Below, in pieces: positions 1 to 64,000 of a stretch of DNA of 64,000 nt (position 1 is the stretch's first letter; every line of letters begins with the position of its first letter). Made by a program: the position numbers and the translations under genes. The notes under the pieces are model-generated. The model was not told the DNA's origin, did no database searches, and worked only from the letters and a program-made list of their open reading frames with translations. The DNA comes from Halorubrum sp. GN11_10-6_MGM. Lineage in GTDB: Archaea; Halobacteriota; Halobacteria; Halobacteriales; Haloferacaceae. The stretch is from positions 1-64,000 of the forward strand of contig NZ_SGUC01000010.1 in the NCBI RefSeq assembly GCF_005435165.1, written 5' to 3'.

Positions 1-1948
1 GACCGATTCCGACCCAAACACATCTAGCGGAATCATCCGTGTCGGACACCGCTGACGCGGTGTCCTTGTCCTCTTCGACACGACAGCGACAGCTCGCCAG
101 TATCAACAATCTCCTACAGAAGAGCGTGCTCTCATTAATCCACGCATTTTCTAAGTAGGGATCTACCTCCTCCTCGAAGTAATCGACAGGATCTCTGCTA
201 AGTGGAACTCTCTCGCGTTGTCGCATACTCGTATCATGCTCAGGATTACCGTTTCCGTCGGTCACGATCTCCGCGTCGTCGTTCTGCTCGCCGAGCGCCC
301 GCTCGATCGCGTTATAAACGCTATTTCGCACGTCGACGCCGTTCATGTTGAACGCCAACTCTACATCGTTTATAAACTCGTCACGGTCCATCCACTGCTT
401 CTCGGCGTCCAGCGTCCGCAGCGCCTCCTTCACCGCCTCTTGGGTCTCCTCGTCGCGGTTCGTGAACGCGCGCTCGTCGTCGAGGCTCTCGATGCGCTCT
501 TCCGTGGCTTGGAAGCTCATCCGAAGCGGACGATCGATCACGATGCGCCGGTAGCCGAACTCTTCCGTGGGGACGACCTTCGAGCGCCCGTTCGCCTCCA
601 GATCGCCGAAGATACGCGAGATCTCGTCGATGTGTTCCTGCGCGAGTTCGTGGCGCTTCTCCCCGAGGCTCTCGTCCATCTCGGCGTAGAGGTCCTGCGC
701 GTCGATGAGTTGGACCACGTCTTCGCGCTCCTCGGGCTTGTCGTTCGAGAGCACCCAGATGTACGTGCGGATGCCCGTGTTGTAGAAGAGGTTCTCCGGG
801 AGGCCGACGATCGCCTCTAGCCAGTCGTTTTCGAGGATCCAGCGCCGGATCGCCGACTCGCCGCTGTTCGGACCGCCGTTGAACAGCGGCGAGCCGTTGA
901 ACACGACCGCGATCCGAGAGCCGCCCTCCTCTTGCGGCTTCATCTTGCTGATCATGTGCTGGAGGAAGAGGAACGCGCCGTCGTTGGTCCGTGGCGTCCC
1001 CGCGCCGAACCGCCCGCCGAACCCTTCTTCGTCGTGTTCGCGCTCGATCTCCTCTTTCACCTTCTTCCACGAGACGCCGAACGGGGGATTCGAGAGCATG
1101 TAGTCGAACCGCTGGCGCTTGAACCCGTCCTGCGTGAAGGAGTTGCCGTAGGCGATGTTGTCGGGCTCCTGCCCTTTGATCAGCATGTCCGAGTTACAGA
1201 CGGCGTAGGACTCGGGGTTCAGCTCCTGCCCGAAGACGTGAAGCCGGGCGTCGTTGTTGAGCTGGCGGACGTACTCCTCGGCGACGCTGAGCATCCCGCC
1301 GGTCCCGCAGGCCGGGTCGTAGACGGTGCGGACCGCGCCCTGCTCCGAGAGCGCCTCGTCGTCCTCCTGAAAGATGAGATTCACCATCAGCTCGATCACC
1401 TCGCGGGGCGTGAAGTGCTCCCCGGCGGTCTCGTTGCTGAGCTCGTTGAACTTCCGGATCAGCTCCTCGTAGATGTACCCCATCTCCTCGTTCGGGACCT
1501 CGTCGGGATGGAGGTCGATCTCCGCGAACTGGCGAACGACCTTGTAGAGCAGGTCGGCGTCGTCGAGCCGCTGGATCTGGTGTCCGAAGTCGAACTTCTC
1601 GAAGATCTCTTTCGTCTCCTCGTCGTACTGATTGATGTAGTACTGGAGGTTCTCCGCGATGTTGTCCGGGTCGTTACACAGCATTTCGAACGTGTACTCG
1701 CTCGTGTTGTACACCTCGGCGTCGGCGGCCTTCTTGAGCGAGGGAGCGACGTTCTCGATGCCCTGCGCCTGGAGCTGCTCGTAGCGTTCGAGGACCTCGT
1801 CTTTGTTCCGCGCCGTTACACAATCCAGACGTCGTAGAACCGTCAGCGGGAGAACAACCTTCTGATACTCCGACTGCTTGTAATCTCCTCTGAGGAGGTC
1901 GGCAATGGACCAAATAAAATCCGCCCGCTCGTTGAAGTTATCGACCAT
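1..1948 (-). CDS. hsdM: Type I restriction-modification methyltransferase subunit HsdM (partial, C-terminus apparently disrupted)
   Basis: This is the N6-adenine DNA methyltransferase subunit of a type I restriction-modification system, which methylates host DNA and with HsdS/HsdR makes the restriction complex. The frame is open from the ATG at 1948 to the window edge (649 codons). Residues 1-150 look like the HsdM N-terminal helical domain (start MVDNFNERADFIWSIADLL). SAM-binding motif DPACGTGG lies at about 211-218 and the catalytic NPPFG at 287-291. The C-terminal segment VPLSRDPVDYFEEEVDPYLE is typical, but after 'NAWINEST' (about base 125) the expected conserved tail (of the type 'VGYEI..TR.FYEYEPPR') is absent. 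It is replaced by Cys/Arg-rich sequence unlike the family, and base composition turns A+T-rich. I infer an insertion or rearrangement there. The partner genes hsdS and hsdR would lie beyond the left edge. Function is clear; intactness is doubtful. Confidence 0.9.
   Translation of the reverse strand, partial: MVDNFNERADFIWSIADLLRGDYKQSEYQKVVLPLTVLRRLDCVTARNKDEVLERYEQLQAQGIENVAPSLKKAADAEVYNTSEYTFEMLCNDPDNIAENLQYYINQYDEETKEIFEKFDFGHQIQRLDDADLLYKVVRQFAEIDLHPDEVPNEEMGYIYEELIRKFNELSNETAGEHFTPREVIELMVNLIFQEDDEALSEQGAVRTVYDPACGTGGMLSVAEEYVRQLNNDARLHVFGQELNPESYAVCNSDMLIKGQEPDNIAYGNSFTQDGFKRQRFDYMLSNPPFGVSWKKVKEEIEREHDEEGFGGRFGAGTPRTNDGAFLFLQHMISKMKPQEEGGSRIAVVFNGSPLFNGGPNSGESAIRRWILENDWLEAIVGLPENLFYNTGIRTYIWVLSNDKPEEREDVVQLIDAQDLYAEMDESLGEKRHELAQEHIDEISRIFGDLEANGRSKVVPTEEFGYRRIVIDRPLRMSFQATEERIESLDDERAFTNRDEETQEAVKEALRTLDAEKQWMDRDEFINDVELAFNMNGVDVRNSVYNAIERALGEQNDDAEIVTDGNGNPEHDTSMRQRERVPLSRDPVDYFEEEVDPYLENAWINESTLFCRRLLILASCRCRVEEDKDTASAVSDTDDSARCVWVGIG
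44..65. repeat. Perfect 9-bp inverted repeat with 4-base loop
   Basis: GGACACCGC (44-52) and GCGGTGTCC (57-65) form a perfect hairpin inside the A+T-richer, non-HsdM-like left end of the window. It may belong to a mobile-element end or to whatever replaced the HsdM C-terminus. No transposase is visible in the available sequence. Confidence 0.5.
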
Positions 1949-1974
1949 CTACTTCGTGACCAGAAACCACGTCT

Positions 1975-1990
1975 GAATAATAGTTTGGAC
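1975..1990 (-). promoter_or_regulatory. Putative promoter of hsdM
   Basis: On the minus strand an A+T-rich AAACTATTATT block lies about 27-40 bases before the HsdM ATG in otherwise G+C-rich DNA. That fits a TATA region giving a leaderless or short-leader transcript. Inferred from position only. Confidence 0.4.
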
Positions 1991-2051
1991 CTGTTGGTGC
2001 CGCGGCTCCGGGTTCGGGGACCGGCTCGGAATCCCGCGCGGACCGAGACGC

Positions 2052-2252
2052 TCACCGCCGCGCCACGATCCGCCCGGCCAAGACGCCGACGAGCGCGATC
2101 ATGCCCGCCATCGCGAGGTACAGCGCCAGCCCGATCGCCTCGCCGTTCGCGCCGTTCACGCCCGCCAGTCCGAGGAACGCGAGGGCGACGACGGCGTGGA
2201 GCGCGAGCACGCCGGACGGGACGTTCGCGCCGAGGTCGAATCCGATCTCCAT
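2052..2252 (-). CDS. Small two-helix membrane protein
   Basis: A 66-residue protein of unknown function. After the start MEIGFDLGANVPSG come two hydrophobic stretches (about residues 14-32 and 40-61) separated by the short polar turn GVNGANGE. It ends in a basic 'GRIVARR' tail, so both ends of the second helix are defined and a two-pass membrane topology is likely. It lies 103 bases upstream of hsdM on the same strand and diverges from the PQQ-repeat lipoprotein gene. Codon use matches its neighbours. No enzymatic motif or metal ligand is visible. Confidence 0.6.
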   Translation of the reverse strand: MEIGFDLGANVPSGVLALHAVVALAFLGLAGVNGANGEAIGLALYLAMAGMIALVGVLAGRIVARR

Positions 2253-2364
2253 ACGCGCGCTACGGCGAGCGGCGGAAAAAGTCGTCCGGTCACTCCGCGG
2301 ACCGGGAATCCCGCCCGCCGCCGGGGCGCCACACTAAAGCGACCCCGGCGCGACGGCTAGCCCG

Positions 2365-3666
2365 ATGACCGACGCCCCCTCCCGACGCGAGTGGCTCGCC
2401 GCGGTCGGCGCGGCGACGGCGACCGCCGCGGCCGGCTGCGCCTCCCTCGACAGTCCGCCGGTCGACCGCGAGCGGGACGCCCCCGACGTCGAGCCGGGGG
2501 CAGGAGACCCGACGCCGCAGACGTTCCCCCCGGGCGTCGCGCAGTTCCGCGGGTCGCTGGAGCGGTGGGGGTACTACCCCGACGAGACGGTCCCCGACGC
2601 GGTCGAGGAGGCGTGGCGGGTCCCCGAGGTGAACACCGGCACGCACAGCGCGGCGAAGGCGAGCGCGGTGCCGACCCCCGACGGCGGCGTCGTCCTCCCG
2701 GGCGACACGGGCGACCTCCTCGCGATAACGGCCGACGGCGACGTCCGCTGGCGCGGCGAGACGAACGCCGGGGGGCGCGGGATTCACGGCACGCCCGCGG
2801 TCGCGGACGGCCGCGCGTACGTCGGCGCGTACGACGGCGTCTGCTACGCGTTCGCGCTCGACTCCGGCGAGCTCGACTGGTCGACGGACCTCGGCGGCTC
2901 GATCGGGTCGAGCCCGCTGTACCTCGACGGCGAGCTGTACGTCTCCGTCGAGTTCCCGGACCCCGAGGGGCGCATGTTCGCGGTCGACGCGGCGACCGGC
3001 GACGTGACGTGGGAGGAGCCCGACCACCGCCCCACCGACCACCCGCACTCCTCGCCCGCCGTCTCGCTCGACGCCGGGCGGATGGTGTGCGGCTCGAACG
3101 ACGGCTACCTGTACTGCTGGAGCTTCCCCGGTCTGGAGTTCCAGTGGCGCTTCGCGACCGACCCGCCGAGCTCGAACCAAGGAGAGATCAAGGGTCCGAT
3201 CGCGACGTACGACGGCGCCGCCTTCTTCGGCTCGTGGGATTTCAACGTGTACCGTGTGGATCTCGCGACGGGCGAGGAGGACTGGCGCTTCGAGACGGGC
3301 GACCTCTCGATGACGGGGCCCGCGATCGACCCCGAGCGCGACGTCGTGTACATGGGGAGCCACGACGACCACCTGTACGCGCTCGACGCGTCGACGGGCG
3401 AGATGGAGTGGCGCTTCCGGACCGGGCGCCCGCTCACCGGCTGCGCGACGGCCACGGGCGACCGCGTCCTGACGGGCTCGAAGGACGGCACCCTCTACGC
3501 GCTCGAGGCCGACTCCGGCGAGGAGGTGTGGCGCGTCGAGCACGACGGGTGGATAACCAGCGCGCCCCGCGTCGTCGACGGGGACATCTACTACGCCGAG
3601 CGCGCCCCGGACCCGGACGGCGGCGACGCCGACGGCGGCGGGTACAAGCTCGTCGCCGCGGAGTGA
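2365..3666 (+). CDS. Tat-exported PQQ-repeat beta-propeller lipoprotein
   Basis: A 433-residue exported protein. The N-terminus carries a twin-arginine signal (SRREWLAAVGAATATAAAG) followed by a lipobox-like AAGC, so it is probably translocated folded through the Tat pathway and lipid-anchored on the outer face of the membrane. The rest is about seven blades of the PQQ/quinoprotein type, each with a 'YALDASTGEMEWRF'-like strand pair, for example near residues 320-345 and 360-385. The blades lack an obvious dehydrogenase active site, so a binding or scaffold role is as likely as enzymatic PQQ use. The C-terminus is a short Asp/Gly-rich segment. It stands alone between small genes on the opposite strand. 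Confidence 0.85.
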   Translation: MTDAPSRREWLAAVGAATATAAAGCASLDSPPVDRERDAPDVEPGAGDPTPQTFPPGVAQFRGSLERWGYYPDETVPDAVEEAWRVPEVNTGTHSAAKASAVPTPDGGVVLPGDTGDLLAITADGDVRWRGETNAGGRGIHGTPAVADGRAYVGAYDGVCYAFALDSGELDWSTDLGGSIGSSPLYLDGELYVSVEFPDPEGRMFAVDAATGDVTWEEPDHRPTDHPHSSPAVSLDAGRMVCGSNDGYLYCWSFPGLEFQWRFATDPPSSNQGEIKGPIATYDGAAFFGSWDFNVYRVDLATGEEDWRFETGDLSMTGPAIDPERDVVYMGSHDDHLYALDASTGEMEWRFRTGRPLTGCATATGDRVLTGSKDGTLYALEADSGEEVWRVEHDGWITSAPRVVDGDIYYAERAPDPDGGDADGGGYKLVAAE

Positions 3667-3688
3667 GCGGGCGCCGCCGCGTAGCCCG

Positions 3689-3886
3689 TTACAGCACGTC
3701 GCCGATCCGGACCGGCTCCCCGTCAAGCTCGGGGTCCTCGGCGACGATCGTCAGGACCTCGTGGTCGGTGACGTCTCGGTACGACTTCCCGGTCGCCTCC
3801 TCGATCAGCGTCTTCTCCAACTCGAACTCGGTCCCCTCGTAGACGACGTCGACCCCGCGGTCGATGAACGTCAGTTCGGTGCTCAT
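3689..3886 (-). CDS. DUF5800-type small haloarchaeal protein
   Basis: A 65-residue soluble acidic protein that I recognise from memory as a haloarchaea-specific family (DUF5800), with the typical core 'GVDVVYEGTEFELEK' followed by 'EEATGKSYRDVTDHEVL'. Function is unknown. There are no Cys, no membrane segment and no catalytic motif. The gene converges on the propeller lipoprotein gene (22-base gap) and is followed upstream by another small haloarchaeal gene on the same strand. The ATG at 3886 gives the family's usual length. Confidence 0.7.
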   Translation of the reverse strand: MSTELTFIDRGVDVVYEGTEFELEKTLIEEATGKSYRDVTDHEVLTIVAEDPELDGEPVRIGDVL

Positions 3887-3977
3887 GCGTCGGCGTAGGC
3901 GGCGAATCTGTAAAAGGAGCGCGACACGGGCCGGTCGCCGTTTCGACGCCGAGGACGAGATCCGCTCGGCCGATCGA

Positions 3978-4154
3978 CTACTCGTCGTCGTCGCGCATCT
4001 CGGAGAGACGACCGACGAGGTCGTCGGTGTCGGCGTCGCCCTCGATCGAGACCTCCCCGTCGTGGTCGTTCTCGTGGACGTTCACCGCGTCGTCCTCGTC
4101 GGTGTCGACGTCCTGGTCCTTCTGTTCGCTCTCGTCGTACGATCCGAATCCCAT
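3978..4154 (-). CDS. DUF5786-type small acidic haloarchaeal protein
   Basis: A 58-residue, extremely acidic protein beginning MGFGSYDESEQKDQDVDTDE, which I recognise as a haloarchaeal family (DUF5786) whose members start with exactly this 'MGFGSYDESEQ' motif. This decides the start: the ATG at 4154 is used rather than the in-frame GTG nine bases upstream. The last 20 residues (VSIEGDADTDDLVGRLSEM) could form a short helix. Function is unknown. It is transcribed divergently from the bactofilin-like gene. Confidence 0.7.
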   Translation of the reverse strand: MGFGSYDESEQKDQDVDTDEDDAVNVHENDHDGEVSIEGDADTDDLVGRLSEMRDDDE

Positions 4155-4281
4155 AGGCGCCACTTCGGCGGGGCACTGAAAAGCGCGGCGACCGTGATCC
4201 GCCGCGGTAGGAGTTCACGTGCCGAGAGGTGCCGGGCCGGAGGCGGCGCGCCCGCGTCCGACGCCCGTCCGACGCCCCGTA

Positions 4282-4292
4282 CCGTTTATACG
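4282..4292 (+). promoter_or_regulatory. TATA box of the bactofilin-like gene
   Basis: CCGTTTATACG is centred 27 bases before the GTG at 4314, the spacing expected for a leaderless haloarchaeal transcript. It supports the choice of that GTG over upstream in-frame starts. Confidence 0.6.
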
Positions 4293-4313
4293 CGCGGGGC
4301 GACTGCTCCCGGT

Positions 4314-5468
4314 GTGTCGCTGCGAGGAGACGGTCCGATAGAGGAGCTCGCGATCCCCTCGGGGACGACCGTCGAGGAGCACGACGTCGTCGTCGACGGC
4401 GACGTGCTCGTGGGCGGGCAGTCTACCGTCGAGCTCGGCGTTCGCGGCCGCAACGTCGCGATCGGCGAACGCGTGCGCGTCGCCAACGACATCGAGGCGG
4501 AGGGCGACTGCCGGCTGGACACCTGGTGTTCCGTCGACGGCAACGTGCTGGTCGGCGAGGACGCCTACCTCGGCGAGCGAGTGACGGTCACCGGCCGCCT
4601 GATGGTTTCGGGCGACCTCGACATCGGCGACGACGTGACGATCGAGGAGGGGTTCGAGGCCAACGGCTGGATCGTCATCCGCAATCCCGTCCCGACGATC
4701 GTCTTCTACTTCATCGTCCTCTCGCAGCTGTTACGCGTCGGCGAGACCGACGCCGCCGACGAGCTGGCCGAGGCGCTCGCCGACGGCGACGACGTCCGCG
4801 ACCCCCTCTTGATTCCGCGGAGCGCCGAGATCTCCGACGACGCGTGGCGCGTGTCGACGCCGGCGACGGTCGGCGACGACTGTCGCCTCCACGGCAACCT
4901 CCGCGCGGCGTCGATCCGCGTCGGGGAGCGCAACGAGGTGTTCGGCTCGCTGCGCGCCCGCGAGGACGTCACCGTCGGCGCCGAGACGATCATCCACGGC
5001 GACGTGACCACCCGGGGCGGAACCGTGACAGTCGAAGCCGGGGCGCGCGTCCTCGGCGACGTCTCCGCCGGCGATCTCGTGGTGTACGACGGCGCCGAGA
5101 TTCAGGGGACCCTCCGGGCCCGCGGCGAGATGAAGCTGATCCAAGCGACCGAAGACGAGGGCGAGACCGACGAGGCGGGCGAAGCGGGTGCCGGAGAGGC
5201 GGGCGAATCGAACGAAGCCAACGCTGGCCAATCCGACGAACCCGGGGACGAGGAAGCGGACGATACCGATGCCGAGAACGGCGAAACGAGCAAGAACGGC
5301 GAAACTGACGAATCTGGGGCCGACGCCGGCCGCGAACCGGACGACGACGACCACGAATCGGACACTGACGCCGACTTCGACGACGACGCCGACGCCGAGG
5401 CGACCCCGACGGTGAAGGCCGACGCGGGGTCGACGACGGACGGGACTGGGCCCGAGGACGCTTCCTGA
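4314..5468 (+). CDS. Bactofilin-like polymer-forming protein with acidic tail
   Basis: A 384-residue protein. Two right-handed beta-helix blocks of bactofilin/polymer-forming type (about residues 1-125 and 180-275; repeats such as 'VVDGDVLVGGQSTVELGVRG' and 'IIHGDVTTRGGTVTVEAGAR') flank a segment that begins with a hydrophobic stretch, PVPTIVFYFIVLSQLL (about 126-141). The last about 105 residues are an Asp/Glu-rich, presumably disordered tail. Bactofilins assemble into filaments at the membrane; here the hydrophobic stretch could serve as the membrane anchor. The GTG start at 4314 is chosen because a TATA box lies 27 bases upstream; an open frame continues further 5' but has no family similarity. 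Confidence 0.75.
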   Translation: MSLRGDGPIEELAIPSGTTVEEHDVVVDGDVLVGGQSTVELGVRGRNVAIGERVRVANDIEAEGDCRLDTWCSVDGNVLVGEDAYLGERVTVTGRLMVSGDLDIGDDVTIEEGFEANGWIVIRNPVPTIVFYFIVLSQLLRVGETDAADELAEALADGDDVRDPLLIPRSAEISDDAWRVSTPATVGDDCRLHGNLRAASIRVGERNEVFGSLRAREDVTVGAETIIHGDVTTRGGTVTVEAGARVLGDVSAGDLVVYDGAEIQGTLRARGEMKLIQATEDEGETDEAGEAGAGEAGESNEANAGQSDEPGDEEADDTDAENGETSKNGETDESGADAGREPDDDDHESDTDADFDDDADAEATPTVKADAGSTTDGTGPEDAS

Positions 5469-5535
5469 CCCGACAGTCAGAACACATTCGCTCCGACTGG
5501 GCGAGTCTCAGAAGATTCCGCATTGGCGCCTAGAA

Positions 5536-5550
5536 AGCCGCTTTTTTCGT
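5536..5550 (+). terminator. T-tract, candidate terminator
   Basis: AGCCGCTTTTTTCGT contains six consecutive T, rare in this G+C-rich DNA, about 75 bases after the bactofilin-like stop codon. Archaeal termination commonly uses T-tracts. No hairpin is evident. Confidence 0.4.
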
Positions 5551-5684
5551 GGCGTTCCGAACGGGTCAACCGATAAACCGCCGCTCGTGCCGACGGTTAA
5601 CCCGATTTTACCCGATTTAATTTCACACAAATTCTAAACTGACACAAGGCACTTACAACAGGCACCGAAAGGGGCGGGTGCGTC

Positions 5685-6638
5685 ATGAGCAGAACGCTGA
5701 CGGCGACCCGCCGCGCCGCGCTGGCGGGACTGGGCGCGATCGTCGCATCGGGAAGCGTGACAGGCGTCGCCGCGGCCGCGGAGAGCGACTGGACCGTCGA
5801 GAAGACCGAGACAGACAGCACGCTTCACGACGTGGTGTCGGCGAACGCCGGTCGGTTCGCGGTCGGCGGCGGCGGCGTCCTCGCGGCGCGCGGCGCCGAG
5901 GGGTGGCGGACGCTCCGCGACGGCGGTCCGACCGGGAACGGGAACAACCTCTACGGCGCCGGCGTCACCGACGACGGCGAGCGCGTCTGGTTCGTCGGCG
6001 CGAGCGGGGCCATCGGCGAGTACGTCCCCGCGACGGACACGCTCGTGGACCACTCGGCGCCGATGGACAACACGAACAACTACAACGCGGTCGCCGTCAC
6101 CGGCGCCGCCGGCGAGGCGAACCTCTACGTCGCCGGCGACTCCGGGAAGATCTACTACAGCTTCGAGAACGGCGCGACGGGCACGTGGGACTACGTCACG
6201 CCGGGCAGCGGCTCCGCGCTCCCCGCGATCGACTTCCACGGCCCGCGGAGCGGGCACGCGATCGACACGAACGGCCGCGCGTTCGCCACCGACGACGGCG
6301 TCACGTGGAACGCGATCGGCATCGAGGACGCGAACGTGACGTTCTACGGCCTCGACAGCGACGCGCCGGACGACGTCGCCGTCTCCGGCGGCAACGGCGC
6401 CCTCCTGACGTACGACGGCGCGAGCTGGACGCCCGACGCGCTCGGCGACGCCGATCTCCTCGACGTCGAAACCGACGGCGAGACCGGCTACGTCGTCGGG
6501 GGCGGCGGCGTCGTTCAGGAGCTCACCGCCGACGACCGCGCGCTCCTCGACACGCCGACCGGGGAGAACTTGAACGCGGTCGACGTCGACGGCGACGCCG
6601 TCGTCGTCGGCAACAGCGGGACCGTCCTGGGCCGGTAA
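5685..6638 (+). CDS. Tat-exported Ycf48/BNR-like beta-propeller protein
   Basis: A 317-residue secreted protein. The N-terminus 'TATRRAALAGLGAIVASGSV' followed by AAAAES is a Tat signal with an Ala-rich cleavage region; there is no lipobox Cys. About seven short repeats of the form 'G..G.(I/V)' plus a strand pair follow, for example 'FAVGGGGVLAARGAEGW', 'LYVAGDSGKIYYSFENG', 'HAIDTNGRAFATDDGVTW' and 'VVVGNSGTVLGR'. These are typical of Ycf48/photosystem-II-stability or BNR-type propellers. Such proteins usually bind other proteins or glycans; no catalytic residues are evident. It stands alone, transcribed away from the bactofilin-like gene in the same direction. Confidence 0.8.
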   Translation: MSRTLTATRRAALAGLGAIVASGSVTGVAAAAESDWTVEKTETDSTLHDVVSANAGRFAVGGGGVLAARGAEGWRTLRDGGPTGNGNNLYGAGVTDDGERVWFVGASGAIGEYVPATDTLVDHSAPMDNTNNYNAVAVTGAAGEANLYVAGDSGKIYYSFENGATGTWDYVTPGSGSALPAIDFHGPRSGHAIDTNGRAFATDDGVTWNAIGIEDANVTFYGLDSDAPDDVAVSGGNGALLTYDGASWTPDALGDADLLDVETDGETGYVVGGGGVVQELTADDRALLDTPTGENLNAVDVDGDAVVVGNSGTVLGR

Positions 6639-6735
6639 CCGTCCCGACGGCTCCGGCCGCGCGCTGGCGCGCGCCGGCGACGAAATAGGTCTCGACGGTC
6701 CATACCCGCCGTCCGCGACCTATCGGGTCCCTCTC

Positions 6736-7506
6736 TCAGTCGCCGTCTCCGTCCGGGGCGGCGACGAACACCTCGTCGTCGAGCCGACCGCAGACCGCGT
6801 CGGCGAGCGTCCGAAGGTTCACCGTGTCCTCGCGGTTGTACGAGACGAGCGTCTCCAGCGCCGCCTCGTCCCCGCGCTCGTACTCGCGCCAGAGGCGGAC
6901 CGCGTCGCGCCCGGAGATGTCCGGCCGGTCGCGCTCGATCCCCAGCTGTTTCTCGATCGGTTTCAGCCCGCCCGAGAGCCCGATCCGTTTGGCGGGGTAC
7001 ATCAGGTCGAGGTGCGGCGTGTCGATCTCGACGTCGAACGAGGTCTCCAAGAAGGGCACGTCGAACCGCGCGCCGTTGAACGTCGCGAGCAGGCTCGCGT
7101 CCGCGAACTGCTCCCGGAGGCGCCGCGCGGTGAGGTCGTCCCCCGCGACCAGCGTCGTCGTCTCGCCGCCCTGATGGAAGCTGACCGTCGTCACGCGGTC
7201 GCGCCGCTCGTCGAGCCCGGTCGTCTCGATGTCGAAAAAGCAGGTCTCCTCGCGGAAGTTCTCGTAGAGCCGCCAGCGCTCGCCCGAGGGGAACGTCCGG
7301 TCGAAGTAGGCGGAATCGCCGTCGTCGAGCCGCGCGAGCGCCTCCGCGATGAACGACTCGATCCGGTCCGTCGTCGTCGCCCCCATCCCCGGCACGTCGA
7401 CCGCGGGATCGAAGTCGTCCCACGTCGTGACCCCTCGCTCCCAGAGGCGCCGTTCGGTCGTCTCGCCCACCCCCTCGACGGGGATGAAGCTGTTCTCGAT
7501 GCGCAT
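6736..7506 (-). CDS. RNase H-like (DEDD) nuclease with N-terminal helix-hairpin-helix
   Basis: A 256-residue protein. Residues 1-60 contain a helix-hairpin-helix-like sequence (VEGVGETTERRLWERGVTTW) of the kind that binds DNA. Residues about 85-240 form an RNase H-fold 3'-5' exonuclease domain of the YprB/RNase_H_2 type: 'FDIETTGLDE' (Asp and Glu metal ligands), 'LLATFNGARFDVPFL' and 'YNREDTVNL' supply the DEDD-style acidic residues. It probably trims or processes nucleic acid in repair or RNA turnover. The ATG at 7506 is taken as start; a long open frame upstream lacks similarity and overlaps other genes. It diverges from the GDPD gene. Confidence 0.8.
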   Translation of the reverse strand: MRIENSFIPVEGVGETTERRLWERGVTTWDDFDPAVDVPGMGATTTDRIESFIAEALARLDDGDSAYFDRTFPSGERWRLYENFREETCFFDIETTGLDERRDRVTTVSFHQGGETTTLVAGDDLTARRLREQFADASLLATFNGARFDVPFLETSFDVEIDTPHLDLMYPAKRIGLSGGLKPIEKQLGIERDRPDISGRDAVRLWREYERGDEAALETLVSYNREDTVNLRTLADAVCGRLDDEVFVAAPDGDGD

Positions 7507-7566
7507 GTCCGTCCCGGAGCGTCGCGCGGTGAAAAAGTCGGCGGGAGCCGGGCGCCCGGGGAGTGA

Positions 7567-7577
7567 CGAAAAGCTAA
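7567..7577 (+). promoter_or_regulatory. TATA-like box of the GDPD gene
   Basis: CGAAAAGCTAA lies about 30 bases before the GTG at 7603 in the divergent intergenic region. It is a weak match to an archaeal TATA element. Confidence 0.35.
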
Positions 7578-7602
7578 CGTCGTCCGAGCCGGAGGGAGTC
7601 AC

Positions 7603-8355
7603 GTGACTGACCGAGCGAACAGGCGGGGAGAAGACGCGAACGCCGAGGCGGATCGTACACCCCCCGCCGAAGCGACCCTGATCGGCCACCGCGGGTGCGC
7701 CGGACGGTCCCCCGAGAACACTGTCGCGGCCGTCGAACGCGCCGCGCCGCGCGTCGACGCCGTGGAGATCGACGTGCGCCGGTGCGCGAGCGGCGAACTG
7801 GTCGTCTTCCACGACGCCGAACTCGACCGCCTGACCGGGGCCTCCGGACGCGTCGCGGACGCCGACTGGGACGAGCTCCGCGAGCTGACGGTCCTCGACT
7901 CGGGCGAGCCGATCCCGCGGCTCCCCGAGATCCTCACCGCCGCGCCCGACGACCTTCTCGTCAACGTCGAACTCAAGGAGGCAGGGGTCGCGATCGACGC
8001 CCTCGACGCCGTCCGCGAGGCCGGCGTCGACGCGCTCTTCTCGTCGTTCCTGCCGAGCGAGCTGTCGGCGCTGCGAGACCGCGGCCCGGCGACGGCCCGC
8101 GCGCTGCTCGTCGCGGACGGGAACGCCGAGCGCGCGGTCGAGACGGCGACCGAACTGGGCTGTGTCGCGGTTCACCCGCCGATCGACGTCGCGACCGACC
8201 CGGGGTTCGTCGAGGTGGCACGCGAGGCTGGACTGGCGGTGAACGCGTGGACCGCGACCGACCGCGACGACGCCGAGCGGCTCCTCGCCGCCGGCGTCGA
8301 CGGGGTCATCGCCGACCGGTGGGACCTGTTGCCGGAGCCGTCGTCGCGGAGTTAA
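7603..8355 (+). CDS. Glycerophosphodiester phosphodiesterase (GDPD) family
   Basis: A 250-residue TIM-barrel enzyme that hydrolyses glycerophosphodiesters (lipid head-group turnover) to glycerol phosphate and an alcohol. The catalytic signature is complete: 'LIGHRGCAGRSPENT' (His-Arg-Gly and Glu, about residues 26-40), 'VEIDVRRCASGELVVFHD' (Glu, Asp metal ligands and second His, about 52-69) and 'NVELKE' (Glu). The first about 25 residues are a variable hydrophilic extension after a GTG start. It is probably cytoplasmic since no signal is present. The next gene (SRAP) follows after 24 bases on the same strand, so the two may be co-transcribed. Confidence 0.88.
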   Translation: MTDRANRRGEDANAEADRTPPAEATLIGHRGCAGRSPENTVAAVERAAPRVDAVEIDVRRCASGELVVFHDAELDRLTGASGRVADADWDELRELTVLDSGEPIPRLPEILTAAPDDLLVNVELKEAGVAIDALDAVREAGVDALFSSFLPSELSALRDRGPATARALLVADGNAERAVETATELGCVAVHPPIDVATDPGFVEVAREAGLAVNAWTATDRDDAERLLAAGVDGVIADRWDLLPEPSSRS

Positions 8356-8379
8356 GTGGCCGCGCGCCAAGTGGGACGT

Positions 8380-9117
8380 ATGTGCGGCCGCTACACGCTC
8401 TTTACCCCGACCGCCGACCTCGAAGCCCGGTTCGGCGCAGACTTCGGCGACCGGGAGCCGAGCTACAACTGCGCGCCGGGACAGTCGCTCCCCGTGATCG
8501 CCGACGAGGACCCGTCCGCGGCGACCCGGATGGAGTGGGGGCTGACCCCCTCGTGGGCCGACGAGTCGTTCGACCTCATCAACGCCCGCGCGGAGACGGT
8601 CCGGGAGAAGCGGAGCTTCGCGGACGCCTTCGAGCGCCGGCGCTGTCTCGTCCCCGCCGACGGCTTCTACGAGTGGGTCGAGGGCGGCCCCGAAGGGGGC
8701 GGTTCCGGCAAGACGCCGTACCGCGTCGCGTTCGAGGACGACCGCCCGTTCGCGATGGCCGGGATCTACGAGCGGTGGGAGCCGCCGACGCCGGAGACGA
8801 CCCAGACCGGGCTCGACGCGTTCGGCGGCGGGAGCGAGGGCGACGAAGACCCCGACGGGCCCGACGTTATCGAGTCGTTCGCGGTCGTGACCACGGAGCC
8901 GAACGACCTCGTCGCCGACCTCCACCACCGGATGGCGGTGATCCTCGATCCCGACGCGGGCGAAGAGGAGACGTGGATCCGGGGTGACGCGGACGAAGCG
9001 GCCGCCCTGCTCGATCCGTACCCGAGCGACGAGCTGACCGCACACCCGGTGTCGACGCGGGTGAACTCGCCGGCGGTCGACGCCCCGGAGTTGATCGAGC
9101 CCGTCGCCGGGGACTGA
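8380..9117 (+). CDS. SOS response-associated peptidase / HMCES-type SRAP protein
   Basis: A 245-residue SRAP-domain protein. Known relatives (YedK, HMCES) form a covalent thiazolidine with abasic sites in single-stranded DNA through a Cys at position 2, so Met removal must expose this Cys. This fixes the start at the ATG of 'MCGRYTLFTP' (8380), not at the in-frame GTG 24 bases upstream. Other conserved blocks are present: 'SYNCAPGQSLPVI', 'WGLTPSW', 'NARAETV', 'DGFYEW' (Glu) and 'LHHRMAVIL' (active-site His). A 45-residue acidic insertion (about 130-165) is common in halophiles. Role inferred: protection or repair of abasic lesions. Confidence 0.9.
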   Translation: MCGRYTLFTPTADLEARFGADFGDREPSYNCAPGQSLPVIADEDPSAATRMEWGLTPSWADESFDLINARAETVREKRSFADAFERRRCLVPADGFYEWVEGGPEGGGSGKTPYRVAFEDDRPFAMAGIYERWEPPTPETTQTGLDAFGGGSEGDEDPDGPDVIESFAVVTTEPNDLVADLHHRMAVILDPDAGEEETWIRGDADEAAALLDPYPSDELTAHPVSTRVNSPAVDAPELIEPVAGD

Positions 9118-9148
9118 GCCGCGGCCGCCGGCGGAGCGCTTCCGCCTC

Positions 9149-10621
9149 TCAGGGCGCGACCAGATCGACGACCGTCTCGTCGTCGACGACGACGTTGTAC
9201 GCCCCCTCGTCCTCGTTCCAGAGGACCAGCCCGTTCTCGACGAAGACGACCGATCCGTAGTCGGCATCGCGCAGATCGCGGTTCAGGGCGGTCTCGCGCG
9301 TACAGACGAGGTAGTGATCGGTCGCCTGCGAGCCGTCGCCGACGCGGTAGAGGGCGTTGTCGCCCTCGCTCAGGTCGTGGCTCAGCTTCACCGCCAGCAG
9401 GTTCACCCGGTCGGTGACGTGGCGCTCCGACTCGGCCATGCGCGCGCACCGCTCCGCGCTCGCCTCGACGTCGACGCGCCGCTTCCCGTCGCGGCGGAGG
9501 ATCGAGTAGGCGAACTGGACGTCGACGTTGACGAACTCGCCCGGATCGTCGGTCTCGCCGCGCGCCGTCGCCTCGTCGAGCCGGCGCTGGAACGGCGGGA
9601 CCGCGAGGTCGGCGGCGACGTCGAACGACCAGCCCGGGTCGGTCGGAACCGCGTCGGGCCACAGCCGCAGCGCCGGCGAGTAGATCTCGGCGTCGCTGCC
9701 CGGCATCCCGCCGCGCCCCGACCCCTCGCCCGCGACGAGCGCGCGCTCGACCCGCCGGAGCCCGATCGCGGTGTTCCGATCGGCGGGCGCGAACGCGACG
9801 AGGCTCCCGTCGGGCGCGAGCGCGTCGAGCGCGGCGTCGGCGACCGCGACCGGGTCGGCGAGCTCGGAGAGGACGTTCCCGAAGAGCACGAGATCGAACG
9901 GGTCGTCCGTCGCGGCGGAAGATTCCGCGCGCTCGTCGACCCAGAGGAACGCCTCCGCGGTCGTCTCGTGGACCGTCGTCCGGAAGTTGCGACCGGTCTC
10001 CTCCAGCATGCGGTCGAGCACGTCCGTCGCGGCGCTCGGCTCGACGGCGTGGTACTCGACGACCGCGTCGTCGGGGAGGTAGTCGTGGAGGCCGAGCGCG
10101 GGCCCGCCGACCCCGGCGCCCACGTCGAGGACGCGGAGCGTCCGGTCGAGCAGGCCGTTCTCGGTCAGGTCGTCGAGGACGTAGCCGACCGTCGCGTAGT
10201 ACGCCGGCAGGTGGTAGATCGCGTAGCCGAGCGCCGCGACGCGGTCGTACTCGACGTCGTTCTCGTAGAGGTAGTCGGTCTTCAGCCGGCGGACCCGCTC
10301 GCGGAGTTCGTCGCCGGAGTCACCGCGGTGCCAGTTCGCGCCGTACTCCCGCACGAGCAGGTCCTCGACCGCGAACGCGTACGACTCCGGCAGCTCCTTC
10401 GGCGCCCAGCCCGGCGGGTCGACGGGGGTCTCCTCGACGGGGACGAACGCCCCGTCCTCGCGCTCGCGGAGGCGCAGGTCGAACGCCTCCTCGCGGAGCG
10501 TCTCGCGGACGACCGCCGGGTGCGGCGTCCCCTCGATGTACTCGGCGATCTCGTCGGGGTCGATCGGTCTGACGTTTCGCAGGTAGTTCGCGTTGTTCCG
10601 GACCGCGGTTCTGTCGATCAT
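9149..10621 (-). CDS. Class I SAM-dependent methyltransferase (Rsm22-like family)
   Basis: A 490-residue protein. The centre (about residues 165-260) is a Rossmann methyltransferase domain with motif I 'VLDVGAGVGGPALGLHDYL' and the SAM-ribose Glu in 'YHAVEPSA'. The region before it (about 1-160) is helical and rich in Tyr/His, and a C-terminal beta-rich part (about 340-490) follows. The overall architecture resembles haloarchaeal proteins annotated as small-ribosomal-subunit Rsm22-like; no classical Rsm22 Cys cluster is visible, so this is tentative. The ATG at 10621 is chosen because residues before it lack similarity. It lies 26 bases downstream of tyrA on the same strand, so it is likely co-transcribed. 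Confidence 0.7.
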   Translation of the reverse strand: MIDRTAVRNNANYLRNVRPIDPDEIAEYIEGTPHPAVVRETLREEAFDLRLREREDGAFVPVEETPVDPPGWAPKELPESYAFAVEDLLVREYGANWHRGDSGDELRERVRRLKTDYLYENDVEYDRVAALGYAIYHLPAYYATVGYVLDDLTENGLLDRTLRVLDVGAGVGGPALGLHDYLPDDAVVEYHAVEPSAATDVLDRMLEETGRNFRTTVHETTAEAFLWVDERAESSAATDDPFDLVLFGNVLSELADPVAVADAALDALAPDGSLVAFAPADRNTAIGLRRVERALVAGEGSGRGGMPGSDAEIYSPALRLWPDAVPTDPGWSFDVAADLAVPPFQRRLDEATARGETDDPGEFVNVDVQFAYSILRRDGKRRVDVEASAERCARMAESERHVTDRVNLLAVKLSHDLSEGDNALYRVGDGSQATDHYLVCTRETALNRDLRDADYGSVVFVENGLVLWNEDEGAYNVVVDDETVVDLVAP

Positions 10622-10647
10622 TGGGTTCTCGTCTGGTTCGCGTCGTC

Positions 10648-11421
10648 TCACTCCAGCCGCTCCCGCCCCTCGCGGTCGCCGCGAGCGCGCTCGTAGAGGG
10701 CGGCGAACTCCTCGTCGTCCGCGTCCGCGATCGCCGCCGCGGCGTCGGCCACGTCCTCGGCGCCGTCGAAGGCGCGCTGGATTTCGGCGTACACCGCGGG
10801 CGATCCCTCGGTGACGGTGTCTGCCACCTCCTCTAAGGCGGCCGAGACCGGGGTGTGGAACTCCTCGCGGACGGGGTCGGCGGCCAGACGCCACGCGAGC
10901 ACGGCGGCGTGCGCGCCCGCCTGAACCGTCTCCATCGCCGCGTCGTGGTCGGCGGCGGTCGTCTCGAAGGTGTCGTTGCCGCCGGCCTCGATCGCGTCGG
11001 TGAGCGCCGCGACCGCGGGACCGGACTCGTCGACGACGACCGCCACGTTCCCCGGCACGCGCGGCGGGGCGAACAGCGGGTGGTAGCTCGCGCGTTCGAG
11101 GCCGGGGGCGTGCTCGCGCATCGCCGCGATCGCGTCGGTCATCTCGCCGGAGACGTCGACGATCGCCCGCTCCGCGCGCGGCGCGTACGCCTCAACCGCC
11201 GCCGGCACCGCCGACATCGGCACCGCGAGGCAGACGACGTCGTGGACGGAGTCCCCGTCGGCGTCGACCGTCCGCGCGTCGCGCCCCGCCGCGGCGTCGG
11301 CCGCGACGGCGGGGTCGCGGTCGGCGAACGCGACGCTCGCGTCGACGGGCGCGGCGTCGGCCGAGACGGTGTCGGCGACCCAGCGCCCGATCTCACCGGC
11401 GCCGACGACGAGGAGGTCCAT
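10648..11421 (-). CDS. tyrA: Prephenate dehydrogenase-like protein (TyrA family)
   Basis: A 257-residue NAD(P)-binding enzyme probably converting prephenate to 4-hydroxyphenylpyruvate in tyrosine synthesis. The N-terminus 'MDLLVVGAGEIGRWVADTV' is a GxGxxG dinucleotide fold. 'CLAVPMSAVPAAVEAYAPRA', 'IVDVSGEMT' and 'YHPLFAPPRVPGNVAVVV' (His of the active site) are the TyrA landmarks. The helical C-terminal half ends in an acidic tail. Length is near the short archaeal TyrA form without a chorismate mutase domain. A TATA-like 'GGTTAAAAGG' lies about 30 bases upstream. Confidence 0.85.
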   Translation of the reverse strand: MDLLVVGAGEIGRWVADTVSADAAPVDASVAFADRDPAVAADAAAGRDARTVDADGDSVHDVVCLAVPMSAVPAAVEAYAPRAERAIVDVSGEMTDAIAAMREHAPGLERASYHPLFAPPRVPGNVAVVVDESGPAVAALTDAIEAGGNDTFETTAADHDAAMETVQAGAHAAVLAWRLAADPVREEFHTPVSAALEEVADTVTEGSPAVYAEIQRAFDGAEDVADAAAAIADADDEEFAALYERARGDREGRERLE

Positions 11422-11855
11422 CAGTTACGGGAACCGAGGTGACGCGCCGGTTAAAAGGACTCGCCTCGGGGCGGAGGCGGCGTTCGAACAGGCCGGGCCG
11501 GCTCCGTGCGAAAGACGGGTTCCGCTCGAACGGTGACCCGGTCGCCGAGTCACGGGGTCGGGGGGGTCCGGTCGCCGAATCACGGGGTCGAGGGGTCCGG
11601 TCGCCGAATCACGGAGCCGCGGCGTCCGGTCGCGGAGGGGCTCCCCACAACTGCGTGCCGTGGGGTGTCAGTCGGGCGCTCGAACGGTCCGCGTGGTGTG
11701 CGAGGCGGCGAACCGGAGCCGCAGCCGAGTTCGAGGACGCTCACGTCCCGGCGGAGGTTCCGGTCGGGGATATCGCGGAGCTCCGGACTCGGCTCGTTCG
11801 TACCGTAAAACACCGTCAGAGGAGTTCGACCGCGAGCCGGTCTGGTTTTGACCGA
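11422..11855. other. 434-base intergenic region holding a tandem repeat
   Basis: Nothing convincingly coding was seen. The region separates tyrA (leftward, with a TATA-like box at about 11448-11457) from the 3' end of the seven-repeat Tat protein. It contains the 29-30-bp tandem repeat described separately; open frames here are short, Arg/Pro-rich and unlike any family. Confidence 0.55.
11541..11640. repeat. Tandem repeat, 29-30 bp, three copies plus a partial one
   Basis: Units start GTCGCCGA(G/A)TCACGG at 11541, 11571 and 11600, with a fourth truncated copy (GTCGCGGAGG) from 11629. Units two and three differ at only a few positions. It is intergenic and has no spacer/direct-repeat organisation of CRISPR type. 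Confidence 0.8.
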
Positions 11856-14795
11856 CTACTCGTCGCGGTCGAGCGGTTCGCGGTGGAGCACCTCGTGATC
11901 GCGGAAGACGACGACCGCCAGCCGCGGCTCCTCGTCGACCGCGACCGTCGTCTCGTCGCCGGCGGTCACCTCGTCGGCGTCGGGGTCCCACGGGCGCAGC
12001 CCGTCGGTCGCCGGCTCCACGACGACGTCGACGTGGCCGGCGTCGAGGGCGTCGCCCCCGGCGTGCGCGAACGTCACGACGCCGCCCTCGTCCCGGTCGT
12101 CCGCCGGCTCGTACGCGACCTCGAAGGTCGCCTGCGGCGGGATCACGTGCTCCGTCACGGTCCGTGTCTCGTCGCCTCCGGTCCACTCGACGGCGATCGT
12201 CGCGCCGGCGGACAGCTCACCGAGCGACAGGGTCTCCCCGCCGGTCAGTCGGTCCGTCTCGTCGGCGGGCTGGGCGTCTGCCGGTTCGCCGTCGATCAGC
12301 ACCCGGAACGCGTCCGCGTCGCGGCGAACCTCACCGACGTAACGGAGGGTCGTCCCCGACTCCCCGTCGTTTCCGACGCCGGAGTCGACGACGAATCCCC
12401 GTCGCGGCGCCGCCGAGAAGTGAGCGACGGAGCTGGTCACGGCGCCGTTCTCGAACTCGGAGTGGACGCTGACGATCACGGTGTCATCAAGACCGACGTC
12501 CGTCACCGTGACAGCGTCCCCGGTCGTCAGCTCGTCGTACTCGGCCGCGAACGCCGACTCCTGATCGCGTTCTCGCCCCCGAGATCCGCCGGCGCCGCTC
12601 ACGGACACCCGCAACCGCTCCGGGTCGACCGGGCGTTCGCCGACGTACTCGACCGTCATGGTGTCGCCGTCGGCGTCGTACGTCGCCGCGACGCCGTCGC
12701 GGGCCGTGGTCGTCCCGCCGAGGTGCCGCTCGCGTTCGCCGCCGGTCCACACGAGCCGGACTCGCGAGAGCGGCGGGACCGGCGCGGTGAACGAGTCGTC
12801 CGGGCCGAACTCCTCGAGTTCGTCCGCGGGCTGGACGTCGGTCGGCTTCCGGCCGGCCTGTAGCTCCAGCTCCGAGGCCGGCAGCGCGCGACCGCCCCGG
12901 TGCCGTACCGTGACCTCGCCCGCGTCCGGGTCGTATTCGATCGACGCGCGCGTGTTCGGCGCGACCTCCTCCTCGGCGACCACGACCGGGTCGTCCGGCT
13001 CGTGCCACTCGACCGTGACCGTGCTGCCGAGCGGGAGTTCGCCGAGCGCCAGCTCCTCGTTCCCTGAGAGGGCGTCGTACTCGTCGGGGAACTGCGCGTC
13101 GGCCGGCTCCCCGTCGACCAGCGTCACGAACGCGTCCGCGGGGCGGGACTCGTCCCCGCCGTACCTGACGACGGTCCCCTCCTCGGCGCGCGAGTGGATC
13201 CAGACGTGGGGGGGCCGTACCCGGTGGTGGACGAGCGAGCCGAAACCGACGCCCGGCGGCTGCTCGACGTCGAATTCCAGCCGCACGCTCTCGCCGATCG
13301 ACACGTCCTCGACGGTGACCGCGTCGCCGGGAGCGAGCGTCCCGTCGGTGAACTCGTCACCGACCGTCCGCGTACCGTCCTCGCTGCGGTGGACCAGCCG
13401 GAGGTCGCTCGCGTCGGCGGCGCGTTCGGCGTCGTAGGCGAGCTCCAGCGTCTCGGTCGACAGGTCGTAGTCGAGGCTGAACGCGTCGCGGTCGACCCGC
13501 TCACGGGCGTAGACGTCGTAGGCGTTCGCGTCCGGGTCGAACCACCGCAGCGCGACGGTCGCGATCAGACCGGTATCGACGGTGACCTCGTCGCCCGTCG
13601 CGAACGCGTCCCCGTCGAAGGCCGCGTCGCTCACCTCCTCACCGTCGTGCCACAGCTCCAGCTCGTCCGCCGGGACCGGCTCGCCCTCGACGTGTTCGAA
13701 GGTCACCGTTCCGGCGTCGCGGTCGAACCGGGACCGCACGTGGGCGTCCGGCGACGCCTCCGGGTCCCGCTCCGGGGGCGCCTCGACGACGGCGTCGACG
13801 AGGACGACGCCGTCGGATCGGGTTATCTCCGCCTCGACGAGCGCCGCCGGATCGACCTCGCCGACGAACCGCTCGACGGTCTCGTCGTCGATCCCGTCCG
13901 CGCCGTCCGCCGGTCGGATCGCGTACGCGTTCTCCGCCGTTCCCGTCAGGTCGCGGAGATCCTCGGGCGCGATCTCGAAGCCGGCGGCGAACGCCTCGAC
14001 GCCGTCGGGGACCGCGGACGGGAACGGACCGCCGGCGGCGTCGGGGACGAGAAGCACCGTCTCGAACCCGCCGAGTTTCGGGAGTGCGGCCGTTCCCAGC
14101 GGCGACTCCGCCAATCGATCCGCCTCGTCGGCGGCCGCGCGCCCGGCGGTCCGGGCGGTCTCGACCCGGCCTGTGCCGTCGTCGTCCGCGGACTCGGCCG
14201 ACCGACCGCGCGGGGTCGGCGGGGAGGCGCTCCCGACGGCGGCCGCCGCGACGCCGTCGCCGGTGACGAGCGCGACCTCGTCGTCCTCGGCCAGCCGCCA
14301 GCCCGCGGGGAGCTCCTCCGTCGTCTCGGCGTCCGCGGGCGCGTCGTCGCCCGACCCGCCGCCGGGCGCGTCGTCGCCGTCTTCCGCACCGACTACAATC
14401 GTCTCGCCGCGGTCGAGCCGGTCGAAGTCGCCGACGGCCGTCGTCAGGCCGACCCCGCGGCCGGCCGGCGTGACCGCGACCGTCGCCGACAGCTCGTCGG
14501 CGTCCACGCCGAGCCGGTCGGTCACGGAACGGACGCGGTAGCTCAGCTCCTCGGTCGCGTCGGCATCGACGCGGTCGGCGATCACCGTCGCGTACTCGGT
14601 CGAGAGCGCGTCGGGCGTCGGGACCGGGAGGAAGGCGTCGGCGAACGGCGCCGAGACGTCGACGTCGAGGTCGGCCGGCGTTCCGGCCGGTCGGTCGAGA
14701 AGGCGGGCGTCGGTCGCGGGGTCGAGAACACCGGTCAGCGCGGCGAGCGTCAGGGCGCCACCACCGAGGAAGCGGCGACGGGAGGGTCGTACCAT
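11856..14795 (-). CDS. Tat-exported protein with seven tandem pilin-like beta-domains
   Basis: A 979-residue surface or secreted protein of unknown function. The N-terminus 'MVRPSRRRFLGGGALTLAAL' is a textbook Tat signal without a lipobox. Residues about 40-350 are an uncharacterised region. From about residue 357 to the end there are seven consecutive units of 80-95 residues, each with the pattern 'V.(F/Y/H).GG.....A..L.......' followed by a 'L..GD.VTV' strand and a terminal 'V.(L/V).W' strand (for example 'GSTVTVEW', 'LSRVRLVW', 'GATIAVEW'). That pattern resembles the C-terminal beta-domain of haloarchaeal type IV pilins. There is no transmembrane anchor at the C-terminus. The ATG at 14795 is supported by a TATA box 25 bases upstream. 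Confidence 0.7.
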   Translation of the reverse strand: MVRPSRRRFLGGGALTLAALTGVLDPATDARLLDRPAGTPADLDVDVSAPFADAFLPVPTPDALSTEYATVIADRVDADATEELSYRVRSVTDRLGVDADELSATVAVTPAGRGVGLTTAVGDFDRLDRGETIVVGAEDGDDAPGGGSGDDAPADAETTEELPAGWRLAEDDEVALVTGDGVAAAAVGSASPPTPRGRSAESADDDGTGRVETARTAGRAAADEADRLAESPLGTAALPKLGGFETVLLVPDAAGGPFPSAVPDGVEAFAAGFEIAPEDLRDLTGTAENAYAIRPADGADGIDDETVERFVGEVDPAALVEAEITRSDGVVLVDAVVEAPPERDPEASPDAHVRSRFDRDAGTVTFEHVEGEPVPADELELWHDGEEVSDAAFDGDAFATGDEVTVDTGLIATVALRWFDPDANAYDVYARERVDRDAFSLDYDLSTETLELAYDAERAADASDLRLVHRSEDGTRTVGDEFTDGTLAPGDAVTVEDVSIGESVRLEFDVEQPPGVGFGSLVHHRVRPPHVWIHSRAEEGTVVRYGGDESRPADAFVTLVDGEPADAQFPDEYDALSGNEELALGELPLGSTVTVEWHEPDDPVVVAEEEVAPNTRASIEYDPDAGEVTVRHRGGRALPASELELQAGRKPTDVQPADELEEFGPDDSFTAPVPPLSRVRLVWTGGERERHLGGTTTARDGVAATYDADGDTMTVEYVGERPVDPERLRVSVSGAGGSRGRERDQESAFAAEYDELTTGDAVTVTDVGLDDTVIVSVHSEFENGAVTSSVAHFSAAPRRGFVVDSGVGNDGESGTTLRYVGEVRRDADAFRVLIDGEPADAQPADETDRLTGGETLSLGELSAGATIAVEWTGGDETRTVTEHVIPPQATFEVAYEPADDRDEGGVVTFAHAGGDALDAGHVDVVVEPATDGLRPWDPDADEVTAGDETTVAVDEEPRLAVVVFRDHEVLHREPLDRDE

Positions 14796-14814
14796 ACGCC
14801 GGCGTACAGACGCC

Positions 14815-14824
14815 GTATTTAAAG
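14815..14824 (-). promoter_or_regulatory. TATA box of the seven-repeat Tat protein gene
   Basis: CTTTAAATAC (minus strand) is centred about 25 bases before the ATG at 14795, giving a leaderless transcript. Confidence 0.6.
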
Positions 14825-14862
14825 TAACACCGGTGACACAAGGCCGCGTCGTAGCTTTCCGG

Positions 14863-14915
14863 CGTCGCCCGGTCGCCTCGCGTCGTCGCCCGGTCGCCTC
14901 GCGTCGTCGCCGGTT
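14863..14915. repeat. Short tandem repeat downstream of the MFS gene
   Basis: CGTCGCCCGGTCGCCTCG occurs twice (14863-14880 and 14884-14901), spaced by CGT, with a third partial copy. It starts a few bases after the MFS stop codon in the transcription direction. Confidence 0.6.
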
Positions 14916-14926
14916 CCCCGGCGATC

Positions 14927-16258
14927 TCAACTCTCGGCGCCGAGCCGGCCGACCACGCCCGCGCCGGGCGAGATCGAACGGACCGCCGGCAGCAGGGCGA
15001 GCGCGATCGCCAGCTCCAGCCCGCCGACGGCGAGGAACGCGGGCGCGTAGCCGAACGCGTCCGTGGCGCTCCCGCCGATGAGGAAGCCGGTGAGGAAGCC
15101 GAGCGATCCGAACACGTTGAACAGCCCCATCGCCGCGCCGCGCACCTCCGGCTCGACGAGGTCGGTGACGAGCGCCATCGTCGCCGGGGCCATCAGCGCG
15201 CCGCAGACGCCGACCAGCACCATCAGCCCGGCGGCGATCGGATACGCCGGCGCGACGCCGACGCCGACCGTGACGACCCCGTACGCGAGCGACCCGGCCA
15301 CCACGGGGAGGAAGCGACCGATCCGGTCCGAGAGCGCGCCGAACGGCGACTGGAGCAGCGCGAACGGGACGAAAAAGAGCGCGAGCGTCGCGCCCGCCCC
15401 GGCCGCCGACAGCCCGAACGTCGCCGGGTCCTGGAAGTAGTAGACGCCGACGAGGGCGAAGAAGCCCGCCGTCAGCCGATCGACGAAGCCGAACGCGAGC
15501 GGGACGAGGAGGCCGGGCGTCGTCCGGGCGCGGGCGAGCACGTCGCGGAAGCCGACCTCGGCGGTCGGCGCGGCGTCGCCCCCGTCCGCGTCGCTCCCCG
15601 CCCGAGTCGGGCCCGTCGCCGCGCGGTCGTCGACGCTCGCCGCGAACAGCCCCGCCGCGGCCAACACGACCGCGCCGGCGTACACCGGGTACAGCGCGCC
15701 GAGGTCGGCGAGCGCGCCGCCGACGACCGAGCCGACGGCCGCGCCGAGCCCGATCGCGAGCCCCGCGGTCCCCATGTTGCGGCCGTTGCCGCCGCGGAGG
15801 TCCATGAGGAGGGTGATCGAGAGCGAGAACGCGCCGATGGTGAGCGCGCCGCCCACCACCCTGACGAGGAGCGCGGCCTCGAACCCGAGCCCGAGCCCCG
15901 GCAGCGACGCGAGCGCGACGTAGGAGGCCGCGCCGCCGAACGCTCCGACGACGATCAGGGGAGTCCGTCGCCCGAGCGCGTCCGAGAGCGCGCCCCAGAC
16001 GACCGCGAACGTCACGAACGCGCCGAACTCCGCGACGAGGAACCACATGCCGGCGTCGATGCCGGCCGGCGCGCCGAGCGCGACGACGAGATCCGGAACG
16101 CCCGGATAGAGGAGGACCTGTGAGATCAACACCGCGAGGACGACCGCGCCGAGGCGACGGCGATCGGCCGCGTCCGCGTCACCGCCGCCGGGGGTGTCGG
16201 CGGAGCGCTCGCCGCCGCGGGAGGTCTCGGCTTCGGCGGCGGGGTCGGCGTCGCTCAT
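14927..16258 (-). CDS. Major facilitator superfamily (MFS) transporter
   Basis: A 443-residue integral membrane carrier. After a 30-residue acidic cytoplasmic start there are about 12 hydrophobic helices. The loop after helix 2 carries the MFS motif-A-like 'GALSDALGRRTPLIVVGAFG', repeated as 'GALSDRIGRFLPVVAGSLAY' between the two halves, and helix 5 is Gly-rich as in drug/proton antiporters. The substrate cannot be deduced. A long acidic loop (about 195-215) joins the six-helix halves. The gene follows the DsbA-like gene on the same strand across a 177-base gap containing a tandem repeat. Drug or metabolite efflux is a guess from the family only. Confidence 0.88.
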   Translation of the reverse strand: MSDADPAAEAETSRGGERSADTPGGGDADAADRRRLGAVVLAVLISQVLLYPGVPDLVVALGAPAGIDAGMWFLVAEFGAFVTFAVVWGALSDALGRRTPLIVVGAFGGAASYVALASLPGLGLGFEAALLVRVVGGALTIGAFSLSITLLMDLRGGNGRNMGTAGLAIGLGAAVGSVVGGALADLGALYPVYAGAVVLAAAGLFAASVDDRAATGPTRAGSDADGGDAAPTAEVGFRDVLARARTTPGLLVPLAFGFVDRLTAGFFALVGVYYFQDPATFGLSAAGAGATLALFFVPFALLQSPFGALSDRIGRFLPVVAGSLAYGVVTVGVGVAPAYPIAAGLMVLVGVCGALMAPATMALVTDLVEPEVRGAAMGLFNVFGSLGFLTGFLIGGSATDAFGYAPAFLAVGGLELAIALALLPAVRSISPGAGVVGRLGAES

Positions 16259-16342
16259 CTACTTATAAAACGGGGCGAACGGGCAAAAGACCGACGCTCC
16301 CGGGGCCGAACTCGCCGCTCGCGACTGGGGCGGCCGAACGAA

Positions 16343-16423
16343 CCGAACCGACTGAACGAGCCGAACCGGCCGAACCGACTGAACGAGCCGAACCGGCCGA
16401 ACCGACTGAACGAGCCGAACCGG
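16343..16423. repeat. Perfect 27-bp tandem repeat, three copies
   Basis: Three identical copies (16343-16369, 16370-16396, 16397-16423) of a unit beginning CCGAACCGACTGAACGAGCC, with a degenerate start further left. It begins 12 bases beyond the stop codon of the DsbA-like gene. Perfect identity suggests recent expansion. Confidence 0.9.
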
Positions 16424-16435
16424 CCATACAGGCGG

Positions 16436-17110
16436 TCAGAGCGCGTCGTCGATCGCCGCGGCGATCGTCTCGGCGGCGTATCCTCCCTCCACCGGACTCC
16501 CGTTCACGAAGATCGTCGGCGTCCCGGAGACGCCCATCGACTCGCCCTCGGACCTGTCGCTCTGGGTGGTCTCCTCGTACGCCGAGAACTCGGCGTCGGC
16601 GAGGACCGCGCAGGGATCTGCGCCCGCGGTCTCCGCGGCCGCGCCGAGGGCCTCGCCGCCGTAGTTCCCCTGCGACTCGTAGGCGGCGGTGGCGAACTCG
16701 AAGAACGCCTCGTCGCCGTTGCGCGCGCCGACGCCGCGGGCCGCGCTCGCCACCGGGACCGCCCACGTCTCGTTGACCGGAATCGGGAAGTCCCAGTGCT
16801 GATAGTGGACGTCGCCCGGCTCGATGTACTCCTCCCGAATCGTCGGGAAGTGGTCGAGCTTGTACGTCGCACAGTGGCCGCAGGTGAAGTCCTCGAACGC
16901 CTGAACCGTCACGTCGGCGTCGGGGTTCCCCAGTGTCGGCCGGTAGTCGAGGTCCGGGTCCGTCGGCTCCGAGAGCGAGCAGTCGTACTCACCGGTGTCG
17001 AGGTTCAGTTCGCCGCCACCGCCAGCGCTGCCCCCGCCGAGACAGCCGGCGACGCCGACGACGCCGACCGTCGCTCCGGCCGCGAGCAGGGACCGCCGCG
17101 TGCGTTCCAT
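16436..17110 (-). CDS. DsbA-family thiol oxidoreductase lipoprotein
   Basis: A 224-residue extracytoplasmic thioredoxin-fold protein. The N-terminus 'MERTRRSLLAAGATVGVVGV' followed by AGC is a Tat signal with lipobox, so it should be anchored outside the membrane. The active site 'DFTCGHCATYKLDHFP' holds a CxxC (Cys-Gly-His-Cys, about residues 84-87), and the cis-Pro loop 'VSGTPTIFVNG' (about 190-200) completes the fold. The helical insertion between them has the DsbA-like arrangement, and a single additional Cys lies in 'ADPCAVL'. Role inferred: forming or shuffling disulfides in exported proteins. The ATG at 17110 is preferred to the long upstream frame because it begins the signal peptide. 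Confidence 0.88.
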   Translation of the reverse strand: MERTRRSLLAAGATVGVVGVAGCLGGGSAGGGGELNLDTGEYDCSLSEPTDPDLDYRPTLGNPDADVTVQAFEDFTCGHCATYKLDHFPTIREEYIEPGDVHYQHWDFPIPVNETWAVPVASAARGVGARNGDEAFFEFATAAYESQGNYGGEALGAAAETAGADPCAVLADAEFSAYEETTQSDRSEGESMGVSGTPTIFVNGSPVEGGYAAETIAAAIDDAL

Positions 17111-17240
17111 ATCCGCCGATGGGAACGGGACGCACTTAACCACACCGCGAGCCGAGGAGCGCGGCGACGGACCGACGGTGGCGTCGCCGGGCGCCGCACC
17201 GCTCCCGAACGCTTTTGCCGTCGCCTGTCGACCCCCACGT

Positions 17241-17654
17241 ATGAGCGATTGGGACCTCGACCTGCGGGACGCCGAGGCGAAGATGGACGAGGCGTTCGCG
17301 GCCGCCGGCGACGTCGTCCTCGGCGTCTTGGACGGCACGACCGACCCGGAGGCGTGGGTCCGCAGCGTCGACTACGGGAACACGCTGGTGTTGTCCATCG
17401 AGGGCGACCTCAACGAGCTCGCCGCCCCCTTCGCGCGCGACGTGAAGGACATGGACGGCGAGCTGATGCACTTCCGGGGCTTCCTCGTGGTCACCCCGCC
17501 CGGTGTGAGCATCGACACCGACCGACTGAGCGACGCCGGCGGCGACGAGGGAACGGACGGCGACGGACGAACGGGCGGCGAGGAAGGAAGCGACGACGAG
17601 GGGAGCCCCGACTCGGACGGGCCCGAGGAGAAAAGCGGCGGCGAAGAGGCCTGA
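17241..17654 (+). CDS. DUF5779-type haloarchaeal protein
   Basis: A 137-residue cytoplasmic protein that I recall as a haloarchaeal family (DUF5779). The first about 90 residues are ordered (MSDWDLDLRDAEAKMDEAFA, then 'VVLGVLDGTTDPEAWV' and 'VKDMDGELMHFRGFLVVTPPGV'). The rest is an Asp/Glu/Gly-rich disordered tail. Function is unknown. It diverges from the DsbA-like gene and converges on the acyl-CoA synthetase gene with only seven bases between stop codons. Confidence 0.65.
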   Translation: MSDWDLDLRDAEAKMDEAFAAAGDVVLGVLDGTTDPEAWVRSVDYGNTLVLSIEGDLNELAAPFARDVKDMDGELMHFRGFLVVTPPGVSIDTDRLSDAGGDEGTDGDGRTGGEEGSDDEGSPDSDGPEEKSGGEEA

Positions 17655-17661
17655 GGCGTTT

Positions 17662-19278
17662 CTACCCTTCGCCGACCATCCGGTCCTCCTCATCCCACTC
17701 GCGCTCGCGCAGCTCGTACTTCTGGATCTTCCCGGTGGCGGTCGTCGGGAGTTCCGCGACGAACTCCACCTCGCCCGGCGTCTTGTAGTCGGCGACGCGC
17801 TCGCGCACGAACGCCTTGAGTTCCTCGGGCGTCGCGGCCGCGTCGTTCGGGTCGCCGCCCTCGGGGACGACGAACGCCTTCGGCGTCTCGCCCCAGCGCT
17901 CGTCGGGCGCCGGGATGACGGCGACATCGGAGACGGCGTCGTGTTCGAAGAGGGTGTCCTCCAGTTCGATCGAGGAGATGTTCTCCCCGCCGGAGATGAT
18001 GATGTCCTTCTTCCGGTCCTGGATCGAGACGAACCCGTCCTCGTCGACGACGGCCAGGTCGCCCATGTGGTAGTACCCCTCCAGCCGCTCCGAGAACGCC
18101 TGCTCGGTGGCCTCGGGCTTGTTCCAGTAGCGGTCCATCACCTGGTTGCCGCGGACGACGATCTCGCCGATCGTCTCGCCGTCGGCGGGCACGTCCTCGC
18201 CGTCCTCGTCGACGACGCGCACGTCGGTGCCGAGGTAGCCGATCCCCTGCGTCTTCTTCACGGCGAATCGGTCGTCGGAGTCGGCGTCGAAGTGGCGCTT
18301 CGCGTCGGAGGTGGTGATCAGCGGGCCGGTCTCGGTGGCGCCGTACACGTGTTTGAGATCCCAGCCGAACTCCTCCTCGACGGTGCGAATGGTCGCCTCC
18401 GGCGGCGCCGCCCCCGCGGTGGCGACGCGGACATCGTTGTCGCCGGCCGTTTCGCCCCCGTGTTCGGCGTAGTGGTCGCCGAGCATGTTGAGGACGGTCG
18501 GCGCCGCACAGAAGTACGACACGTCCTCCCCGCGGATGCACTCGAACGCCTCCGCGACGTCCACCCCGCGGGTACAGATGTGCCGGGCCCCCGCACCGGT
18601 GATCGCGTAGATGTGTCCCCACCCGTTGACGTGGAACATCGGTAGCGTCCAGAGGTAGACGTCGTCGTCGGTGATCTCCTGGTGGATCGAGATGAGGTAC
18701 GCGTGGAGCGTCTCGGCGCGGTGGGTGCGACAGACGCCCTTCGGGTCGCCGGTGGTCCCCGAGGTGTAGTTGATCGTGATCACCTCGTCCTCGTCCATCT
18801 CCGGCCGCTCGTAGCTATCGGGGTCCGCGTCGTCGAGCGCGTCGTCGAACGACTCCCAGTCGCCCTCGACCGCGTCGGCGTCGTTCGTGAGGAACGTCTC
18901 GGTGGGCACCTCGTCGCGGATCGCCTCGACGTTCTCCGCGTACTCGGCGTCAGCGTAGATGGCGTCGACGCCCGCGTCCGAGAGCATGTACGAGAAGTCG
19001 TCCGGCGTGAGCCGGTAGTTCAGCGGCGCGTGGATCGCGCCGACCTGCATCGCGCCGTAGGCGGCCTCCAAGTGGTAGTGCGTGTTGGGGTCCAACACCG
19101 CGACGCGGTCGCCCTTCTCGATCCCGCGCTCTTGGAGCGCGGCGGAGAAGCGGTCGGCGCGCTCGCCGAGCTCCGCGTACGTGTAGCGCGTCCCGTCCAC
19201 GGCGAGGACGGCCTCCTCGTCGGCGTAGTGTCGCCGTGCGCGGTCCAGAAAGTCCGTCGTCAACAGCGGCTTGTGCAT
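17662..19278 (-). CDS. AMP-forming acyl-CoA synthetase
   Basis: A 538-residue adenylate-forming enzyme of the long-chain/medium-chain fatty acyl-CoA ligase type, activating a carboxylic acid with ATP and CoA. The AMP-binding signature 'INYTSGTTGDPKGVCRTHR' (about residues 165-183), 'YGATETGPL' (about 310-318), 'GYYHMGDLAVVDEDGF' (about 405-420) and the C-terminal lysine in 'LPTTATGKIQKYELRE' (about 510-525) are all present, so the enzyme looks intact. It is cytoplasmic with no signal. The acid substrate cannot be read from sequence; homologues act in fatty-acid beta-oxidation. Confidence 0.9.
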   Translation of the reverse strand: MHKPLLTTDFLDRARRHYADEEAVLAVDGTRYTYAELGERADRFSAALQERGIEKGDRVAVLDPNTHYHLEAAYGAMQVGAIHAPLNYRLTPDDFSYMLSDAGVDAIYADAEYAENVEAIRDEVPTETFLTNDADAVEGDWESFDDALDDADPDSYERPEMDEDEVITINYTSGTTGDPKGVCRTHRAETLHAYLISIHQEITDDDVYLWTLPMFHVNGWGHIYAITGAGARHICTRGVDVAEAFECIRGEDVSYFCAAPTVLNMLGDHYAEHGGETAGDNDVRVATAGAAPPEATIRTVEEEFGWDLKHVYGATETGPLITTSDAKRHFDADSDDRFAVKKTQGIGYLGTDVRVVDEDGEDVPADGETIGEIVVRGNQVMDRYWNKPEATEQAFSERLEGYYHMGDLAVVDEDGFVSIQDRKKDIIISGGENISSIELEDTLFEHDAVSDVAVIPAPDERWGETPKAFVVPEGGDPNDAAATPEELKAFVRERVADYKTPGEVEFVAELPTTATGKIQKYELREREWDEEDRMVGEG

Positions 19279-19376
19279 CGTCTATCACTATCGATGATGA
19301 GTGAAATCGTTTGCGGCCGACGCAAGGGTCGGGCGTCGCGGGAGCCTTTTCACGGTCGCCCACGGAGAGGCGGGAA

Positions 19377-19616
19377 ATGAGCGACGAGTCCGAGGGATCG
19401 GCGTTCGACGAGGGGTACGTGGTTCCGATCGCGGGACTGCTGGCGTTCATGTTCGCGCTGATGGCGGGGCTCACCGCGCAGCGGGCGCTCTCCGGCGATC
19501 CGGCCGACGTCGCCGTTCCGGTCGGTTTCGGCGCCGTCGCGGTTATCGCGTTGCGAATCCGGATGAAGGCCATCGCGGCGCGTAGCGGGGACGACGAGGA
19601 GGCGAGCGAGGAGTGA
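19377..19616 (+). CDS. Small two-helix membrane protein
   Basis: A 79-residue protein of unknown function. A hydrophilic start (MSDESEGSAFDEGY) precedes two hydrophobic helices ('VVPIAGLLAFMFALMAGLTA' and 'VAVPVGFGAVAVIALRI') and an acidic tail (SGDDEEASEE). The pattern suggests both ends face the cytoplasm. It diverges from the acyl-CoA synthetase and sits just upstream of the initiator tRNA gene. Confidence 0.65.
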   Translation: MSDESEGSAFDEGYVVPIAGLLAFMFALMAGLTAQRALSGDPADVAVPVGFGAVAVIALRIRMKAIAARSGDDEEASEE

Positions 19617-19702
19617 CGGGACGGACCTGCTCGGACGCGGGCGGCGGGAGCGCGACCGCCGCTGACGCGTGGACGAATCGCACACCGGCGTCGGGATCAG
19701 AA

Positions 19703-19712
19703 CCCTTAACAG
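19703..19712 (+). promoter_or_regulatory. Promoter element of initiator tRNA gene
   Basis: CCCTTAACAG is centred about 27 bases upstream of the mature tRNA 5' end, a normal archaeal TATA position. Confidence 0.5.
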
Positions 19713-19734
19713 TCGCACGCGATTTTGCTACGAT

Positions 19735-19809
19735 AGCGGGATGGGATAGCCAGGAGATTCCGCCGGGCTCATAACCCGGAGATCGGTAGTTCAAATCTAC
19801 CTCCCGCTA
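19735..19809 (+). tRNA. Initiator tRNA-Met (CAU)
   Basis: The 75-base sequence folds as a complete cloverleaf. The acceptor stem AGCGGGA pairs with TCCCGCT and is followed by discriminator A. The anticodon stem CCGGG/CCCGG encloses the loop CTCATAA with anticodon CAT at 19770-19772, and the T-arm is GGTAG-TTCAAAT-CTACC. Initiator identity is supported by the A1:U72 pair and the three consecutive G:C pairs next to the anticodon loop, both established marks of archaeal initiator tRNA. There is no intron and CCA is not encoded. It lies 280 bases upstream of the aIF2-beta gene, whose product belongs to the complex that brings this tRNA to the ribosome. Confidence 0.96.
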
Positions 19810-19816
19810 TCTTCTG
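19789..19816 (+). repeat. 28-bp direct repeat, copy 1 (tRNA 3' end; att-like)
   Basis: The last 21 bases of the initiator tRNA plus 7 bases downstream (through ATCTTCTG). It is repeated exactly at 19923-19950. A duplication of a tRNA 3' end is the usual footprint of tRNA-targeted integration. Confidence 0.8.
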
Positions 19817-19857
19817 TCGACGACCGTGAACGCCGAGCGCAGCGAGGCGTGAACAGC

Positions 19858-19892
19858 GTCGTCGACGAGATAGCCCCGGAGAAGATTTGAAC
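19858..19892 (-). repeat. Diverged inverted copy of the tRNA 3' end
   Basis: Read on the minus strand this segment matches tRNA 3' end plus flank (19789-19824) in identical blocks of 10, 5 and 9 bases with substitutions between. Its part AGATTTGAACCA (19883-19894) also forms a perfect 12-bp inverted repeat with TGGTTCAAATCT (19921-19932). Confidence 0.65.
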
Positions 19893-19922
19893 CAAGGAAC
19901 GGGGCGGTGCGGAGTGACTGTG

Positions 19923-19950
19923 GTTCAAATCTACCTCCCGCTATCTTCTG
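19923..19950 (+). repeat. 28-bp direct repeat, copy 2 (tRNA 3' end fragment)
   Basis: A perfect second copy of the tRNA 3' terminal 21 bases and 7 bases of flank, with no tRNA body before it. The 106 bases between the copies contain no gene. Candidate attachment-site remnant. Confidence 0.8.
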
Positions 19951-20089
19951 GACGAACGCTACACGCCGAGTCGCGCGTTCGGTTTCCGTTCCTTCGTTTT
20001 TCGATCTCGTCTCTCGCCTCGGAGCCGTGTCTCTGTCGCTCGATCCCGAACCCGGAAGCGATTTCCGTCGCGCTGTCGTTCCCTCCCGT

Positions 20090-20701
20090 ATGGATTACGA
20101 ATCGAGCCTCGACCGCGCGATGGAGGAGGTGCCCGATCTGGGCGGCTCCGACGAGCGGCTGTCGGTTCCGGACCCCGAAACGCAGAAGGACGGCGCGTTC
20201 ACCCGACTGACGAACCTCTCGGCGATCGCCGACGCGCTGAGTCGCGACCCCGAACACGTCCACTCGAAGATCCAGCAGGAGCTCGGCACGGCCGGCCAGT
20301 ACGAGGACGGCCGCGCGCGCTACAGCGGGAACTTCCGCGAGCGCGACTTCCAGGCCGCGATCGACTCGTACATCGAGTCGTTCGTCACCTGCTCGGAGTG
20401 CGGCCTCCCGGACACCCGACTGGAGACCGAAAACCGGACGCCGATGCTCCGCTGCGAGGCCTGCGGGGCGTTCCGCCCGGTGGCGAAGCAGAACACCTCC
20501 AACACGCAGCGGCAGGAGGACGCCGTCGAGTCCGGCAACACCTACGAACTCGAGATCGTCGGCACCGGTCGCAAGGGCGACGGCGTCGCCGAGCGCGGCG
20601 AGTACACGATCTTCGTCCCCGGCGCACAGGAGGGCGAGACGGTGACCGCCTACATCAAGAACGTCTCCGGCAACCTCGCGTTCGCCCGCCGCGAGAACTG
20701 A
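20090..20701 (+). CDS. eif2b: Translation initiation factor aIF2 subunit beta, with TRAM domain
   Basis: A 203-residue protein. Residues about 1-135 are the archaeal/eukaryotic IF2-beta fold, with an N-terminal helical part ('YESSLDRAMEEVPD') and a C-terminal zinc ribbon with four Cys in two CxxC pairs ('VTCSECGLPDT' and 'LRCEACGAFRP'). Residues about 145-203 form a TRAM-type RNA-binding beta-barrel ('YELEIVGTGRKGDGVAERGE' to 'AYIKNVSGNLAFA'), an addition common in haloarchaeal homologues. The protein is part of the aIF2 trimer that delivers Met-tRNAi to the small ribosomal subunit. The ATG at 20090 starts the family-typical sequence; an upstream open frame is unrelated. Confidence 0.93.
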   Translation: MDYESSLDRAMEEVPDLGGSDERLSVPDPETQKDGAFTRLTNLSAIADALSRDPEHVHSKIQQELGTAGQYEDGRARYSGNFRERDFQAAIDSYIESFVTCSECGLPDTRLETENRTPMLRCEACGAFRPVAKQNTSNTQRQEDAVESGNTYELEIVGTGRKGDGVAERGEYTIFVPGAQEGETVTAYIKNVSGNLAFARREN

Positions 20702-20751
20702 GCGACGGCCGACGCGTCTCGCCGCCCGGCTGATACCGTTCCGCTACCCGA

Positions 20752-20762
20752 CCGTTTATCGG
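20752..20762 (+). promoter_or_regulatory. TATA box of the M24 gene
   Basis: CCGTTTATCGG is centred 27 bases before the ATG at 20784; a leaderless transcript is expected. Confidence 0.6.
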
Positions 20763-20783
20763 CCCGTTCGCACATCTTGAGCC

Positions 20784-21959
20784 ATGGCCACGCGACTCCC
20801 CGAGTCGGCCTTCGCGGACCGGCTCGCCGCCGTCAGAAATCGCCTCGCCGACACCGACGCCGACGCCGCGACGTGGGTCGGCGCGACGGCGATCGAGTAC
20901 CTCACCGGCTTCCATCACATCCAGACGGAGCGCCCGGTCGTCCTCGCGGTCACCGACGACCGCGTGGAGATCACCGTGCCGCGGTTGGAGGTTGAGCGCG
21001 TCGAACCCAACCCGCGGATCGACGCCGTCAATCACTACTTCGATTACCCCGGCGGCGAGCCCGTCTCGGTCGCCGTCGAGATGATGAACGACCTCGGCGT
21101 CGACGCGATCGCCGCCGACGCGGATGGTCCCCCGGGCGTGATGGGGTACGAGGGGCCCGCCTTCTCGGAGTTCCTCGACGTCGAGACGCAGTCGTGGGTC
21201 GACCGGATGCGCTGGGCGAAGTCCGACGACGAGGTCGACCTGATCCGCGAGTCCGCGAAGTGGGCGAACCTCGGTCACCGCTACCTCGCCGACTTCTCCG
21301 AGCCGGGCGCACACCCGTCGACCGTCTCGCAGCGCGCGTCGACCGAGGCCTCCCGCGCCATGCTCGACGCACTCGGTGACAACTACAGCGTTCGCGTCCG
21401 GGGCGACGGGCCGGTTCACGCCGGCTACATCTCCGGCGAGGAGACCGCGCTCCCGCACGGCCACACCCCCAACGAGCGGCTCTCGGAGGGCGACGTCCTC
21501 GTTACGGGCGCGACCGCGAACGTCGACGGCTACCGCTCGGAGTTAGAGCGGACGATGTTCGTCGGCGACTACTCCGACGAGCAGGAGCACTACTTCGAGC
21601 TCATGCTGGAGGCGCAGACGCTCGCCATCGACGCGCTGGGCCCGGGCGTGCCGGTGGCCGAGGTCGACGAGGTCGTCTGGGAGTACTTCGAGGAGCAGGG
21701 CGTGACCGACCTCGCGCAACACCACGTCGGCCACAACATCGGGCTCGGCGCCCACGAGCCGCCGTACATCGACCGGGGCTGGGGCGAGCGGTCCGACGGC
21801 GACGACGCCGTGATGGCGCCCGGGCACGTCTACACCATCGAGCCCGGCCTCTACACGGACGAGTACGGCTACCGCCACTCAGACACGGTCGCGATCACCG
21901 AGTCGGGGACGGAGCGGCTCACCAACTACCCGCGCGACATCGACTCGAACGTCGTCTGA
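20784..21959 (+). CDS. M24 (pita-bread) peptidase-like protein with altered metal site
   Basis: A 391-residue protein with the creatinase-type N-terminal domain (about 1-150; 'YLTGFHHIQTERPVVLAV') and the pita-bread M24 domain (about 165-390), as in Xaa-Pro aminopeptidase and dipeptidase. The His in 'HHVGHNIGLGAHEPP' (H317) and the Glu in 'YTIEPGLY' (E353) are kept. The first Asp of the usual metal set is Val (V240, in 'LVTGATANV'), the second is Glu (E253, in 'YRSELERT'), and the last Glu of the 'R.ED' motif is Ser (S366, in 'YRHSDT'). The protein may therefore be a non-peptidase M24 member or use a different metal arrangement. Confidence 0.85.
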   Translation: MATRLPESAFADRLAAVRNRLADTDADAATWVGATAIEYLTGFHHIQTERPVVLAVTDDRVEITVPRLEVERVEPNPRIDAVNHYFDYPGGEPVSVAVEMMNDLGVDAIAADADGPPGVMGYEGPAFSEFLDVETQSWVDRMRWAKSDDEVDLIRESAKWANLGHRYLADFSEPGAHPSTVSQRASTEASRAMLDALGDNYSVRVRGDGPVHAGYISGEETALPHGHTPNERLSEGDVLVTGATANVDGYRSELERTMFVGDYSDEQEHYFELMLEAQTLAIDALGPGVPVAEVDEVVWEYFEEQGVTDLAQHHVGHNIGLGAHEPPYIDRGWGERSDGDDAVMAPGHVYTIEPGLYTDEYGYRHSDTVAITESGTERLTNYPRDIDSNVV

Positions 21960-21969
21960 GCGCGGACGT

Positions 21970-22122
21970 TCAGGCGATCCGCTCGACGGCGACCCGGTGG
22001 CCGGTGTCGGCGACGTGTTTTTGACCGAGCATTTCCGCGGCCGACGAGGCGTCACAGAGGCGTTCGAGGGGGCACTCGCGACAGACGACGTGGTAGCGTT
22101 CGGCTTCGAACGAGGAGTACAT
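21970..22122 (-). CDS. 50-residue Cys-pair micro-protein
   Basis: A very short open frame with an ATG at 22122 and stop at 21970-21972: start MYSSFEAERYHVVCRECPLE, ending in 'VADTGHRVAVERIA'. It has three Cys (C..C, then C eight residues later in 'CPLERLCD'), a possible zinc or thiol site. It converges on the M24 gene with ten bases between stop codons. Haloarchaea encode many Cys-containing proteins of this size, so a real gene is plausible; no function can be assigned. Confidence 0.55.
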   Translation of the reverse strand: MYSSFEAERYHVVCRECPLERLCDASSAAEMLGQKHVADTGHRVAVERIA

Positions 22123-22209
22123 ACTCTCCACACTCTCCCCCGGGGGATAGTTACGAGCACCGTACCACCCCGATAGTCAGTCCCTACCACACGGCGGGAG
22201 GCGCCCGCG

Positions 22210-24582
22210 TCACTCGGGCGCCGGCGGGGACCGCGACTCGAACCGGTCGAGCGCGACCTCCAGCATGTCCGGACTGACGGGCTGGTACTCCTCGCGCTCG
22301 TGTTCGGGGAGGTACTCCCGGACGCCGTTCCACGAGTCGCGGGCGTATCGGGCGTCGAGCAGAACGCGGACGCCGCGCTCGTCCGGCCCGCGGATGACGC
22401 GGCCGACCGCCTGCCGGGCCTTTCGCACGGCGGGGACCGTGAGCGCCGTCTCGAAGCCCGACTCGAACCGGCGGTCGTACGCGGTGATCACCGCGCGCGT
22501 CTGCGGCCGCGCCGTGTTGATTATCGGGACGCCGCAGACGACCGCGGCGGAGAGCCGGTCGCCGCGGTAGTCGACGCCCTCCGTGAGCGTTCCGCGGAGG
22601 CTCGTCACCAGCACCTTCCCGTCGCCCGCGAAGAAATCGTCCTTCAGCGACTCCGTCTCGCGGTCGCCGGAGGACTCGTCGAGCAGGACCGGCTTGTCGA
22701 GGCGGTCGGCGAGCGCCTCGGCCATCCACGTCGCCTCGGCGTAGCTCGGGGTGCCGACGAGGACGTTCCCGTCGCGGCGCGCGACCGCGGCCGTCGCGTC
22801 GAGGTGCGCGAGCCGCGTCGGGTTCTCCTCGCCGGGCGCCCCGCGGTTCTGGTGGGTGAACTTCGGCGCGTCGACCGCGAGGCTCGCGCGGTTCGCCTCG
22901 GGGAAGGATAGGCCGTACGTCCGCTCGACGACCGGCCGCCCGCGCTCCGCGAGGTGATCGAGACCGGTCACCTCCCGGAACAGGTCCATCGGTTCCAGCG
23001 TCGCGCTCATGAGGACGCCGCCGCCGAACTCGGCGAGTCGCTCGCCGATCGGCTCGCTCGGCAGGCAGTTGTGGAGCGCTAAGCGCGCGTTGTACGCCCG
23101 CCGCCACGAGTCCGGCGGCTCCGTCTCGTCGAACGTGCGTTCGAGCTCGATCGCCCGGAAGAAGTCGGTGTGCCCCTCGCGGTACCAGGCGTTGAGCGTC
23201 CGACCGACGCCGGGGGCGGCGCGCTGTTTGTCCTCGTCTTCCAGCGAGTCGAGGACGCGCTTGACGACCGCGCCGACCTGTTCGGCGCGCGCCCAGACCC
23301 GCTCGCCGTACCCCTCGCCGTCCGCCCACGCCGTGATCTCGTCTTCGCCCGGCTCCTCGGGGTCGCGGAGCGGGATCTCCGTATCGTCGAGCTCGCGCAT
23401 CGACGCCCGCCAGTCGGGGCGCTCGCGGTCGAGGTGCGCGGTCACGCGGCGGTCGAGTTCGCCGCGGAGGTCGGCGTAGAACTCGCGGACCGCCTCGATC
23501 TCCTCGACGTTGACGTCGGCGTCTTCCAGTTCGCCGCGGACCAAGGCGGCGTCGTCCGACTCCGCGCCAGCCGACTCGAACGAGAGCGGCTGGACGACGC
23601 GGGTGAGTTCGTTCTCCGCGTCGCGGAGGCTCGCGTCGGCGACGGCGTCGCTCACGAGATCGCGGACGCGCGGTTCGAGCATGTGCGCCTCGTCGCAGAC
23701 GACGAACGTCGAGTCGTCGAGGAGCGCGCCGGTGAACGTGCCGGTCGTCACGGGGTCGAACGCGTGGTAGTAGTTGCCGATCACGACCTCGACCTCCGGG
23801 ACGAGCGCGCCCATGATCGAGTGGGGACAGGAGCCGTGGCCGGCGGCGAGCCGGACCAGCTCGTCGCTGTCGACGTGGCCGAGCTCCGTGACGTCGAACG
23901 GGACCGCCTCTGCGGGGTCGCCGTCCTCCGAGAGGTCGTCGAGGAAGCCTGCGTAAAAGGGGCAGAACTCGACATCGTCGTACTCCTCGGTGTCCGGGCG
24001 GTACGGCGTCGGCTCGCCGTCGACTGCGAGGTAGTCGGCGGCAGACGCGTCAGCGCCGTCACCGGCGGCTCCCGCCGATCCCGAGTCCATGAGCCCGACC
24101 TGCTGGCTCCGCGCCTCGCTCACGAGGTTGGAGGTCGTCGTCGCCCCGCCGTCGCCGACGAGGTTCCGGGTGCGCTCGCGGAGCCCCTCGCAGCGCTCGT
24201 ACACGTTCTCGCGGTCGATCCCGCCGCGGTTCTCGCGCGCGTACGGGCAGACGTCGGCCTTGCCGACGAGCGTGAGCCCCGAAACGGGGTCGTAGCCGTC
24301 CGGGAGATCGTCGTTTATCGCCCGCAGGTCCGTCTCGAACTGACGCAGCTGCTGTTTGACGCTGGTGAGGACGAAGACGCGCTCGAAGTCGGAGTCGGGG
24401 TCGCGGACGCGGTCGAGCCCGGCGGTGAGCGCGAGCATCGTCTTCCCCGTTCCGCAGGCACCCTCCAGCGCGAGGAAGCCGCCGTCCTCCGCAGCGTCGA
24501 CGGCGGCGTCGATGCCGTCGGCCTGCTCGGGGTAGGGTTCGGGGTGGCCGAAGAGGTCGGCCCACGGGGGCGAGTCGGTCAC
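22210..24582 (-). CDS. XPD/DinG-type superfamily 2 DNA helicase with Fe-S domain
   Basis: A 790-residue ATP-dependent 5'-3' helicase. Motif I 'LEGACGTGKTMLALTAG' lies at about residues 39-55 and the Walker B box is 'VVCDEAHML'. Motif V/VI features are in 'VTSLRGTLTEGVDYRG' and 'KARQAVGRVIRGPDERG'. Four Cys between motifs I and II ('DVCPYA', 'YERCEGL', 'VEFCPFY', 'GSCPHSI') match the 4Fe-4S cluster of the XPD/DinG family. The role inferred is DNA repair or unwinding of special structures. The C-terminus is Pro/Glu-rich. Length exceeds XPD of thermophilic archaea by about 230 residues because of acidic insertions. Confidence 0.9.
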   Translation of the reverse strand: MTDSPPWADLFGHPEPYPEQADGIDAAVDAAEDGGFLALEGACGTGKTMLALTAGLDRVRDPDSDFERVFVLTSVKQQLRQFETDLRAINDDLPDGYDPVSGLTLVGKADVCPYARENRGGIDRENVYERCEGLRERTRNLVGDGGATTTSNLVSEARSQQVGLMDSGSAGAAGDGADASAADYLAVDGEPTPYRPDTEEYDDVEFCPFYAGFLDDLSEDGDPAEAVPFDVTELGHVDSDELVRLAAGHGSCPHSIMGALVPEVEVVIGNYYHAFDPVTTGTFTGALLDDSTFVVCDEAHMLEPRVRDLVSDAVADASLRDAENELTRVVQPLSFESAGAESDDAALVRGELEDADVNVEEIEAVREFYADLRGELDRRVTAHLDRERPDWRASMRELDDTEIPLRDPEEPGEDEITAWADGEGYGERVWARAEQVGAVVKRVLDSLEDEDKQRAAPGVGRTLNAWYREGHTDFFRAIELERTFDETEPPDSWRRAYNARLALHNCLPSEPIGERLAEFGGGVLMSATLEPMDLFREVTGLDHLAERGRPVVERTYGLSFPEANRASLAVDAPKFTHQNRGAPGEENPTRLAHLDATAAVARRDGNVLVGTPSYAEATWMAEALADRLDKPVLLDESSGDRETESLKDDFFAGDGKVLVTSLRGTLTEGVDYRGDRLSAAVVCGVPIINTARPQTRAVITAYDRRFESGFETALTVPAVRKARQAVGRVIRGPDERGVRVLLDARYARDSWNGVREYLPEHEREEYQPVSPDMLEVALDRFESRSPPAPE

Positions 24583-24683
24583 GGGAGCGAGTTACGCGCC
24601 ATCCGATTTAAACGCTTCATCGGCGGTCGCGACGCTATCCGTCGAGCCCGCCGGTGGTCGATCGCCACCGCGTCCGCGGGTCG

Positions 24684-25340
24684 TCACTCCACGATGTCGT
24701 GGAGGTCGGCCAGGTTCTCGATCTCCCAGGTCGGCCAGACGTTCAGCTCCCAGTCGCGGCGATGGGGGCGGCGGATGAACGCCGAGTCGATCCCGGCGTT
24801 CTCGGCCGCGCGCACGTCGGATTCGTTGTCGCCGACGAATAAGGCGTTGCCCGCGTCGAGGTCGCCGAGCGCCTGCTCGATGTAGTGCGGGTTCGGCTTG
24901 CGGAGCTGGAGCGAATGGATCGTCGGCTCGCGGCCGTACGCGGCGCCCATACGGTCGAACCCGTCGAAGTGATCGACGAGGAAGTCGACGGTCGCCTGCT
25001 GGTTCGACGAGACGATCCCCATCTGGACGTCGAGGTCCTGGAGCTCGTCGAGGTCGTCGTACGGGGTCTTGCGGCCCTCGCGGGCCTCCTGCTGCTGGGC
25101 CCGCGAGACCACGTCGTCGCGCGTCCGCCAGAACGACCCCGGGTCGAGGTCGTACGTCTGACAGACGGTGCCGACGCTGCCGGGGGTCGCACCGATGGTC
25201 ATCTGCTCTACGTCGTCCGGATCGGGCTCCTCGACGCCGCACTCCTCGAACGCGTTCCGGGTCGCGTCCCGGAGCACGTCGAAGCGCGTGCGGCCCACGA
25301 GGACACCGTCGTTGTCGAACACGACGGTATCGTACGTCAT
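24684..25340 (-). CDS. HAD-superfamily hydrolase (phosphatase)
   Basis: A 218-residue haloacid dehalogenase-like phosphatase. Motif I is 'VVFDNDGVLVG' (nucleophile Asp about residue 8, acid/base Asp about 10), motif II 'MGIVSSNQQ', motif III 'LRKPNPHYI' (Lys) and motif IV 'ALFVGDNESDVRAAENAG'. All catalytic residues are present and the cap is the helical C1 type. The substrate is unknown (phosphoglycolate-like is a guess). The ATG at 25340 is preferred to one nine bases upstream because a TATA box is centred 25 bases before it. Confidence 0.85.
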   Translation of the reverse strand: MTYDTVVFDNDGVLVGRTRFDVLRDATRNAFEECGVEEPDPDDVEQMTIGATPGSVGTVCQTYDLDPGSFWRTRDDVVSRAQQQEAREGRKTPYDDLDELQDLDVQMGIVSSNQQATVDFLVDHFDGFDRMGAAYGREPTIHSLQLRKPNPHYIEQALGDLDAGNALFVGDNESDVRAAENAGIDSAFIRRPHRRDWELNVWPTWEIENLADLHDIVE

Positions 25341-25360
25341 AACCTCCATTCACGGCGAGG

Positions 25361-25370
25361 CGGGATAAGG
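25361..25370 (-). promoter_or_regulatory. TATA box of the HAD hydrolase gene
   Basis: CCTTATCCCG (minus strand) is centred about 25 bases before the ATG at 25340 and decides the start. Confidence 0.5.
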
Positions 25371-25465
25371 GTTTCAGTGGCCGTCTCGACGTCGAGAATC
25401 GGAGCTGACGGCCGTTTCTCCCCTGAACGAGTGTTTTTACGCATGTCCGGGTCGTCGACCGACCC

Positions 25466-25915
25466 ATGCGAGTCAGCGTCATCGGCGGGAGTTCGATCGA
25501 CGGGGAGACGGCGGCGGTCGCGGAGGCCCTCGGGGAGCGGCTCGCGGAGCGGGGTCACGTCGTCGTCTGCGGCGGCCTCGGCGGGGTCATGGAGGCGGTC
25601 TGCCGCGGCGCGCGAGAGGCCGGCGGCGAGACGATCGGCATCCTCCCGACGGACCGGTGTGCGGACGCGAACCCGCACGTCACGACCCCGATCGCGACCG
25701 GGATGGGACACGCCCGAAACGCGCTCGTGGTGATGAACGGCGACGCCGCGGTCGCGGTCGACGGCGCGGGCGGCACGCTCTCGGAGATCGGGCTCGCGCT
25801 CGCGCAGGGCCGCCCCGTGGCGGGGCTGGACACCCACGCGGTCGACGGAGTGGAGCCCGTGGACTCGCCCGCGGCGGCGGTCGAGTACGTCGAACGGGCC
25901 GCGCGAACGGACTGA
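25466..25915 (+). CDS. Rossmann-fold nucleotide-binding protein (TIGR00725/LOG-like)
   Basis: A 149-residue single-domain protein of the lysine-decarboxylase-like/LOG superfamily. 'VVVCGGLGGVMEAVCRGARE' (about residues 33-51) and 'AVDGAGGTLSEIGLALAQG' (about 93-111) are the two nucleotide-binding glycine loops. Relatives (LOG, YgdH) split nucleoside monophosphates or bind nucleotides; this short TIGR00725-like form has no proven activity. It is cytoplasmic. It is preceded by the TATA-like GTGTTTTTAC (25431-25440), about 28 bases before the ATG. Confidence 0.82.
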   Translation: MRVSVIGGSSIDGETAAVAEALGERLAERGHVVVCGGLGGVMEAVCRGAREAGGETIGILPTDRCADANPHVTTPIATGMGHARNALVVMNGDAAVAVDGAGGTLSEIGLALAQGRPVAGLDTHAVDGVEPVDSPAAAVEYVERAARTD

Positions 25916-25947
25916 CGCGACGGGTTCGGTCGCCGACCCCGACGCGG

Positions 25948-27024
25948 TCAGTCGGCGTCCTCGACGCCGGTCACCTCGAACCTGGCGCCGCCGCGAGACC
26001 CCTCGGAGACGGCGACCTCCCATCCGTGGGCGCTGGCGACCTCGGAGACGATGTTGAGGCCGAACCCGGTCCCGCTCCGGTCGGTGGTGTACCCAACCTC
26101 GAACACGCGGTCGCGCTCGTCTTCGGGGATCCCGGGGCCGTCGTCCTCGACGAAGAACCCCGACGGGAGGACGGCGGCGGCGCGCGTCGTCGTGTACATC
26201 GGCGAGATGTCGCCGACGACGACGGTCACTTCGTCGCCGCCGTGCTCGACACTGTTCCCGAAGAGGTTCTCCAACAGCCGCTTCAGGCGCCCGGGCTCCG
26301 CGAGGATCCGCCGGTCGGTGTCGACGACGAGCGTCGCGTCGCCGGTCGCGACGTTCGCCCAGCACTCGTCGGCGAGGGCGGACAGCTCGACCGGTTCGAG
26401 CTCTCCCGGCTGCTCGCCCTGCTTCGCGAGCGTCAGCAGGTCCGTGATCAGTTCGAGCGTCCGGTCGACCGCGGACGCCGCCGCGTCGACGTGCGCGAGG
26501 TCGCCCTCGCTCCGCGCCAGGTCGAGCCGTCCCTGCGCGACGTTGAGCGGGTTTCGCAGGTCGTGTGAGACGCCGTGAACGAACCCCTCTAGGCGGTCGC
26601 GCTGTCGCTCCGCCTCCGCGACCGCACGGGCGGACGCGACGGCGTTCGAGATCCGGCGAGCGATGACCGGCGTTCGGTCCGACCCGTCCGACGCTCTCGC
26701 GACGTCCGTGGCGCCCGCGTCGAACGCTGCGGCCGCGGCCGACGGGTCGAGCGCCTCGTCGGGGCAGAACACGATCGGGAGCGCGGGACGCCGGTCGCGA
26801 ACCTCCTCGACGGTCGGGAGGCCGGTCGGCTCCGACGGCCGACCGACCGCGACCAGACAGTCGACCGGCGAGTCTCCGAGGATCCCGAGGGCCGCGTCGA
26901 CCGTTTCGACCGGTTCGACCGCGAGGCGGTCGTCGGCGCGCTCAAGCGACGCCCGCAGCGCCGCCGCTCGGTCCGGCGTGCTCGCGACGAGGACCACGGC
27001 GATCGAACCCCTGACCCTGGACAT
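25948..27024 (-). CDS. Sensor histidine kinase with pseudo-receiver N-terminal domain
   Basis: A 358-residue cytoplasmic histidine kinase. Residues about 1-120 look like a response-regulator receiver fold, but the acidic pair is replaced ('VVLVASTPDRAAAL') and the phospho-Asp position is non-acidic ('VDCLVAVGRPSE'), so it is a pseudo-receiver. Residues about 140-215 are the HisKA helices with the H-box 'HGVSHDLRNPLNVAQGRL'. Residues about 245-355 are the ATPase with N-box 'LENLFGNSVEHG', G1 'VEDDGPGIPEDER' and G2 'GTGFGLNIVSE'. There is no transmembrane segment and no PAS domain. No cognate response regulator is adjacent. Haloarchaea have many such orphan kinases. Confidence 0.88.
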   Translation of the reverse strand: MSRVRGSIAVVLVASTPDRAAALRASLERADDRLAVEPVETVDAALGILGDSPVDCLVAVGRPSEPTGLPTVEEVRDRRPALPIVFCPDEALDPSAAAAAFDAGATDVARASDGSDRTPVIARRISNAVASARAVAEAERQRDRLEGFVHGVSHDLRNPLNVAQGRLDLARSEGDLAHVDAAASAVDRTLELITDLLTLAKQGEQPGELEPVELSALADECWANVATGDATLVVDTDRRILAEPGRLKRLLENLFGNSVEHGGDEVTVVVGDISPMYTTTRAAAVLPSGFFVEDDGPGIPEDERDRVFEVGYTTDRSGTGFGLNIVSEVASAHGWEVAVSEGSRGGARFEVTGVEDAD

Positions 27025-27129
27025 TGCGGAGAGCCTTCCCTCAACGGCCGTCCGCTTGAGTGATAAACGTTAGCAGGAGTCACGTCAACGAGAGAACCGT
27101 TTTGCGGCCGGCGCGTCGGTGCGGTCCGC

Positions 27130-28284
27130 TCAGGCGAGCCGTTCGCTCGCGATCTCGGCGCCCTCGACGAGCGCCTCCAGCTTCGCCCACGCGATCTCGG
27201 GGTCGACCATCCCGAGGCCGGCCTGCGTGCCGAACCCGCAGTCGGGCGCGGCGACGAGCGGCGTCCCGTCGTCGACCGCGTCGGCGACGCGCTCCAAGCG
27301 GTCCGCGATCGTCTCCGGGTGGTCGATGATGTTCGTCTTCACGTCGACGACGCCCGGCATGAGCGTCCAGCCGTCGGGGACGGGGTGGTCGGCGAACGCG
27401 CGGTACTCGTGCTGGTGGCGCGGGTTCGCCTGTTCGACGCTGAGCCCGGTGATGTCCGCCTCGTAGATCAGCGGCAGCATCTCCGCGAGGTCGGTGTCGA
27501 GGTGGTGCGGCCCCTCGTAGCTGCCCCAGCAGGTGTGGAGGCGGACCTGCTCGGCGGGCACGTTCGCGAGCGCCTCGTTGAGCGCCTGAACGTGGAGTCG
27601 CGTCGCGTCCTTCGCGGCGTCGAGGGGTTCGTCCGCGTACGCCGCGGTGTGGCCGACCGTCAGCAGCTCCGGGGCGTCGATCTGGATGGTGAGCCCCGCG
27701 TCGGCGACGAGTTCGTACTCCGTCCGCATCGCCTCGGCGACCGCGAACAGGTACTCCTCGTAATCTCCGTAGTGGTCGTCGACGTGCGTGGCGGTGACGA
27801 CGCTCGGCGACGCGGCGGTCATGAACGCGTCGTCGACGTCGCGGTCCGCGGCCGCCAGCGCGTCGGTGAACTCGTCGATCTCGGCCTCCGCCTCCTCGCG
27901 ACCCGTGTACTCGACCGCCTCGGTGACGACCGGGTGCATCGAGAGGTCGATCACGTCGGTCTTGAACGTCTCCTCGGCGTAGGAGGGGAACGCCTGGAGG
28001 TCCGCCCACAGCTCGGTCTCCCGCTTCCCGTCGATGCCGCTGAGCCGGTCGGCGACGTACCAGTTGAACGAGACGCGCGACTGCTCGCCGTTGTTGATCG
28101 AATCGAGACCCGTCTCGACCTGTCGGTCGACGACGTCGCGGGTCGCGTCCGCGACCGTCTCGTCCCACTCGTCCGGGTCGACCGCCTCGCCCTCCTGACG
28201 GCTGGTGAGCAGGTCGAGCAGTTCCGGCGGTCGCGGCAGGCTACCGATGTGCGTGGTGGGGATGTGGCCGTCGTTCGTCGTCAT
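27130..28284 (-). CDS. metE: MetE C-terminal-domain-like methionine synthase (cobalamin-independent)
   Basis: A 384-residue enzyme matching the C-terminal catalytic half of bacterial MetE, as archaea normally have. It transfers a methyl group to homocysteine to form methionine; the archaeal methyl donor is uncertain. The start 'PTTHIGSLPRPPELLDLL' is the family signature. Zinc and substrate residues are in 'RLHTCWGSYEGPHHLD' (His, Cys), 'GLSVEQANPRHQHEYR' (Glu) and 'LVAAPDCGFGTQAGL' (second Cys). It lies 105 bases upstream of the histidine kinase gene on the same strand and diverges from the RHH regulator gene. Confidence 0.88.
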   Translation of the reverse strand: MTTNDGHIPTTHIGSLPRPPELLDLLTSRQEGEAVDPDEWDETVADATRDVVDRQVETGLDSINNGEQSRVSFNWYVADRLSGIDGKRETELWADLQAFPSYAEETFKTDVIDLSMHPVVTEAVEYTGREEAEAEIDEFTDALAAADRDVDDAFMTAASPSVVTATHVDDHYGDYEEYLFAVAEAMRTEYELVADAGLTIQIDAPELLTVGHTAAYADEPLDAAKDATRLHVQALNEALANVPAEQVRLHTCWGSYEGPHHLDTDLAEMLPLIYEADITGLSVEQANPRHQHEYRAFADHPVPDGWTLMPGVVDVKTNIIDHPETIADRLERVADAVDDGTPLVAAPDCGFGTQAGLGMVDPEIAWAKLEALVEGAEIASERLA

Positions 28285-28410
28285 CGGTGGGAACCACGTG
28301 GCGCTGCCCCAAAAGGTCGGAGGATCCGGCGGGATCGGCGTGGGCGGAATCGCGACCGGGGTCGCGGCCCTTTTCGGTCACGGAACCGAGGGCACCGGCT
28401 CCGAGGGCTC

Positions 28411-28440
28411 GTAATTAGATGTAATTAAGATTTATCAGCC
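28411..28440 (+). promoter_or_regulatory. Promoter of the RHH gene with a 10-bp-phased direct repeat
   Basis: GTAATTAGAT and GTAATTAAGA stand side by side at 28411-28420 and 28421-28430, immediately followed by the TATA-like TTTATCAG (28431-28438), 27 bases before the ATG. Two half-sites one DNA turn apart, touching the TATA box, are a plausible operator for the encoded RHH protein. Confidence 0.5.
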
Positions 28441-28461
28441 CGGAGCGCGAGGCTGTCGGCA

Positions 28462-28662
28462 ATGAGCGACTACACCACGATCTCGCTGCGGAAGGAGTTC
28501 GTCGCGGACGTGGAGGAGTACATCGAGGACGAGCCGTTCGGCTCGGTCAAGGAGTTCGTGAAACACGTCGTCGTTCAGGAGATGGAGGCCGACGACGGGA
28601 TCTCCGAGGCGGAGGCGAAGCAGATCGCACAGAGGCTTCAGGATCTGGGGTACATGGAATGA
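28462..28662 (+). CDS. Ribbon-helix-helix (CopG-type) DNA-binding regulator
   Basis: A 66-residue protein. 'YTTISLRKEFVADVEEYI' is the beta-strand plus first helix of a CopG/Arc-type ribbon-helix-helix, and 'PFGSVKEFVKHVVVQEMEA' the second helix with the conserved G/S-V-x-E-F turn. The C-terminal helix (SEAEAKQIAQRLQDLGYM) probably mediates oligomerisation. Such proteins bind DNA as dimers of dimers at short repeats, and a phased repeat lies right at its own promoter. It overlaps the next gene by four bases (ATGA), so the two are translationally coupled. It is not next to a toxin-like gene, so a regulator rather than an antitoxin is favoured. Confidence 0.82.
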   Translation: MSDYTTISLRKEFVADVEEYIEDEPFGSVKEFVKHVVVQEMEADDGISEAEAKQIAQRLQDLGYME

Positions 28663-28874
28663 GCGGGCGGCAGGGAGAGATCGTCTCGGCGGCGCCGGGC
28701 GGGATCGAGCGCGCCGACCTCATCCTGCTCGCGATCCCCCTCGCGTTCTGCGCCGCGTACGCGGCCGCGTCGCTGGTCGCCCGGGGTTACACGCTCCCCG
28801 TCGCCGGCGGATCGCTCGCGGCCGGCGTCCTCGTGGTCGACGGGCTCTTCTTGAACCCGCCGGGCGAGGCGTGA
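28659..28874 (+). CDS. Small two-helix membrane protein coupled to the RHH gene
   Basis: A 71-residue protein of unknown function. After a polar start (MSGRQGEIVSAAPGGIE) there are two hydrophobic helices ('ADLILLAIPLAFCAAYAAAS' and 'VAGGSLAAGVLVVDGLFL') ending NPPGEA. Start ATG overlaps the stop of the RHH regulator, making an operon almost certain. It has no toxin signature. Confidence 0.7.
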   Translation: MSGRQGEIVSAAPGGIERADLILLAIPLAFCAAYAAASLVARGYTLPVAGGSLAAGVLVVDGLFLNPPGEA

Positions 28875-28948
28875 GAACCGAACGGGGTCTCAGCGGCTCG
28901 GTTGTACGTCGTTGCTAGCAAATCGCTATACGGCACGGACACCGCCGA

Positions 28949-29179
28949 AGCCCCAGTCGCGAAGCGGGCGCACGCTCGGGGCGGTCCTCGCTCGGTCACT
29001 TCGCTCCCTCGCTGCGGTCCTACCGTCGCCTGCGCCCGCTTCGCGACTGCCCCTTCGATTCCCGCCCCGCACAGCACCGCGCCTCACGCCTCCCCAGCCT
29101 CGTCGGCCTCCCTGCGGTCGGCCGACTCCCTCGCGCGTGCTGTTCGGCCCGAGGCGGCCTCACAGGCACGCGCCACCGC
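28949..29179 (-). ncRNA. Structured intergenic repeat, copy A (candidate ncRNA or hairpin element)
   Basis: A 231-base element homologous to 56397-56637. It has a 19-bp perfect stem (28954-28972 with 29031-29049; CAGTCGCGAAGCGGGCGCA and its complement). It also has a 7-bp stem around an 11-base loop (29102-29108 / 29120-29126) and a third stem GCGCGTGC/GCACGCGC near the right end. A 27-base block (29081-29107) and a 15-base block (29065-29079) are identical in both copies. The strand is assigned because a TATA-like TTTATAAAT stands, on the minus strand, at the same distance from the element end as in copy B. It is not coding: open frames differ between copies. I do not recognise the family; a DNA-level palindromic repeat is the alternative. 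Confidence 0.6.
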
Positions 29180-29185
29180 ACTTCG

Positions 29186-29194
29186 ATTTATAAA
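29186..29194 (-). promoter_or_regulatory. TATA-like box at the edge of structured element copy A
   Basis: On the minus strand TTTATAAAT, seven bases outside the element edge (…GCGGTGGC). The same A+T box (ATTTGTAAAT) occurs at equal distance beside copy B at 56382-56391, so it is conserved with the element. Confidence 0.5.
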
Positions 29195-29370
29195 GGATGG
29201 CGACGTCGCTGACGGCGGTTAAACACGCGCGCCCCGCCGTCGAGCGGCGAGAGTCGCCACCGGCGTCGACCGTTGCCGCGTTCGTTCGGTCGCGACGGGA
29301 GCGAGACGCGTCGCTCTCGTGGAAATTTGACGGCGGCGAAAAGCGGTGACCTCCGGTTCGTCGCGAGGCG

Positions 29371-30414
29371 TTACCAGGTGTCGTGGAACGTGTCGAACTC
29401 GATCGAGTCGAGCGGCTTCTCGCCGATGGCGGCCTTGTACTCGCCGGGGGTCAGCATCGGCTTGTGGAAGCGGGGGCCGTCGTCGGTCGTGATCCGGGGG
29501 CAGCCGGTGTTGACGAACGCGTCCATGTCGAAGTTCCGCAGGCGGTCCGGCGTCACCTCGTCCATCGTGATCAGGTAGGCGTTCTCGTTGTTGTCGACGA
29601 TCTCTTGGGCCTTCTCCCAGCGGCCCTGCCCGATCTTCGTACAAAAGATGACGCCCCACTTCTCGGCGTCCATCGCCTTGTGGACGGAGGCGTACCGCTG
29701 TTTGAGGAACTGGTCGTGCTCGGCGACCGACACCGCGTTGTTGACGGGGTCGGCGATGACGACCCGCTTGTCGGGGTGCTCCATCGCGAGGCCGACCGGG
29801 TGGAACTTCCCGCCGCCGACGTAGAGGACCTGCTCGGCGTCGATGTCCGCGGAGGCGTAGTTACAGCCGAGCACCTGTCCCTCCTTCGTGAGGCGGTCGT
29901 CGCCCCGGCGGGTGTGGACCTCGTAGCCGCGCTCCTCCAGCCAGTCGGTCATCTCCTCGAACCGGTTCATGTGCTGGGCCGTCGTGACGAGGCCCACGTC
30001 GGCGTCCTCCTCAGGCGGGGACAGCTCCTCCGCCAGCGCGTCCTCCATGATCGGGAAGGGGTCGACGTTCGAGAACAGCGGGACGTAGACGATGCTGTCG
30101 GACTCCTTCATCGGCGTGTGGCCGAAGTGGACGAACACGTCCGTCCGGCGCATCAGGTACGTGTCGAGGTCGCAGGCGCCGTAGCAGGGCTGCCCGGAGA
30201 GCATGAACGTCACGTCGTCGGGCGCGACCTCGCGGAGGTCGTCGGCGACCTTCGGGCCGCGGCGCTTGAGCCCCTCGGGGAACTGGAGGCCGACCTTCGA
30301 GGCGTCGCGCTCCTCGATGGCCTCCAAGATTCGGTCGAGTTCGTAGTCCCACTCGCGGTCGTGTTTCAGGGCCATCCCCGTCTTCGTCAGGTCGCCCTCC
30401 GTGGAGCCGCTCAT
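29371..30414 (-). CDS. dph2: Dph2: diphthamide synthesis radical-SAM-like enzyme
   Basis: A 347-residue archaeal Dph2, which uses a 4Fe-4S cluster to transfer the 3-amino-3-carboxypropyl group of SAM to a His of elongation factor aEF2, the first step of diphthamide. The three cluster Cys, one per domain, are visible in 'LSGQPCYGACDLDTYL', 'EGQVLGCNYASADI' and 'VNTGCPRITTD'. 'DVFVHFGHTPM' and 'QVLYVGGGKFHPVGLAM' are also family blocks. An N-terminal extension of about 20 residues precedes the first domain. The last-step gene dph6 is 8.5 kb away in the same orientation. Confidence 0.92.
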   Translation of the reverse strand: MSGSTEGDLTKTGMALKHDREWDYELDRILEAIEERDASKVGLQFPEGLKRRGPKVADDLREVAPDDVTFMLSGQPCYGACDLDTYLMRRTDVFVHFGHTPMKESDSIVYVPLFSNVDPFPIMEDALAEELSPPEEDADVGLVTTAQHMNRFEEMTDWLEERGYEVHTRRGDDRLTKEGQVLGCNYASADIDAEQVLYVGGGKFHPVGLAMEHPDKRVVIADPVNNAVSVAEHDQFLKQRYASVHKAMDAEKWGVIFCTKIGQGRWEKAQEIVDNNENAYLITMDEVTPDRLRNFDMDAFVNTGCPRITTDDGPRFHKPMLTPGEYKAAIGEKPLDSIEFDTFHDTW

Positions 30415-30507
30415 ATCGGACGATTTGTGCGGCAGGACGGTTAAACGGCGCGTTCGACCACGGATTTCGTCCCCGACGTTCGTGATCCTCTCCGCTCGAC
30501 GGGCGTC

Positions 30508-31209
30508 TCAGAGGCTGTTTCCGGTGAGCAGCCGGGCGATCCACGCTCGCACACCGGGGAGCAGCGCGCGCTCCTCGACCGCGACCGGGTCCCGTTCGAC
30601 TTCCAGCGGGACACGCTCGTCGGCGTCGGGTCCGGCACTCTCCGGGGTCCAGACCAGTCCGCCGGTAGCGTCGGCCACGGGTGCGTCGCCGTGAACCTCC
30701 CAGCCGGAGGCGCCGCGGACGGTCAGGCTGTCGGTCGCGAGATAGCGAGCCCCTTCACCACCGATGACGAGGGGATTGCGGGGAGACGCCGGCGTCAACG
30801 GGGTGAACACCACCGTTCCGAGGTATCGTTCCGCGGCGGTGGGGTCGCGGTAATCGACCGACAGTACGCCGCCGTCGACCCGTGCGGTGACGTTCGTCGG
30901 CTCCGCGATCCCGTCCCGGACGGCGTCGGCGACGACCGCGCGGCGGAGCGACTCGTTCGACGCGAGCGCGTCGCCGCCCGACGCGAGCGCGACGCGTGCG
31001 TCCCACGTCGTCGACCCGTTCTCGTGGAGTGTGACGGCCAGCGAACTCTCCCCGGCGACCACGGACGTGCCGTCCGCCGTCGTTCGGTCGAGGTCGCAGA
31101 CGCCACACACCGGCGTCGGCGGTGCGCGCGCGTCGACCGGCGGCGCGGCGACGATCACGGTCACACAGAGGAGGAGCGCTGCGACGAGTGAGAGCCTGCG
31201 AGGACCCAT
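30508..31209 (-). CDS. Exported haloarchaeal protein, function unknown
   Basis: A 233-residue protein with a Sec-type signal peptide (MGPRRLSLVAALLLCVTVIV followed by APPVDA). Just after it is a Cys pair 'VCGVCDLDRTT'. The remaining region is beta-rich with N-glycosylation-like sites (NGS, NVT, NES) and motifs 'SLAVTLHENGSTTWDARVAL' and 'YLGTVVFTPLTP'. The C-terminus (LPGVRAWIARLLTGNSL) could be a short amphipathic helix; no clear anchor follows. It resembles haloarchaeal secreted DUF proteins but I cannot name the family. The ATG at 31209 starts the signal peptide; the longer upstream frame is spurious. Confidence 0.65.
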   Translation of the reverse strand: MGPRRLSLVAALLLCVTVIVAAPPVDARAPPTPVCGVCDLDRTTADGTSVVAGESSLAVTLHENGSTTWDARVALASGGDALASNESLRRAVVADAVRDGIAEPTNVTARVDGGVLSVDYRDPTAAERYLGTVVFTPLTPASPRNPLVIGGEGARYLATDSLTVRGASGWEVHGDAPVADATGGLVWTPESAGPDADERVPLEVERDPVAVEERALLPGVRAWIARLLTGNSL

Positions 31210-31372
31210 GTCCGGCCCGTCAATGGGACGACACAATAAGCTACGGCTCGAGACCACGCCGCCTCCGCGAGACCGCGTCGCGCCGCCGGCGTCGGCGGGA
31301 CCGCCGACGGATCGGTCGGGGTCGCTGCCGCGGCCGACGGACCTAACCGCCGCCCTCGCCAACCGCGCACCG

Positions 31373-32032
31373 ATGACCGACATTCCGCTCGAACACGTCC
31401 ACGTCGCGCCCGACGACAGTCCCGAGGGCGAGCCCGCGCCCGCCGTCTTCGTCCTCCACGGTCGCGGCGCCGACGAGGAGGACCTGCTCCCGGTCGCCGC
31501 CGAACTCCCGGACGGACTCCACGTCGTCAGCCTCCGCGCGCCTGACCCACTTCAGGGGGGGTACACGTGGTACGAACTCGACCTGTCGGCCGGCGGCCTC
31601 GAGTCGAGCCAGCCCGACGCCGAGGACTTCCGGCGCAGCCTCGATCTGATCGTCGAGAGCGTCGAGGCCGCGGTCGACGCGTACGGCCTCGACGCCGACC
31701 GGATCGGCCTGCTCGGGTTCAGTCAGGGCGCTATCACGAGCCTCTCGCTGCTCCTCGAAGCCCCCGACCGATACGCGTGGGTGGTCGCGCTCCACGGCTA
31801 CCTCGCGGAGTCGCACGCGGACCTCGATCCGGACGGGATCGAGGGGAAGCCGGTCTTCGTCGGCGCAGGCGCCGGCGACCGGGTTATCCCCGACTCGCGA
31901 ACGAACGCGGCGGTCGAACGTCTCGAGGCCGTCGGCGCCGACATCACCCACGGGAGCTTCCCGGGCGGCCACGGCATCGGCCCGCAGGAGCTCGACGCGG
32001 TCGTCGAGTTCGTCGCGTCGCAGGCGCCGTAG
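31373..32032 (+). CDS. Alpha/beta-hydrolase, phospholipase/carboxylesterase type
   Basis: A 219-residue serine esterase of the short acyl-protein-thioesterase-like class. 'AVFVLHGRGADEEDLLPVA' provides the oxyanion loop, 'IGLLGFSQGAITSLSLLLEA' the nucleophile Ser, 'VGAGAGDRVIP' the Asp and 'FPGGHGIGPQEL' the His. All triad residues are present. It is cytoplasmic, as there is no signal. The ATG at 31373 is chosen because homology starts there; upstream frame is the antisense of the neighbouring gene. It diverges from the exported-protein gene. Confidence 0.88.
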   Translation: MTDIPLEHVHVAPDDSPEGEPAPAVFVLHGRGADEEDLLPVAAELPDGLHVVSLRAPDPLQGGYTWYELDLSAGGLESSQPDAEDFRRSLDLIVESVEAAVDAYGLDADRIGLLGFSQGAITSLSLLLEAPDRYAWVVALHGYLAESHADLDPDGIEGKPVFVGAGAGDRVIPDSRTNAAVERLEAVGADITHGSFPGGHGIGPQELDAVVEFVASQAP

Positions 32033-32101
32033 CGGGCGTCGGAAGCGGGCTCGGACCCCCGGCTCCGGCAGGTTCAAACCGCTCGGCCACGATGTCCGGA
32101 C

Positions 32102-32476
32102 ATGAGCGTCGAACAGGTCTCCATCGAGGACCTCGGCCGAGAGCTCGGCGAGCGGATCGCTGAAACCCCGGAGTACGAGCGCTTCGAGGAGACGAGAGCG
32201 GCGGTCCAGCGCGACGAGGAAGTCCAGGCGCAGATCGACGAGTTCGAGCAGCTCCGCGCGGAGTTCATGCAGGCCCGTCAGACCGGGCAGGCGACGAACG
32301 CCGAGCTGCAGCGCGTTCAGGAGGCGCAAGACGAGCTTCACGCGATGCCGGTGATGAGCGAGTACCTCGACGCGCAAGACGAGCTGGAGGACACGCTCGA
32401 ATCGGTCAACGAGGCGATCTCCGAGCCGCTCGCCGTCGACTTCGGCGGCGAGGCCGGCGGCTGCTGTCAGGATTAA
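32102..32476 (+). CDS. YlbF/YmcA-family helical protein
   Basis: A 124-residue, almost entirely helical acidic protein matching the YlbF/YmcA domain (about residues 10-105; 'YERFEETRAAVQRDEEVQAQ', 'AELQRVQEAQDELHAMPVMS'). Bacterial YlbF/YmcA/YaaT form a complex affecting RNase Y and development; the archaeal role is unknown. The C-terminus carries an unusual 'GGCCQD' with two adjacent Cys. It is followed after 92 bases by the ParA-like gene in the same direction. Confidence 0.8.
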   Translation: MSVEQVSIEDLGRELGERIAETPEYERFEETRAAVQRDEEVQAQIDEFEQLRAEFMQARQTGQATNAELQRVQEAQDELHAMPVMSEYLDAQDELEDTLESVNEAISEPLAVDFGGEAGGCCQD

Positions 32477-32568
32477 CCCTCGGTCCGCGCCCGCCGCGGG
32501 ACGAGCGAAGGCCGCGCCCGCGGTGACACCGGCCGACTCCTTATCCCTCATACCGACCCACGCCCGCC

Positions 32569-33267
32569 GTGATAGCCGTCGCCGGCGGTAAGGGCGGAAG
32601 CGGAAAGACGACGACCACCCTCGGGCTCGCCCGGGCGCTCTCGCGGCGCGGCGCACCGGTGGTCGCGGCCGACGCCGACTGGGATCTCCCGAACCTCGCG
32701 AGGTTGGCCGCGGAGACCGGAACCGATCCCACGCTGCCCGGGGACGAACACCGCGCCGAGGGGACGGAGTTCCGGACCGTCCTCGGCGCGGTTCGCGGGA
32801 CGGAGCCGGTTCGACCCGATCGGTCGGCGCCCACGGTGCTCGCCGCGCCGGACGCGCCGCGGTCGGTCGACGCGGACGCCGCGTTCGGCGCGCTCGACGG
32901 CGCGACGCCCGAGGGCGCGCCGACGCTGCTGGACAGTCCGGCGGGCGCGTCGCCGGACGTGGCCGCGCCCCTGCGGGCGGCGGATCGCGCGCTGATCGCG
33001 ACGCCGCTCAGGCGCGCCGCGCTCCGGGACGCCGCGAAGACGGCGGCGATCGCGCGGCGGCTCGACTGCCCGCCCGTCGGCGCGGTCGTGATCGGCGCGA
33101 CGAGCGTGCCGGACCGCGTGGGCTCGTTGCTCGGCTGCCCCGTCCTCGGCGCGATTCCGGACGGCGGAGGGACCCCGCTCGCCGATCCGACCGTGCGGAG
33201 CGCGTACGACGACCTCGCCTCGCGCCTCGGAGAGACCGCGGCGGCGAGCGGCTGGCAGATCGCGTGA
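32569..33267 (+). CDS. MinD/ParA-type P-loop ATPase
   Basis: A 232-residue deviant Walker-A ATPase. 'MIAVAGGKGGSGKTTTTLGL' at the start contains the signature Lys of the MinD/ParA class, and 'VVAADADWDLPNLARLA' carries the switch-I Asp. The Walker B region 'APTLLDSPAGASP' holds the conserved DSPAG of septum-site MinD relatives. It lacks the usual C-terminal amphipathic membrane helix. Start is GTG at 32569. The stop overlaps the upstream candidate GTG of the next gene, so the two are probably one operon. Confidence 0.82.
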   Translation: MIAVAGGKGGSGKTTTTLGLARALSRRGAPVVAADADWDLPNLARLAAETGTDPTLPGDEHRAEGTEFRTVLGAVRGTEPVRPDRSAPTVLAAPDAPRSVDADAAFGALDGATPEGAPTLLDSPAGASPDVAAPLRAADRALIATPLRRAALRDAAKTAAIARRLDCPPVGAVVIGATSVPDRVGSLLGCPVLGAIPDGGGTPLADPTVRSAYDDLASRLGETAAASGWQIA

Positions 33268-33371
33268 GGATCGCCCCCAGCGGGGACGCCGGAACGGCGG
33301 ACGACGGGCTCGCGACCGGTCGAGAGAGCCGCCACCGACAGACCCAAACGTCCACGGGCGGCAGCGATGGT

Positions 33372-33992
33372 ATGGAGACGCTTCCGACTGGGATCTCGGT
33401 GCTGGACAGACAGTTCGGCGGAGGGCTCCCGAGCGGTAGCGTCGTCGTGTTGAAGGCGAACCCCGACAGCCAGTCGGAGCTCATCCTGAACCGGTTCGCC
33501 CGGGTTCGGCGGTGTCGCTACCTCACGACCGTCCGGTCCGCCGACGCGGTCGAAGCGGCGCTTAGCCGCGACGGCGACGAGGAGACCACCGTCGAGGCGA
33601 CGGCCGACGCCGGCGACCTCGACGAGGCGGCGTCGCTGATCGGCGATCTCCCCGAGGACGGCACGCTGATCGTCGACTCCGTCGAACCGCTGGAGGACGC
33701 CGCGTCGCCGGCGGCGTACGCCCAGTTCCTCGACGGGGTCCGCTCCAGCGTCGACGACGCCGGCGGCGTCGCGCTGCTCCACGCGCTCCGCGGCGGCGAG
33801 GACCCACAGATGCGGCGGATCACGGAGCAGGTCGCGGACGTGGTGTTCGACCTTCGAACGACAGTCACCGGGACCGAGATCGCGAATCGGCTCGTCGTCG
33901 CCAAGTTCCGGAGCGGCGCCGCCCTCGAAGAGCCGCTGAAGCTGAAGCTCACCGACGAGGTCGCCGTCGACACGAGCCGCGACATCGCCTGA
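33372..33992 (+). CDS. RecA/KaiC-superfamily ATPase-like protein
   Basis: A 206-residue protein starting METLPTGISVLDRQFGGGLP, the typical beginning of haloarchaeal RAD55/KaiC-like proteins ('GI..LDR.LGGG.P.GS'). The P-loop itself is degenerate: after 'GGGLPSGSVVVLKANPDSQS' no GKT is seen, so ATP hydrolysis is doubtful. The Walker-B-like strand 'GTLIVDSVEPLEDA' and the C-terminal 'VADVVFDLRTTVTGTEI' follow the fold. An alternative start is the GTG at 33264, overlapping the ParA-like gene by four bases, which would add 36 non-conserved residues. Confidence 0.7.
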   Translation: METLPTGISVLDRQFGGGLPSGSVVVLKANPDSQSELILNRFARVRRCRYLTTVRSADAVEAALSRDGDEETTVEATADAGDLDEAASLIGDLPEDGTLIVDSVEPLEDAASPAAYAQFLDGVRSSVDDAGGVALLHALRGGEDPQMRRITEQVADVVFDLRTTVTGTEIANRLVVAKFRSGAALEEPLKLKLTDEVAVDTSRDIA

Positions 33993-34017
33993 CACCGCGG
34001 CCGGATCGCCTCCGCGC

Positions 34018-34278
34018 CTACAACACGGCAGACGAGAGGAGCACGATCACGCCGACGATCGCCGCAGCGACCGCCCAGTTGCGCGCGGTGTCGAACGCTC
34101 CGTACGGCCCCCCTTTCCGCGAGAACAGGTACAGCGCGTAGACGGCGAGCGGCGCCAGCGTCGGGAGCGTCGCGACCGAGACGACGGCGGTGAAACTCGA
34201 CAGCAGCGCGACCGCGACCGTCGCCGCGCCCGCGACCCCGGCGACGAGCGCGTCCTCGCGTGCCCGTTCGATCTCCAT
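34018..34278 (-). CDS. Small membrane protein
   Basis: An 86-residue protein with three hydrophobic stretches ('VAGVAGAATVAVALLSSF', 'VVSVATLPTLAPLAVYALYL', 'WAVAAAIVGVIVLLSSAVL') and a Lys/Arg-Gly loop (FSRKGGPYGAFD). Function is unknown. The ATG at 34278 (MEIERAREDAL) is preferred to one nine codons upstream. It converges on the RecA-like gene. Confidence 0.65.
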   Translation of the reverse strand: MEIERAREDALVAGVAGAATVAVALLSSFTAVVSVATLPTLAPLAVYALYLFSRKGGPYGAFDTARNWAVAAAIVGVIVLLSSAVL

Positions 34279-34385
34279 ACTCGGTGTGGACGCGCCGGCG
34301 GCCAAAAGGGATCCGTTCGGCGGTCACGGCGCTCGCTCGGCGGGCCGAAAAACGGGAAAATCGACCGGCAGCGGAAGGAATCCGG

Positions 34386-35324
34386 TTACTCTTCGTCGAT
34401 CTCGTCGACGATCTCGTCGGCGTCGACGTCGACGTCTTCGAGCGCCTCCTCGATGTCGACGTCGCCGGCGCCGGCGCCGCCCATGCCGCCCATCATGCCG
34501 CCGAGACCGCCCATGCCGCCGCCCTCGATGACCTCCTCGATCACGACGCGATCGAGGTCGAGGCGGTCCATGAGGTCCTGCGCGATTTGCTGTTTCTGGA
34601 ACATCCACTGCTGGTTCATCTGCATCGCCTGCGTCGCGGTGACGTAGAGGACGTCCTTCTCGACCTCCTCGGTCTCGACGGTCTCCTCGCCGTCGTCGTC
34701 CTCGGTGACGGTCTCCTCCTCCTCTTCGGAGACCGTCTCGATGCGGACCTCGGGCGCCTCCTGAAGGTACATCCCAAGCATGCCAGCCGCCTGCTCCTCG
34801 CGGTCGTCGATCGCTTCGAGGATCTCGTACTCGTACTCGAGGTCCTCGCCGGCGAGCGGGTGGTTGAAGTCGACGCGGGCGCGGCCGCCGATGATCGTTT
34901 CGAGGTGGCCCTGGCGGTTGTCGATCTGGACCTGCGCGCCGGGGTAGCGCTCGTCTTCGGGGATCTTGTCGGCCTTGACCGTCTCGACCTCGTCGGGGTC
35001 GTACTCGCCGAAGGCGTCCTCGGCCGGAACGTCGACCGTGTCCTCGTCGCCGACGGAGCCGCCGATGAACGCCTCCTCGACGGAGGGGAACACGTGGCCG
35101 GCGCCGAGCGCGATGATTCGGGGCTCGAACTCGTACTCGTCGACGTCGATCTCGGCGTCCTCGGCCGTCTCCTTGTCGGTCGTGTCGATGACGCGGCCGT
35201 CGTCGGCCGTGCGGATCGTGTACGCGACGCGGACGAAGTCGCCGTCTTCGAGTCCGTCGGCGTCAGTCTCGGTCTCGGTCTCCTCGGCCTCCGCGGCCGC
35301 GTCCGCTTGCTCCTGATCGCTCAT
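34386..35324 (-). CDS. FKBP-type peptidyl-prolyl isomerase (SlyD-like, long haloarchaeal form)
   Basis: A 312-residue chaperone/prolyl isomerase. After an acidic leader (about 25 residues) comes the FKBP fold with a split insert-in-flap domain: 'VRVAYTIRTADDGRVIDTTD', then 'IIALGAGHVFPSVEEAFIGG', the IF domain 'VKADKIPEDERYPGAQVQID' and the return 'RVDFNHPLAGEDLEYEYEIL'. Residues about 185-312 are a second, unusual domain with a Met/Gln-rich helix (QAMQMNQQWMFQKQQIAQDL), a Gly/Met-rich linker (GGGMGGLGGMMGGMGG) and an acidic end. It is cytoplasmic. A TATA-like CTTAAG box (35346-35355) precedes the ATG by about 27 bases. Confidence 0.9.
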   Translation of the reverse strand: MSDQEQADAAAEAEETETETDADGLEDGDFVRVAYTIRTADDGRVIDTTDKETAEDAEIDVDEYEFEPRIIALGAGHVFPSVEEAFIGGSVGDEDTVDVPAEDAFGEYDPDEVETVKADKIPEDERYPGAQVQIDNRQGHLETIIGGRARVDFNHPLAGEDLEYEYEILEAIDDREEQAAGMLGMYLQEAPEVRIETVSEEEEETVTEDDDGEETVETEEVEKDVLYVTATQAMQMNQQWMFQKQQIAQDLMDRLDLDRVVIEEVIEGGGMGGLGGMMGGMGGAGAGDVDIEEALEDVDVDADEIVDEIDEE

Positions 35325-35345
35325 ACCTCAAGGTCACCTGTTACA

Positions 35346-35355
35346 CCCTTAAGAA
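35346..35355 (-). promoter_or_regulatory. TATA box of the FKBP gene
   Basis: TTCTTAAGGG on the minus strand is centred about 27 bases before the ATG at 35324. Confidence 0.5.
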
Positions 35356-35470
35356 GCACGGTTCGGCCCGGAGTCCGGCGGCGAGCGGGCGACAGCGCCG
35401 ATCCGACGCCTGAAGCGGCGGTACGAGCGCCCCGACGGTCGGTCCGCGGAGCCGGCGGAGTCCCGCGCTC

Positions 35471-35478
35471 CTTATGAA
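35471..35478 (+). promoter_or_regulatory. TATA box deciding the start of cyaB
   Basis: CTTATGAA is centred 27 bases before the ATG at 35501. Its own ATG (in frame, at 35474) is therefore probably promoter DNA rather than a start codon. Confidence 0.5.
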
Positions 35479-35500
35479 CGCCCCGGCCGCACCTCCGGAC

Positions 35501-36094
35501 ATGTACGAGGTCGAGATCAAGGTCCCGGCCGATCTGGACGCGACGCGCGAGCGCCTCCGCGAGGTCGGGGCCGAGCGCGTCGCCGCCAAGCGGCAGCGGG
35601 ACACCTACTACGACGCGCCGCACCGCGAGTTCGCCGAGACCGACGAGGCGCTCCGGATCCGTCGCGAGACGCCGCTGGACGGCGGCGAGGAGTCGTCGAC
35701 GGGAGACGACCCCGACGCGGTGGCGGGGCCCGACGCGTCGGTGACGTACAAGGGACCGCTCCTCGACGACGCCTCGAAGACGCGGACCGAACACGAGACG
35801 GGCGTCGACGACGGCGAGGCCCTCGCGGCGGTCCTCGCCGGACTCGGCTTCGAACCGGCCGCGACGGTCGAAAAGCGGCGCGAGTTCTGGGCGTACGACG
35901 GCTTCACCGTGACGCTCGACGCCGTCACCGGACTCGACGAGTACGTCGAGATCGAGCGCGAGGTCGAGGCGGAGACCGAGGTCGACGCCGCGCGCGAGGC
36001 GGCGGTAGCGGCGCTCGACCGACTCGGCCTCGACGCGGGCGACCAGGTCCGGACCTCGTACCTCGGGCTGTTGCTGGCCGCCGAAGGGGACTGA
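35501..36094 (+). CDS. cyaB: CYTH-domain protein, class IV adenylate cyclase-like
   Basis: A 197-residue CYTH (CyaB/thiamine-triphosphatase) tunnel-fold protein. 'MYEVEIKVPADLDATRERL' contains the defining ExExK, 'DTYYDAPHREFAETDEALRIRR' the paired Arg residues, 'SVTYKGPLLDD' the Lys, and 'YVEIEREV' the second acidic pair that binds the metal-triphosphate. Substrate is an organic or inorganic triphosphate; cyclase versus phosphatase activity cannot be decided. An acidic insertion (about 70-85) is a haloarchaeal feature. Confidence 0.85.
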   Translation: MYEVEIKVPADLDATRERLREVGAERVAAKRQRDTYYDAPHREFAETDEALRIRRETPLDGGEESSTGDDPDAVAGPDASVTYKGPLLDDASKTRTEHETGVDDGEALAAVLAGLGFEPAATVEKRREFWAYDGFTVTLDAVTGLDEYVEIEREVEAETEVDAAREAAVAALDRLGLDAGDQVRTSYLGLLLAAEGD

Positions 36095-36113
36095 GAGGGC
36101 CGGGAGTTCCGCG

Positions 36114-36584
36114 TCAGTCTTCCCCGTCGGGTCGCTTCTTGGAGAGGACGGTGCGTTCGAGCTCGCAGACGAGCACGTCGTCGTCGCCGTCGACGATCTT
36201 GAACGCCTCCACGCGCATCGTGACGACGCCGCGCTCGCCGTCGCTCGTCTCGCGCTTGTCTACGACGGTCGAGCGCGCGCGGATCGTGTCGCCGTGGAAC
36301 ACCGGGTTCGGGTGTTCGACGTCGTCGTACGAGAGGTTCGCGACGATCGTGCCGTCGGTCGTCTCCGGGATGGAGATCCCGACCGCGAGCGAGGTGGTGT
36401 ACAGCCCGTTCACCAGTCGCTCGCCGAACTCCGTCTCGGCCGCGAAGTCGGCGTCGAGGTGGAGCGGCTGCTGGTTCATCGTCATGTCACAGAAGCGCTG
36501 GTTGTCGGCCTCGCTGATGGTCCGTCGCGTCGCGTGCTCGATCGTCTCGCCGACGTCGAACTCCTCGTAGTACAGGCCTGGCAT
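36114..36584 (-). CDS. MaoC-type hot-dog dehydratase/hydratase (atypical active site)
   Basis: A 156-residue single hot-dog enoyl-CoA-hydratase-like protein ('YYEEFDVGETIEHATRRTIS' at the start). The family's active-site loop GDxNPxH reads 'MTMNQQPLHLDADFA': the Pro and His are kept but the Asp is Asn and the Asn is Gln. It is transcribed divergently from citE across an 87-base gap with back-to-back TATA boxes, so a shared pathway is likely, for example hydration of an unsaturated short-chain acyl-CoA such as mesaconyl-CoA (inference). Start ATG at 36584 fits a TATA box 26 bases upstream. Confidence 0.78.
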   Translation of the reverse strand: MPGLYYEEFDVGETIEHATRRTISEADNQRFCDMTMNQQPLHLDADFAAETEFGERLVNGLYTTSLAVGISIPETTDGTIVANLSYDDVEHPNPVFHGDTIRARSTVVDKRETSDGERGVVTMRVEAFKIVDGDDDVLVCELERTVLSKKRPDGED

Positions 36585-36605
36585 GAGGCCCCGGTCGGCC
36601 GGCGG

Positions 36606-36650
36606 CGTAAAAGCGGTGTCGCTCGCCGCGCGGCCGGCGGCTTTTACCCG
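36606..36650. promoter_or_regulatory. Divergent promoters of the MaoC and citE genes
   Basis: Minus-strand TATA CGCTTTTACG (36606-36615) and plus-strand CTTTTACCC (36641-36649) are each 26-27 bases before their start codons. The two share the core CTTTTAC, suggesting matched expression of the pair. Confidence 0.55.
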
Positions 36651-36671
36651 TTCGCCCGCGGAGTCGCCGGC

Positions 36672-37529
36672 ATGCCACGCCGAAGCCTGCTGTTCTCGCC
36701 CGGCGACAGTCCCGACCTCATGCGGAAGGCGCCCGGAGCCGGCGCCGACGTGATCTGTTTCGACCTCGAAGACGCCGTCGCCCCGGACCGGAAGGACGAG
36801 GCGAGGGTGGCGGTCCGCGAGGTACTCGCGGACCCCGCCTTCGACCCGGGCGCGGAGGTCTGCGTCCGGCTGACCGCCGAGTCGCCCGCAACCGATCTCG
36901 ACGGCGTCCTCGGCGACGGCCCCTCTGACGGGTCGGTCCGACTCGACGCCGTGATGCTCCCGAAGGTCGAGGGGGCGGACCGGGTCGAACGCGTCGCCGC
37001 GCTGTACACCGAGCGCGGACGCGACCTCGCCGTGTTCGCGCTCGTCGAGACCGCGGCGGGCGTCCTCGCGGCGGAGTCGATCGCGGCCGCCGACGCGACC
37101 GACGCGCTCGTCTTCGGCGCGGAGGACCTCGCCGCCGACGTGGGCGCGACCCGGACCGACGAGGGGACCGAGGTGCTGTACGCCCGCGAGCACGTCGTTC
37201 TCGCTGCGAGCGCGGTCGACGTCGACGCGCTCGACACCGTGTACACGGAGTTCTCGGACGAGACGGGCCTCCGGGAGGACGCAGCGTTCGCGCGGCGGCT
37301 CGGCTACGACGGCAAGCTCGCGATCCACCCGGCGCAGGTGGAGCCGATCACGGAGGCGTTCACGCCGGACCCGGAAGACGTCGAGTGGGCGGAGCGAGTG
37401 CTCGACGCCCGAGACGAGGCGGAGCGGGAGGGGCGGGCGGTGTTCCGGGTCGACGACGAGATGATCGACGCGCCGCTGATCGCGCAGGCGGAGCGGGTCC
37501 TCGACCGCGCGCCCGACGCCGATCGGTAG
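36672..37529 (+). CDS. citE: CitE/HpcH-type acyl-CoA lyase
   Basis: A 285-residue TIM-barrel lyase of the CitE/malyl-CoA lyase family. 'RRSLLFSPGDSPDLMRKAPG' starts the family and 'GADVICFDLEDAVAPDRKDEAR' carries the conserved Asp-Glu-Asp. 'VCVRLT' has the substrate Arg, 'VFALVETAAGV' the metal Glu and 'ALVFGAEDLAADVG' the metal Asp; 'KLAIHPAQVEPI' is typical near the end. Members cleave L-malyl-CoA/beta-methylmalyl-CoA or act as malyl-CoA thioesterase in the haloarchaeal methylaspartate cycle. With the MaoC-like neighbour and glutamate dehydrogenase that route is a candidate; exact activity is unknown. Confidence 0.88.
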   Translation: MPRRSLLFSPGDSPDLMRKAPGAGADVICFDLEDAVAPDRKDEARVAVREVLADPAFDPGAEVCVRLTAESPATDLDGVLGDGPSDGSVRLDAVMLPKVEGADRVERVAALYTERGRDLAVFALVETAAGVLAAESIAAADATDALVFGAEDLAADVGATRTDEGTEVLYAREHVVLAASAVDVDALDTVYTEFSDETGLREDAAFARRLGYDGKLAIHPAQVEPITEAFTPDPEDVEWAERVLDARDEAEREGRAVFRVDDEMIDAPLIAQAERVLDRAPDADR

Positions 37530-37608
37530 TGTCGGTGTTCGACCACCGACCGGTAGCGTCGAGGGTCGACACCGACCGGTAGCTCCGGCGCCCGACACCG
37601 ACCGCCGG
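37520..37608 (+). repeat. 26-27-bp tandem repeat that includes the citE stop codon
   Basis: CGA(T/C)CGGTAG occurs at 37520, 37547 and 37573, with a fourth diverged start at 37599. In the first copy TAG is the stop codon of citE. The downstream copies repeat the coding end, with GTTCGACCAC/GGTCGACAC/GCCCGACAC spacers. Confidence 0.75.
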
Positions 37609-37645
37609 CGAGGGCGTGCGACGCGCCTCCCACGCGCTCGTCCGT

Positions 37646-37655
37646 CACAATTAAC
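37646..37655 (+). promoter_or_regulatory. TATA-like box of the glutamate dehydrogenase gene
   Basis: CACAATTAAC is centred about 29 bases before the ATG at 37680. Confidence 0.5.
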
Positions 37656-37679
37656 CCCCGGCCGCGAGGAGATTCGACC

Positions 37680-38933
37680 ATGTCTTCTGAGGCGAATCCG
37701 TTCGAGAGTCTGCGAGAGCAGGTGGACGACGCCGCGGCGGTCGTCGACGCCGACTCGGGCGTCATCGAGCGCCTGAAGAACCCGGAGCGGGTGTTGGAGA
37801 CGAACCTGACGTTCGAGCGCGACGACGGCTCCCTAGAGACCGTGCGGGCGTACCGGTCCCAGTTCAACGGCGACCGCGGCCCGTATAAGGGCGGCATCCG
37901 CTATCACCCGGGCGTCACCCGCGACGAGGTGAAGGCGCTGTCGGGGTGGATGGCGTACAAATGCGCCGTCGTCGACGTGCCGTACGGCGGCGGGAAGGGC
38001 GGTATCGCGATCGACCCGGCCGACTACTCCGACACGGAGCTGGAGCGGATGACGCGCGCGTTCGCGACCGAGCTCCGCCCGCTGATCGGCGAGGACCGCG
38101 ACATCCCCGCGCCCGACGTCAACACCGGCCAGCGGGAGATGAACTGGATCAAAGACACGTACGAGACCCTCGAAAACACCACGGCGCCCGGCGTCATCAC
38201 CGGGAAGGCGATCGACTCCGGCGGCAGCGAGGGGCGCGTCGAGGCGACCGGGCGCTCCGTCGCGCTGTCGACCCGCGAGGCGTTCGACTGGCTCGACCGC
38301 GACCTCGAGGGCGCGACGGTCGCAGTCCAGGGGTACGGCAACGCGGGCTCCGTCGCCGCCGCGCTGCTCGACGACCTCGGCGCGAGCGTGGTCGCCGTCT
38401 CCGACTCCTCGGGGGGCGTCCACGACCCCGACGGGCTCGACCCCCGCGAAGTGAAATCGCACAAGGCCGAGACCGGCTCTGTGACGGAGTTCCCGGGGAC
38501 GGACGCGCTCACGAACGACGAGGTGCTCACGCTCGACGTCGACTGCCTCGTCCCGGCCGCGCTGGAGAACGCGATCGACGGCGAGCTCGCGGCGGACGTC
38601 GGCGCCGACCTGATCGTCGAGGCGGCCAACGGCCCCCTCACGCCCGACGCCGACGACGTGCTCGCCGAACGCGACGTCCACGTCGTCCCGGACATCCTCG
38701 CGAACGCGGGCGGCGTCACCGTCTCCTACTTCGAGTGGGTACAGAACCGGCAGCGGTTCAGCTGGACGGAGGAGCGCGTCAACGAGGAGCTCGAACGCGT
38801 GATCACGGAGGCGTTCGACACGCTGGTCGACACCTACGAGTCGAACGACGTGCGCGACCTCCGGACCGCGGCGTACGTCGTCGGTATCGGGCGTATCGTG
38901 AACGCGTACGACCAAGCCGGAAACTGGCCGTAA
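37680..38933 (+). CDS. Glutamate dehydrogenase
   Basis: A 417-residue hexameric-type glutamate dehydrogenase interconverting glutamate and 2-oxoglutarate plus ammonia. '[20 protein letters not shown]' and '[17 protein letters not shown]' contain the substrate-binding and catalytic Lys residues; '[17 protein letters not shown]' contains the catalytic Asp. '[17 protein letters not shown]' is the dinucleotide-binding GxGxxG, with 'VAVSDSSGG' after beta-2. '[17 protein letters not shown]' completes the family signature. The enzyme appears intact. Coenzyme (NAD or NADP) cannot be decided with certainty. It lies 150 bases beyond citE. Confidence 0.93.
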
Positions 38934-38969
38934 CGGGGAACCGCGCGGAGTTCGCGGACGCGGTTTCGA

Positions 38970-39683
38970 TCACTCCAGCCGCGCGTCCCGGATCTCGACG
39001 TGGCCGCGGTTGCCCTCCCAGACCGCGTCGTACGTGAGGTCGATCCGACGGTCCATGTGCGGGCCGTCGACGACGTACGTCTCGAACTCGCCGCCCTCGC
39101 CGAGCGGGTGGACGCCGTACTCCTCGCGGAGCGCGAGCAGGTCGTCGAGCGCGTCGGCGTCGTACCGCCGCCCGAGCCACGACTCGTCGAGCCCGTACGC
39201 CGCGACCTGAACGATCCGGATCTCGAAGCCGGCGTCGAACATCGCCTCGGCCAGTTCGACCGGGTCCCGCTGCCACAGCGGCGCGAACAGGTCGATCCCG
39301 AGCCGATCGCACATCCCCCGAATTCGGTTCGTCTGGAACTCGCTCTCGACCGCGCCCGCGGTGACGCCCGCGAGGTCGAGATCGTCCGCGGCGGCGATCT
39401 CCCGGAGCGCGGCCTCCATCGGTTCCAGCTCCGCGTCGCCCTGCGCGCCCGAGTCGTCGACGTCGTCCGCGCCGAAGTCGTCGGGAGACACCTCGACGAG
39501 GTCGATGCCGACGCTCTCGGCCGCAAGCCCGGCGAGTTCCGTCGCCGGCGTGTGGTACATGTAGGAATCGCCGGCGGGGTGGACGGTCAGCAGTCGGGAG
39601 ACGTCGAGGTCCTCCTCCAGCGCGCGGTACAGCGCCCACGAGGAGTCCTTCCCGCCGGAAAAGAGGCTCACCCAGTTGCTCAT
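38970..39683 (-). CDS. dph6: Dph6: diphthine-ammonia ligase
   Basis: A 237-residue PP-loop ATPase carrying out the last step of diphthamide formation: ATP-dependent amidation of diphthine on aEF2. The PP-loop 'SLFSGGKDSSWALYRAL' is at residues 6-22, and the family's C-terminal motif 'GEGGEFETYVVDGP' at about 200-213. 'GVTAGAVESEFQTNRI' is also typical. A TATA-like GTGGATAAAG (39703-39712) stands 25 bases upstream of the ATG. It converges on the glutamate dehydrogenase gene. Confidence 0.9.
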   Translation of the reverse strand: MSNWVSLFSGGKDSSWALYRALEEDLDVSRLLTVHPAGDSYMYHTPATELAGLAAESVGIDLVEVSPDDFGADDVDDSGAQGDAELEPMEAALREIAAADDLDLAGVTAGAVESEFQTNRIRGMCDRLGIDLFAPLWQRDPVELAEAMFDAGFEIRIVQVAAYGLDESWLGRRYDADALDDLLALREEYGVHPLGEGGEFETYVVDGPHMDRRIDLTYDAVWEGNRGHVEIRDARLE

Positions 39684-39797
39684 GCCCGGAAGCGAGAGTC
39701 GCGTGGATAAAGCGTCGGCGGTCGGAGCGCGTGCGGCGGCGGCCGCCTCGGCGTAGCCGCGTGTCTCGCGGCGGTCGGCCGCGGCGAGCGCGCCGCC

Positions 39798-40367
39798 TCA
39801 GTCCGAGATGAACTCGTTGTCGCGCCAGTTGACGCCGCCGTCGCCGTCACCGGCGCCCTGCGGGCTCTCGACGACTTCGATGCTCGCGGGGCGCGGCTCG
39901 CCCTCGACGATCCGGGTCGCCTCCAGCTCGCCGTCCTCCTCGGTGATCGCGGTCAGCGTCCCCTTCTCGGAGAGGGTCGCGATCTTGCGGAGGACCAAGA
40001 ACATGGGGTACTGGAGCGCGGAGTTCTGGAGGACGGTCTCGCGGTCGCCCTTGAAGCAGGCGAACTCGACGAGCTCGGAGGGGATCTCCTCCTCCTCGTC
40101 GTCCATCCACTGCGGACCGCCGGCGCGCGGGGGCTCCTCCTCCCAGACGCGGGTTTCCGTGACCGACGCCTTCAGCTGGGCGGTCGGCGTGTACTTGCTG
40201 ATCGATTCGTCGTCGGACAGGGCCTTGATGATGAGTGTGTTGTTTCGACGCGTGATGTCGATGTCGTCGATCTCCGGCGGGAGATCGGGATCTTCGTCGA
40301 AGTACGTCTCTACGTCTTCGAGTGGCAGTTCGAGCGTCGAATGAAGTCGGAACACGCGGCCTGTCAT
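39798..40367 (-). CDS. Conserved haloarchaeal protein (DUF7110-like)
   Basis: A 189-residue soluble acidic protein of unknown function that I recall as haloarchaea-specific (DUF7110, not certain). Conserved-looking blocks are 'MTGRVFRLHSTLELPLEDVE', 'ITRRNNTLIIKALSDDESIS', 'FACFKGDRETVLQNSALQYP' and the end 'GVNWRDNEFISD'. No catalytic or membrane motif is visible. It has an upstream promoter with a putative operator (40432-40457) and a leader of about 55-60 bases, longer than for neighbouring genes. Confidence 0.65.
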   Translation of the reverse strand: MTGRVFRLHSTLELPLEDVETYFDEDPDLPPEIDDIDITRRNNTLIIKALSDDESISKYTPTAQLKASVTETRVWEEEPPRAGGPQWMDDEEEEIPSELVEFACFKGDRETVLQNSALQYPMFLVLRKIATLSEKGTLTAITEEDGELEATRIVEGEPRPASIEVVESPQGAGDGDGGVNWRDNEFISD

Positions 40368-40431
40368 TGTTTGTGGAATGCGGTGGGGTCGAACCGGTGG
40401 TCACGGCGGCAGCGGCAACGGCTGCACCTAC

Positions 40432-40457
40432 CCCACGTAGGCACCGTGGGTTTATAT
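40432..40457 (-). promoter_or_regulatory. Promoter with palindrome between TATA box and expected transcription start
   Basis: CCCACG (40432-40437) and CGTGGG (40445-40450) form an inverted repeat directly abutting the TATA-like ATATAAAC (minus strand, 40451-40457). The expected start lies at about 40425-40430. A repressor site is plausible; the gene served is the DUF7110-like one. Confidence 0.4.
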
Positions 40458-40543
40458 GGACTGCCCTTCGAGATACTGGGATCGGCGCGACGAACGCCGC
40501 CGCGCGTCACGCTTCGAGAGGGGAATCCGGCCGCGAGCCGACG

Positions 40544-40888
40544 TTACTCGGCGCCGAGTTCGGCGGCGAGATCGCCGCGCTCGTCGAGTTCGCCGAGCAC
40601 GTCGCTGCCGCCGACGAACTCGCCGTCGACGAACGTCTGGGGGATCGTCTCCCAGCCGCTGTGCGACTCCAGCGCCTCGCGGTACTGGGGGAGCGCGGGA
40701 AGCACGTCGACGGTCTCGAACTCGTCGACGTGCTGACCGATGAGTTCGACGGCGCGCTTCGAGTAGCCGCACTGGGGCATCAGCCGGTTCCCCTTCATGA
40801 ACAGCACCACGTCGTTGTCGGCGATGGTGTTCTCGACGCGCGCTTCGATCTCTTCGGTGTCGGCGTCCGCTTCGGGGCTGAACGTCAT
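40544..40888 (-). CDS. Monothiol-type glutaredoxin (CGYS)
   Basis: A 114-residue glutaredoxin of the Grx4/monothiol type: 'NDVVLFMKGNRLMPQCGYSK' holds the active-site Cys in CGYS (compare CGFS in class II Grx), 'WETIPQTFVDGEFVGGSDVL' the cis-Pro and the glutathione-binding GG. Such proteins carry 2Fe-2S clusters for transfer; halophilic archaea use gamma-glutamylcysteine rather than glutathione, so the thiol partner is uncertain. The ATG at 40888 (MTFSPEADADTEEI) is preferred to one nine codons upstream. Confidence 0.87.
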   Translation of the reverse strand: MTFSPEADADTEEIEARVENTIADNDVVLFMKGNRLMPQCGYSKRAVELIGQHVDEFETVDVLPALPQYREALESHSGWETIPQTFVDGEFVGGSDVLGELDERGDLAAELGAE

Positions 40889-41000
40889 ACGACCGAGTAG
40901 GCGACGCCGAGCCAAATGGGTTCCGCACGGAACGAGCGTTGCTCGTAGAGCGGGCGCTCGGTCAGTTATAAACCTCGCGGCGAGCGGAGACGCCGCGACC

Positions 41001-41636
41001 CTACTCGTCGCGGTCGACGCGGACGACGTCGACGAGCGAGTAGACGGGGACGCCGTCGATCTCGTCGTATCCCATCTTGTCGACGAGGACGACGCACGCG
41101 ACCGGTTCGCCGCCCTGCTCGCGGATCGCGTCGATCGACTCGCGCATCGTCGTCCCCGACGTGATGATGTCGTCGACGACGTAGCAGTCGCGGTTCCGGA
41201 TCGCGGCGAAGTTCCGCGAGAACCCCCCGCCGTGCTCGTCGATATCGCCCTCGTCCCACTGGTGTTTCGCGGGGGCGTAGGTGCCCAGATCGGTGTCGAG
41301 CCGGTCCGCGACCGCCGTCGCGAGCGGTGCGCCGGCCTTCTCGACGCCGACCGTCAGATCGACGTCCTCGCCCTGCTTCGCGAGGAGGTCCGCCATCGCG
41401 CTCGCGGCGTAGCCGAGCCGGGTCGAGTCGCGCCCGAGCGCGGACCAGTCGACGTGGATGTCGGCCGACGCCGTCGCGTCCGCGGTCGCCTCGGTCGCCT
41501 CGGTCCCGCCGCCGCGCTCGACCAGCCAACTCGCCGTCTCGCGGGAGACGTTCAGCTCGTCCGCGATCTCTCCCTTCGAGAGCCCTCGCTCCGCGAGCTC
41601 CGCAGCGCTGTCTATCAGGTCGTCAACGTTCTTCAT
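41001..41636 (-). CDS. gfcR: GfcR, PRTase-like transcriptional regulator of sugar catabolism
   Basis: A 211-residue protein combining an N-terminal HTH (about 1-45; 'LSKGEIADELNVSRETASWL') with a type I phosphoribosyltransferase domain (about 70-205) whose PRPP loop reads 'CYVVDDIITSGTTMRESIDA'. It matches haloarchaeal GfcR, known in Haloferax as an activator of glycolytic/gluconeogenic switching, and is often mis-annotated as PyrE. Its ATG lies inside the end of the glucose dehydrogenase gene (14-base overlap), so both are one operon. This suggests that regulator and enzyme are co-expressed and possibly autoregulated. Confidence 0.87.
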   Translation of the reverse strand: MKNVDDLIDSAAELAERGLSKGEIADELNVSRETASWLVERGGGTEATEATADATASADIHVDWSALGRDSTRLGYAASAMADLLAKQGEDVDLTVGVEKAGAPLATAVADRLDTDLGTYAPAKHQWDEGDIDEHGGGFSRNFAAIRNRDCYVVDDIITSGTTMRESIDAIREQGGEPVACVVLVDKMGYDEIDGVPVYSLVDVVRVDRDE

Positions 41637-42693
41637 ACGCGGCGAATTCGACCGCCGTTTTAATAGTCGTGTCGTCATCCGCGAACGCGGCCTCGAAGTC
41701 GTCGAGTCCGTGGACGCCCGTCACGAGATCGTCGAGGAACGACTCCGAGAGCCCCGCGAGCGACTCGACGGCCGACTCGAAGTGGCCGTATCCCGAGTTG
41801 ACGCTGCCGACGAGCGCCTTGTTGTGGAGGACGAACTCGCGGTGGAGCCGCCCGCCGTCGATCTCGAACTCCCAGTCGCCCGGAACGCCGAGCAGCGCGC
41901 CGACGCCGTTGGGCGCGAGCGCCTCGATCGTCTCGAAGGCGTGCGGCGCGTAGCCCGTCGCCTCGAAGACGAGGTCCATCGGCTCGTGCGCGTCGGGGAC
42001 CTCCGGGATCGCCATCTCGTTCGAGTTCACGTACGTCGCCCCCAGCGACTCGATGATGTCGATCGTCGGGTCGGGTCGCTCGCGCCGCCCGAGACAGTAG
42101 ATCCGGTCGAACGCGTCGTCGAGCGTCGCGACCGTCAACAGCCCGAGCGACCCGTTTCCCAACACGAGCGCCGACTCGGGGTCCCAGTTGAACGCCGACC
42201 GGCTGGCGTACGCGTGTTCGATCGCTTTCTCCGCGATCGAGACCGGCTCGACGAGGAATCCCCACTCGGCGAGCGACGGCGGGATCTCGACGAGGAACTC
42301 CGCGGGACTGGTGAAGTACTCCGCCATGAACCCGTGCGCGCCGACGATGCCGCGTTCGTGGTACTCTCCCTCCGGGGCCATGTCGGGTTCGCCGCGCGCG
42401 AAGTACTCGTTGGCGCCGTTCGGCGGTCGACGTACCGTCGGGACGACGACGTCGCCGACCTCGAACGGGGTGTCGTTCGGGTCCTCGATCACGCCGACGG
42501 CCTCGTGGCCCAACACGAGGTGGTCCTCGCCCGCGGGCGCGCCGCCGTGTCCGCCGGCGATGACTTCGTGGTCGGTCCCGTCCACGCCGACCCGAAGGGT
42601 CCGAACCAGCGCCTCGCCGGGCGCTGGCTCCGGTCGCGGCTTCTCTGTCACGACCGGTTCGTCGGCTCCCTCGTAGACGGCAATCGCGTTCAT
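41623..42693 (-). CDS. gdh: Glucose 1-dehydrogenase (medium-chain, zinc)
   Basis: A 356-residue MDR-type enzyme oxidising glucose to gluconolactone, first step of the semi-phosphorylative Entner-Doudoroff pathway of haloarchaea. Residue 38 is Asp ('GVDGTD') and residue 63 His ('LGHEAVGVIED'), the zinc-ligand positions described for Haloferax mediterranei glucose dehydrogenase; the usual Cys ligand is absent as in that enzyme. The nucleotide-binding motif is 'LVLGNGSLGLLTVATL', followed by 'YCLGRRERPD' where the Arg pair fits NADP preference. A promoter palindrome lies 21-49 bases upstream. Confidence 0.9.
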   Translation of the reverse strand: MNAIAVYEGADEPVVTEKPRPEPAPGEALVRTLRVGVDGTDHEVIAGGHGGAPAGEDHLVLGHEAVGVIEDPNDTPFEVGDVVVPTVRRPPNGANEYFARGEPDMAPEGEYHERGIVGAHGFMAEYFTSPAEFLVEIPPSLAEWGFLVEPVSIAEKAIEHAYASRSAFNWDPESALVLGNGSLGLLTVATLDDAFDRIYCLGRRERPDPTIDIIESLGATYVNSNEMAIPEVPDAHEPMDLVFEATGYAPHAFETIEALAPNGVGALLGVPGDWEFEIDGGRLHREFVLHNKALVGSVNSGYGHFESAVESLAGLSESFLDDLVTGVHGLDDFEAAFADDDTTIKTAVEFAAYEER

Positions 42694-42713
42694 ACCTCGA
42701 CTCTAGCGGCCAG

Positions 42714-42742
42714 TACTCAAAAGATTTCTTTTGTTGTGAGTA
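42714..42742 (-). promoter_or_regulatory. Nested palindromes at the glucose dehydrogenase promoter
   Basis: CAAAAGA-TT-TCTTTTG (42718-42733) is a perfect 16-bp palindrome at the position expected for the TATA region. It is framed by TACTC (42714-42718) and GAGTA (42738-42742), themselves inverted repeats. A regulator-binding site (GfcR or a TrmB-type regulator) is inferred, not shown. Confidence 0.5.
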
Positions 42743-42798
42743 AACACGTGCTCCGGATCCCCCGTGGAGTTTTCAGTCGGTCCGGCGTACCGACGACC

Positions 42799-43659
42799 GT
42801 GTGTACCCTGACTCTCGCGTGGCGGGCGTTCGGCGACGCCCCCGTCGCGCTCGCGGCCACTCGCGACGAGGCGCTCGACCGGCCGAGCGAACCGCCGGCG
42901 GTGCGGACCGGCGACGGTGACGACGACGGCGGGAGCGAAGGCGGCGAGGGCGACGACCTCGAAAAAAGCGAAGACGACGAGTCGGGCAACGGTACCGACG
43001 ACCTCGTCCGGTACGTGGCCCCGCGCGACGCCGAGGCCGGCGGGACGTGGATCGGCGTCTCCGAGGGGGGGCTCGTCGTCGCGGTCACGAATCGGTGGCT
43101 CGACGCCGACCGCGAGGGCGAGCGGTCGCGCGGGCTGCTCGTCCGGGACTGCCTGACGGCGCCCTCCGCGGAGGCGGCGGTGCGAGCGGTCGAGCGCGAA
43201 CTCGACAAGCGCGCGTACGACGGGTTCAACCTCGTCCTCGCAGACGACCGCGCCGCGTTCCTGCTGACGTACGACGGCGGCCTCGTCGTGACTCGACTCG
43301 ATCCCGGCGTCCACGTCGTCGGCAACGTCGGCGGCGTGGTCAACGGTGCGGAGCGGTTCGCGGTCCCCGAGCGCCGGCGCGCGTTCGGCGAGGAACGCGC
43401 CGACAGCGCCAGACGGATCGCGGGCGCGCTCGTGCCGGAACCGGGCGAGTCGGGCGCGTCGTGGCTCGATCGCGCGAACGGCGTCCTCGCCGACCACGAG
43501 TACGGCGCCTGTCTCCACGGGGACGAGTTCGGCACGCGGTCGCTCACCCGTATCCGGACCGGCTCGCCCCCCGAGATTGCGTACGCCGACGGCCCGCCCT
43601 GCGAGACGCCGACGGAACGGGTCGGGCTCCCCGAGGAGTTCGCGGTCGGCGACGCCTGA
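42799..43659 (+). CDS. NRDE/TANGO2-family protein
   Basis: A 286-residue NRDE-domain protein. It starts MCTLTLAWRAFGDAPVALAA and then TRDE, with Cys at position 2 as in Ntn-hydrolase-like NRDE members; the Asn of NRDE is Thr. GTG at 42799 is chosen because it puts this Cys next to Met. Other blocks are 'GGTWIGVSEGGLVVAVTNRW', 'YDGFNLVLADDRAAFLLTY' and 'CLHGDEFGTRSLTRIRT'. Eukaryotic TANGO2 is linked to Golgi, lipid or haem handling; the archaeal role is unknown. The acidic insertion at about 38-68 is a haloarchaeal addition. Confidence 0.82.
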   Translation: MCTLTLAWRAFGDAPVALAATRDEALDRPSEPPAVRTGDGDDDGGSEGGEGDDLEKSEDDESGNGTDDLVRYVAPRDAEAGGTWIGVSEGGLVVAVTNRWLDADREGERSRGLLVRDCLTAPSAEAAVRAVERELDKRAYDGFNLVLADDRAAFLLTYDGGLVVTRLDPGVHVVGNVGGVVNGAERFAVPERRRAFGEERADSARRIAGALVPEPGESGASWLDRANGVLADHEYGACLHGDEFGTRSLTRIRTGSPPEIAYADGPPCETPTERVGLPEEFAVGDA

Positions 43660-43753
43660 TCCGAAATACCCGGCCCACGGCGAGATTCCGTGCGGGCCCG
43701 GTGTCTTCGAGAGGCGGAACGAGAGTGGGCCACGGTAGCAAGCAGTCCAGAAC

Positions 43754-43762
43754 GTTATCATC
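43754..43762 (+). promoter_or_regulatory. TATA box of the metallophosphoesterase gene
   Basis: GTTATCATC, centred 26 bases before the ATG at 43784. Confidence 0.5.
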
Positions 43763-43783
43763 CCGGACGCGAACGTCGGGACG

Positions 43784-44668
43784 ATGCGACTCCTCGTCTG
43801 TGGCGATCTCCATCTAAAACCCGCCGCCAGCGACTACGACATCGACGCGGTGTCGGCGCCCGAGGACGTCGACGCCGCGCTCGTCGTCGGCGACCTCACG
43901 CACCGGGCGGGCGACGACGACGCCGAACTGGCGCGCCGGTTTATCGAACGACTCGCGACGGACATCCCGGTCGTCTACGTGCCGGGGAACCACGACCCAG
44001 CGCCGATGCCGGAAGGCGTGGTTGCCCCTGTCCCCGGCGCCACCGCGGAACACCTGAGCGCCCGGACGCTCGGTGACCTCACGGTCGTCGGCTGGGGCTG
44101 CGAGCGCCGGTCGCTCGCGCCGCCGCTCCCGCAGACCGAGTTCGACGCGCTCGACCCCCGAACGTCTCCCCGCGAGGACCGGCGGTACGCCGCCGACCGG
44201 ATCGCCGACGACCTGCTGGACGCGTGCCACCGCGTCGTCGGCGGGTCGGCGTCGATCCGGGACGCCGCGGCGTCGCTGGGGATCGCCGACGGCGAGGCCA
44301 CCGCGTTCCGCCGAGGCGTCGAGACGATCGAGGCGAGGTACGAGCGGCTGTCGGACCGCCTGTGCGGTCGCGCCGACGCGCTGCTCGCGACCCACGTGCC
44401 GCCGTTCGGGACGTCGTTCGACCGCCACCACGCGGTCGGCACGCGAGAGACGGACCGGGAGCTCCTCCACACCGGATCGATCGCGCTCGCGCTCGCGATC
44501 CGGGACCACGACGTGTTCGCCGCGTTCAGCGGCCACTCGCACGCGTTCGGGTACGACCCCGGCGGAGGGAGGGACGGTCGCCCGCACCTGCTCAACCTCG
44601 GCTTCCGCGGTATGGGTGTCGTCTCGCTGGATCCGGCTCGCGGGGAGTTCGCGTTCAGCCGTCTGTGA
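43784..44668 (+). CDS. Calcineurin-like metallophosphoesterase
   Basis: A 294-residue binuclear metallophosphoesterase. Motifs in order: 'LLVCGDLHLKP' (residues 3-13; Asp and His), 'ALVVGDLTHRAGD' (Asp), 'VVYVPGNHDPAPM' (Asn, His), 'LLATHVPPFGTSFDRHH' (His) and 'FSGHSHAFGY' (GHxH). All metal ligands are present. A 60-residue helical insertion (about 140-195) sits before the last His motifs. Substrate unknown (nucleotide or phosphoester). It is a single cytoplasmic domain. Confidence 0.87.
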   Translation: MRLLVCGDLHLKPAASDYDIDAVSAPEDVDAALVVGDLTHRAGDDDAELARRFIERLATDIPVVYVPGNHDPAPMPEGVVAPVPGATAEHLSARTLGDLTVVGWGCERRSLAPPLPQTEFDALDPRTSPREDRRYAADRIADDLLDACHRVVGGSASIRDAAASLGIADGEATAFRRGVETIEARYERLSDRLCGRADALLATHVPPFGTSFDRHHAVGTRETDRELLHTGSIALALAIRDHDVFAAFSGHSHAFGYDPGGGRDGRPHLLNLGFRGMGVVSLDPARGEFAFSRL

Positions 44669-44710
44669 GACGGCGCCGGCGCGGGTGAGGCGAGTGGGAC
44701 CGGAAAGCCA

Positions 44711-44720
44711 GTTTTAAGCG
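44711..44720 (+). promoter_or_regulatory. TATA box of the winged-helix gene
   Basis: GTTTTAAGCG, centred about 27 bases before the ATG at 44742. Confidence 0.5.
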
Positions 44721-44741
44721 ATTCGGGAGGCGTGTGAGACT

Positions 44742-45095
44742 ATGAGCGCGTCCGAAATCGAGTCCGACCTGTCGGCGGACGAGCGCGCCGGCCTCGAACT
44801 CATCCGCGAGACCGGTGGGATCCACCAGAGCGACTTCTGGAAGGAACTCGACGTCTCCTCGCGGAAGGGGAGTCGCGTCGCCGAGGCGTTAGAGGAGTCG
44901 GGACTCATCCAGCGAGAGGACACCGTCTACGACGGCCACAACACCTTCTACTTGGAGCCCGCGCCGCGCGACCTCGACTTCTCGCTGCTGATGGCCGACG
45001 ACATGCTCTCGCCGTTCATCGGCGAGGAGGAGGTCGACCCGCAGGCCGACGCCTTCTCGCAGTGGATGATGAACCTCGCGTACGAGGAGTACTGA
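44742..45095 (+). CDS. Winged-helix (HTH) protein
   Basis: A 117-residue protein. Residues about 12-70 form a winged helix-turn-helix ('AGLELIRETGGIHQSDFWKE' and 'SSRKGSRVAEALEESGLIQR') followed by the wing 'REDTVYDGHNTFYLEPAP'. The remaining helical C-terminus ('DEDFSLLMADDML'-like, ending 'SQWMMNLAYEEY') may dimerise. Such small wHTH proteins act as haloarchaeal regulators or as general DNA-associated factors; the target is unknown. A possible membrane protein gene follows after 45 bases. Confidence 0.75.
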   Translation: MSASEIESDLSADERAGLELIRETGGIHQSDFWKELDVSSRKGSRVAEALEESGLIQREDTVYDGHNTFYLEPAPRDLDFSLLMADDMLSPFIGEEEVDPQADAFSQWMMNLAYEEY

Positions 45096-45140
45096 GCGGT
45101 CGCCCGCGGCCTGTATCCGTTTTCCACCGAATTGGAGTCC

Positions 45141-45506
45141 GTGAAACGCTCCCTCCCGCTCGCCGTCGCCGTCGGCCTCCTCGTCGGCGCCGGCGTCTAC
45201 GCTCTCGTCCCCTCCGTCCCGGCCGCCCTCGCCACGAGCGCCGTCTACGTCGGAGCGGCGTACTTCTACCTCGCACGGGACGTCTCGCTGCTCGCGGCGG
45301 CGCCGCGGTTCGAGGACCGGACCGACCGAATCGGCTACGGACTCGGCCTCTTCGGCGTGAGCGTCGCACCGCTGCTGTTCGCCGAGTACGCCGGCGACGG
45401 CGGCCCCGCGGTCACCGGCTTCGTGGTCGCGTTCTTCGGCGCGGTCGGCTTCCTCACGCTCAGCGGACAGGCACGGCGAAACGACGACCGGACGGGCGGG
45501 GAGTGA
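45141..45506 (+). CDS. Four-helix membrane protein
   Basis: A 121-residue protein with about four hydrophobic segments ('LPLAVAVGLLVGAGVYALV', 'ALATSAVYVGAAYFYLA', 'GLGLFGVSVAPLLFAEYAG', 'VTGFVVAFFGAVGFLTLSG'). It starts with GTG at 45141 (MKRSLPLAVAV); a TTG nine bases upstream is also in frame. Function is unknown. It converges on the antiporter operon. Confidence 0.65.
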   Translation: MKRSLPLAVAVGLLVGAGVYALVPSVPAALATSAVYVGAAYFYLARDVSLLAAAPRFEDRTDRIGYGLGLFGVSVAPLLFAEYAGDGGPAVTGFVVAFFGAVGFLTLSGQARRNDDRTGGE

Positions 45507-45533
45507 TCCGCGCCGGAGCGACGCTGCCGCCGG

Positions 45534-47312
45534 TCAGACCAGCAGGAAGGCGACCAGCGCAACCCCGGCCGCGAGCGTCAGGAATAGCACGCTCCGACCG
45601 ATCCCGGCGCGGATCTCGACGTCGACGCCGGCGCGGGAGAGCGCCTCGCGCGGGTCGGACGCGGTCCGCATCGCCGCGCCCGCGACCGCCATCGTCGCGC
45701 GGTCGACGGCGGCCCACAGCTCCGTGACCCCCCACACCGAGCCGCGGCCGAGGTAGAAGGCGGCCGGGAAGAGCACGCGGTCGACGTCGGGCATCCGGTG
45801 GGCGAGCCAGCCGAGCGGGCGCTTGAGGGTGAAGAAGCCGACGAAGCCGGCGACCAGCAGCGCGGCGCTCTCGGTCAGGTGGCTCTGGCTGTACGGCTTG
45901 AAGTAGACCTCGTCGCTGAGGATGAGGTCCGTGAACGGCATCAGCTCGATCAGCTGCGTGTAGAAGACGCCGAAGAAGACGCAGGCGCCCGCGGCCAGCA
46001 CCATCCCGATCGTCTGGAACGGCGTGGCGTCGTCGGGCGTCAGCGTCGCCGATCCGTGGAAGAACACGTAGTAGCCGAGCTTGATGAACGACATGAACGT
46101 CCCGACCCCGCCGAGGACGAGCAGCCACCAGAGCAGCCCGCCGTCCAGCAGCAGGACGTAGTTGTGGACCTCGTGGGCGGAGTCGAGCACCATCCCCTTC
46201 GAGATGAAGCCGTTGAACCCCGGCACCGCGGTAATGGAGGCCGCGCCGACGAGGTAGACGAAGAAGGTGACGGGCATCACGCGCCAGAGCCCGCCCATCT
46301 CGCGGATGTCCTCGACGCCGGTCCGGTACACCACGACGCCGACCGCCATGAACAGGAGGCTCTTGTAGAGGACGTTGTTGAACAGGTGCGCGAACCCACC
46401 GACGACGGCGAACTCGCCGACGGCGGTGGCGAGCCCGAACCCGGCGAGCATGTAGCCGAGCTGCGCCTGGATGTGGTACGACAGCAGGCGCCGCGGATCG
46501 TACTGGAGCAGCGCGAAGAACGCGCCGTACACCGCCATGAACCCGCCGAGGTAGGCGAGCCACATGCCGCCCTCGGGGAACGCGCGGTACATCACGTACG
46601 CCGCGGTCTTCGTCGTGAACACCGAGAGGAACACCGACGCCGCGACGTGCGGGCGCGGGTAGGTGTCCGGCAGCCAGCTGTGGAGGAAGACGAACCCGCA
46701 GTTGATCCCGATCCCGATCGCCGCCAACACCGTCGCCGCCGGGTGAATGCCGGCCGTCGCCGAGAAGAGGAACGTCTCGGCGTGGACGAAGTGGACGACG
46801 ACGGCGGCGAGCAGGATCGTCCCGCCGGTCCCGTGGAACAGCGCGTAGCGGTAGCCCGCCCGCACCGCCGCACCGCCGTGCTGCCAGACGAGCAGCGTCG
46901 AGGTGACCGCCGTCAGCTCCCAGAAGAAGACCAGCGTGAGCCAGTCGCCGGCGTAGATCGTTCCGAGGGTCGTGGCGACGTACAGCATCGCGAACGCCGT
47001 CATCCACGTCGGCGCCTCGCTGCCGTAGGCGTACAGCACGGCCGCGGTCGCGAGGAAGCCGACGACGACCCCCATCAGCAGCGAGAACTGGTCGACGTTG
47101 AAGAAGACGACGTCGAAGCCGAGGAACGTCGTCGCGAGGTGCGCGCCGGTGCCGCCGTCGCCGAGCAGCACCGCCTGCGCGAACGCGAACGCCGTCGCCA
47201 GCGCGGCGACCGCGTGCCCCGCCCGCCGCGGCAGCGCCAGCACCGCCAGCGCCGCGAACGCGACCAGGACGTACGGCGGAATCGACGCGAGGAGGTCGGT
47301 AGGCACCGTCAC
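45534..47312 (-). CDS. NuoL/NuoM/MrpD-like antiporter subunit, third copy (end of Mrp operon)
   Basis: A 592-residue polytopic membrane protein of the proton-conducting transporter family. About 14 helices carry the conserved Glu ('LVFFWELTAVTSTLLVWQHG', helix 5 type) and the broken-helix Lys/His region ('FLHSWLPDTYPRPHVAASVF', 'HLFNNVLYKSLLFMAVGVVV'), plus 'PGFNGFISKGMV' near helix 12. These residues form the ion path in Mrp antiporters and complex I. It is the last cistron of the operon; its GTG/ATG start overlaps the stop of the preceding gene by four bases. The C-terminal about 110 residues include one further membrane helix. Confidence 0.9.
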   Translation of the reverse strand: MTVPTDLLASIPPYVLVAFAALAVLALPRRAGHAVAALATAFAFAQAVLLGDGGTGAHLATTFLGFDVVFFNVDQFSLLMGVVVGFLATAAVLYAYGSEAPTWMTAFAMLYVATTLGTIYAGDWLTLVFFWELTAVTSTLLVWQHGGAAVRAGYRYALFHGTGGTILLAAVVVHFVHAETFLFSATAGIHPAATVLAAIGIGINCGFVFLHSWLPDTYPRPHVAASVFLSVFTTKTAAYVMYRAFPEGGMWLAYLGGFMAVYGAFFALLQYDPRRLLSYHIQAQLGYMLAGFGLATAVGEFAVVGGFAHLFNNVLYKSLLFMAVGVVVYRTGVEDIREMGGLWRVMPVTFFVYLVGAASITAVPGFNGFISKGMVLDSAHEVHNYVLLLDGGLLWWLLVLGGVGTFMSFIKLGYYVFFHGSATLTPDDATPFQTIGMVLAAGACVFFGVFYTQLIELMPFTDLILSDEVYFKPYSQSHLTESAALLVAGFVGFFTLKRPLGWLAHRMPDVDRVLFPAAFYLGRGSVWGVTELWAAVDRATMAVAGAAMRTASDPREALSRAGVDVEIRAGIGRSVLFLTLAAGVALVAFLLV

Positions 47313-49477
47313 GGGCGCACCACCCCCTCAGGGAGCCGCGTGTCGACGATGAGCTCTATCAGCTCCAGAAAGCCCATCTCGTAGGGGATCACGCCGAGCA
47401 ACACCGCGAGCGTCATCGCGGCGAGGATCGGCCCGAGCGTGAACCACGTCGACTCGCGCCCGCGGAGGGCGGCGAGCCCCGCGATGTGCTCCCAGCCGCC
47501 CGCCGGCGGACCGCCGTGATGGCCGTCGTCGTGCGTGTCGGCGTCGTGCCCGCCGTGCGGGTCGTCGTCGTGGTCGCCGTGCGGATCGTCCGGGCCGCGG
47601 GCCTCGTCGGCGCCGCGGTCCGCTTCGACGGCGGCCGTCGAACTCGCGTCGGTCGAGCTCGCGTCGCCGCGCCCCGGACCGAACGGCACGTCCGCGTCGG
47701 ACGGGCGCTGATCGACCGCGTAGTCGCCCGTGTCGACGCGCTCGACCGGCTCCGAGAAGTCGCGCTCGCTCGCCGCGAAGTCCGGCCGGACGACGCCCTC
47801 CTCGTCGGTCGGGAGGTCGTCGAGGTCGGCGTCCGGCACCGCCGACTCGTCGACGCCGTCGGCGGCGTCGGGCGTCGAGTCGTCGGGTGCCGAGCCGTCC
47901 GCGTCCGCGACGATGTCGTCGACCTCGTCGCCGGATTCATCGTCGTCATCTCCCTTGTCGGGGTCGTCACCTGCGCGGCCACCGTCGGTCGCCGCGTCGC
48001 CGTCTGCGCGGCCACCGTCTGTCGCCGCGACGATCGACCGCGACTCCCCGCCGAGCGGGAAGTCGACGAGGGGTTTCGCGTCGTGGGCGTCCTCCGCCTC
48101 GAAGAAGGCGGTGTAGATCACCGGCCAGAAGTAGGCGATGTTGAGGACGCCGGAGAGGAGGAGCGCGCCGGCGAGGTAGTACGCGACCGGGGTGAAGTTC
48201 ATCCCCATCCGAACCCCGCCGATCAGCATGTAGTACTTGCTGACGAAGCCGGCGAGCAGCGGTATCCCCGCCATCCCCAGCGAGGCGACCGTGAACGCCC
48301 CCATCGTCAGCGGCATCCGCTTGCCGATCCCCGCCATCTGCGAGATGTAGTCGGTGTGGGTCTCGACGTGGATGTTGCCCGCACAGAAGAACAGGGTGAG
48401 CTTCATGAACGCGTGCGCCGGGATGTGGAGCAGCGCGCCCACGAGCCCGTACCAGCCGAACAGCCCCAGCCCGAGGATGATGTAGCTCAGCTGGCTGATC
48501 GTCGAGTAGGCGAGCCGGCGCTTCAGGTGGTCCTTCCGGAGGGCGATGAGCGAGGCCGCGGTGAGCGTGATCGCGCCGATCGTCGAGAGGGCGAGTCCGG
48601 CGGTGAAGCCGAAGGGAAGCGAGAGGTCGAACACCAGCTCTGGGCCGAACACGTCGAGGACGACACGCGAGACGCCGAACGCGCCCGACTTGACGACGGC
48701 GACCGCGTGGAGCAGGCCGGAGACGGGCGTCGGCGCCACCATCGCCTCGGGGAGCCACTGGTGGAGCGGCATGATCCCGGCCTTCACGCCGAACCCGATC
48801 GCGAGCAGGAAGAAGGCGAGCATCGCCAGCCCGGGGTCGGCGTTCGCGAGCTCCGCGATGCCGCCCGCGGTGAAGTCGACGTTGCCGGCGAGCAGGTAGA
48901 CGAGCGCGGTGCCCGCCAACACGAGAACGCCGCCGCCGAACATCGTGTACGCGAGGTACTTGCGGCCGGCCGAGCGCGCCTCGGCCGTCTCGTCGTGCGC
49001 GACGAGCGGGTACGTCGCGATCGACAGCAGCTCGTAGAAGACGAAGATCGTCACGAGGTTGCCGGCGAACGCGATCCCCATCGTCGCGGCCAGCGACACC
49101 GCGAACGCCGCGAAGTACCGGGTCTGGTTGGGCTCGTCGAGGCCGCGCATGTAGCCGATGCTGTAGAAGGAGGTGATTATCCACAGCCCGCTCGCGAGGA
49201 ACGCGAACAGCATGCCGAGCGCGTCCGCCCGCAGGGCGAACTCGATCGGCGCGCCGATCCCGGGGAGGAACGCCCCGGCAGACCACTCGAAGACGCGCCC
49301 GTTGAGCACCGCCGGCAACATCGACGCGACGATGCCGAACTTCGCGAGCGACGCGACGAGCGTCCACCCCTCGCGGACGTTCGGCGAGCGGTGCGACGCG
49401 ACGATGAAAAACGCCGCGACGAACGAGACGAGGACCGCCAGCAGGGGTCGTGGGTCTGAGAGAATGACGTCTGTCAT
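47309..49477 (-). CDS. NuoL/NuoM/MrpD-like antiporter subunit with long acidic/His-rich linker
   Basis: A 722-residue antiporter-like subunit. Residues about 1-490 contain 14 helices with the conserved Glu ('VTIFVFYELLSIATYPLVAH') and the Lys/His path ('GVKAGIMPLHQWLPEAM', 'LLHIPAHAFMKLTLFFCAGN'). Residues about 490-670 are a soluble Asp/Glu/Gly linker including a His/Asp-rich stretch (HGDHDDDPHGGHD, about 629-658). A terminal hydrophobic helix ('LGPILAAMTLAVLLGVIPYE') follows. The family normally ends near residue 500, so the linker is an extra. The ATG at 49477 (MTDVILSDPRP) is used; overlaps with both neighbours are four bases. Confidence 0.88.
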   Translation of the reverse strand: MTDVILSDPRPLLAVLVSFVAAFFIVASHRSPNVREGWTLVASLAKFGIVASMLPAVLNGRVFEWSAGAFLPGIGAPIEFALRADALGMLFAFLASGLWIITSFYSIGYMRGLDEPNQTRYFAAFAVSLAATMGIAFAGNLVTIFVFYELLSIATYPLVAHDETAEARSAGRKYLAYTMFGGGVLVLAGTALVYLLAGNVDFTAGGIAELANADPGLAMLAFFLLAIGFGVKAGIMPLHQWLPEAMVAPTPVSGLLHAVAVVKSGAFGVSRVVLDVFGPELVFDLSLPFGFTAGLALSTIGAITLTAASLIALRKDHLKRRLAYSTISQLSYIILGLGLFGWYGLVGALLHIPAHAFMKLTLFFCAGNIHVETHTDYISQMAGIGKRMPLTMGAFTVASLGMAGIPLLAGFVSKYYMLIGGVRMGMNFTPVAYYLAGALLLSGVLNIAYFWPVIYTAFFEAEDAHDAKPLVDFPLGGESRSIVAATDGGRADGDAATDGGRAGDDPDKGDDDDESGDEVDDIVADADGSAPDDSTPDAADGVDESAVPDADLDDLPTDEEGVVRPDFAASERDFSEPVERVDTGDYAVDQRPSDADVPFGPGRGDASSTDASSTAAVEADRGADEARGPDDPHGDHDDDPHGGHDADTHDDGHHGGPPAGGWEHIAGLAALRGRESTWFTLGPILAAMTLAVLLGVIPYEMGFLELIELIVDTRLPEGVVRP

Positions 49478-51135
49478 GCGAACACCTCCGCGAGGAACGG
49501 TTCGAACCACGCCGCGAGCGCGAAGCCGCCGAAGCCGAGCGCGACCGTCACAAGGGCCGCCAGCCCGAGCGCCAGGAGCGGGGCCGTCGGCACCCGGTCG
49601 GGGACGATCGACGACCGCGGCGCGCCTTTGACGGGCGCGGGCAGCCCGTCCGCCGTCTTCGCGACGGACCGCTCGCCGCCGTCAGCCGGGGCGTCGTCGC
49701 CGCCGTCGGTCGCCGCGTCGTCATCTGCGCGGCCCCCATCGGTCGCCGCCGCGCCGTCACCGCCGGCGCCGGGTACCTCGCCGTGGTCGCCGGGGAGCCC
49801 GGCGCCGGCGAAGTAGAACCGCTCTAACAGTCGCGCGACGTACGACAGCGTGAACAGCGTGCTGACGAATATCGCCGCGGCGACCGCGATCCCGATCGGG
49901 CCGCCGCCGAGCCCGGCGTCGACCGCGCCGACGCCGATGTACCACTTGCCGAGGAACCCGATCGACGGCGGGATACCGACCAGGGCGAGCCCGAGGACGG
50001 CCACCGCGCCCGACGTGTACGGGGCCGCGCGCGCGGCGCTCGCGAGGTCCTCGATCTCCCCGGTGCCGTAGCCGAGCGCGAGCAGCCCGATCCCGAGGAA
50101 CAGCCCGAACTTCATGATCCCGTGGCCGATCAGGTGGACGATTCCGCCCAGCAGCGCGGTCTCGTTCGCGAGCGCGATCGCCGCGCCGATCATGCCGAAC
50201 TGCGCGACCGAGGAGTACGCGAACATCCGCTTGAGGTTGGACTGTATCGCCGCGAGCGCGGAGCCCGCGACGATCGAGACCGTCGAGACGACGAGCAGCG
50301 TGGTCGCGATCCCCTCGTTGGCCGCGAGGAAGTCGACCGTGAACACGGTGTAGGTCACGCGGATCAGCGCGTACGCGCTCGTCGTCGACACCAGCGCGGC
50401 AACGATCGTCGTGACCGAGTCCGGCGCGCGCTGGTAGGCGTCCGGCTGCCAGGAGTGGACAGGGAAGATGGCGATCTTCAGCGCGAGTCCGATGGCGATG
50501 AACGCGTAGCTCGCGCGGACCAGCGGGTCGCCGTAGCCCGCCTGCGCGACGATCTGCGCCTGGAGATCGAGCATGTTCAGCGTCCCCGTCGCGAGGAAGG
50601 CGTAGCCGACGCCGAGCAGGTACAGCGAGGCGCCGACGGTGCCGACGACGAGGTACTTCAGCGAGGCGTACGCGCTCGCTCCCGAGCGGTCCGAGGCGAT
50701 GAGCGCGTACGTCGTGAGCCCGGTGATCTCGAGGAACACGAACAGGTTGAACATGTCCCCGGTGAGCGTCATCCCGACGAGCCCGCCGACCAACAGGAGG
50801 TAGGCGCTGTAGAAGGCGTTCCCCCGCGGCCCGGCGACGCGGGCGAACGCGAGCGTCGCAACCGACACCGCGGCCACGAGCAACAGCACGGCCACCGACA
50901 GCCGGTCGGCGACGAGCTCGATCCCCACCGGCGGGAGGAACCCGCCCAGCGCGTGGTCGAAGGGGCCGTTGAACACCACTTCCGCGGCGATCGCCGCCGC
51001 GATTCCGGCCACGGCCGTCGTGCCGACCGCGGCGATCGGCCAGCCGACGCGGTCGTACCGGAGCCCGAGCGCCAGCGGCAGCGTCGCCGCCAGGATGGGG
51101 ACGACGACCGCGAGCGGCAGGAGGACGTCAGTCAT
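49474..51135 (-). CDS. mnhD: Mrp antiporter subunit D
   Basis: A 553-residue antiporter-like subunit of the MrpD type. About 14 helices carry the key residues in 'MFNLFVFLEITGLTTYALIA' (Glu), 'LALKIAIFPVHSWQPDAYQR' (Lys, His) and 'HLIGHGIMKFGLFLGIG' (Lys). The soluble segment at about 455-510 repeats the motif 'ATDGGRADDDAATDGG', which also occurs in the neighbouring subunit. A final helix precedes the end. The ATG at 51135 overlaps the preceding gene by eight bases; an in-frame GTG nine bases earlier is an alternative. Confidence 0.9.
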   Translation of the reverse strand: MTDVLLPLAVVVPILAATLPLALGLRYDRVGWPIAAVGTTAVAGIAAAIAAEVVFNGPFDHALGGFLPPVGIELVADRLSVAVLLLVAAVSVATLAFARVAGPRGNAFYSAYLLLVGGLVGMTLTGDMFNLFVFLEITGLTTYALIASDRSGASAYASLKYLVVGTVGASLYLLGVGYAFLATGTLNMLDLQAQIVAQAGYGDPLVRASYAFIAIGLALKIAIFPVHSWQPDAYQRAPDSVTTIVAALVSTTSAYALIRVTYTVFTVDFLAANEGIATTLLVVSTVSIVAGSALAAIQSNLKRMFAYSSVAQFGMIGAAIALANETALLGGIVHLIGHGIMKFGLFLGIGLLALGYGTGEIEDLASAARAAPYTSGAVAVLGLALVGIPPSIGFLGKWYIGVGAVDAGLGGGPIGIAVAAAIFVSTLFTLSYVARLLERFYFAGAGLPGDHGEVPGAGGDGAAATDGGRADDDAATDGGDDAPADGGERSVAKTADGLPAPVKGAPRSSIVPDRVPTAPLLALGLAALVTVALGFGGFALAAWFEPFLAEVFA

Positions 51136-51667
51136 CGGTCTCACCTCCCGAATCGGGCGCGCTCGACGCCCCGGCGGCGGGCGTCCCGTCCGAGTTCGCT
51201 GCCTCCGCCGACCGTCGCGACGGGATCGACCCCTCGTCGCGGAGCAGCTCGCGGAGCGTGTCGGTCCGGAGCGTGCCGTACTCGTCGTAGATCCGGATAC
51301 ACAGCGCGAGCCCGACAGCGGTGAGGCTCACCCCGACGACGATGGCGGTGAGGACGAGCACGTGCGGCAGCGGACTCACGTAGAGCCCGCCGTCCGGACC
51401 GCCCGTCGGGACGATCGGGATCGATCCGCCCTCGACGTACGCCGAGGCGATGAACAGCAGGAATATCGCCGTCTGAAACAGGTTGAGTCCGATGATCTTC
51501 TTCACGAGGTTCGGATTCGCTATCATCATGTAGAGGCCGATACACAACAGCAGCGCGAACGCGACGTACGCGTGTCGCGTCGCGAGGACGTCGACGGCGC
51601 CGCCGGCCGAGGCGAGCGCCGAGGCGCTGATTCCGACGGCGTCGAGGTCGTCGACGAGCGCGAGCAC
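51128..51667 (-). CDS. mnhC: Mrp antiporter subunit C (NuoK-like)
   Basis: A 179-residue three-helix subunit. After about 30 residues the helices are 'YVAFALLLCIGLYMMIA', 'NLVKKIIGLNLFQTAIFLLF' and 'VLTAIVVGVSLTAVGLALCI', with the NuoK-like Asn-Leu-Phe in the second. The C-terminal 50 residues are a hydrophilic extension ending in GGETDD. It starts with a GTG that shares one base with the TAG stop of the preceding cistron. Confidence 0.9.
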   Translation of the reverse strand: MLALVDDLDAVGISASALASAGGAVDVLATRHAYVAFALLLCIGLYMMIANPNLVKKIIGLNLFQTAIFLLFIASAYVEGGSIPIVPTGGPDGGLYVSPLPHVLVLTAIVVGVSLTAVGLALCIRIYDEYGTLRTDTLRELLRDEGSIPSRRSAEAANSDGTPAAGASSAPDSGGETDD

Positions 51668-52401
51668 TATCGCTCACCCCCGTCGGTCGCGGCCGGGCCC
51701 GTAGCCCCGGCGGCGGACTGGCCGTCGTCGGTCCCGTTGTCGTCGCGGGTCTCGTTGCCGTCGTCGCCGGTCGATTCGCCGTCGTCACTTTCGTTGCCGT
51801 CACCGACGTCCGGCTCGTTTCCGACCTCGTCGTCGAAGGCGCCCCCGTCGCCGAACCCGCCCGCGTCGCTGAACCCCTTCGCGAGGACGAAGAACAGCCC
51901 GATCAGGACGCCGGCGACGATGGTGCCGATCCCGAGGATCTCGACGCCCTCCATCCCGTACTTCACGGGGTCGGGGATCGGGAGCAGTTCGTACTGGAGG
52001 AACGCGCCGCCGAGCGCGACCGGGACGAGGCCGATCCCGGCGAACACGAGCGTGCCCCCGACCGCGAGCGCGACGACGGCGGCGTTCGCGAGCCACTGGC
52101 GGGTGGCCTCGATCCCGAAGGCGAACGCGATCATGAACACGACCGCGGCCACGATCGCGCCGCCCTGGAATCCGCCGCCGGGCGAGCCGGCGCCGTGGAA
52201 GGTGACGAACAGTCCGTAGGTGAACGCGAACGGCGCGACGATCTTCACCGTCGGCATGATCACCTGACTCTCCGTGTACGGTGTCCCCTGCCGGCGCTCC
52301 GAGTCGAGTCGGCCGTCGCTGCGCTGGGGCCTGTCCCGACCGAAGCCGCCGTCGGAAGTGGTCTCGGCGTCCCCGCCGGGACCGGAACCTGTACCGCTCA
52401 T
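51667..52401 (-). CDS. mnhB: Mrp antiporter subunit B (MnhB domain)
   Basis: A 244-residue subunit. A hydrophilic 45-residue start leads into 'VKIVAPFAFTYGLFVTFHGA', with the MnhB signature 'GSPGGGFQGGAIVAAVVFM' and further helices ('WLANAAVVALAVGGTLVFAG', 'GIGTIVAGVLIGLFFVLA'). The C-terminal about 65 residues are a Asp/Gly-rich tail ending TGPAATDGGER. It overlaps the upstream cistron by four bases. Confidence 0.9.
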   Translation of the reverse strand: MSGTGSGPGGDAETTSDGGFGRDRPQRSDGRLDSERRQGTPYTESQVIMPTVKIVAPFAFTYGLFVTFHGAGSPGGGFQGGAIVAAVVFMIAFAFGIEATRQWLANAAVVALAVGGTLVFAGIGLVPVALGGAFLQYELLPIPDPVKYGMEGVEILGIGTIVAGVLIGLFFVLAKGFSDAGGFGDGGAFDDEVGNEPDVGDGNESDDGESTGDDGNETRDDNGTDDGQSAAGATGPAATDGGER

Positions 52402-52994
52402 GCGAACACCTCCCGGTGGAGGACGATGAGGGCGGCGATCCCGGCCGCGAACACGACGACCGCCTCGCCGAAGGTGTCGAAGCCGCGGAACGCCGCCAGC
52501 ACCGCCATCACCGTGTTCTCGACGTGCGTCTCCGCGTACGTCTGCGCGATGTACCACTGGCTCACGTCCGGGTTCGACCAGATCGGCGCGTCCCGCGAGC
52601 CCACCGCCGGGATGTCGGCCATCGTGAGCATCAGCCCGGCGAACAACAGCCCGACCGCGCCCGCGGCGGGCAGGTTCACGGACTCGAAGGCGGCCTCGTG
52701 GTCGATGCGGGTCGTCTTCGCGAGGGTGAGGAGCAGCAGCACGGTAGTCACGCCCGCGGAGATGGCGGCCTCCGTCATCGCCACGTCGGGCGCGCGGTAG
52801 AACGTGTACAGCGCCGCCATCCCGAGGCTGTACGCGCCGAAGATGATCACCGCCGCGAGCACGTCGCGCGCGAGCGCCGTGAACAGCGCGGTCAACACGA
52901 CGAAGACGAACAGGCTCGCCTCGATGGCGGTGACCTGTGCGACCACCGGGGCGCCGAGCGGACCGGACGCGACGCCGGCTATCGCGCCCGTCAT
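52398..52994 (-). CDS. MrpA C-terminal-like subunit (MbhD/MbhE, DUF4040)
   Basis: A 198-residue subunit corresponding to the C-terminal end of bacterial MrpA, here a separate gene. 'VLAAVIIFGAYSLGMAALYT' and 'APDVAMTEAAISAGVTTVLL' are the DUF4040/MbhD core (the conserved Pro-Asp-Val-Ala-x-Thr-Glu), and the second half ('YAETHVENTVMAVLAAFRGF', 'FDTFGEAVVVFAAGIAAL') matches MbhE. Four to six helices are predicted. Its split nature, without the large NuoL-like N-terminal part, agrees with archaeal Mrp/Mbh organisation. Confidence 0.88.
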   Translation of the reverse strand: MTGAIAGVASGPLGAPVVAQVTAIEASLFVFVVLTALFTALARDVLAAVIIFGAYSLGMAALYTFYRAPDVAMTEAAISAGVTTVLLLLTLAKTTRIDHEAAFESVNLPAAGAVGLLFAGLMLTMADIPAVGSRDAPIWSNPDVSQWYIAQTYAETHVENTVMAVLAAFRGFDTFGEAVVVFAAGIAALIVLHREVFA

Positions 52995-53323
52995 CGCCGA
53001 TCATCCCCCTCGATCCACGGGACGATTCCCTCCTCGAAGGCGGCCCGCGCGATGGCGTGGGCCGCGGTCGGGTTCGTCACGAAGATGAAGAACAGCAGGA
53101 GGACCGACTTGAAGCCGGCGCCCGCCAGTCCGACGGTGAGCGCGACCGCCGCGAGCCCGAAGCCCGCGCCGAGCGTGTCGGCCTGCGAGGCGGTGTGCGC
53201 CCGCGAGTACACGTCGGGCAGCCGGAGCACGCCCACCATCGAGACGAACGAGAAGAACAGCCCGAGCAGCGTGAGCGCGACGACCAGCCACACGCGGGCC
53301 GCCTCCAGCGTCGCCGCGGTCAC
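52991..53323 (-). CDS. mnhG: Mrp antiporter subunit G
   Basis: A 110-residue three-helix subunit. 'LLGLFFSFVSMVGVLRLPDV' is the MnhG signature (G..R.PD.Y.R.HA), continued by 'YSRAHTASQADTLGAGFGLA' and a last helix 'VLLLFFIFVTNPTAAHAIAR'. It overlaps neighbours by four bases at both ends. Confidence 0.92.
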   Translation of the reverse strand: MTAATLEAARVWLVVALTLLGLFFSFVSMVGVLRLPDVYSRAHTASQADTLGAGFGLAAVALTVGLAGAGFKSVLLLFFIFVTNPTAAHAIARAAFEEGIVPWIEGDDRR

Positions 53324-53625
53324 AGCACACCACCCCGTTCGACGGTGAACTTCGAGATGGCGATGGCCATCAGGAAGTTGAGCAGCGCGTACACCAGGGC
53401 GATGTCGAGGAACGTCGGCTCGCCGAGCGCGGCGCCGAGGATCGCGAGGATGACGACGGTGTTCGTCCCGAGGACGTTCACCGCCAGCACCCGGTCTTGC
53501 ATCGTCGGCCCGACGACCGCGCGGTAGAGCATGCCGACCGCGAGGACGGCGAAGCCGGCGGCCGCGACGAGCAGGAAGTCGCCGAGGGTGTAGCCGGCCG
53601 CGAGCGGGGCGTCCACGAGGCTCAT
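53320..53625 (-). CDS. mnhF: Mrp antiporter subunit F
   Basis: A 101-residue three-helix subunit. 'MLYRAVVGPTMQDRVLAVNV' matches the MnhF signature (R...GP...DR..A.), followed by the helix 'VVILAILGAALGEPTFLDIA' and 'LVYALLNFLMAIAISKF'. Start and stop overlap neighbours by four bases. Confidence 0.92.
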   Translation of the reverse strand: MSLVDAPLAAGYTLGDFLLVAAAGFAVLAVGMLYRAVVGPTMQDRVLAVNVLGTNTVVILAILGAALGEPTFLDIALVYALLNFLMAIAISKFTVERGGVL

Positions 53626-54917
53626 CGGTCCGTCACCCCGTCGGCGTCACTCGGGTCCGCAGTCGACTCGGTCTCGCCGTCCGCGTCGACCGCGCCGCCG
53701 TCGGCGGCGGCGATCGGCAGTTCCTCCGTCGCGTCGTCGCCCTGGAGGATCGCGACGTCGTCGCGCTCGCGGGGGGTCGGCAGGCGCGCCGACCGGCGCC
53801 CGTAGTAGACGAAGCGCGTCCACCGCTCGAGGGAGCCGTCGAACAGCCCCTCGCGGGCCCACGGGAGGAGCGAGTGGACGTAGAGGTCGCTGTCCCGGGC
53901 GCGGACCGTGAGCGTGCCGGGCGTCAGCGTGATCGAGTTCGCCAGCGTCATCAGCGGCAGACCGCTGCCGACGATCACGCGCATCCGGTTCATCGTCGGC
54001 TCGATCGGGAGCCGCGGGTCGAGGATGACGCGGGCGACGACGAGGTTCGCCTTCAGGATCTCGAACAACAGCACGGGGAGGTAGATGACCCCCCGAACGA
54101 TTCGCATCGGCGTCCGCGGGATCGCCGGGTTCGAGTCGAGGCTCACCCGTGAGAGGACGGTCGACACGACCGCAGCGGTCGCGACGCCCGTCACGACGTC
54201 GAACCAGTAGGTCGGATCACCTAACAGGAGGTAAAACGCCAGCGACAGTCCGAACAGTGCCACGAACCGGCCAGTGGTCGCTTCGGTCCGGAACCGCTCG
54301 CGGCGCGTCGGCCGGTCGACCGGCGCGGTCTCGACGGACAGCGGCGTGTTCGAGAGCGCGAACTCCAGCGGCTGGAGCAGCGTGGTGTTGCCGACCGGGG
54401 TGTACTCGGGGTCCAAGACGACGCGGTCGGCGCCGTTGGCCTCGGCGTACTCCGCGAGGACGCGGACGTAGTCGTCCGCGCCGAACAGGTAGTCGTCCGC
54501 GCCGAGCACCGCCGTGACCACCTCGACGTCGGCGGCGCCGGGCGCCTCCGAGTCGTCGAGGTCCGCGGTCGTCCACGCCGAGACGCGTTCGAGCACGCGC
54601 TCGGCCGCGGCGGCCCGGTCGTCGCTCTCCGGGTCCCCGTCGCGCCACGAGGCAATCTCGACGAGGTGGATCGCGGAAGCGCCGTCTTCGGCCGCACTCG
54701 CCGCGACGTGGGCGATCGTCGAGCGGAGCGTGGAGGTCGGTTCGACCGGGACGATCACCGCGCCCGCCGCCGAGTCGGACTCCGCGTCCGTCTCCGACGC
54801 ATCGCCGGACTCGGCCGCCGCGCCCGCGCCGGAACCGACCGTCGCGCCCGCACCGGAATCGGCCGTCGCGGTCGCGTCGGGGTCGGCGCCGCCGGCCGGC
54901 GGATCGGTGTCAGCCAC
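53622..54917 (-). CDS. mnhE: Mrp antiporter subunit E fused to an N-terminal universal-stress-like domain
   Basis: A 431-residue first cistron of the operon. Residues about 1-50 are a low-complexity Ala/Asp/Gly segment. About 50-185 look like a UspA-fold soluble domain ('GAVIVPVEPTSTLRSTIAHV', 'GADRVVLDPEYTPVGNTTLL'). About 205-375 is the MnhE membrane domain ('FVALFGLSLAFYLLLGDPTY', 'VIYLPVLLFEILKANLVVAR', 'MRVIVGSGLPLMTLANSITL', 'TLTVRARDSDLYVHSLLPW'). The GTG at 54917 is preferred to one nine bases upstream because GGAGGT lies seven bases before it, a Shine-Dalgarno-like site. Standard MnhE is about 160-170 residues, so the fusion is a clear addition. Confidence 0.85.
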   Translation of the reverse strand: MADTDPPAGGADPDATATADSGAGATVGSGAGAAAESGDASETDAESDSAAGAVIVPVEPTSTLRSTIAHVAASAAEDGASAIHLVEIASWRDGDPESDDRAAAAERVLERVSAWTTADLDDSEAPGAADVEVVTAVLGADDYLFGADDYVRVLAEYAEANGADRVVLDPEYTPVGNTTLLQPLEFALSNTPLSVETAPVDRPTRRERFRTEATTGRFVALFGLSLAFYLLLGDPTYWFDVVTGVATAAVVSTVLSRVSLDSNPAIPRTPMRIVRGVIYLPVLLFEILKANLVVARVILDPRLPIEPTMNRMRVIVGSGLPLMTLANSITLTPGTLTVRARDSDLYVHSLLPWAREGLFDGSLERWTRFVYYGRRSARLPTPRERDDVAILQGDDATEELPIAAADGGAVDADGETESTADPSDADGVTDR

Positions 54918-54940
54918 CCACCACACCTCCCACGGGGTCG
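54918..54940 (-). promoter_or_regulatory. Shine-Dalgarno-like site of the Mrp operon
   Basis: GGAGGT on the minus strand ends seven bases before the GTG at 54917. Such sites are rare for the leaderless genes of this window, which suggests a leadered transcript for the antiporter operon. Confidence 0.45.
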
Positions 54941-55124
54941 TGCGTGACCGTCTCGTTACACATGAATGTTCTACCCGTGTGGTTACTCTACCGCCCCAAA
55001 ACAGTTTGTATCCGCGGTAACCCTGCCGGGGGCGGGCGATACGAGCCGCGCGAGTCGCCGGGCTCGCCGGCCCTCGCGGGACGCGTCGAGCGGCGATCCA
55101 CGGGGCGACGGCTCGGATCGCCGC

Positions 55125-56294
55125 TCACGCCGCCGCGTCGAGCGTCGCCGCGAGGCGGTCGGCGATGCGCCCCGCGACCGCGTTCTTCGACCCGACCGCC
55201 TCCTCGGGTTCGGTCCCCTCCCCCCCGACGAGGAGGACGCGCGTCTCGTCGTCGCCCATCACGCTCGCGTCGTTCGCGACGACGAACGCGAGTCCGACGC
55301 GGTCGCGGATGTGCTCGGCCTCCGCGACCATCGCCGCGTCGTCGCCCGACGTCTCGGCTTTGAACCCGACGATCGGCAGGTCGGGGTACGCCTCGCGCAC
55401 CGAGTCGATGAGCTTCGGCGTCGGCTCCAACTCGACCGACAGCGGCGACCCCGACCGGATCTTCTCGTCGACGGCGTCGGCGGTGAAATCGGAGATGGCG
55501 GCCGCGGAGATCAGCGCGTCCGCGGTCGCCGCCGTCCGGCGGCAGGCGTCCATCATCTCGTCGGCGGTCTCGACCGACACCACGTCGGCGTAGGGGACCT
55601 CGGGGCCGTCCTGAACGAGCGTCACTCGCGCGCCGCGGACGTAACACGCCCGCGCGACCGCTCGACCGGTCTTGCCAGAGGCGCGGTTCGTCAGGATGCG
55701 GATCGGGTCGATCCGCTCCTTCGTCGCGCCCGCGGTGACGACGACGTGCGTCCCAGCGAGGGTCTGCGGCGTCGTCGCGCGGGCGACCTCCGTCACGATA
55801 TCCTCCTCGGCGGCGATCTTCGCCTTCCCCTCCTCGACCCGGGGATCGGCGAAGCGCACGCCCCACGACTCCAGCTTGTCGAGCGCGTCGAGGACGCCCG
55901 GGTGGTCGTACATCGGCTCGTGCATCGCGGGCGCCATCACGACCGGCACGTCCGCGCCCAAGGCCGTCGTCGCGCAGGTCGTGACGGGGGTGTCGTCGAC
56001 CGCGGCCGCGACCTTCCCCGCCGTGTTCGCGGTCGCCGGGGCCAACAGCAGGACGTCGGCCCAGCCCTCGCGACCGCAGAGTTCGACGTGCTCCACGTCG
56101 CCGGTGATCTCGGTGACGACGGGCTCGTCGGTGGCGAAGTCGACCGCCCACGGGTGGACGATGTTCGTCGCCGCCGGGGACATGACGGCCCGGACGCTCG
56201 CGCCGTGCCGGCGCAGTTCGTGCGCGAGTTCGACGACCTTCACCGCCGCGATGCTCCCCGAGACGCCGAGCGCGACGTTGACCCCGTCCAGCAT
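55125..56294 (-). CDS. coaBC: Bifunctional CoaBC (phosphopantothenoylcysteine synthetase/decarboxylase)
   Basis: A 389-residue two-domain CoA-biosynthesis enzyme. Residues about 1-180 are the flavoprotein decarboxylase: 'LGVSGSIAAVKVVELAHELR', 'VMSPAATNIVH', the active-site His region 'DVEHVELCGREGWADV', 'LAPATANTAGKVA' and 'VMAPAMHEPMYDHPGV'. Residues about 185-389 are the synthetase: 'VVVTAGATKERIDPIRILTN', 'ISAAAISDFTAD' and 'PIVGFKAET'. It adds cysteine to 4'-phosphopantothenate and decarboxylates the product. A TATA box CTTATAAGCC (56320-56329) lies about 30 bases upstream. Confidence 0.92.
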   Translation of the reverse strand: MLDGVNVALGVSGSIAAVKVVELAHELRRHGASVRAVMSPAATNIVHPWAVDFATDEPVVTEITGDVEHVELCGREGWADVLLLAPATANTAGKVAAAVDDTPVTTCATTALGADVPVVMAPAMHEPMYDHPGVLDALDKLESWGVRFADPRVEEGKAKIAAEEDIVTEVARATTPQTLAGTHVVVTAGATKERIDPIRILTNRASGKTGRAVARACYVRGARVTLVQDGPEVPYADVVSVETADEMMDACRRTAATADALISAAAISDFTADAVDEKIRSGSPLSVELEPTPKLIDSVREAYPDLPIVGFKAETSGDDAAMVAEAEHIRDRVGLAFVVANDASVMGDDETRVLLVGGEGTEPEEAVGSKNAVAGRIADRLAATLDAAA

Positions 56295-56319
56295 TACCGA
56301 GTCCGTTCCCGCCGCGACG

Positions 56320-56329
56320 GCTTATAAGA
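56320..56329 (-). promoter_or_regulatory. TATA box of coaBC
   Basis: CTTATAAGCC on the minus strand, about 30 bases upstream of the ATG at 56294. Confidence 0.55.
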
Positions 56330-56381
56330 TGTCGTTGCGGAGTGGGATGGGGTGAGCGGTCTTGGAGAGTTCTCCGAAACC

Positions 56382-56391
56382 ATTTGTAAAT
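56382..56391 (+). promoter_or_regulatory. TATA-like box at the edge of structured element copy B
   Basis: ATTTGTAAAT, at the same distance from the element boundary (GCGGTGGC) as TTTATAAAT of copy A on the opposite strand. Confidence 0.45.
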
Positions 56392-56396
56392 AGTCG

Positions 56397-56637
56397 GCGG
56401 TGGCGCGTGCCTGCGAGGCCGCGAAGCGGCCGAGCAGCACGCGCGAGGGAGTCGGCGGCGACCAACGGGAGCCGCCGACGAGGCTGGGGAGGCGTGAGGC
56501 TACGGTGCTGTGCGGGGCTGGTGGGACTCAAAGGGGCAGCCGGGAGGGCGGCGCAGGCGACGCAAGCACTGGAAGGAGTGAGCGAAGTGAGCGACTGAAG
56601 CGCGCAGCGAGCGTGCGCCGCCCTCCCGGCTGGGGCT
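56397..56637 (+). ncRNA. Structured intergenic repeat, copy B (candidate ncRNA or hairpin element)
   Basis: A 241-base element, homologous and inverted relative to 28949-29179. The 19-bp perfect stem is 56537-56555 with 56614-56632 (CAGCCGGGAGGGCGGCGCA and complement), differing from copy A at five positions, all compensated. The second stem has 9 bp (56451-56459 / 56471-56479; 7 bp in copy A) around an 11-base loop whose ends GACC...GGGA are the same. A small hairpin GGCCGC-GAA-GCGGCC (56418-56431 region) lies within the outer GCGCGTGC/GCACGCGC stem. Identical blocks: 56474-56500 and 56503-56517. The orientation is chosen by the conserved TATA-like box. The function is unknown. Confidence 0.6.
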
Positions 56638-56671
56638 TTGGACGCCTTCGCCGCCGATCCACTGTTAGCTT

Positions 56672-56736
56672 TTTATAAGTGGGTGGTCCGGATTGCGGCG
56701 ACGCTACAGGCGTCGCCGATAGCAACCACTTATAAA
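56672..56736. repeat. Nested inverted repeats with TATA-like ends
   Basis: TTTATAAGTGG (56672-56682) and CCACTTATAAA (56726-56736) are a perfect 11-bp outer inverted repeat. The hairpin CGGCGACGC-TACAG-GCGTCGCCG (56696-56718) lies inside. The 65-base unit starts 35 bases from element copy B and ends 26 bases from the DUF63 stop codon. It might be a bidirectional terminator, a MITE-like remnant, or two facing promoters. Confidence 0.75.
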
Positions 56737-56762
56737 CAAACGATGAAATTACAGCCCATCTT

Positions 56763-58001
<1,239 letters not shown>

Positions 58002-58451
58002 TCAGAGGGGCGGTCCGGGCTGCTCGTAGTCGGTGCCGAGGATTACCATCGTCTGCGAGCGCGAGAACCCCTCGGTCTCCGCGATCCGCTCGAACATCAG
58101 CTCTCGGAGCCGGTCGGTGTCCGCCGCGACGACCCGGAGGATGACGTCCCACTCGCCGGTGGTGAGGTGGATCTCGCGCACGCCGTCGATGCCGCGGAGC
58201 CGTTCGAGCGCGTCCTCCTCGCGCCCCTGTTCGACGCGCAGCCCGACGAACGCGCCGACGCCGTAGCCGACCGCCTTCGGGTCGATGTCGGCGTGGTACC
58301 CGCGGAGCACGCCGGCCTCTTCGAGGCGGCTGACCCGGTCGTGGACGGTCGCGCTAGACATGTCGATCCGTCGCGCGACCTCCGAGAACGGAGTCCGCGC
58401 GTCCTCCTGGAGGATTCGCAGGATCGCCCGGTCCGTCTCGTCGAGTTCCAT
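58002..58451 (-). CDS. Lrp/AsnC-family transcription regulator
   Basis: A 149-residue regulator. The winged HTH ('MELDETDRAILRILQEDART', 'FSEVARRIDMSSATVHDRVS') spans residues 1-60, and the RAM ligand-sensing domain ('VGYGVGAFVGLRVEQGREED', 'VREIHLTTGEWDVILRVVAA') residues 65-140. Lrp-type proteins respond to amino acids or related metabolites; target unknown. It lies between the DUF63 gene and the PPS gene with all three on the same strand, but spacings (81 and 134 bases) allow separate promoters. Confidence 0.88.
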   Translation of the reverse strand: MELDETDRAILRILQEDARTPFSEVARRIDMSSATVHDRVSRLEEAGVLRGYHADIDPKAVGYGVGAFVGLRVEQGREEDALERLRGIDGVREIHLTTGEWDVILRVVAADTDRLRELMFERIAETEGFSRSQTMVILGTDYEQPGPPL

Positions 58452-58535
58452 ACCGCACGTTAGGGCGGCACACGCTTTTGCCTTCCGGCGAGCGGAGCGA
58501 GCGGCGGCCGACCCCGCTGCCACCCGATGCTCGCG

Positions 58536-58593
58536 CCCTCGTCGCTCGGTACCGGTGCCCTCCTCACTCGGTACTGGAACCCTCCTCACTCGG
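58536..58593. repeat. 22-bp tandem repeat including the PPS stop codon
   Basis: Units beginning CCCTC(C/G)TC(A/G)CTCGG at 58536, 58558 and 58580 with a 22-base period. The third unit contains the TGA stop codon of the phosphopantothenate synthetase gene (minus strand, 58586-58588), so the coding end has been copied downstream twice. Confidence 0.75.
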
Positions 58594-59362
58594 CGTCGGT
58601 CTCGTCGGCCTCGTCGGCGAACGACCCGTCGCGGATCGCCGCCTCAGCGGCGTCGAGCGCGGCGTCGGGGTCGAACTCGTCGACGATCCGCTCCAACTCC
58701 GCGGGCGTCGCGTCCGCGAGGTCTCGCGCGTGGTCGGTGACGTTCGGCACCGCGCGCAGCAGATTGTCGATGATCGGCACGTCAGCGGTCCGCGGCGACC
58801 GGCTGCCGGGGTTGAGGTCGATCACGATCTCCGTTTTCCCCATCGCGTCGAGCGCGGCGGCGCGGTCGCCGTCCTCCAAGGGCACCACGACGACGTCGGC
58901 CGATTCGATCCCGTCGGCGTCGACGACGCCGCGCGCGTGGTCGAGCCCCGGAATCTCGCCGTCTCCCGCGAGCCCCTTCACCTCGTCGGCGCCGTGGTCG
59001 CGGAGGTGGTCGGCGATCCGGCGGACGCGCTCGTCGGTGTGGTTGAAGAGGTTCACCTCCAGATCCGCCCCGACCGCCTCCGCAAAGTCGACCGTCTCGC
59101 TCGGCGCGAGCGCCGCCACGTTGCCGTTCACCGAGATCACGGGGTGGTCGGCGAGACGGAGGGCCGCGGCCGCCGCCCGGGCCGCCGCGTCGGCGCTCGG
59201 CAGCGTGCGCTCCCCGAGGAGGTAGTCGAACGCCTCGCCGCGCCCCTGCGCGATCAGTCCCTGCTTCGAGGTGATCCCCTTCTCGACGCCCGCCTCGATC
59301 CGGTGGCGCGTCACGAGCGACGCGTACCGCGGGTGGTCCTCGGGGATCTCCGTCTCCGTCAT
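58586..59362 (-). CDS. 4-phosphopantoate-beta-alanine ligase (archaeal phosphopantothenate synthetase)
   Basis: A 258-residue archaeal enzyme joining phosphopantoate and beta-alanine with ATP to give 4'-phosphopantothenate, the substrate of CoaBC. Family blocks: 'EDHPRYASLVTRHRIEAGVE' near the start, 'GITSKQGLIAQGRGEAFDYL', 'VISVNGNVAALAP', 'NLFNHTDERVRRI' and 'EIVIDLNPGSRSPRTADVPI'. A TATA box GTTTAAAAT (59384-59392) is centred 26 bases upstream of the ATG at 59362. The pantoate kinase gene is not in this window. Confidence 0.9.
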   Translation of the reverse strand: MTETEIPEDHPRYASLVTRHRIEAGVEKGITSKQGLIAQGRGEAFDYLLGERTLPSADAAARAAAAALRLADHPVISVNGNVAALAPSETVDFAEAVGADLEVNLFNHTDERVRRIADHLRDHGADEVKGLAGDGEIPGLDHARGVVDADGIESADVVVVPLEDGDRAAALDAMGKTEIVIDLNPGSRSPRTADVPIIDNLLRAVPNVTDHARDLADATPAELERIVDEFDPDAALDAAEAAIRDGSFADEADETDAE

Positions 59363-59383
59363 ACCCGAGCGAGGCGACGCGCC

Positions 59384-59392
59384 GTTTAAAAT
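59384..59392 (-). promoter_or_regulatory. TATA box of the phosphopantothenate synthetase gene
   Basis: ATTTTAAAC (minus strand), centred 26 bases before the ATG at 59362. Confidence 0.55.
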
Positions 59393-59486
59393 GGACCGTT
59401 CGCGTGCGACCCGGGCGATCGCGGCGCACGCCCGCCACCCTCGACTACACAACCGTTAACACGACTCACTGTGTAGCGCGAACGGG

Positions 59487-59723
59487 ATGGACCGCACAGG
59501 CAAGTACACGGTCGTCGACGCGTGTAACGACCACGGGGCGATAACGCTCCGCGAGTACCCGCGCAACGGGACGCTGTACGTCGTCGAGTACGACGACCCC
59601 GACGTGGAGGCCGAGCTGTCGTCGCTCGACGCCGGCTCGATCGTCGAGCTCGACCTCCGGCGGGCGGGCCGCCGGGGCAACGCGTGGTGCGCGGAGTCCG
59701 CTCGCCCGGTCGAAACGGCGTGA
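59487..59723 (+). CDS. Small acidic beta-rich haloarchaeal protein
   Basis: A 78-residue protein of unknown function: start MDRTGKYTVVDACNDHGAIT, then 'REYPRNGTLYVVEYDDPDVE' and 'IVELDLRRAGRRGNAWCAES'. The alternation of charged and hydrophobic residues suggests a small beta-barrel. Two Cys are present. It looks like a haloarchaeal conserved family but I cannot name it. It lies between divergent and convergent genes of other pathways. Confidence 0.6.
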   Translation: MDRTGKYTVVDACNDHGAITLREYPRNGTLYVVEYDDPDVEAELSSLDAGSIVELDLRRAGRRGNAWCAESARPVETA

Positions 59724-59763
59724 CGCCGTCCGCTCCGTCGGTCCCCTCCCCGTTTTCACACGC

Positions 59764-61464
<1,701 letters not shown>

Positions 61465-61485
61465 GGGACCCGGTAGCCGCCCGCG

Positions 61486-61495
61486 ATCTATAAAG
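61486..61495 (-). promoter_or_regulatory. TATA box of the mutase gene
   Basis: CTTTATAGAT (minus strand), centred 27 bases before the ATG at 61464. Confidence 0.6.
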
Positions 61496-61602
61496 ATTGT
61501 TTATGAACGTTCCGGTCACAGCGAAGATTGCGCCGGCGGCGTCGGGAGTGGGGGTCCTCCGAGCCGGAAGCGGGAGTCGCCCGAACCGGGTGCGCCTCGG
61601 CC

Positions 61603-62475
61603 TCAGCGACTGCCGAACAGCCGCTCGAACGGCGACCGCGAGGACGGCCGCTCGGCGAGCAGCACCGGGGTGTCGAGCCGCTCGATGGTGCCGAAGGTCA
61701 GCGACCCGCGGACGATCCGCGACAGGAGCCCGCGCTCGGTCGCGCCGACGACGACGAGGTCGTACGCCGGCGCGAGCCGCCCGATCGTGGGCTCGACGTC
61801 GCCGACCTCAACGCGCAGGTCGGCGTCGCCGAGCCCGTGCCCCGCCGCCCAGTCCGCGAGGAACTCCCGGCCCGCCGCCTCGCCGCCGGGTTCGACGACG
61901 TGGAGCAGCGAGACGTTCGCCCCAGCGGTCTCCCGAAGCGCCAGCGCGACCTCGGCGGAGAGGTCTGAGGATGGGCCGCCGGCGGTCGGCACGAGCACCT
62001 CATCGGGGTCGAGGCGCTCGCCGTCCAGAGCGAGGAAGTCGCACGGGAGGTCGCGGGCGAGCTCGTCGAGCGACCCCTCCACGCGCCCCCCGGCGAACCG
62101 CGCTCCGCCGTACCCCATCACGACGGCGTCGGCGTCGCTCGCCCGCGCGGCGTCGAACACCTCCCCGATCCCGCGGTGCGAGAGGATCGTCTTGGTCTCG
62201 ACCGGAGCGTCGAACGCGGCGGCGTTGGCGACGGCGGCGTCGAGCAGTTCCGCGGAGGAGCGGTCGAGCTTCTCCCGGTTCGCCGCCGCCTTCTCCAGCG
62301 ACGTCTGGTCGGGAACGGTGACGACGTGGACCGCGAGGAGGCGGCCGCCGCGGTGCGCGGCCAGAGCGCCGGCGACCGCCACGAGCGCGCCCTCCGTCCG
62401 CGGGTTCGAGAGCGCGACCATCACCGTCGGTCGATCGTCGCCGCGCGGCACGGATCGATCGTCGGTTCGGGGCAT
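61603..62475 (-). CDS. Tandem UspA-domain protein
   Basis: A 290-residue protein of two universal-stress domains. Domain 1 (about 15-155) starts 'PTVMVALSNPRTEGALVAVA' and ends 'DADAVVMGYGGARFAGGRVE'. Domain 2 (about 160-280) contains 'DEVLVPTAGGPSSDLSAEVA' and the ATP-loop-like 'YDLVVVGATERGLLSRIVRG' plus 'TPVLLAERPSS'. Two-domain Usp proteins often bind ATP and regulate transporters. The last segment 'SPFERLFGSR' is typical of Usp parts next to cation transporters. It precedes, on the same strand, the mutase gene. Confidence 0.85.
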   Translation of the reverse strand: MPRTDDRSVPRGDDRPTVMVALSNPRTEGALVAVAGALAAHRGGRLLAVHVVTVPDQTSLEKAAANREKLDRSSAELLDAAVANAAAFDAPVETKTILSHRGIGEVFDAARASDADAVVMGYGGARFAGGRVEGSLDELARDLPCDFLALDGERLDPDEVLVPTAGGPSSDLSAEVALALRETAGANVSLLHVVEPGGEAAGREFLADWAAGHGLGDADLRVEVGDVEPTIGRLAPAYDLVVVGATERGLLSRIVRGSLTFGTIERLDTPVLLAERPSSRSPFERLFGSR

Positions 62476-62531
62476 CGGTCGAATCCCGGGTCAGCGCCCG
62501 AACGAGTCGGTTCCGCGAGGGCGACGCCGGC

Positions 62532-62972
62532 TCATTCGTCCGACTCCGCACGCGGGAGCGCGACGACGGGAACGGGTGCCTCGGTCGCCAACTCGGCCGA
62601 GAGATCGCCGGAGAGGAACTGGAACAGTCGGTTCCCGCCCCGCGGCCGGTAGGCGATCGCGCTCGCGTCCACCTCGCTCGCGACGTCGAAGATGGCCTCG
62701 ACCACGTCCCGCGCGTACGCGGTGTGTTCGCCCGCGTCGGGGAACACCGTCCGGACCGCGGCGTACGACTCGGCCGCGAGCTCCTCCGACTGCTCCACCG
62801 GCGTCTTGTCGGGGACGCCGTCGCCCTTCTCGACGACGTGGAGCGCGGTCACTCGCTCCGGGTCGTACGGTTCGAGCGCTCGCGCCGTCGCCAGCGCGTC
62901 CTCCTCGTTCGCGACCGGGAGGAGGACGTGAGCGAGCAGGTTCTGACCGGTGGTGTCGTCGGGTCCGTCCAT
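62532..62972 (-). CDS. Single UspA-domain protein
   Basis: A 146-residue universal stress protein: 'LAHVLLPVANEEDALATARA' at the start, 'YDPERVTALHVVEKGDGVPD' and the nucleotide-loop region 'ASAIAYRPRGGNRLFQFLSG' with 'APVPVVALPR' at the end. The start ATG at 62972 is supported by a TATA box 26 bases upstream. It lies between trkH and the tandem-Usp gene on the same strand, suggesting a role in K+ uptake regulation (inference). Confidence 0.85.
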   Translation of the reverse strand: MDGPDDTTGQNLLAHVLLPVANEEDALATARALEPYDPERVTALHVVEKGDGVPDKTPVEQSEELAAESYAAVRTVFPDAGEHTAYARDVVEAIFDVASEVDASAIAYRPRGGNRLFQFLSGDLSAELATEAPVPVVALPRAESDE

Positions 62973-62993
62973 GCCGACACTACGTCGGGCGCC

Positions 62994-63003
62994 GCTTAAG
63001 AAG
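62994..63003 (-). promoter_or_regulatory. TATA box of the single-Usp gene
   Basis: CTTCTTAAGC (minus strand), centred 26 bases before the ATG at 62972. Confidence 0.55.
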
Positions 63004-63049
63004 ATGGCCTCGCGTTTTCGGATGGCCGGCGTCACGTCGTCCGTCGCGG

Positions 63050-63125
63050 GGAGTCGCCCGGCACGAGGAGTCGCCCGGCACGAGGAGTCGTCCGTCGCGA
63101 GGAGTCGCCCATCCGGAGAGTCACC
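63050..63125. repeat. 17-bp tandem repeat, four copies plus partial, 3' of trkH
   Basis: GGAGTCGCCCGGCACGA at 63050-63066 and 63067-63083 (identical), then two diverged copies (63084-63100, 63101-63117) and a partial one. It starts 12-20 bases after the trkH stop codon. Confidence 0.85.
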
Positions 63126-63136
63126 CGGCCCGGAAC

Positions 63137-64000
63137 TCACCGCTCGTCGACGCCCGCGACGAACAGCGCGAGCACGGGAACGATCTCCAGCCGACCGATC
63201 CACATCAGCCCGATCATCAGCAGCTTCGTCGTGTTCGGCAGGAACTCGTAGCTCCCGAACGGGCCGAGCGGACCGAGGCCCGGGCCGATGTTGCCGATCG
63301 TCGCGAGCGAGGCCGCAAACGCCTCGATGCCGGTGAGCCCCTCGCCGATCCGCGTCGTGTCGAGTTCGATGAAGACGGCCGACAGGGCGAACACGAGGAA
63401 GTACAGCAGCGTGAACACGAGGATGCCGCGGATCACGTCCTCGTCGACGACCTCGCCGCCGAGCCGCACCGGGCGGACGACGTCGGGGTTCGCCGTCGTG
63501 TACAGCTCCCGCCGGAGCGTCTTCAGCAGGATGAGCCAGCGGATGACCTTGATCCCGCCGCCGGTCGAGCCCGCGGAGCCGCCGATGAACATCGCGAACA
63601 GCAGGAGGAACTGCGTCTGCGTGTCCCACTGCGCGAAGTCCGCCGTGGCGAATCCGGTCGAGTTCAGCAGCGACGCGATCTGGAAGGCGCCCTGTCGGAG
63701 CGCGTTCTCCGGCACTCCCTCCGTGACGCCGCCGATCGCCGTCGCGGGCGCACCGCCGTAGAACAGCCCGACGGCGAGGATTCCGGCGAACGCGGTCACG
63801 AGCCCGAGGTACGCCCGGAACTCGGTGTTCTCGAACATCTCCCGCGGGTCGTCGTTGAGGACGTACCAGAACAGCGCGAAGTTCACCCCGGCGATCACCA
63901 TGAACGGGACGAACGCCCACTGGACGACCGGCGAGAACGCGCCGATGCTCTCCGCCTCCGGCGAGAACCCGCCCGTCGGGAGCGTCGAGAACCCGTGAGC
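63137..64000 (-). CDS. trkH: TrkH-family potassium-transport membrane subunit (partial, N-terminus outside window)
   Basis: The C-terminal 287 residues of a K+ transporter; the 5' end is cut by the window edge. 'AHGFSTLPTGGFSPEAESIG' is the TrkH pore-loop region (filter Gly in 'TGGFS'), followed by 'VPFMVIAGVNFALFWYVLND' and 'NSTGFATADFAQWDT', another pore loop. 'FIGGSAGSTGGGIKVIRWLI' is the conserved fourth pore (GSTGGG-like with following Lys/Arg). It works with a TrkA-type NAD-binding subunit. The family is about 480-510 residues, so roughly 200 are missing. Confidence 0.92.
   Translation of the reverse strand, partial: AHGFSTLPTGGFSPEAESIGAFSPVVQWAFVPFMVIAGVNFALFWYVLNDDPREMFENTEFRAYLGLVTAFAGILAVGLFYGGAPATAIGGVTEGVPENALRQGAFQIASLLNSTGFATADFAQWDTQTQFLLLFAMFIGGSAGSTGGGIKVIRWLILLKTLRRELYTTANPDVVRPVRLGGEVVDEDVIRGILVFTLLYFLVFALSAVFIELDTTRIGEGLTGIEAFAASLATIGNIGPGLGPLGPFGSYEFLPNTTKLLMIGLMWIGRLEIVPVLALFVAGVDER

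Follow-up and report, generated by a model that had tools for sequence, protein, structure and literature searches.

What is the inverted pair of intergenic repeats in this stretch of Halorubrum sp. GN11_10-6_MGM, and is its stem kept for the sake of the fold? The window is the whole stretch of DNA that was analysed (64,000 nt; NZ_SGUC01000010.1, positions 1-64,000). An earlier note had described a two-copy element with a 19-bp stem, and both copies sit where it had placed them, although the element reaches slightly past the limits that it gave: copy 1 spans 28946-29179 and copy 2, its inverted relative, spans 56397-56640. The main stem of copy 1 (28954-28972, CAGTCGCGAAGCGGGCGCA) pairs perfectly with 29031-29049, and the arms of copy 2 lie at 56614-56632 and 56537-56555 (CAGCCGGGAGGGCGGCGCA and its complement). 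As claimed, the two stems differ at 5 of 19 positions and all five differences are compensated. Just outside the 19-bp stem, the closing helix S0 also differs in a compensated way (CGAAG/CTTCG in copy 1 versus CAAAG/CTTTG in copy 2). The 27-base identical block is present as well, but other blocks are longer than was claimed (for example GCCGACTCCCTCGCGCGTGCTG, 22 bases). This two-copy observation is not chance: a 21-base core of the element has 94 exact matches in the source genome, against 0 for the reversed control, and the single-strand folds of the two window copies, on the strand used by the earlier note, have z-scores of −3.6 and −5.3 relative to shuffles. When the window was searched with a covariance model (R2), there were exactly two matches (28934-29074 on the minus strand, 117 bits, and 56512-56652 on the plus strand, 115 bits; E ~1e-22), and the next had an E-value of 0.32.

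On the strand used by the earlier note, the Halorubrum element reads CCRAAGCCCCAG - S1 stem-loop - CTGCCCCTTYGAGTCCCRCCC - CCGCAC-rich linker - CCTCACRCCTCCCCARCCTCG - S2 - CTCCCTCGCGCG - S3 - GGCRCRCGCCACCGC. Besides the reported stem, then, there are additional covarying hairpins (S0, S2, and S3). In copy 1, the main hairpin domain (S0 and S1) occupies 28946-29057 on the minus strand. Read on the folded strand, which is the reverse complement, it is made up of S0, an invariant GGG/GGG internal loop, the variable 19-bp S1, and a purine-mismatch loop stem; on the plus strand, the S1 arm nearest the start of the window is 28954-28972 and its complement is 29031-29049. Beyond this domain lie a double G tract (29061-29067; GGGCGGG on the folded strand, CCCGCCC on the plus strand), the conserved core CCTCACGCCTCCCCAGCCTCG (29082-29102, plus strand), S2, which is hypervariable yet self-complementary (29102-29126, minus strand), and S3, with the outer helix GCGCGTGC/GCACGCGC and an inner GGCC hairpin (29133-29173, minus strand). 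The AT-rich TTTATAAA adjoins the S3 end (29187-29194, no strand assigned) and may be a TATA-like motif or may mark the end of the element. In copy 2, where the plus strand is the folded one, the main hairpin domain is at 56529-56640, the core is at 56479-56499 on the minus strand, and the S2 and S3 hairpins run to the GGCACGCGCCACCGC end (56397-56478, plus strand).

The element is not a two-copy family, as the earlier note had it. The source genome holds about 95-100 copies, as seen by BLAST (at least 40 scored copies), by the exact core matches (four of the 94 are one tandem run at a contig end), and by a profile search (99 distinct matches among the extracted loci). The core is present in all 53 of the Halorubrum genomes searched, with 7-175 copies each, and in named loci of Haloparvum, Halobellus, and Halorussus. 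The exact core suggested a genus-restricted element, but covariance models overturned this. Model R1, built on the main hairpin, had matches in 125 of 169 genomes from the family, in 21 of 28 genera, and the wider model (R2) matched 254 of 322 haloarchaeal genomes and 66 of 80 genera (E ≤ 1e-5, where the E-values are approximate, from a shortened calibration). In a draw over the phylum, all 58 matching genomes belonged to the same order; the per-genome counts from these family, class, and phylum searches are lower bounds. The element was absent from IMG/VR and phage collections, and Halorubrum plasmids gave only two weak matches, so we rejected a viral or plasmid origin in Halorubrum. Copies are found on megaplasmids of other genera, Halobaculum, Natrinema, Haloarcula, and Halomarina among them, almost always without an annotated feature beneath them.

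The element also breaks assemblies, as several draft contigs terminate beside the core. (In the draft genome G000, contig ends lie at most 25 bases from the core in C41:18, C116:24, C125:19, C146:19, C149:25, C153:13, C169:9, and C179:19.) At the start of C146 (L092:19-144), the contig end has four tandem repeats of a 35-bp unit that includes the core, due either to slippage or to an assembly artefact.

The common fold is supported by very strong covariation. Across 166 distinct S1 stems (positions 4-13), Watson-Crick pairing with a stem's own partner is 91.9%, compared to 63.5% for shuffled partners (the maximum of 500 shuffles was 66.3%); uncompensated stem changes in further copies were looked for and not found. 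In a 50-copy alignment, 97.2% of cells are paired (83.3% if shuffled), 22 of 33 pairs have double changes, and double-change cells number 239, against a shuffle mean of 71.5; if the partner is slid by one column, pairing falls to 28-35%. Many intergenic copies with significant covariation, which the earlier note had named as support, do exist. Compensatory double changes are seen in 25 of 31 pairs across ten genera. In the source genome, where the best paralogue of a copy has a median identity of 84%, at least 12 of 13 pairs are Watson-Crick in 64 of 68 testable copies. For the closing helix (S0), the tally is A-T 80, G-C 56, and mixed 4. So, the stem letters change freely and pairing is kept in almost every copy. 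S2 is replaced whole: one self-complementary hairpin gives way to another between copies. The element had been said to lack a conserved reading frame, and S2 lengths (which include 21, 25, 28, 29, 30, 33, and 39 nt) indeed do not keep to multiples of three. We rejected protein coding because there is no common frame, hairpin lengths vary, and changes follow the pairing.

Does compensation show that the fold is functional? In two copies (L164, at the coaBC site, and L088, on C135), one arm has been rewritten so that it complements the other exactly, even across a CCCC segment that is normally mismatched. The two conversions run one in each direction and are apparent products of template switching. 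Arm-to-arm templating within a strand does happen, then, and part of the covariation could be due to it. Because of these two copies, it is unsafe to argue for function from compensation alone. The reading given by the earlier note is supported in part.

Other evidence bears on which strand folds. On the strand used by the earlier note, A.C mismatches outnumber G.T mismatches by 62:14 in S1, 34:7 in the S3 outer helix, and 11:5 in S2, counts that are not independent because the copies have a shared history and exchange segments. Put the other way, G.U versus A.C on the minus strand is 48:14 in the 50-copy alignment and 20:7 in other genera. Read on the minus strand, the internal loops come out as GA/GA and GGG/GGG, but on the plus strand as TC/TC and CCC/CCC; in the 50-copy alignment, the G.A mismatch blocks are 94-98% conserved and the GGG/GGG loop is invariant. 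In 162 of 166 copies, the minus strand also has the better fold, with a mean difference of 7.5 kcal/mol, and it does so in 25 of 27 copies from other genera, while random control windows have a strand bias of about zero. As wobble pairs, G.A mismatches, and folding energy all favour the minus strand, it is well supported that selection acts on this strand in single-stranded form, and hence on the reverse complement of the strand that the earlier note had read. RNA is the natural reading of such a folded strand; single-stranded DNA, which would also tolerate G.T pairs, is less probable.

In Halorubrum, an AT-rich motif is sharply placed 10-20 nt outside the S3 end; it is a candidate TATA-like motif that may belong to a promoter of the element's own. 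With the usual archaeal spacing, a minus-strand transcript would have to begin within the outer helix of S3, and the arithmetic of the start site would suit the plus strand better than the folded one. The motif was not seen in the copies of G059, a genome with a different arrangement (below). TTATAA motifs in Halorubrum S3-side flanks are phased at about 14, 45, and 78 nt from the end of the element (for example, at 29187-29194 of the window).

The class-wide part of the element is S1 alone, about 110-140 nt, with GGGYGGGACTGAAAGGGG and GGGGCTTTC on its two sides when it is read on the folded strand. The conserved form on the minus strand is GGGYGGGACTGAAAGGGGC - variable stem - 2-bp blocks split by G.A mismatches - variable stem - GGGGCTTTCGAGGT, and in Halorubrum it is preceded by two further hairpins and a G-rich core. 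Of 200 copies, 183 have GGG-N-GGG upstream of S0. In G059, S1 domains are arranged in inverted pairs whose outer ends are likewise inverted (GTACTGTTCAGA / TCTGAACAGTAC). Inverted unit pairs also occur in G022 and G046, and they are not the rule in Halorubrum, where the outer positions that correspond to the G059 ends often carry TTTATAAA.

Other repeats accompany the element. The S0-side arm may have 1-3 decaying tandem units of about 60-70 bp each before it. We observed such units (TTTATAAA ... GAACACCTCCAAAGCCCCAG) in L015, L031, L137, and L143; the outermost are decayed and shared between species, as if new units join next to the hairpin. A structured insert (TCCTCCGGAAGACGGTCCTGCTCGC..., about 75 bp) recurs in the S1-core linker: it is present in two copies of the source genome (L075 and L077) and in one from another species (L293). 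There is also a second family, of about 43 bp, with twin hairpins and a TGGCA-type linker (for example, GAGGCGC-TAC-GCGCCTC-TGGCA-GCCGGCGGC-GTT-GCCGCCGGC). Both of its hairpins vary in sequence and stay self-complementary, and it is often inserted within the main element (L150, L090, L057, L096, L138, and L108) or at intergenic sites (many in L335-L374). None lies within the 64-kb window. (We do not use the count from a "double hairpin" search, which also picks up chance palindromes in coding sequence.)

The element is, then, a class-wide, apparently undescribed, dispersed, non-coding structured element, and there is good support both for a fold on the minus strand and for its upkeep in each copy separately. 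As for what it does, we favour on balance a folded single strand, likely an RNA, under selection in each copy. Some structured single-strand function is fairly probable, and, given such a function, we would choose RNA over single-stranded DNA with slightly more assurance. The selected object would be the folded minus strand, most likely as an RNA transcribed from that strand and bound by a trans-acting protein. That all copies stay folded might mean that many of them are in use or that misfolded copies are removed. Also, with potassium at molar levels in these cells, a G-quadruplex may arise from the four conserved G tracts that lie around the closing helix. The copy number is unusual for a trans-acting RNA and counts against this explanation. 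A more specific version is possible but doubtful: a class of structured RNA found throughout the haloarchaea, from tens to more than 100 gene copies in each genome, whose members fold around a conserved G-quadruplex and a G.A-mismatch hairpin stable in molar KCl and share a function in trans. If true, such a high-copy RNA gene family would be without a described prokaryotic counterpart.

A second possibility is that the element is non-autonomous mobile DNA that behaves like REP/BIME, PATE, or SMR repeats: a transposase acting in trans would move a single-stranded DNA hairpin, and only folded copies would move. High copy number and intergenic sites are as expected, and haloarchaea are known for mobile repeats that lack a transposase (PMC3119063). 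Presence also varies: 10 of 30 species have the element upstream of coaBC, in one place and orientation, and in some of the rest the gene pair is there but the element is not (L165 has only a short gap); near dph2, the copies of relatives differ in place and orientation. MITEs have terminal inverted repeats in common with a transposon, and a target duplication; the outer ends of the inverted pairs in G059 resemble such repeats, with no target duplication obvious by eye. However, near-identical copies are missing in the two genomes compared. The best paralogue identity there is at most 89.5%, so that none reaches 95%, and for copy 2, identity is 77-81% with orthologues and as high as 86% with paralogues. 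Between two sister species (95-98% identical), all six of the sites compared are shared or have decayed at the same place, and there was no clean empty site among the six; the flanking sequence on the S3 side is collinear, and other paired versions have taken the place of S1 and S2. These copies show concerted evolution of old copies, homogenised by exchange, and no recent burst of transposition. The Y1 family (PF01797) is absent from 11 of the 53 Halorubrum genomes, which bear 11-116 copies, and the number of TnpA genes does not correlate with copy number (rho −0.01). No transposase was found near four annotated plasmid copies. Across 24 TnpB/TnpA loci, there were no ends shared with the element and no profile match, and, with copy number unlinked to TnpA number, we rejected an IS200/IS605-derived element or an omega RNA. 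The REP/BIME alternative raised by the earlier note thus gains from the inverted pairs in another genus and loses from the 11 genomes without a REP-type transposase domain. Overall, we consider mobile DNA unlikely, though more probable than the two readings that follow.

Third, the element could act in the chromosome as DNA: a hairpin or G-quadruplex site between genes that serves nucleoid or topoisomerase functions, repair, or transcription termination. The copies are intergenic, the flanking genes are ordinary, the G tracts are invariant, and the element is scarce on Halorubrum plasmids and absent from the viral collections. Among 233 classified copies, 76 are in convergent gaps, 56 and 53 in the two kinds of tandem gap, and 48 in divergent gaps (classes from a heuristic gene caller that looks for acidic proteins), so convergent gaps are somewhat commoner than divergent ones. 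But despite the strand asymmetry of the fold, there is no orientation preference in tandem gene pairs (53 versus 56), and other genera have the element on megaplasmids. We think this improbable. Since the element does not follow the direction of its neighbouring genes, it is unlikely to act in cis in a directional way, and we rejected a cis terminator or leader linked to gene direction. An apparent strand bias along one replichore was dropped, since the match lists give forward matches first (L314 is a further reverse copy).

Finally, an old palindromic repeat without function, whose arms stay complementary by template switching during replication and by gene conversion, would account for the arms rewritten from their partners in L164 and L088, the hairpin modules exchanged between loci, and paralogues that are more alike than orthologues, but this is already disfavoured and very improbable, because neither the GGG/GGG loop nor the G.A blocks should survive arm copying, yet both are nearly invariant, and because arm copying predicts no asymmetry of G.U versus A.C, yet this asymmetry is strong; selection on the fold explains both.

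If the folded single strand is functional, then it is among the most repeated structured non-coding elements known in prokaryotes, and it is missing from Rfam and from gene annotation in the records examined. It supplies hundreds of natural compensatory mutants and a test case for folds with G tracts and tandem G.A pairs in near-saturated KCl. It is also a cause of assembly breaks and of ectopic gene conversion in Halorubrum genomes. More broadly, it bears on how to tell selection from the self-correction of palindromes, which is a general problem for covariation evidence.

How does the element compare to known systems? The earlier note recognised no known class of non-coding RNA, and, consistent with this, Rfam 15 gave no family match at the gathering score or at a relaxed threshold. 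Like the structured RNAs in Rfam, the element has conserved single-stranded motifs, strong covariation, and wobble pairs on one strand, and it can be searched for with a model; it differs in having no family match, tens to 175 copies per genome, and a transcript that is putative. Like the omega RNA of TnpB, it is structured, repeated, and haloarchaeal, but in the annotated regions examined no tnpB or tnpA adjoins it, and it has no sequence overlap with the 24 TnpB/TnpA loci. REPs are about 20-40 nt and are tied to RAYT (Y1) transposases. The element resembles REPs and BIMEs as a dispersed intergenic palindrome, in inverted pairs in some genomes though not as a rule in Halorubrum, but its conserved domain covers 110-142 positions (about 110-140 nt), its covariation is extreme, and it occurs in genomes without a match to the Y1 family.

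In the open-access papers searched, we found no description of the element in haloarchaea, and nothing equivalent in work on Halorubrum repeats, haloarchaeal REPs, structured RNAs, or G-quadruplexes. The nearest described elements are apparently the palindrome-associated (PATE) and small mobile (SMR) repeats of Haloquadratum walsbyi, which lack a transposase (PMC3119063, for this and the following comparisons). PATEs have near-terminal palindromes in common with IS605-type transposons and strain-specific insertions without target duplication. The element differs in lacking ends shared with IS200/IS605 and recent copies, and although its presence varies between species, it gave no clean empty site at 95-98% identity. 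SMR-A is about 110 bp with terminal inverted repeats, its copies are over 95% identical, and it is inserted in PATE palindromes, whereas the best copy identity of the element is at most 89.5% and its sites are between ordinary genes. The class-wide covariation that keeps the fold of the element is not reported for PATEs and SMRs in the sections consulted. What the element shares with them is that it is haloarchaeal, transposase-free, high in copy number, palindromic, intergenic, and targeted by smaller hairpin repeats: the twin-hairpin inserts within it recall the SMR elements that attack PATEs.
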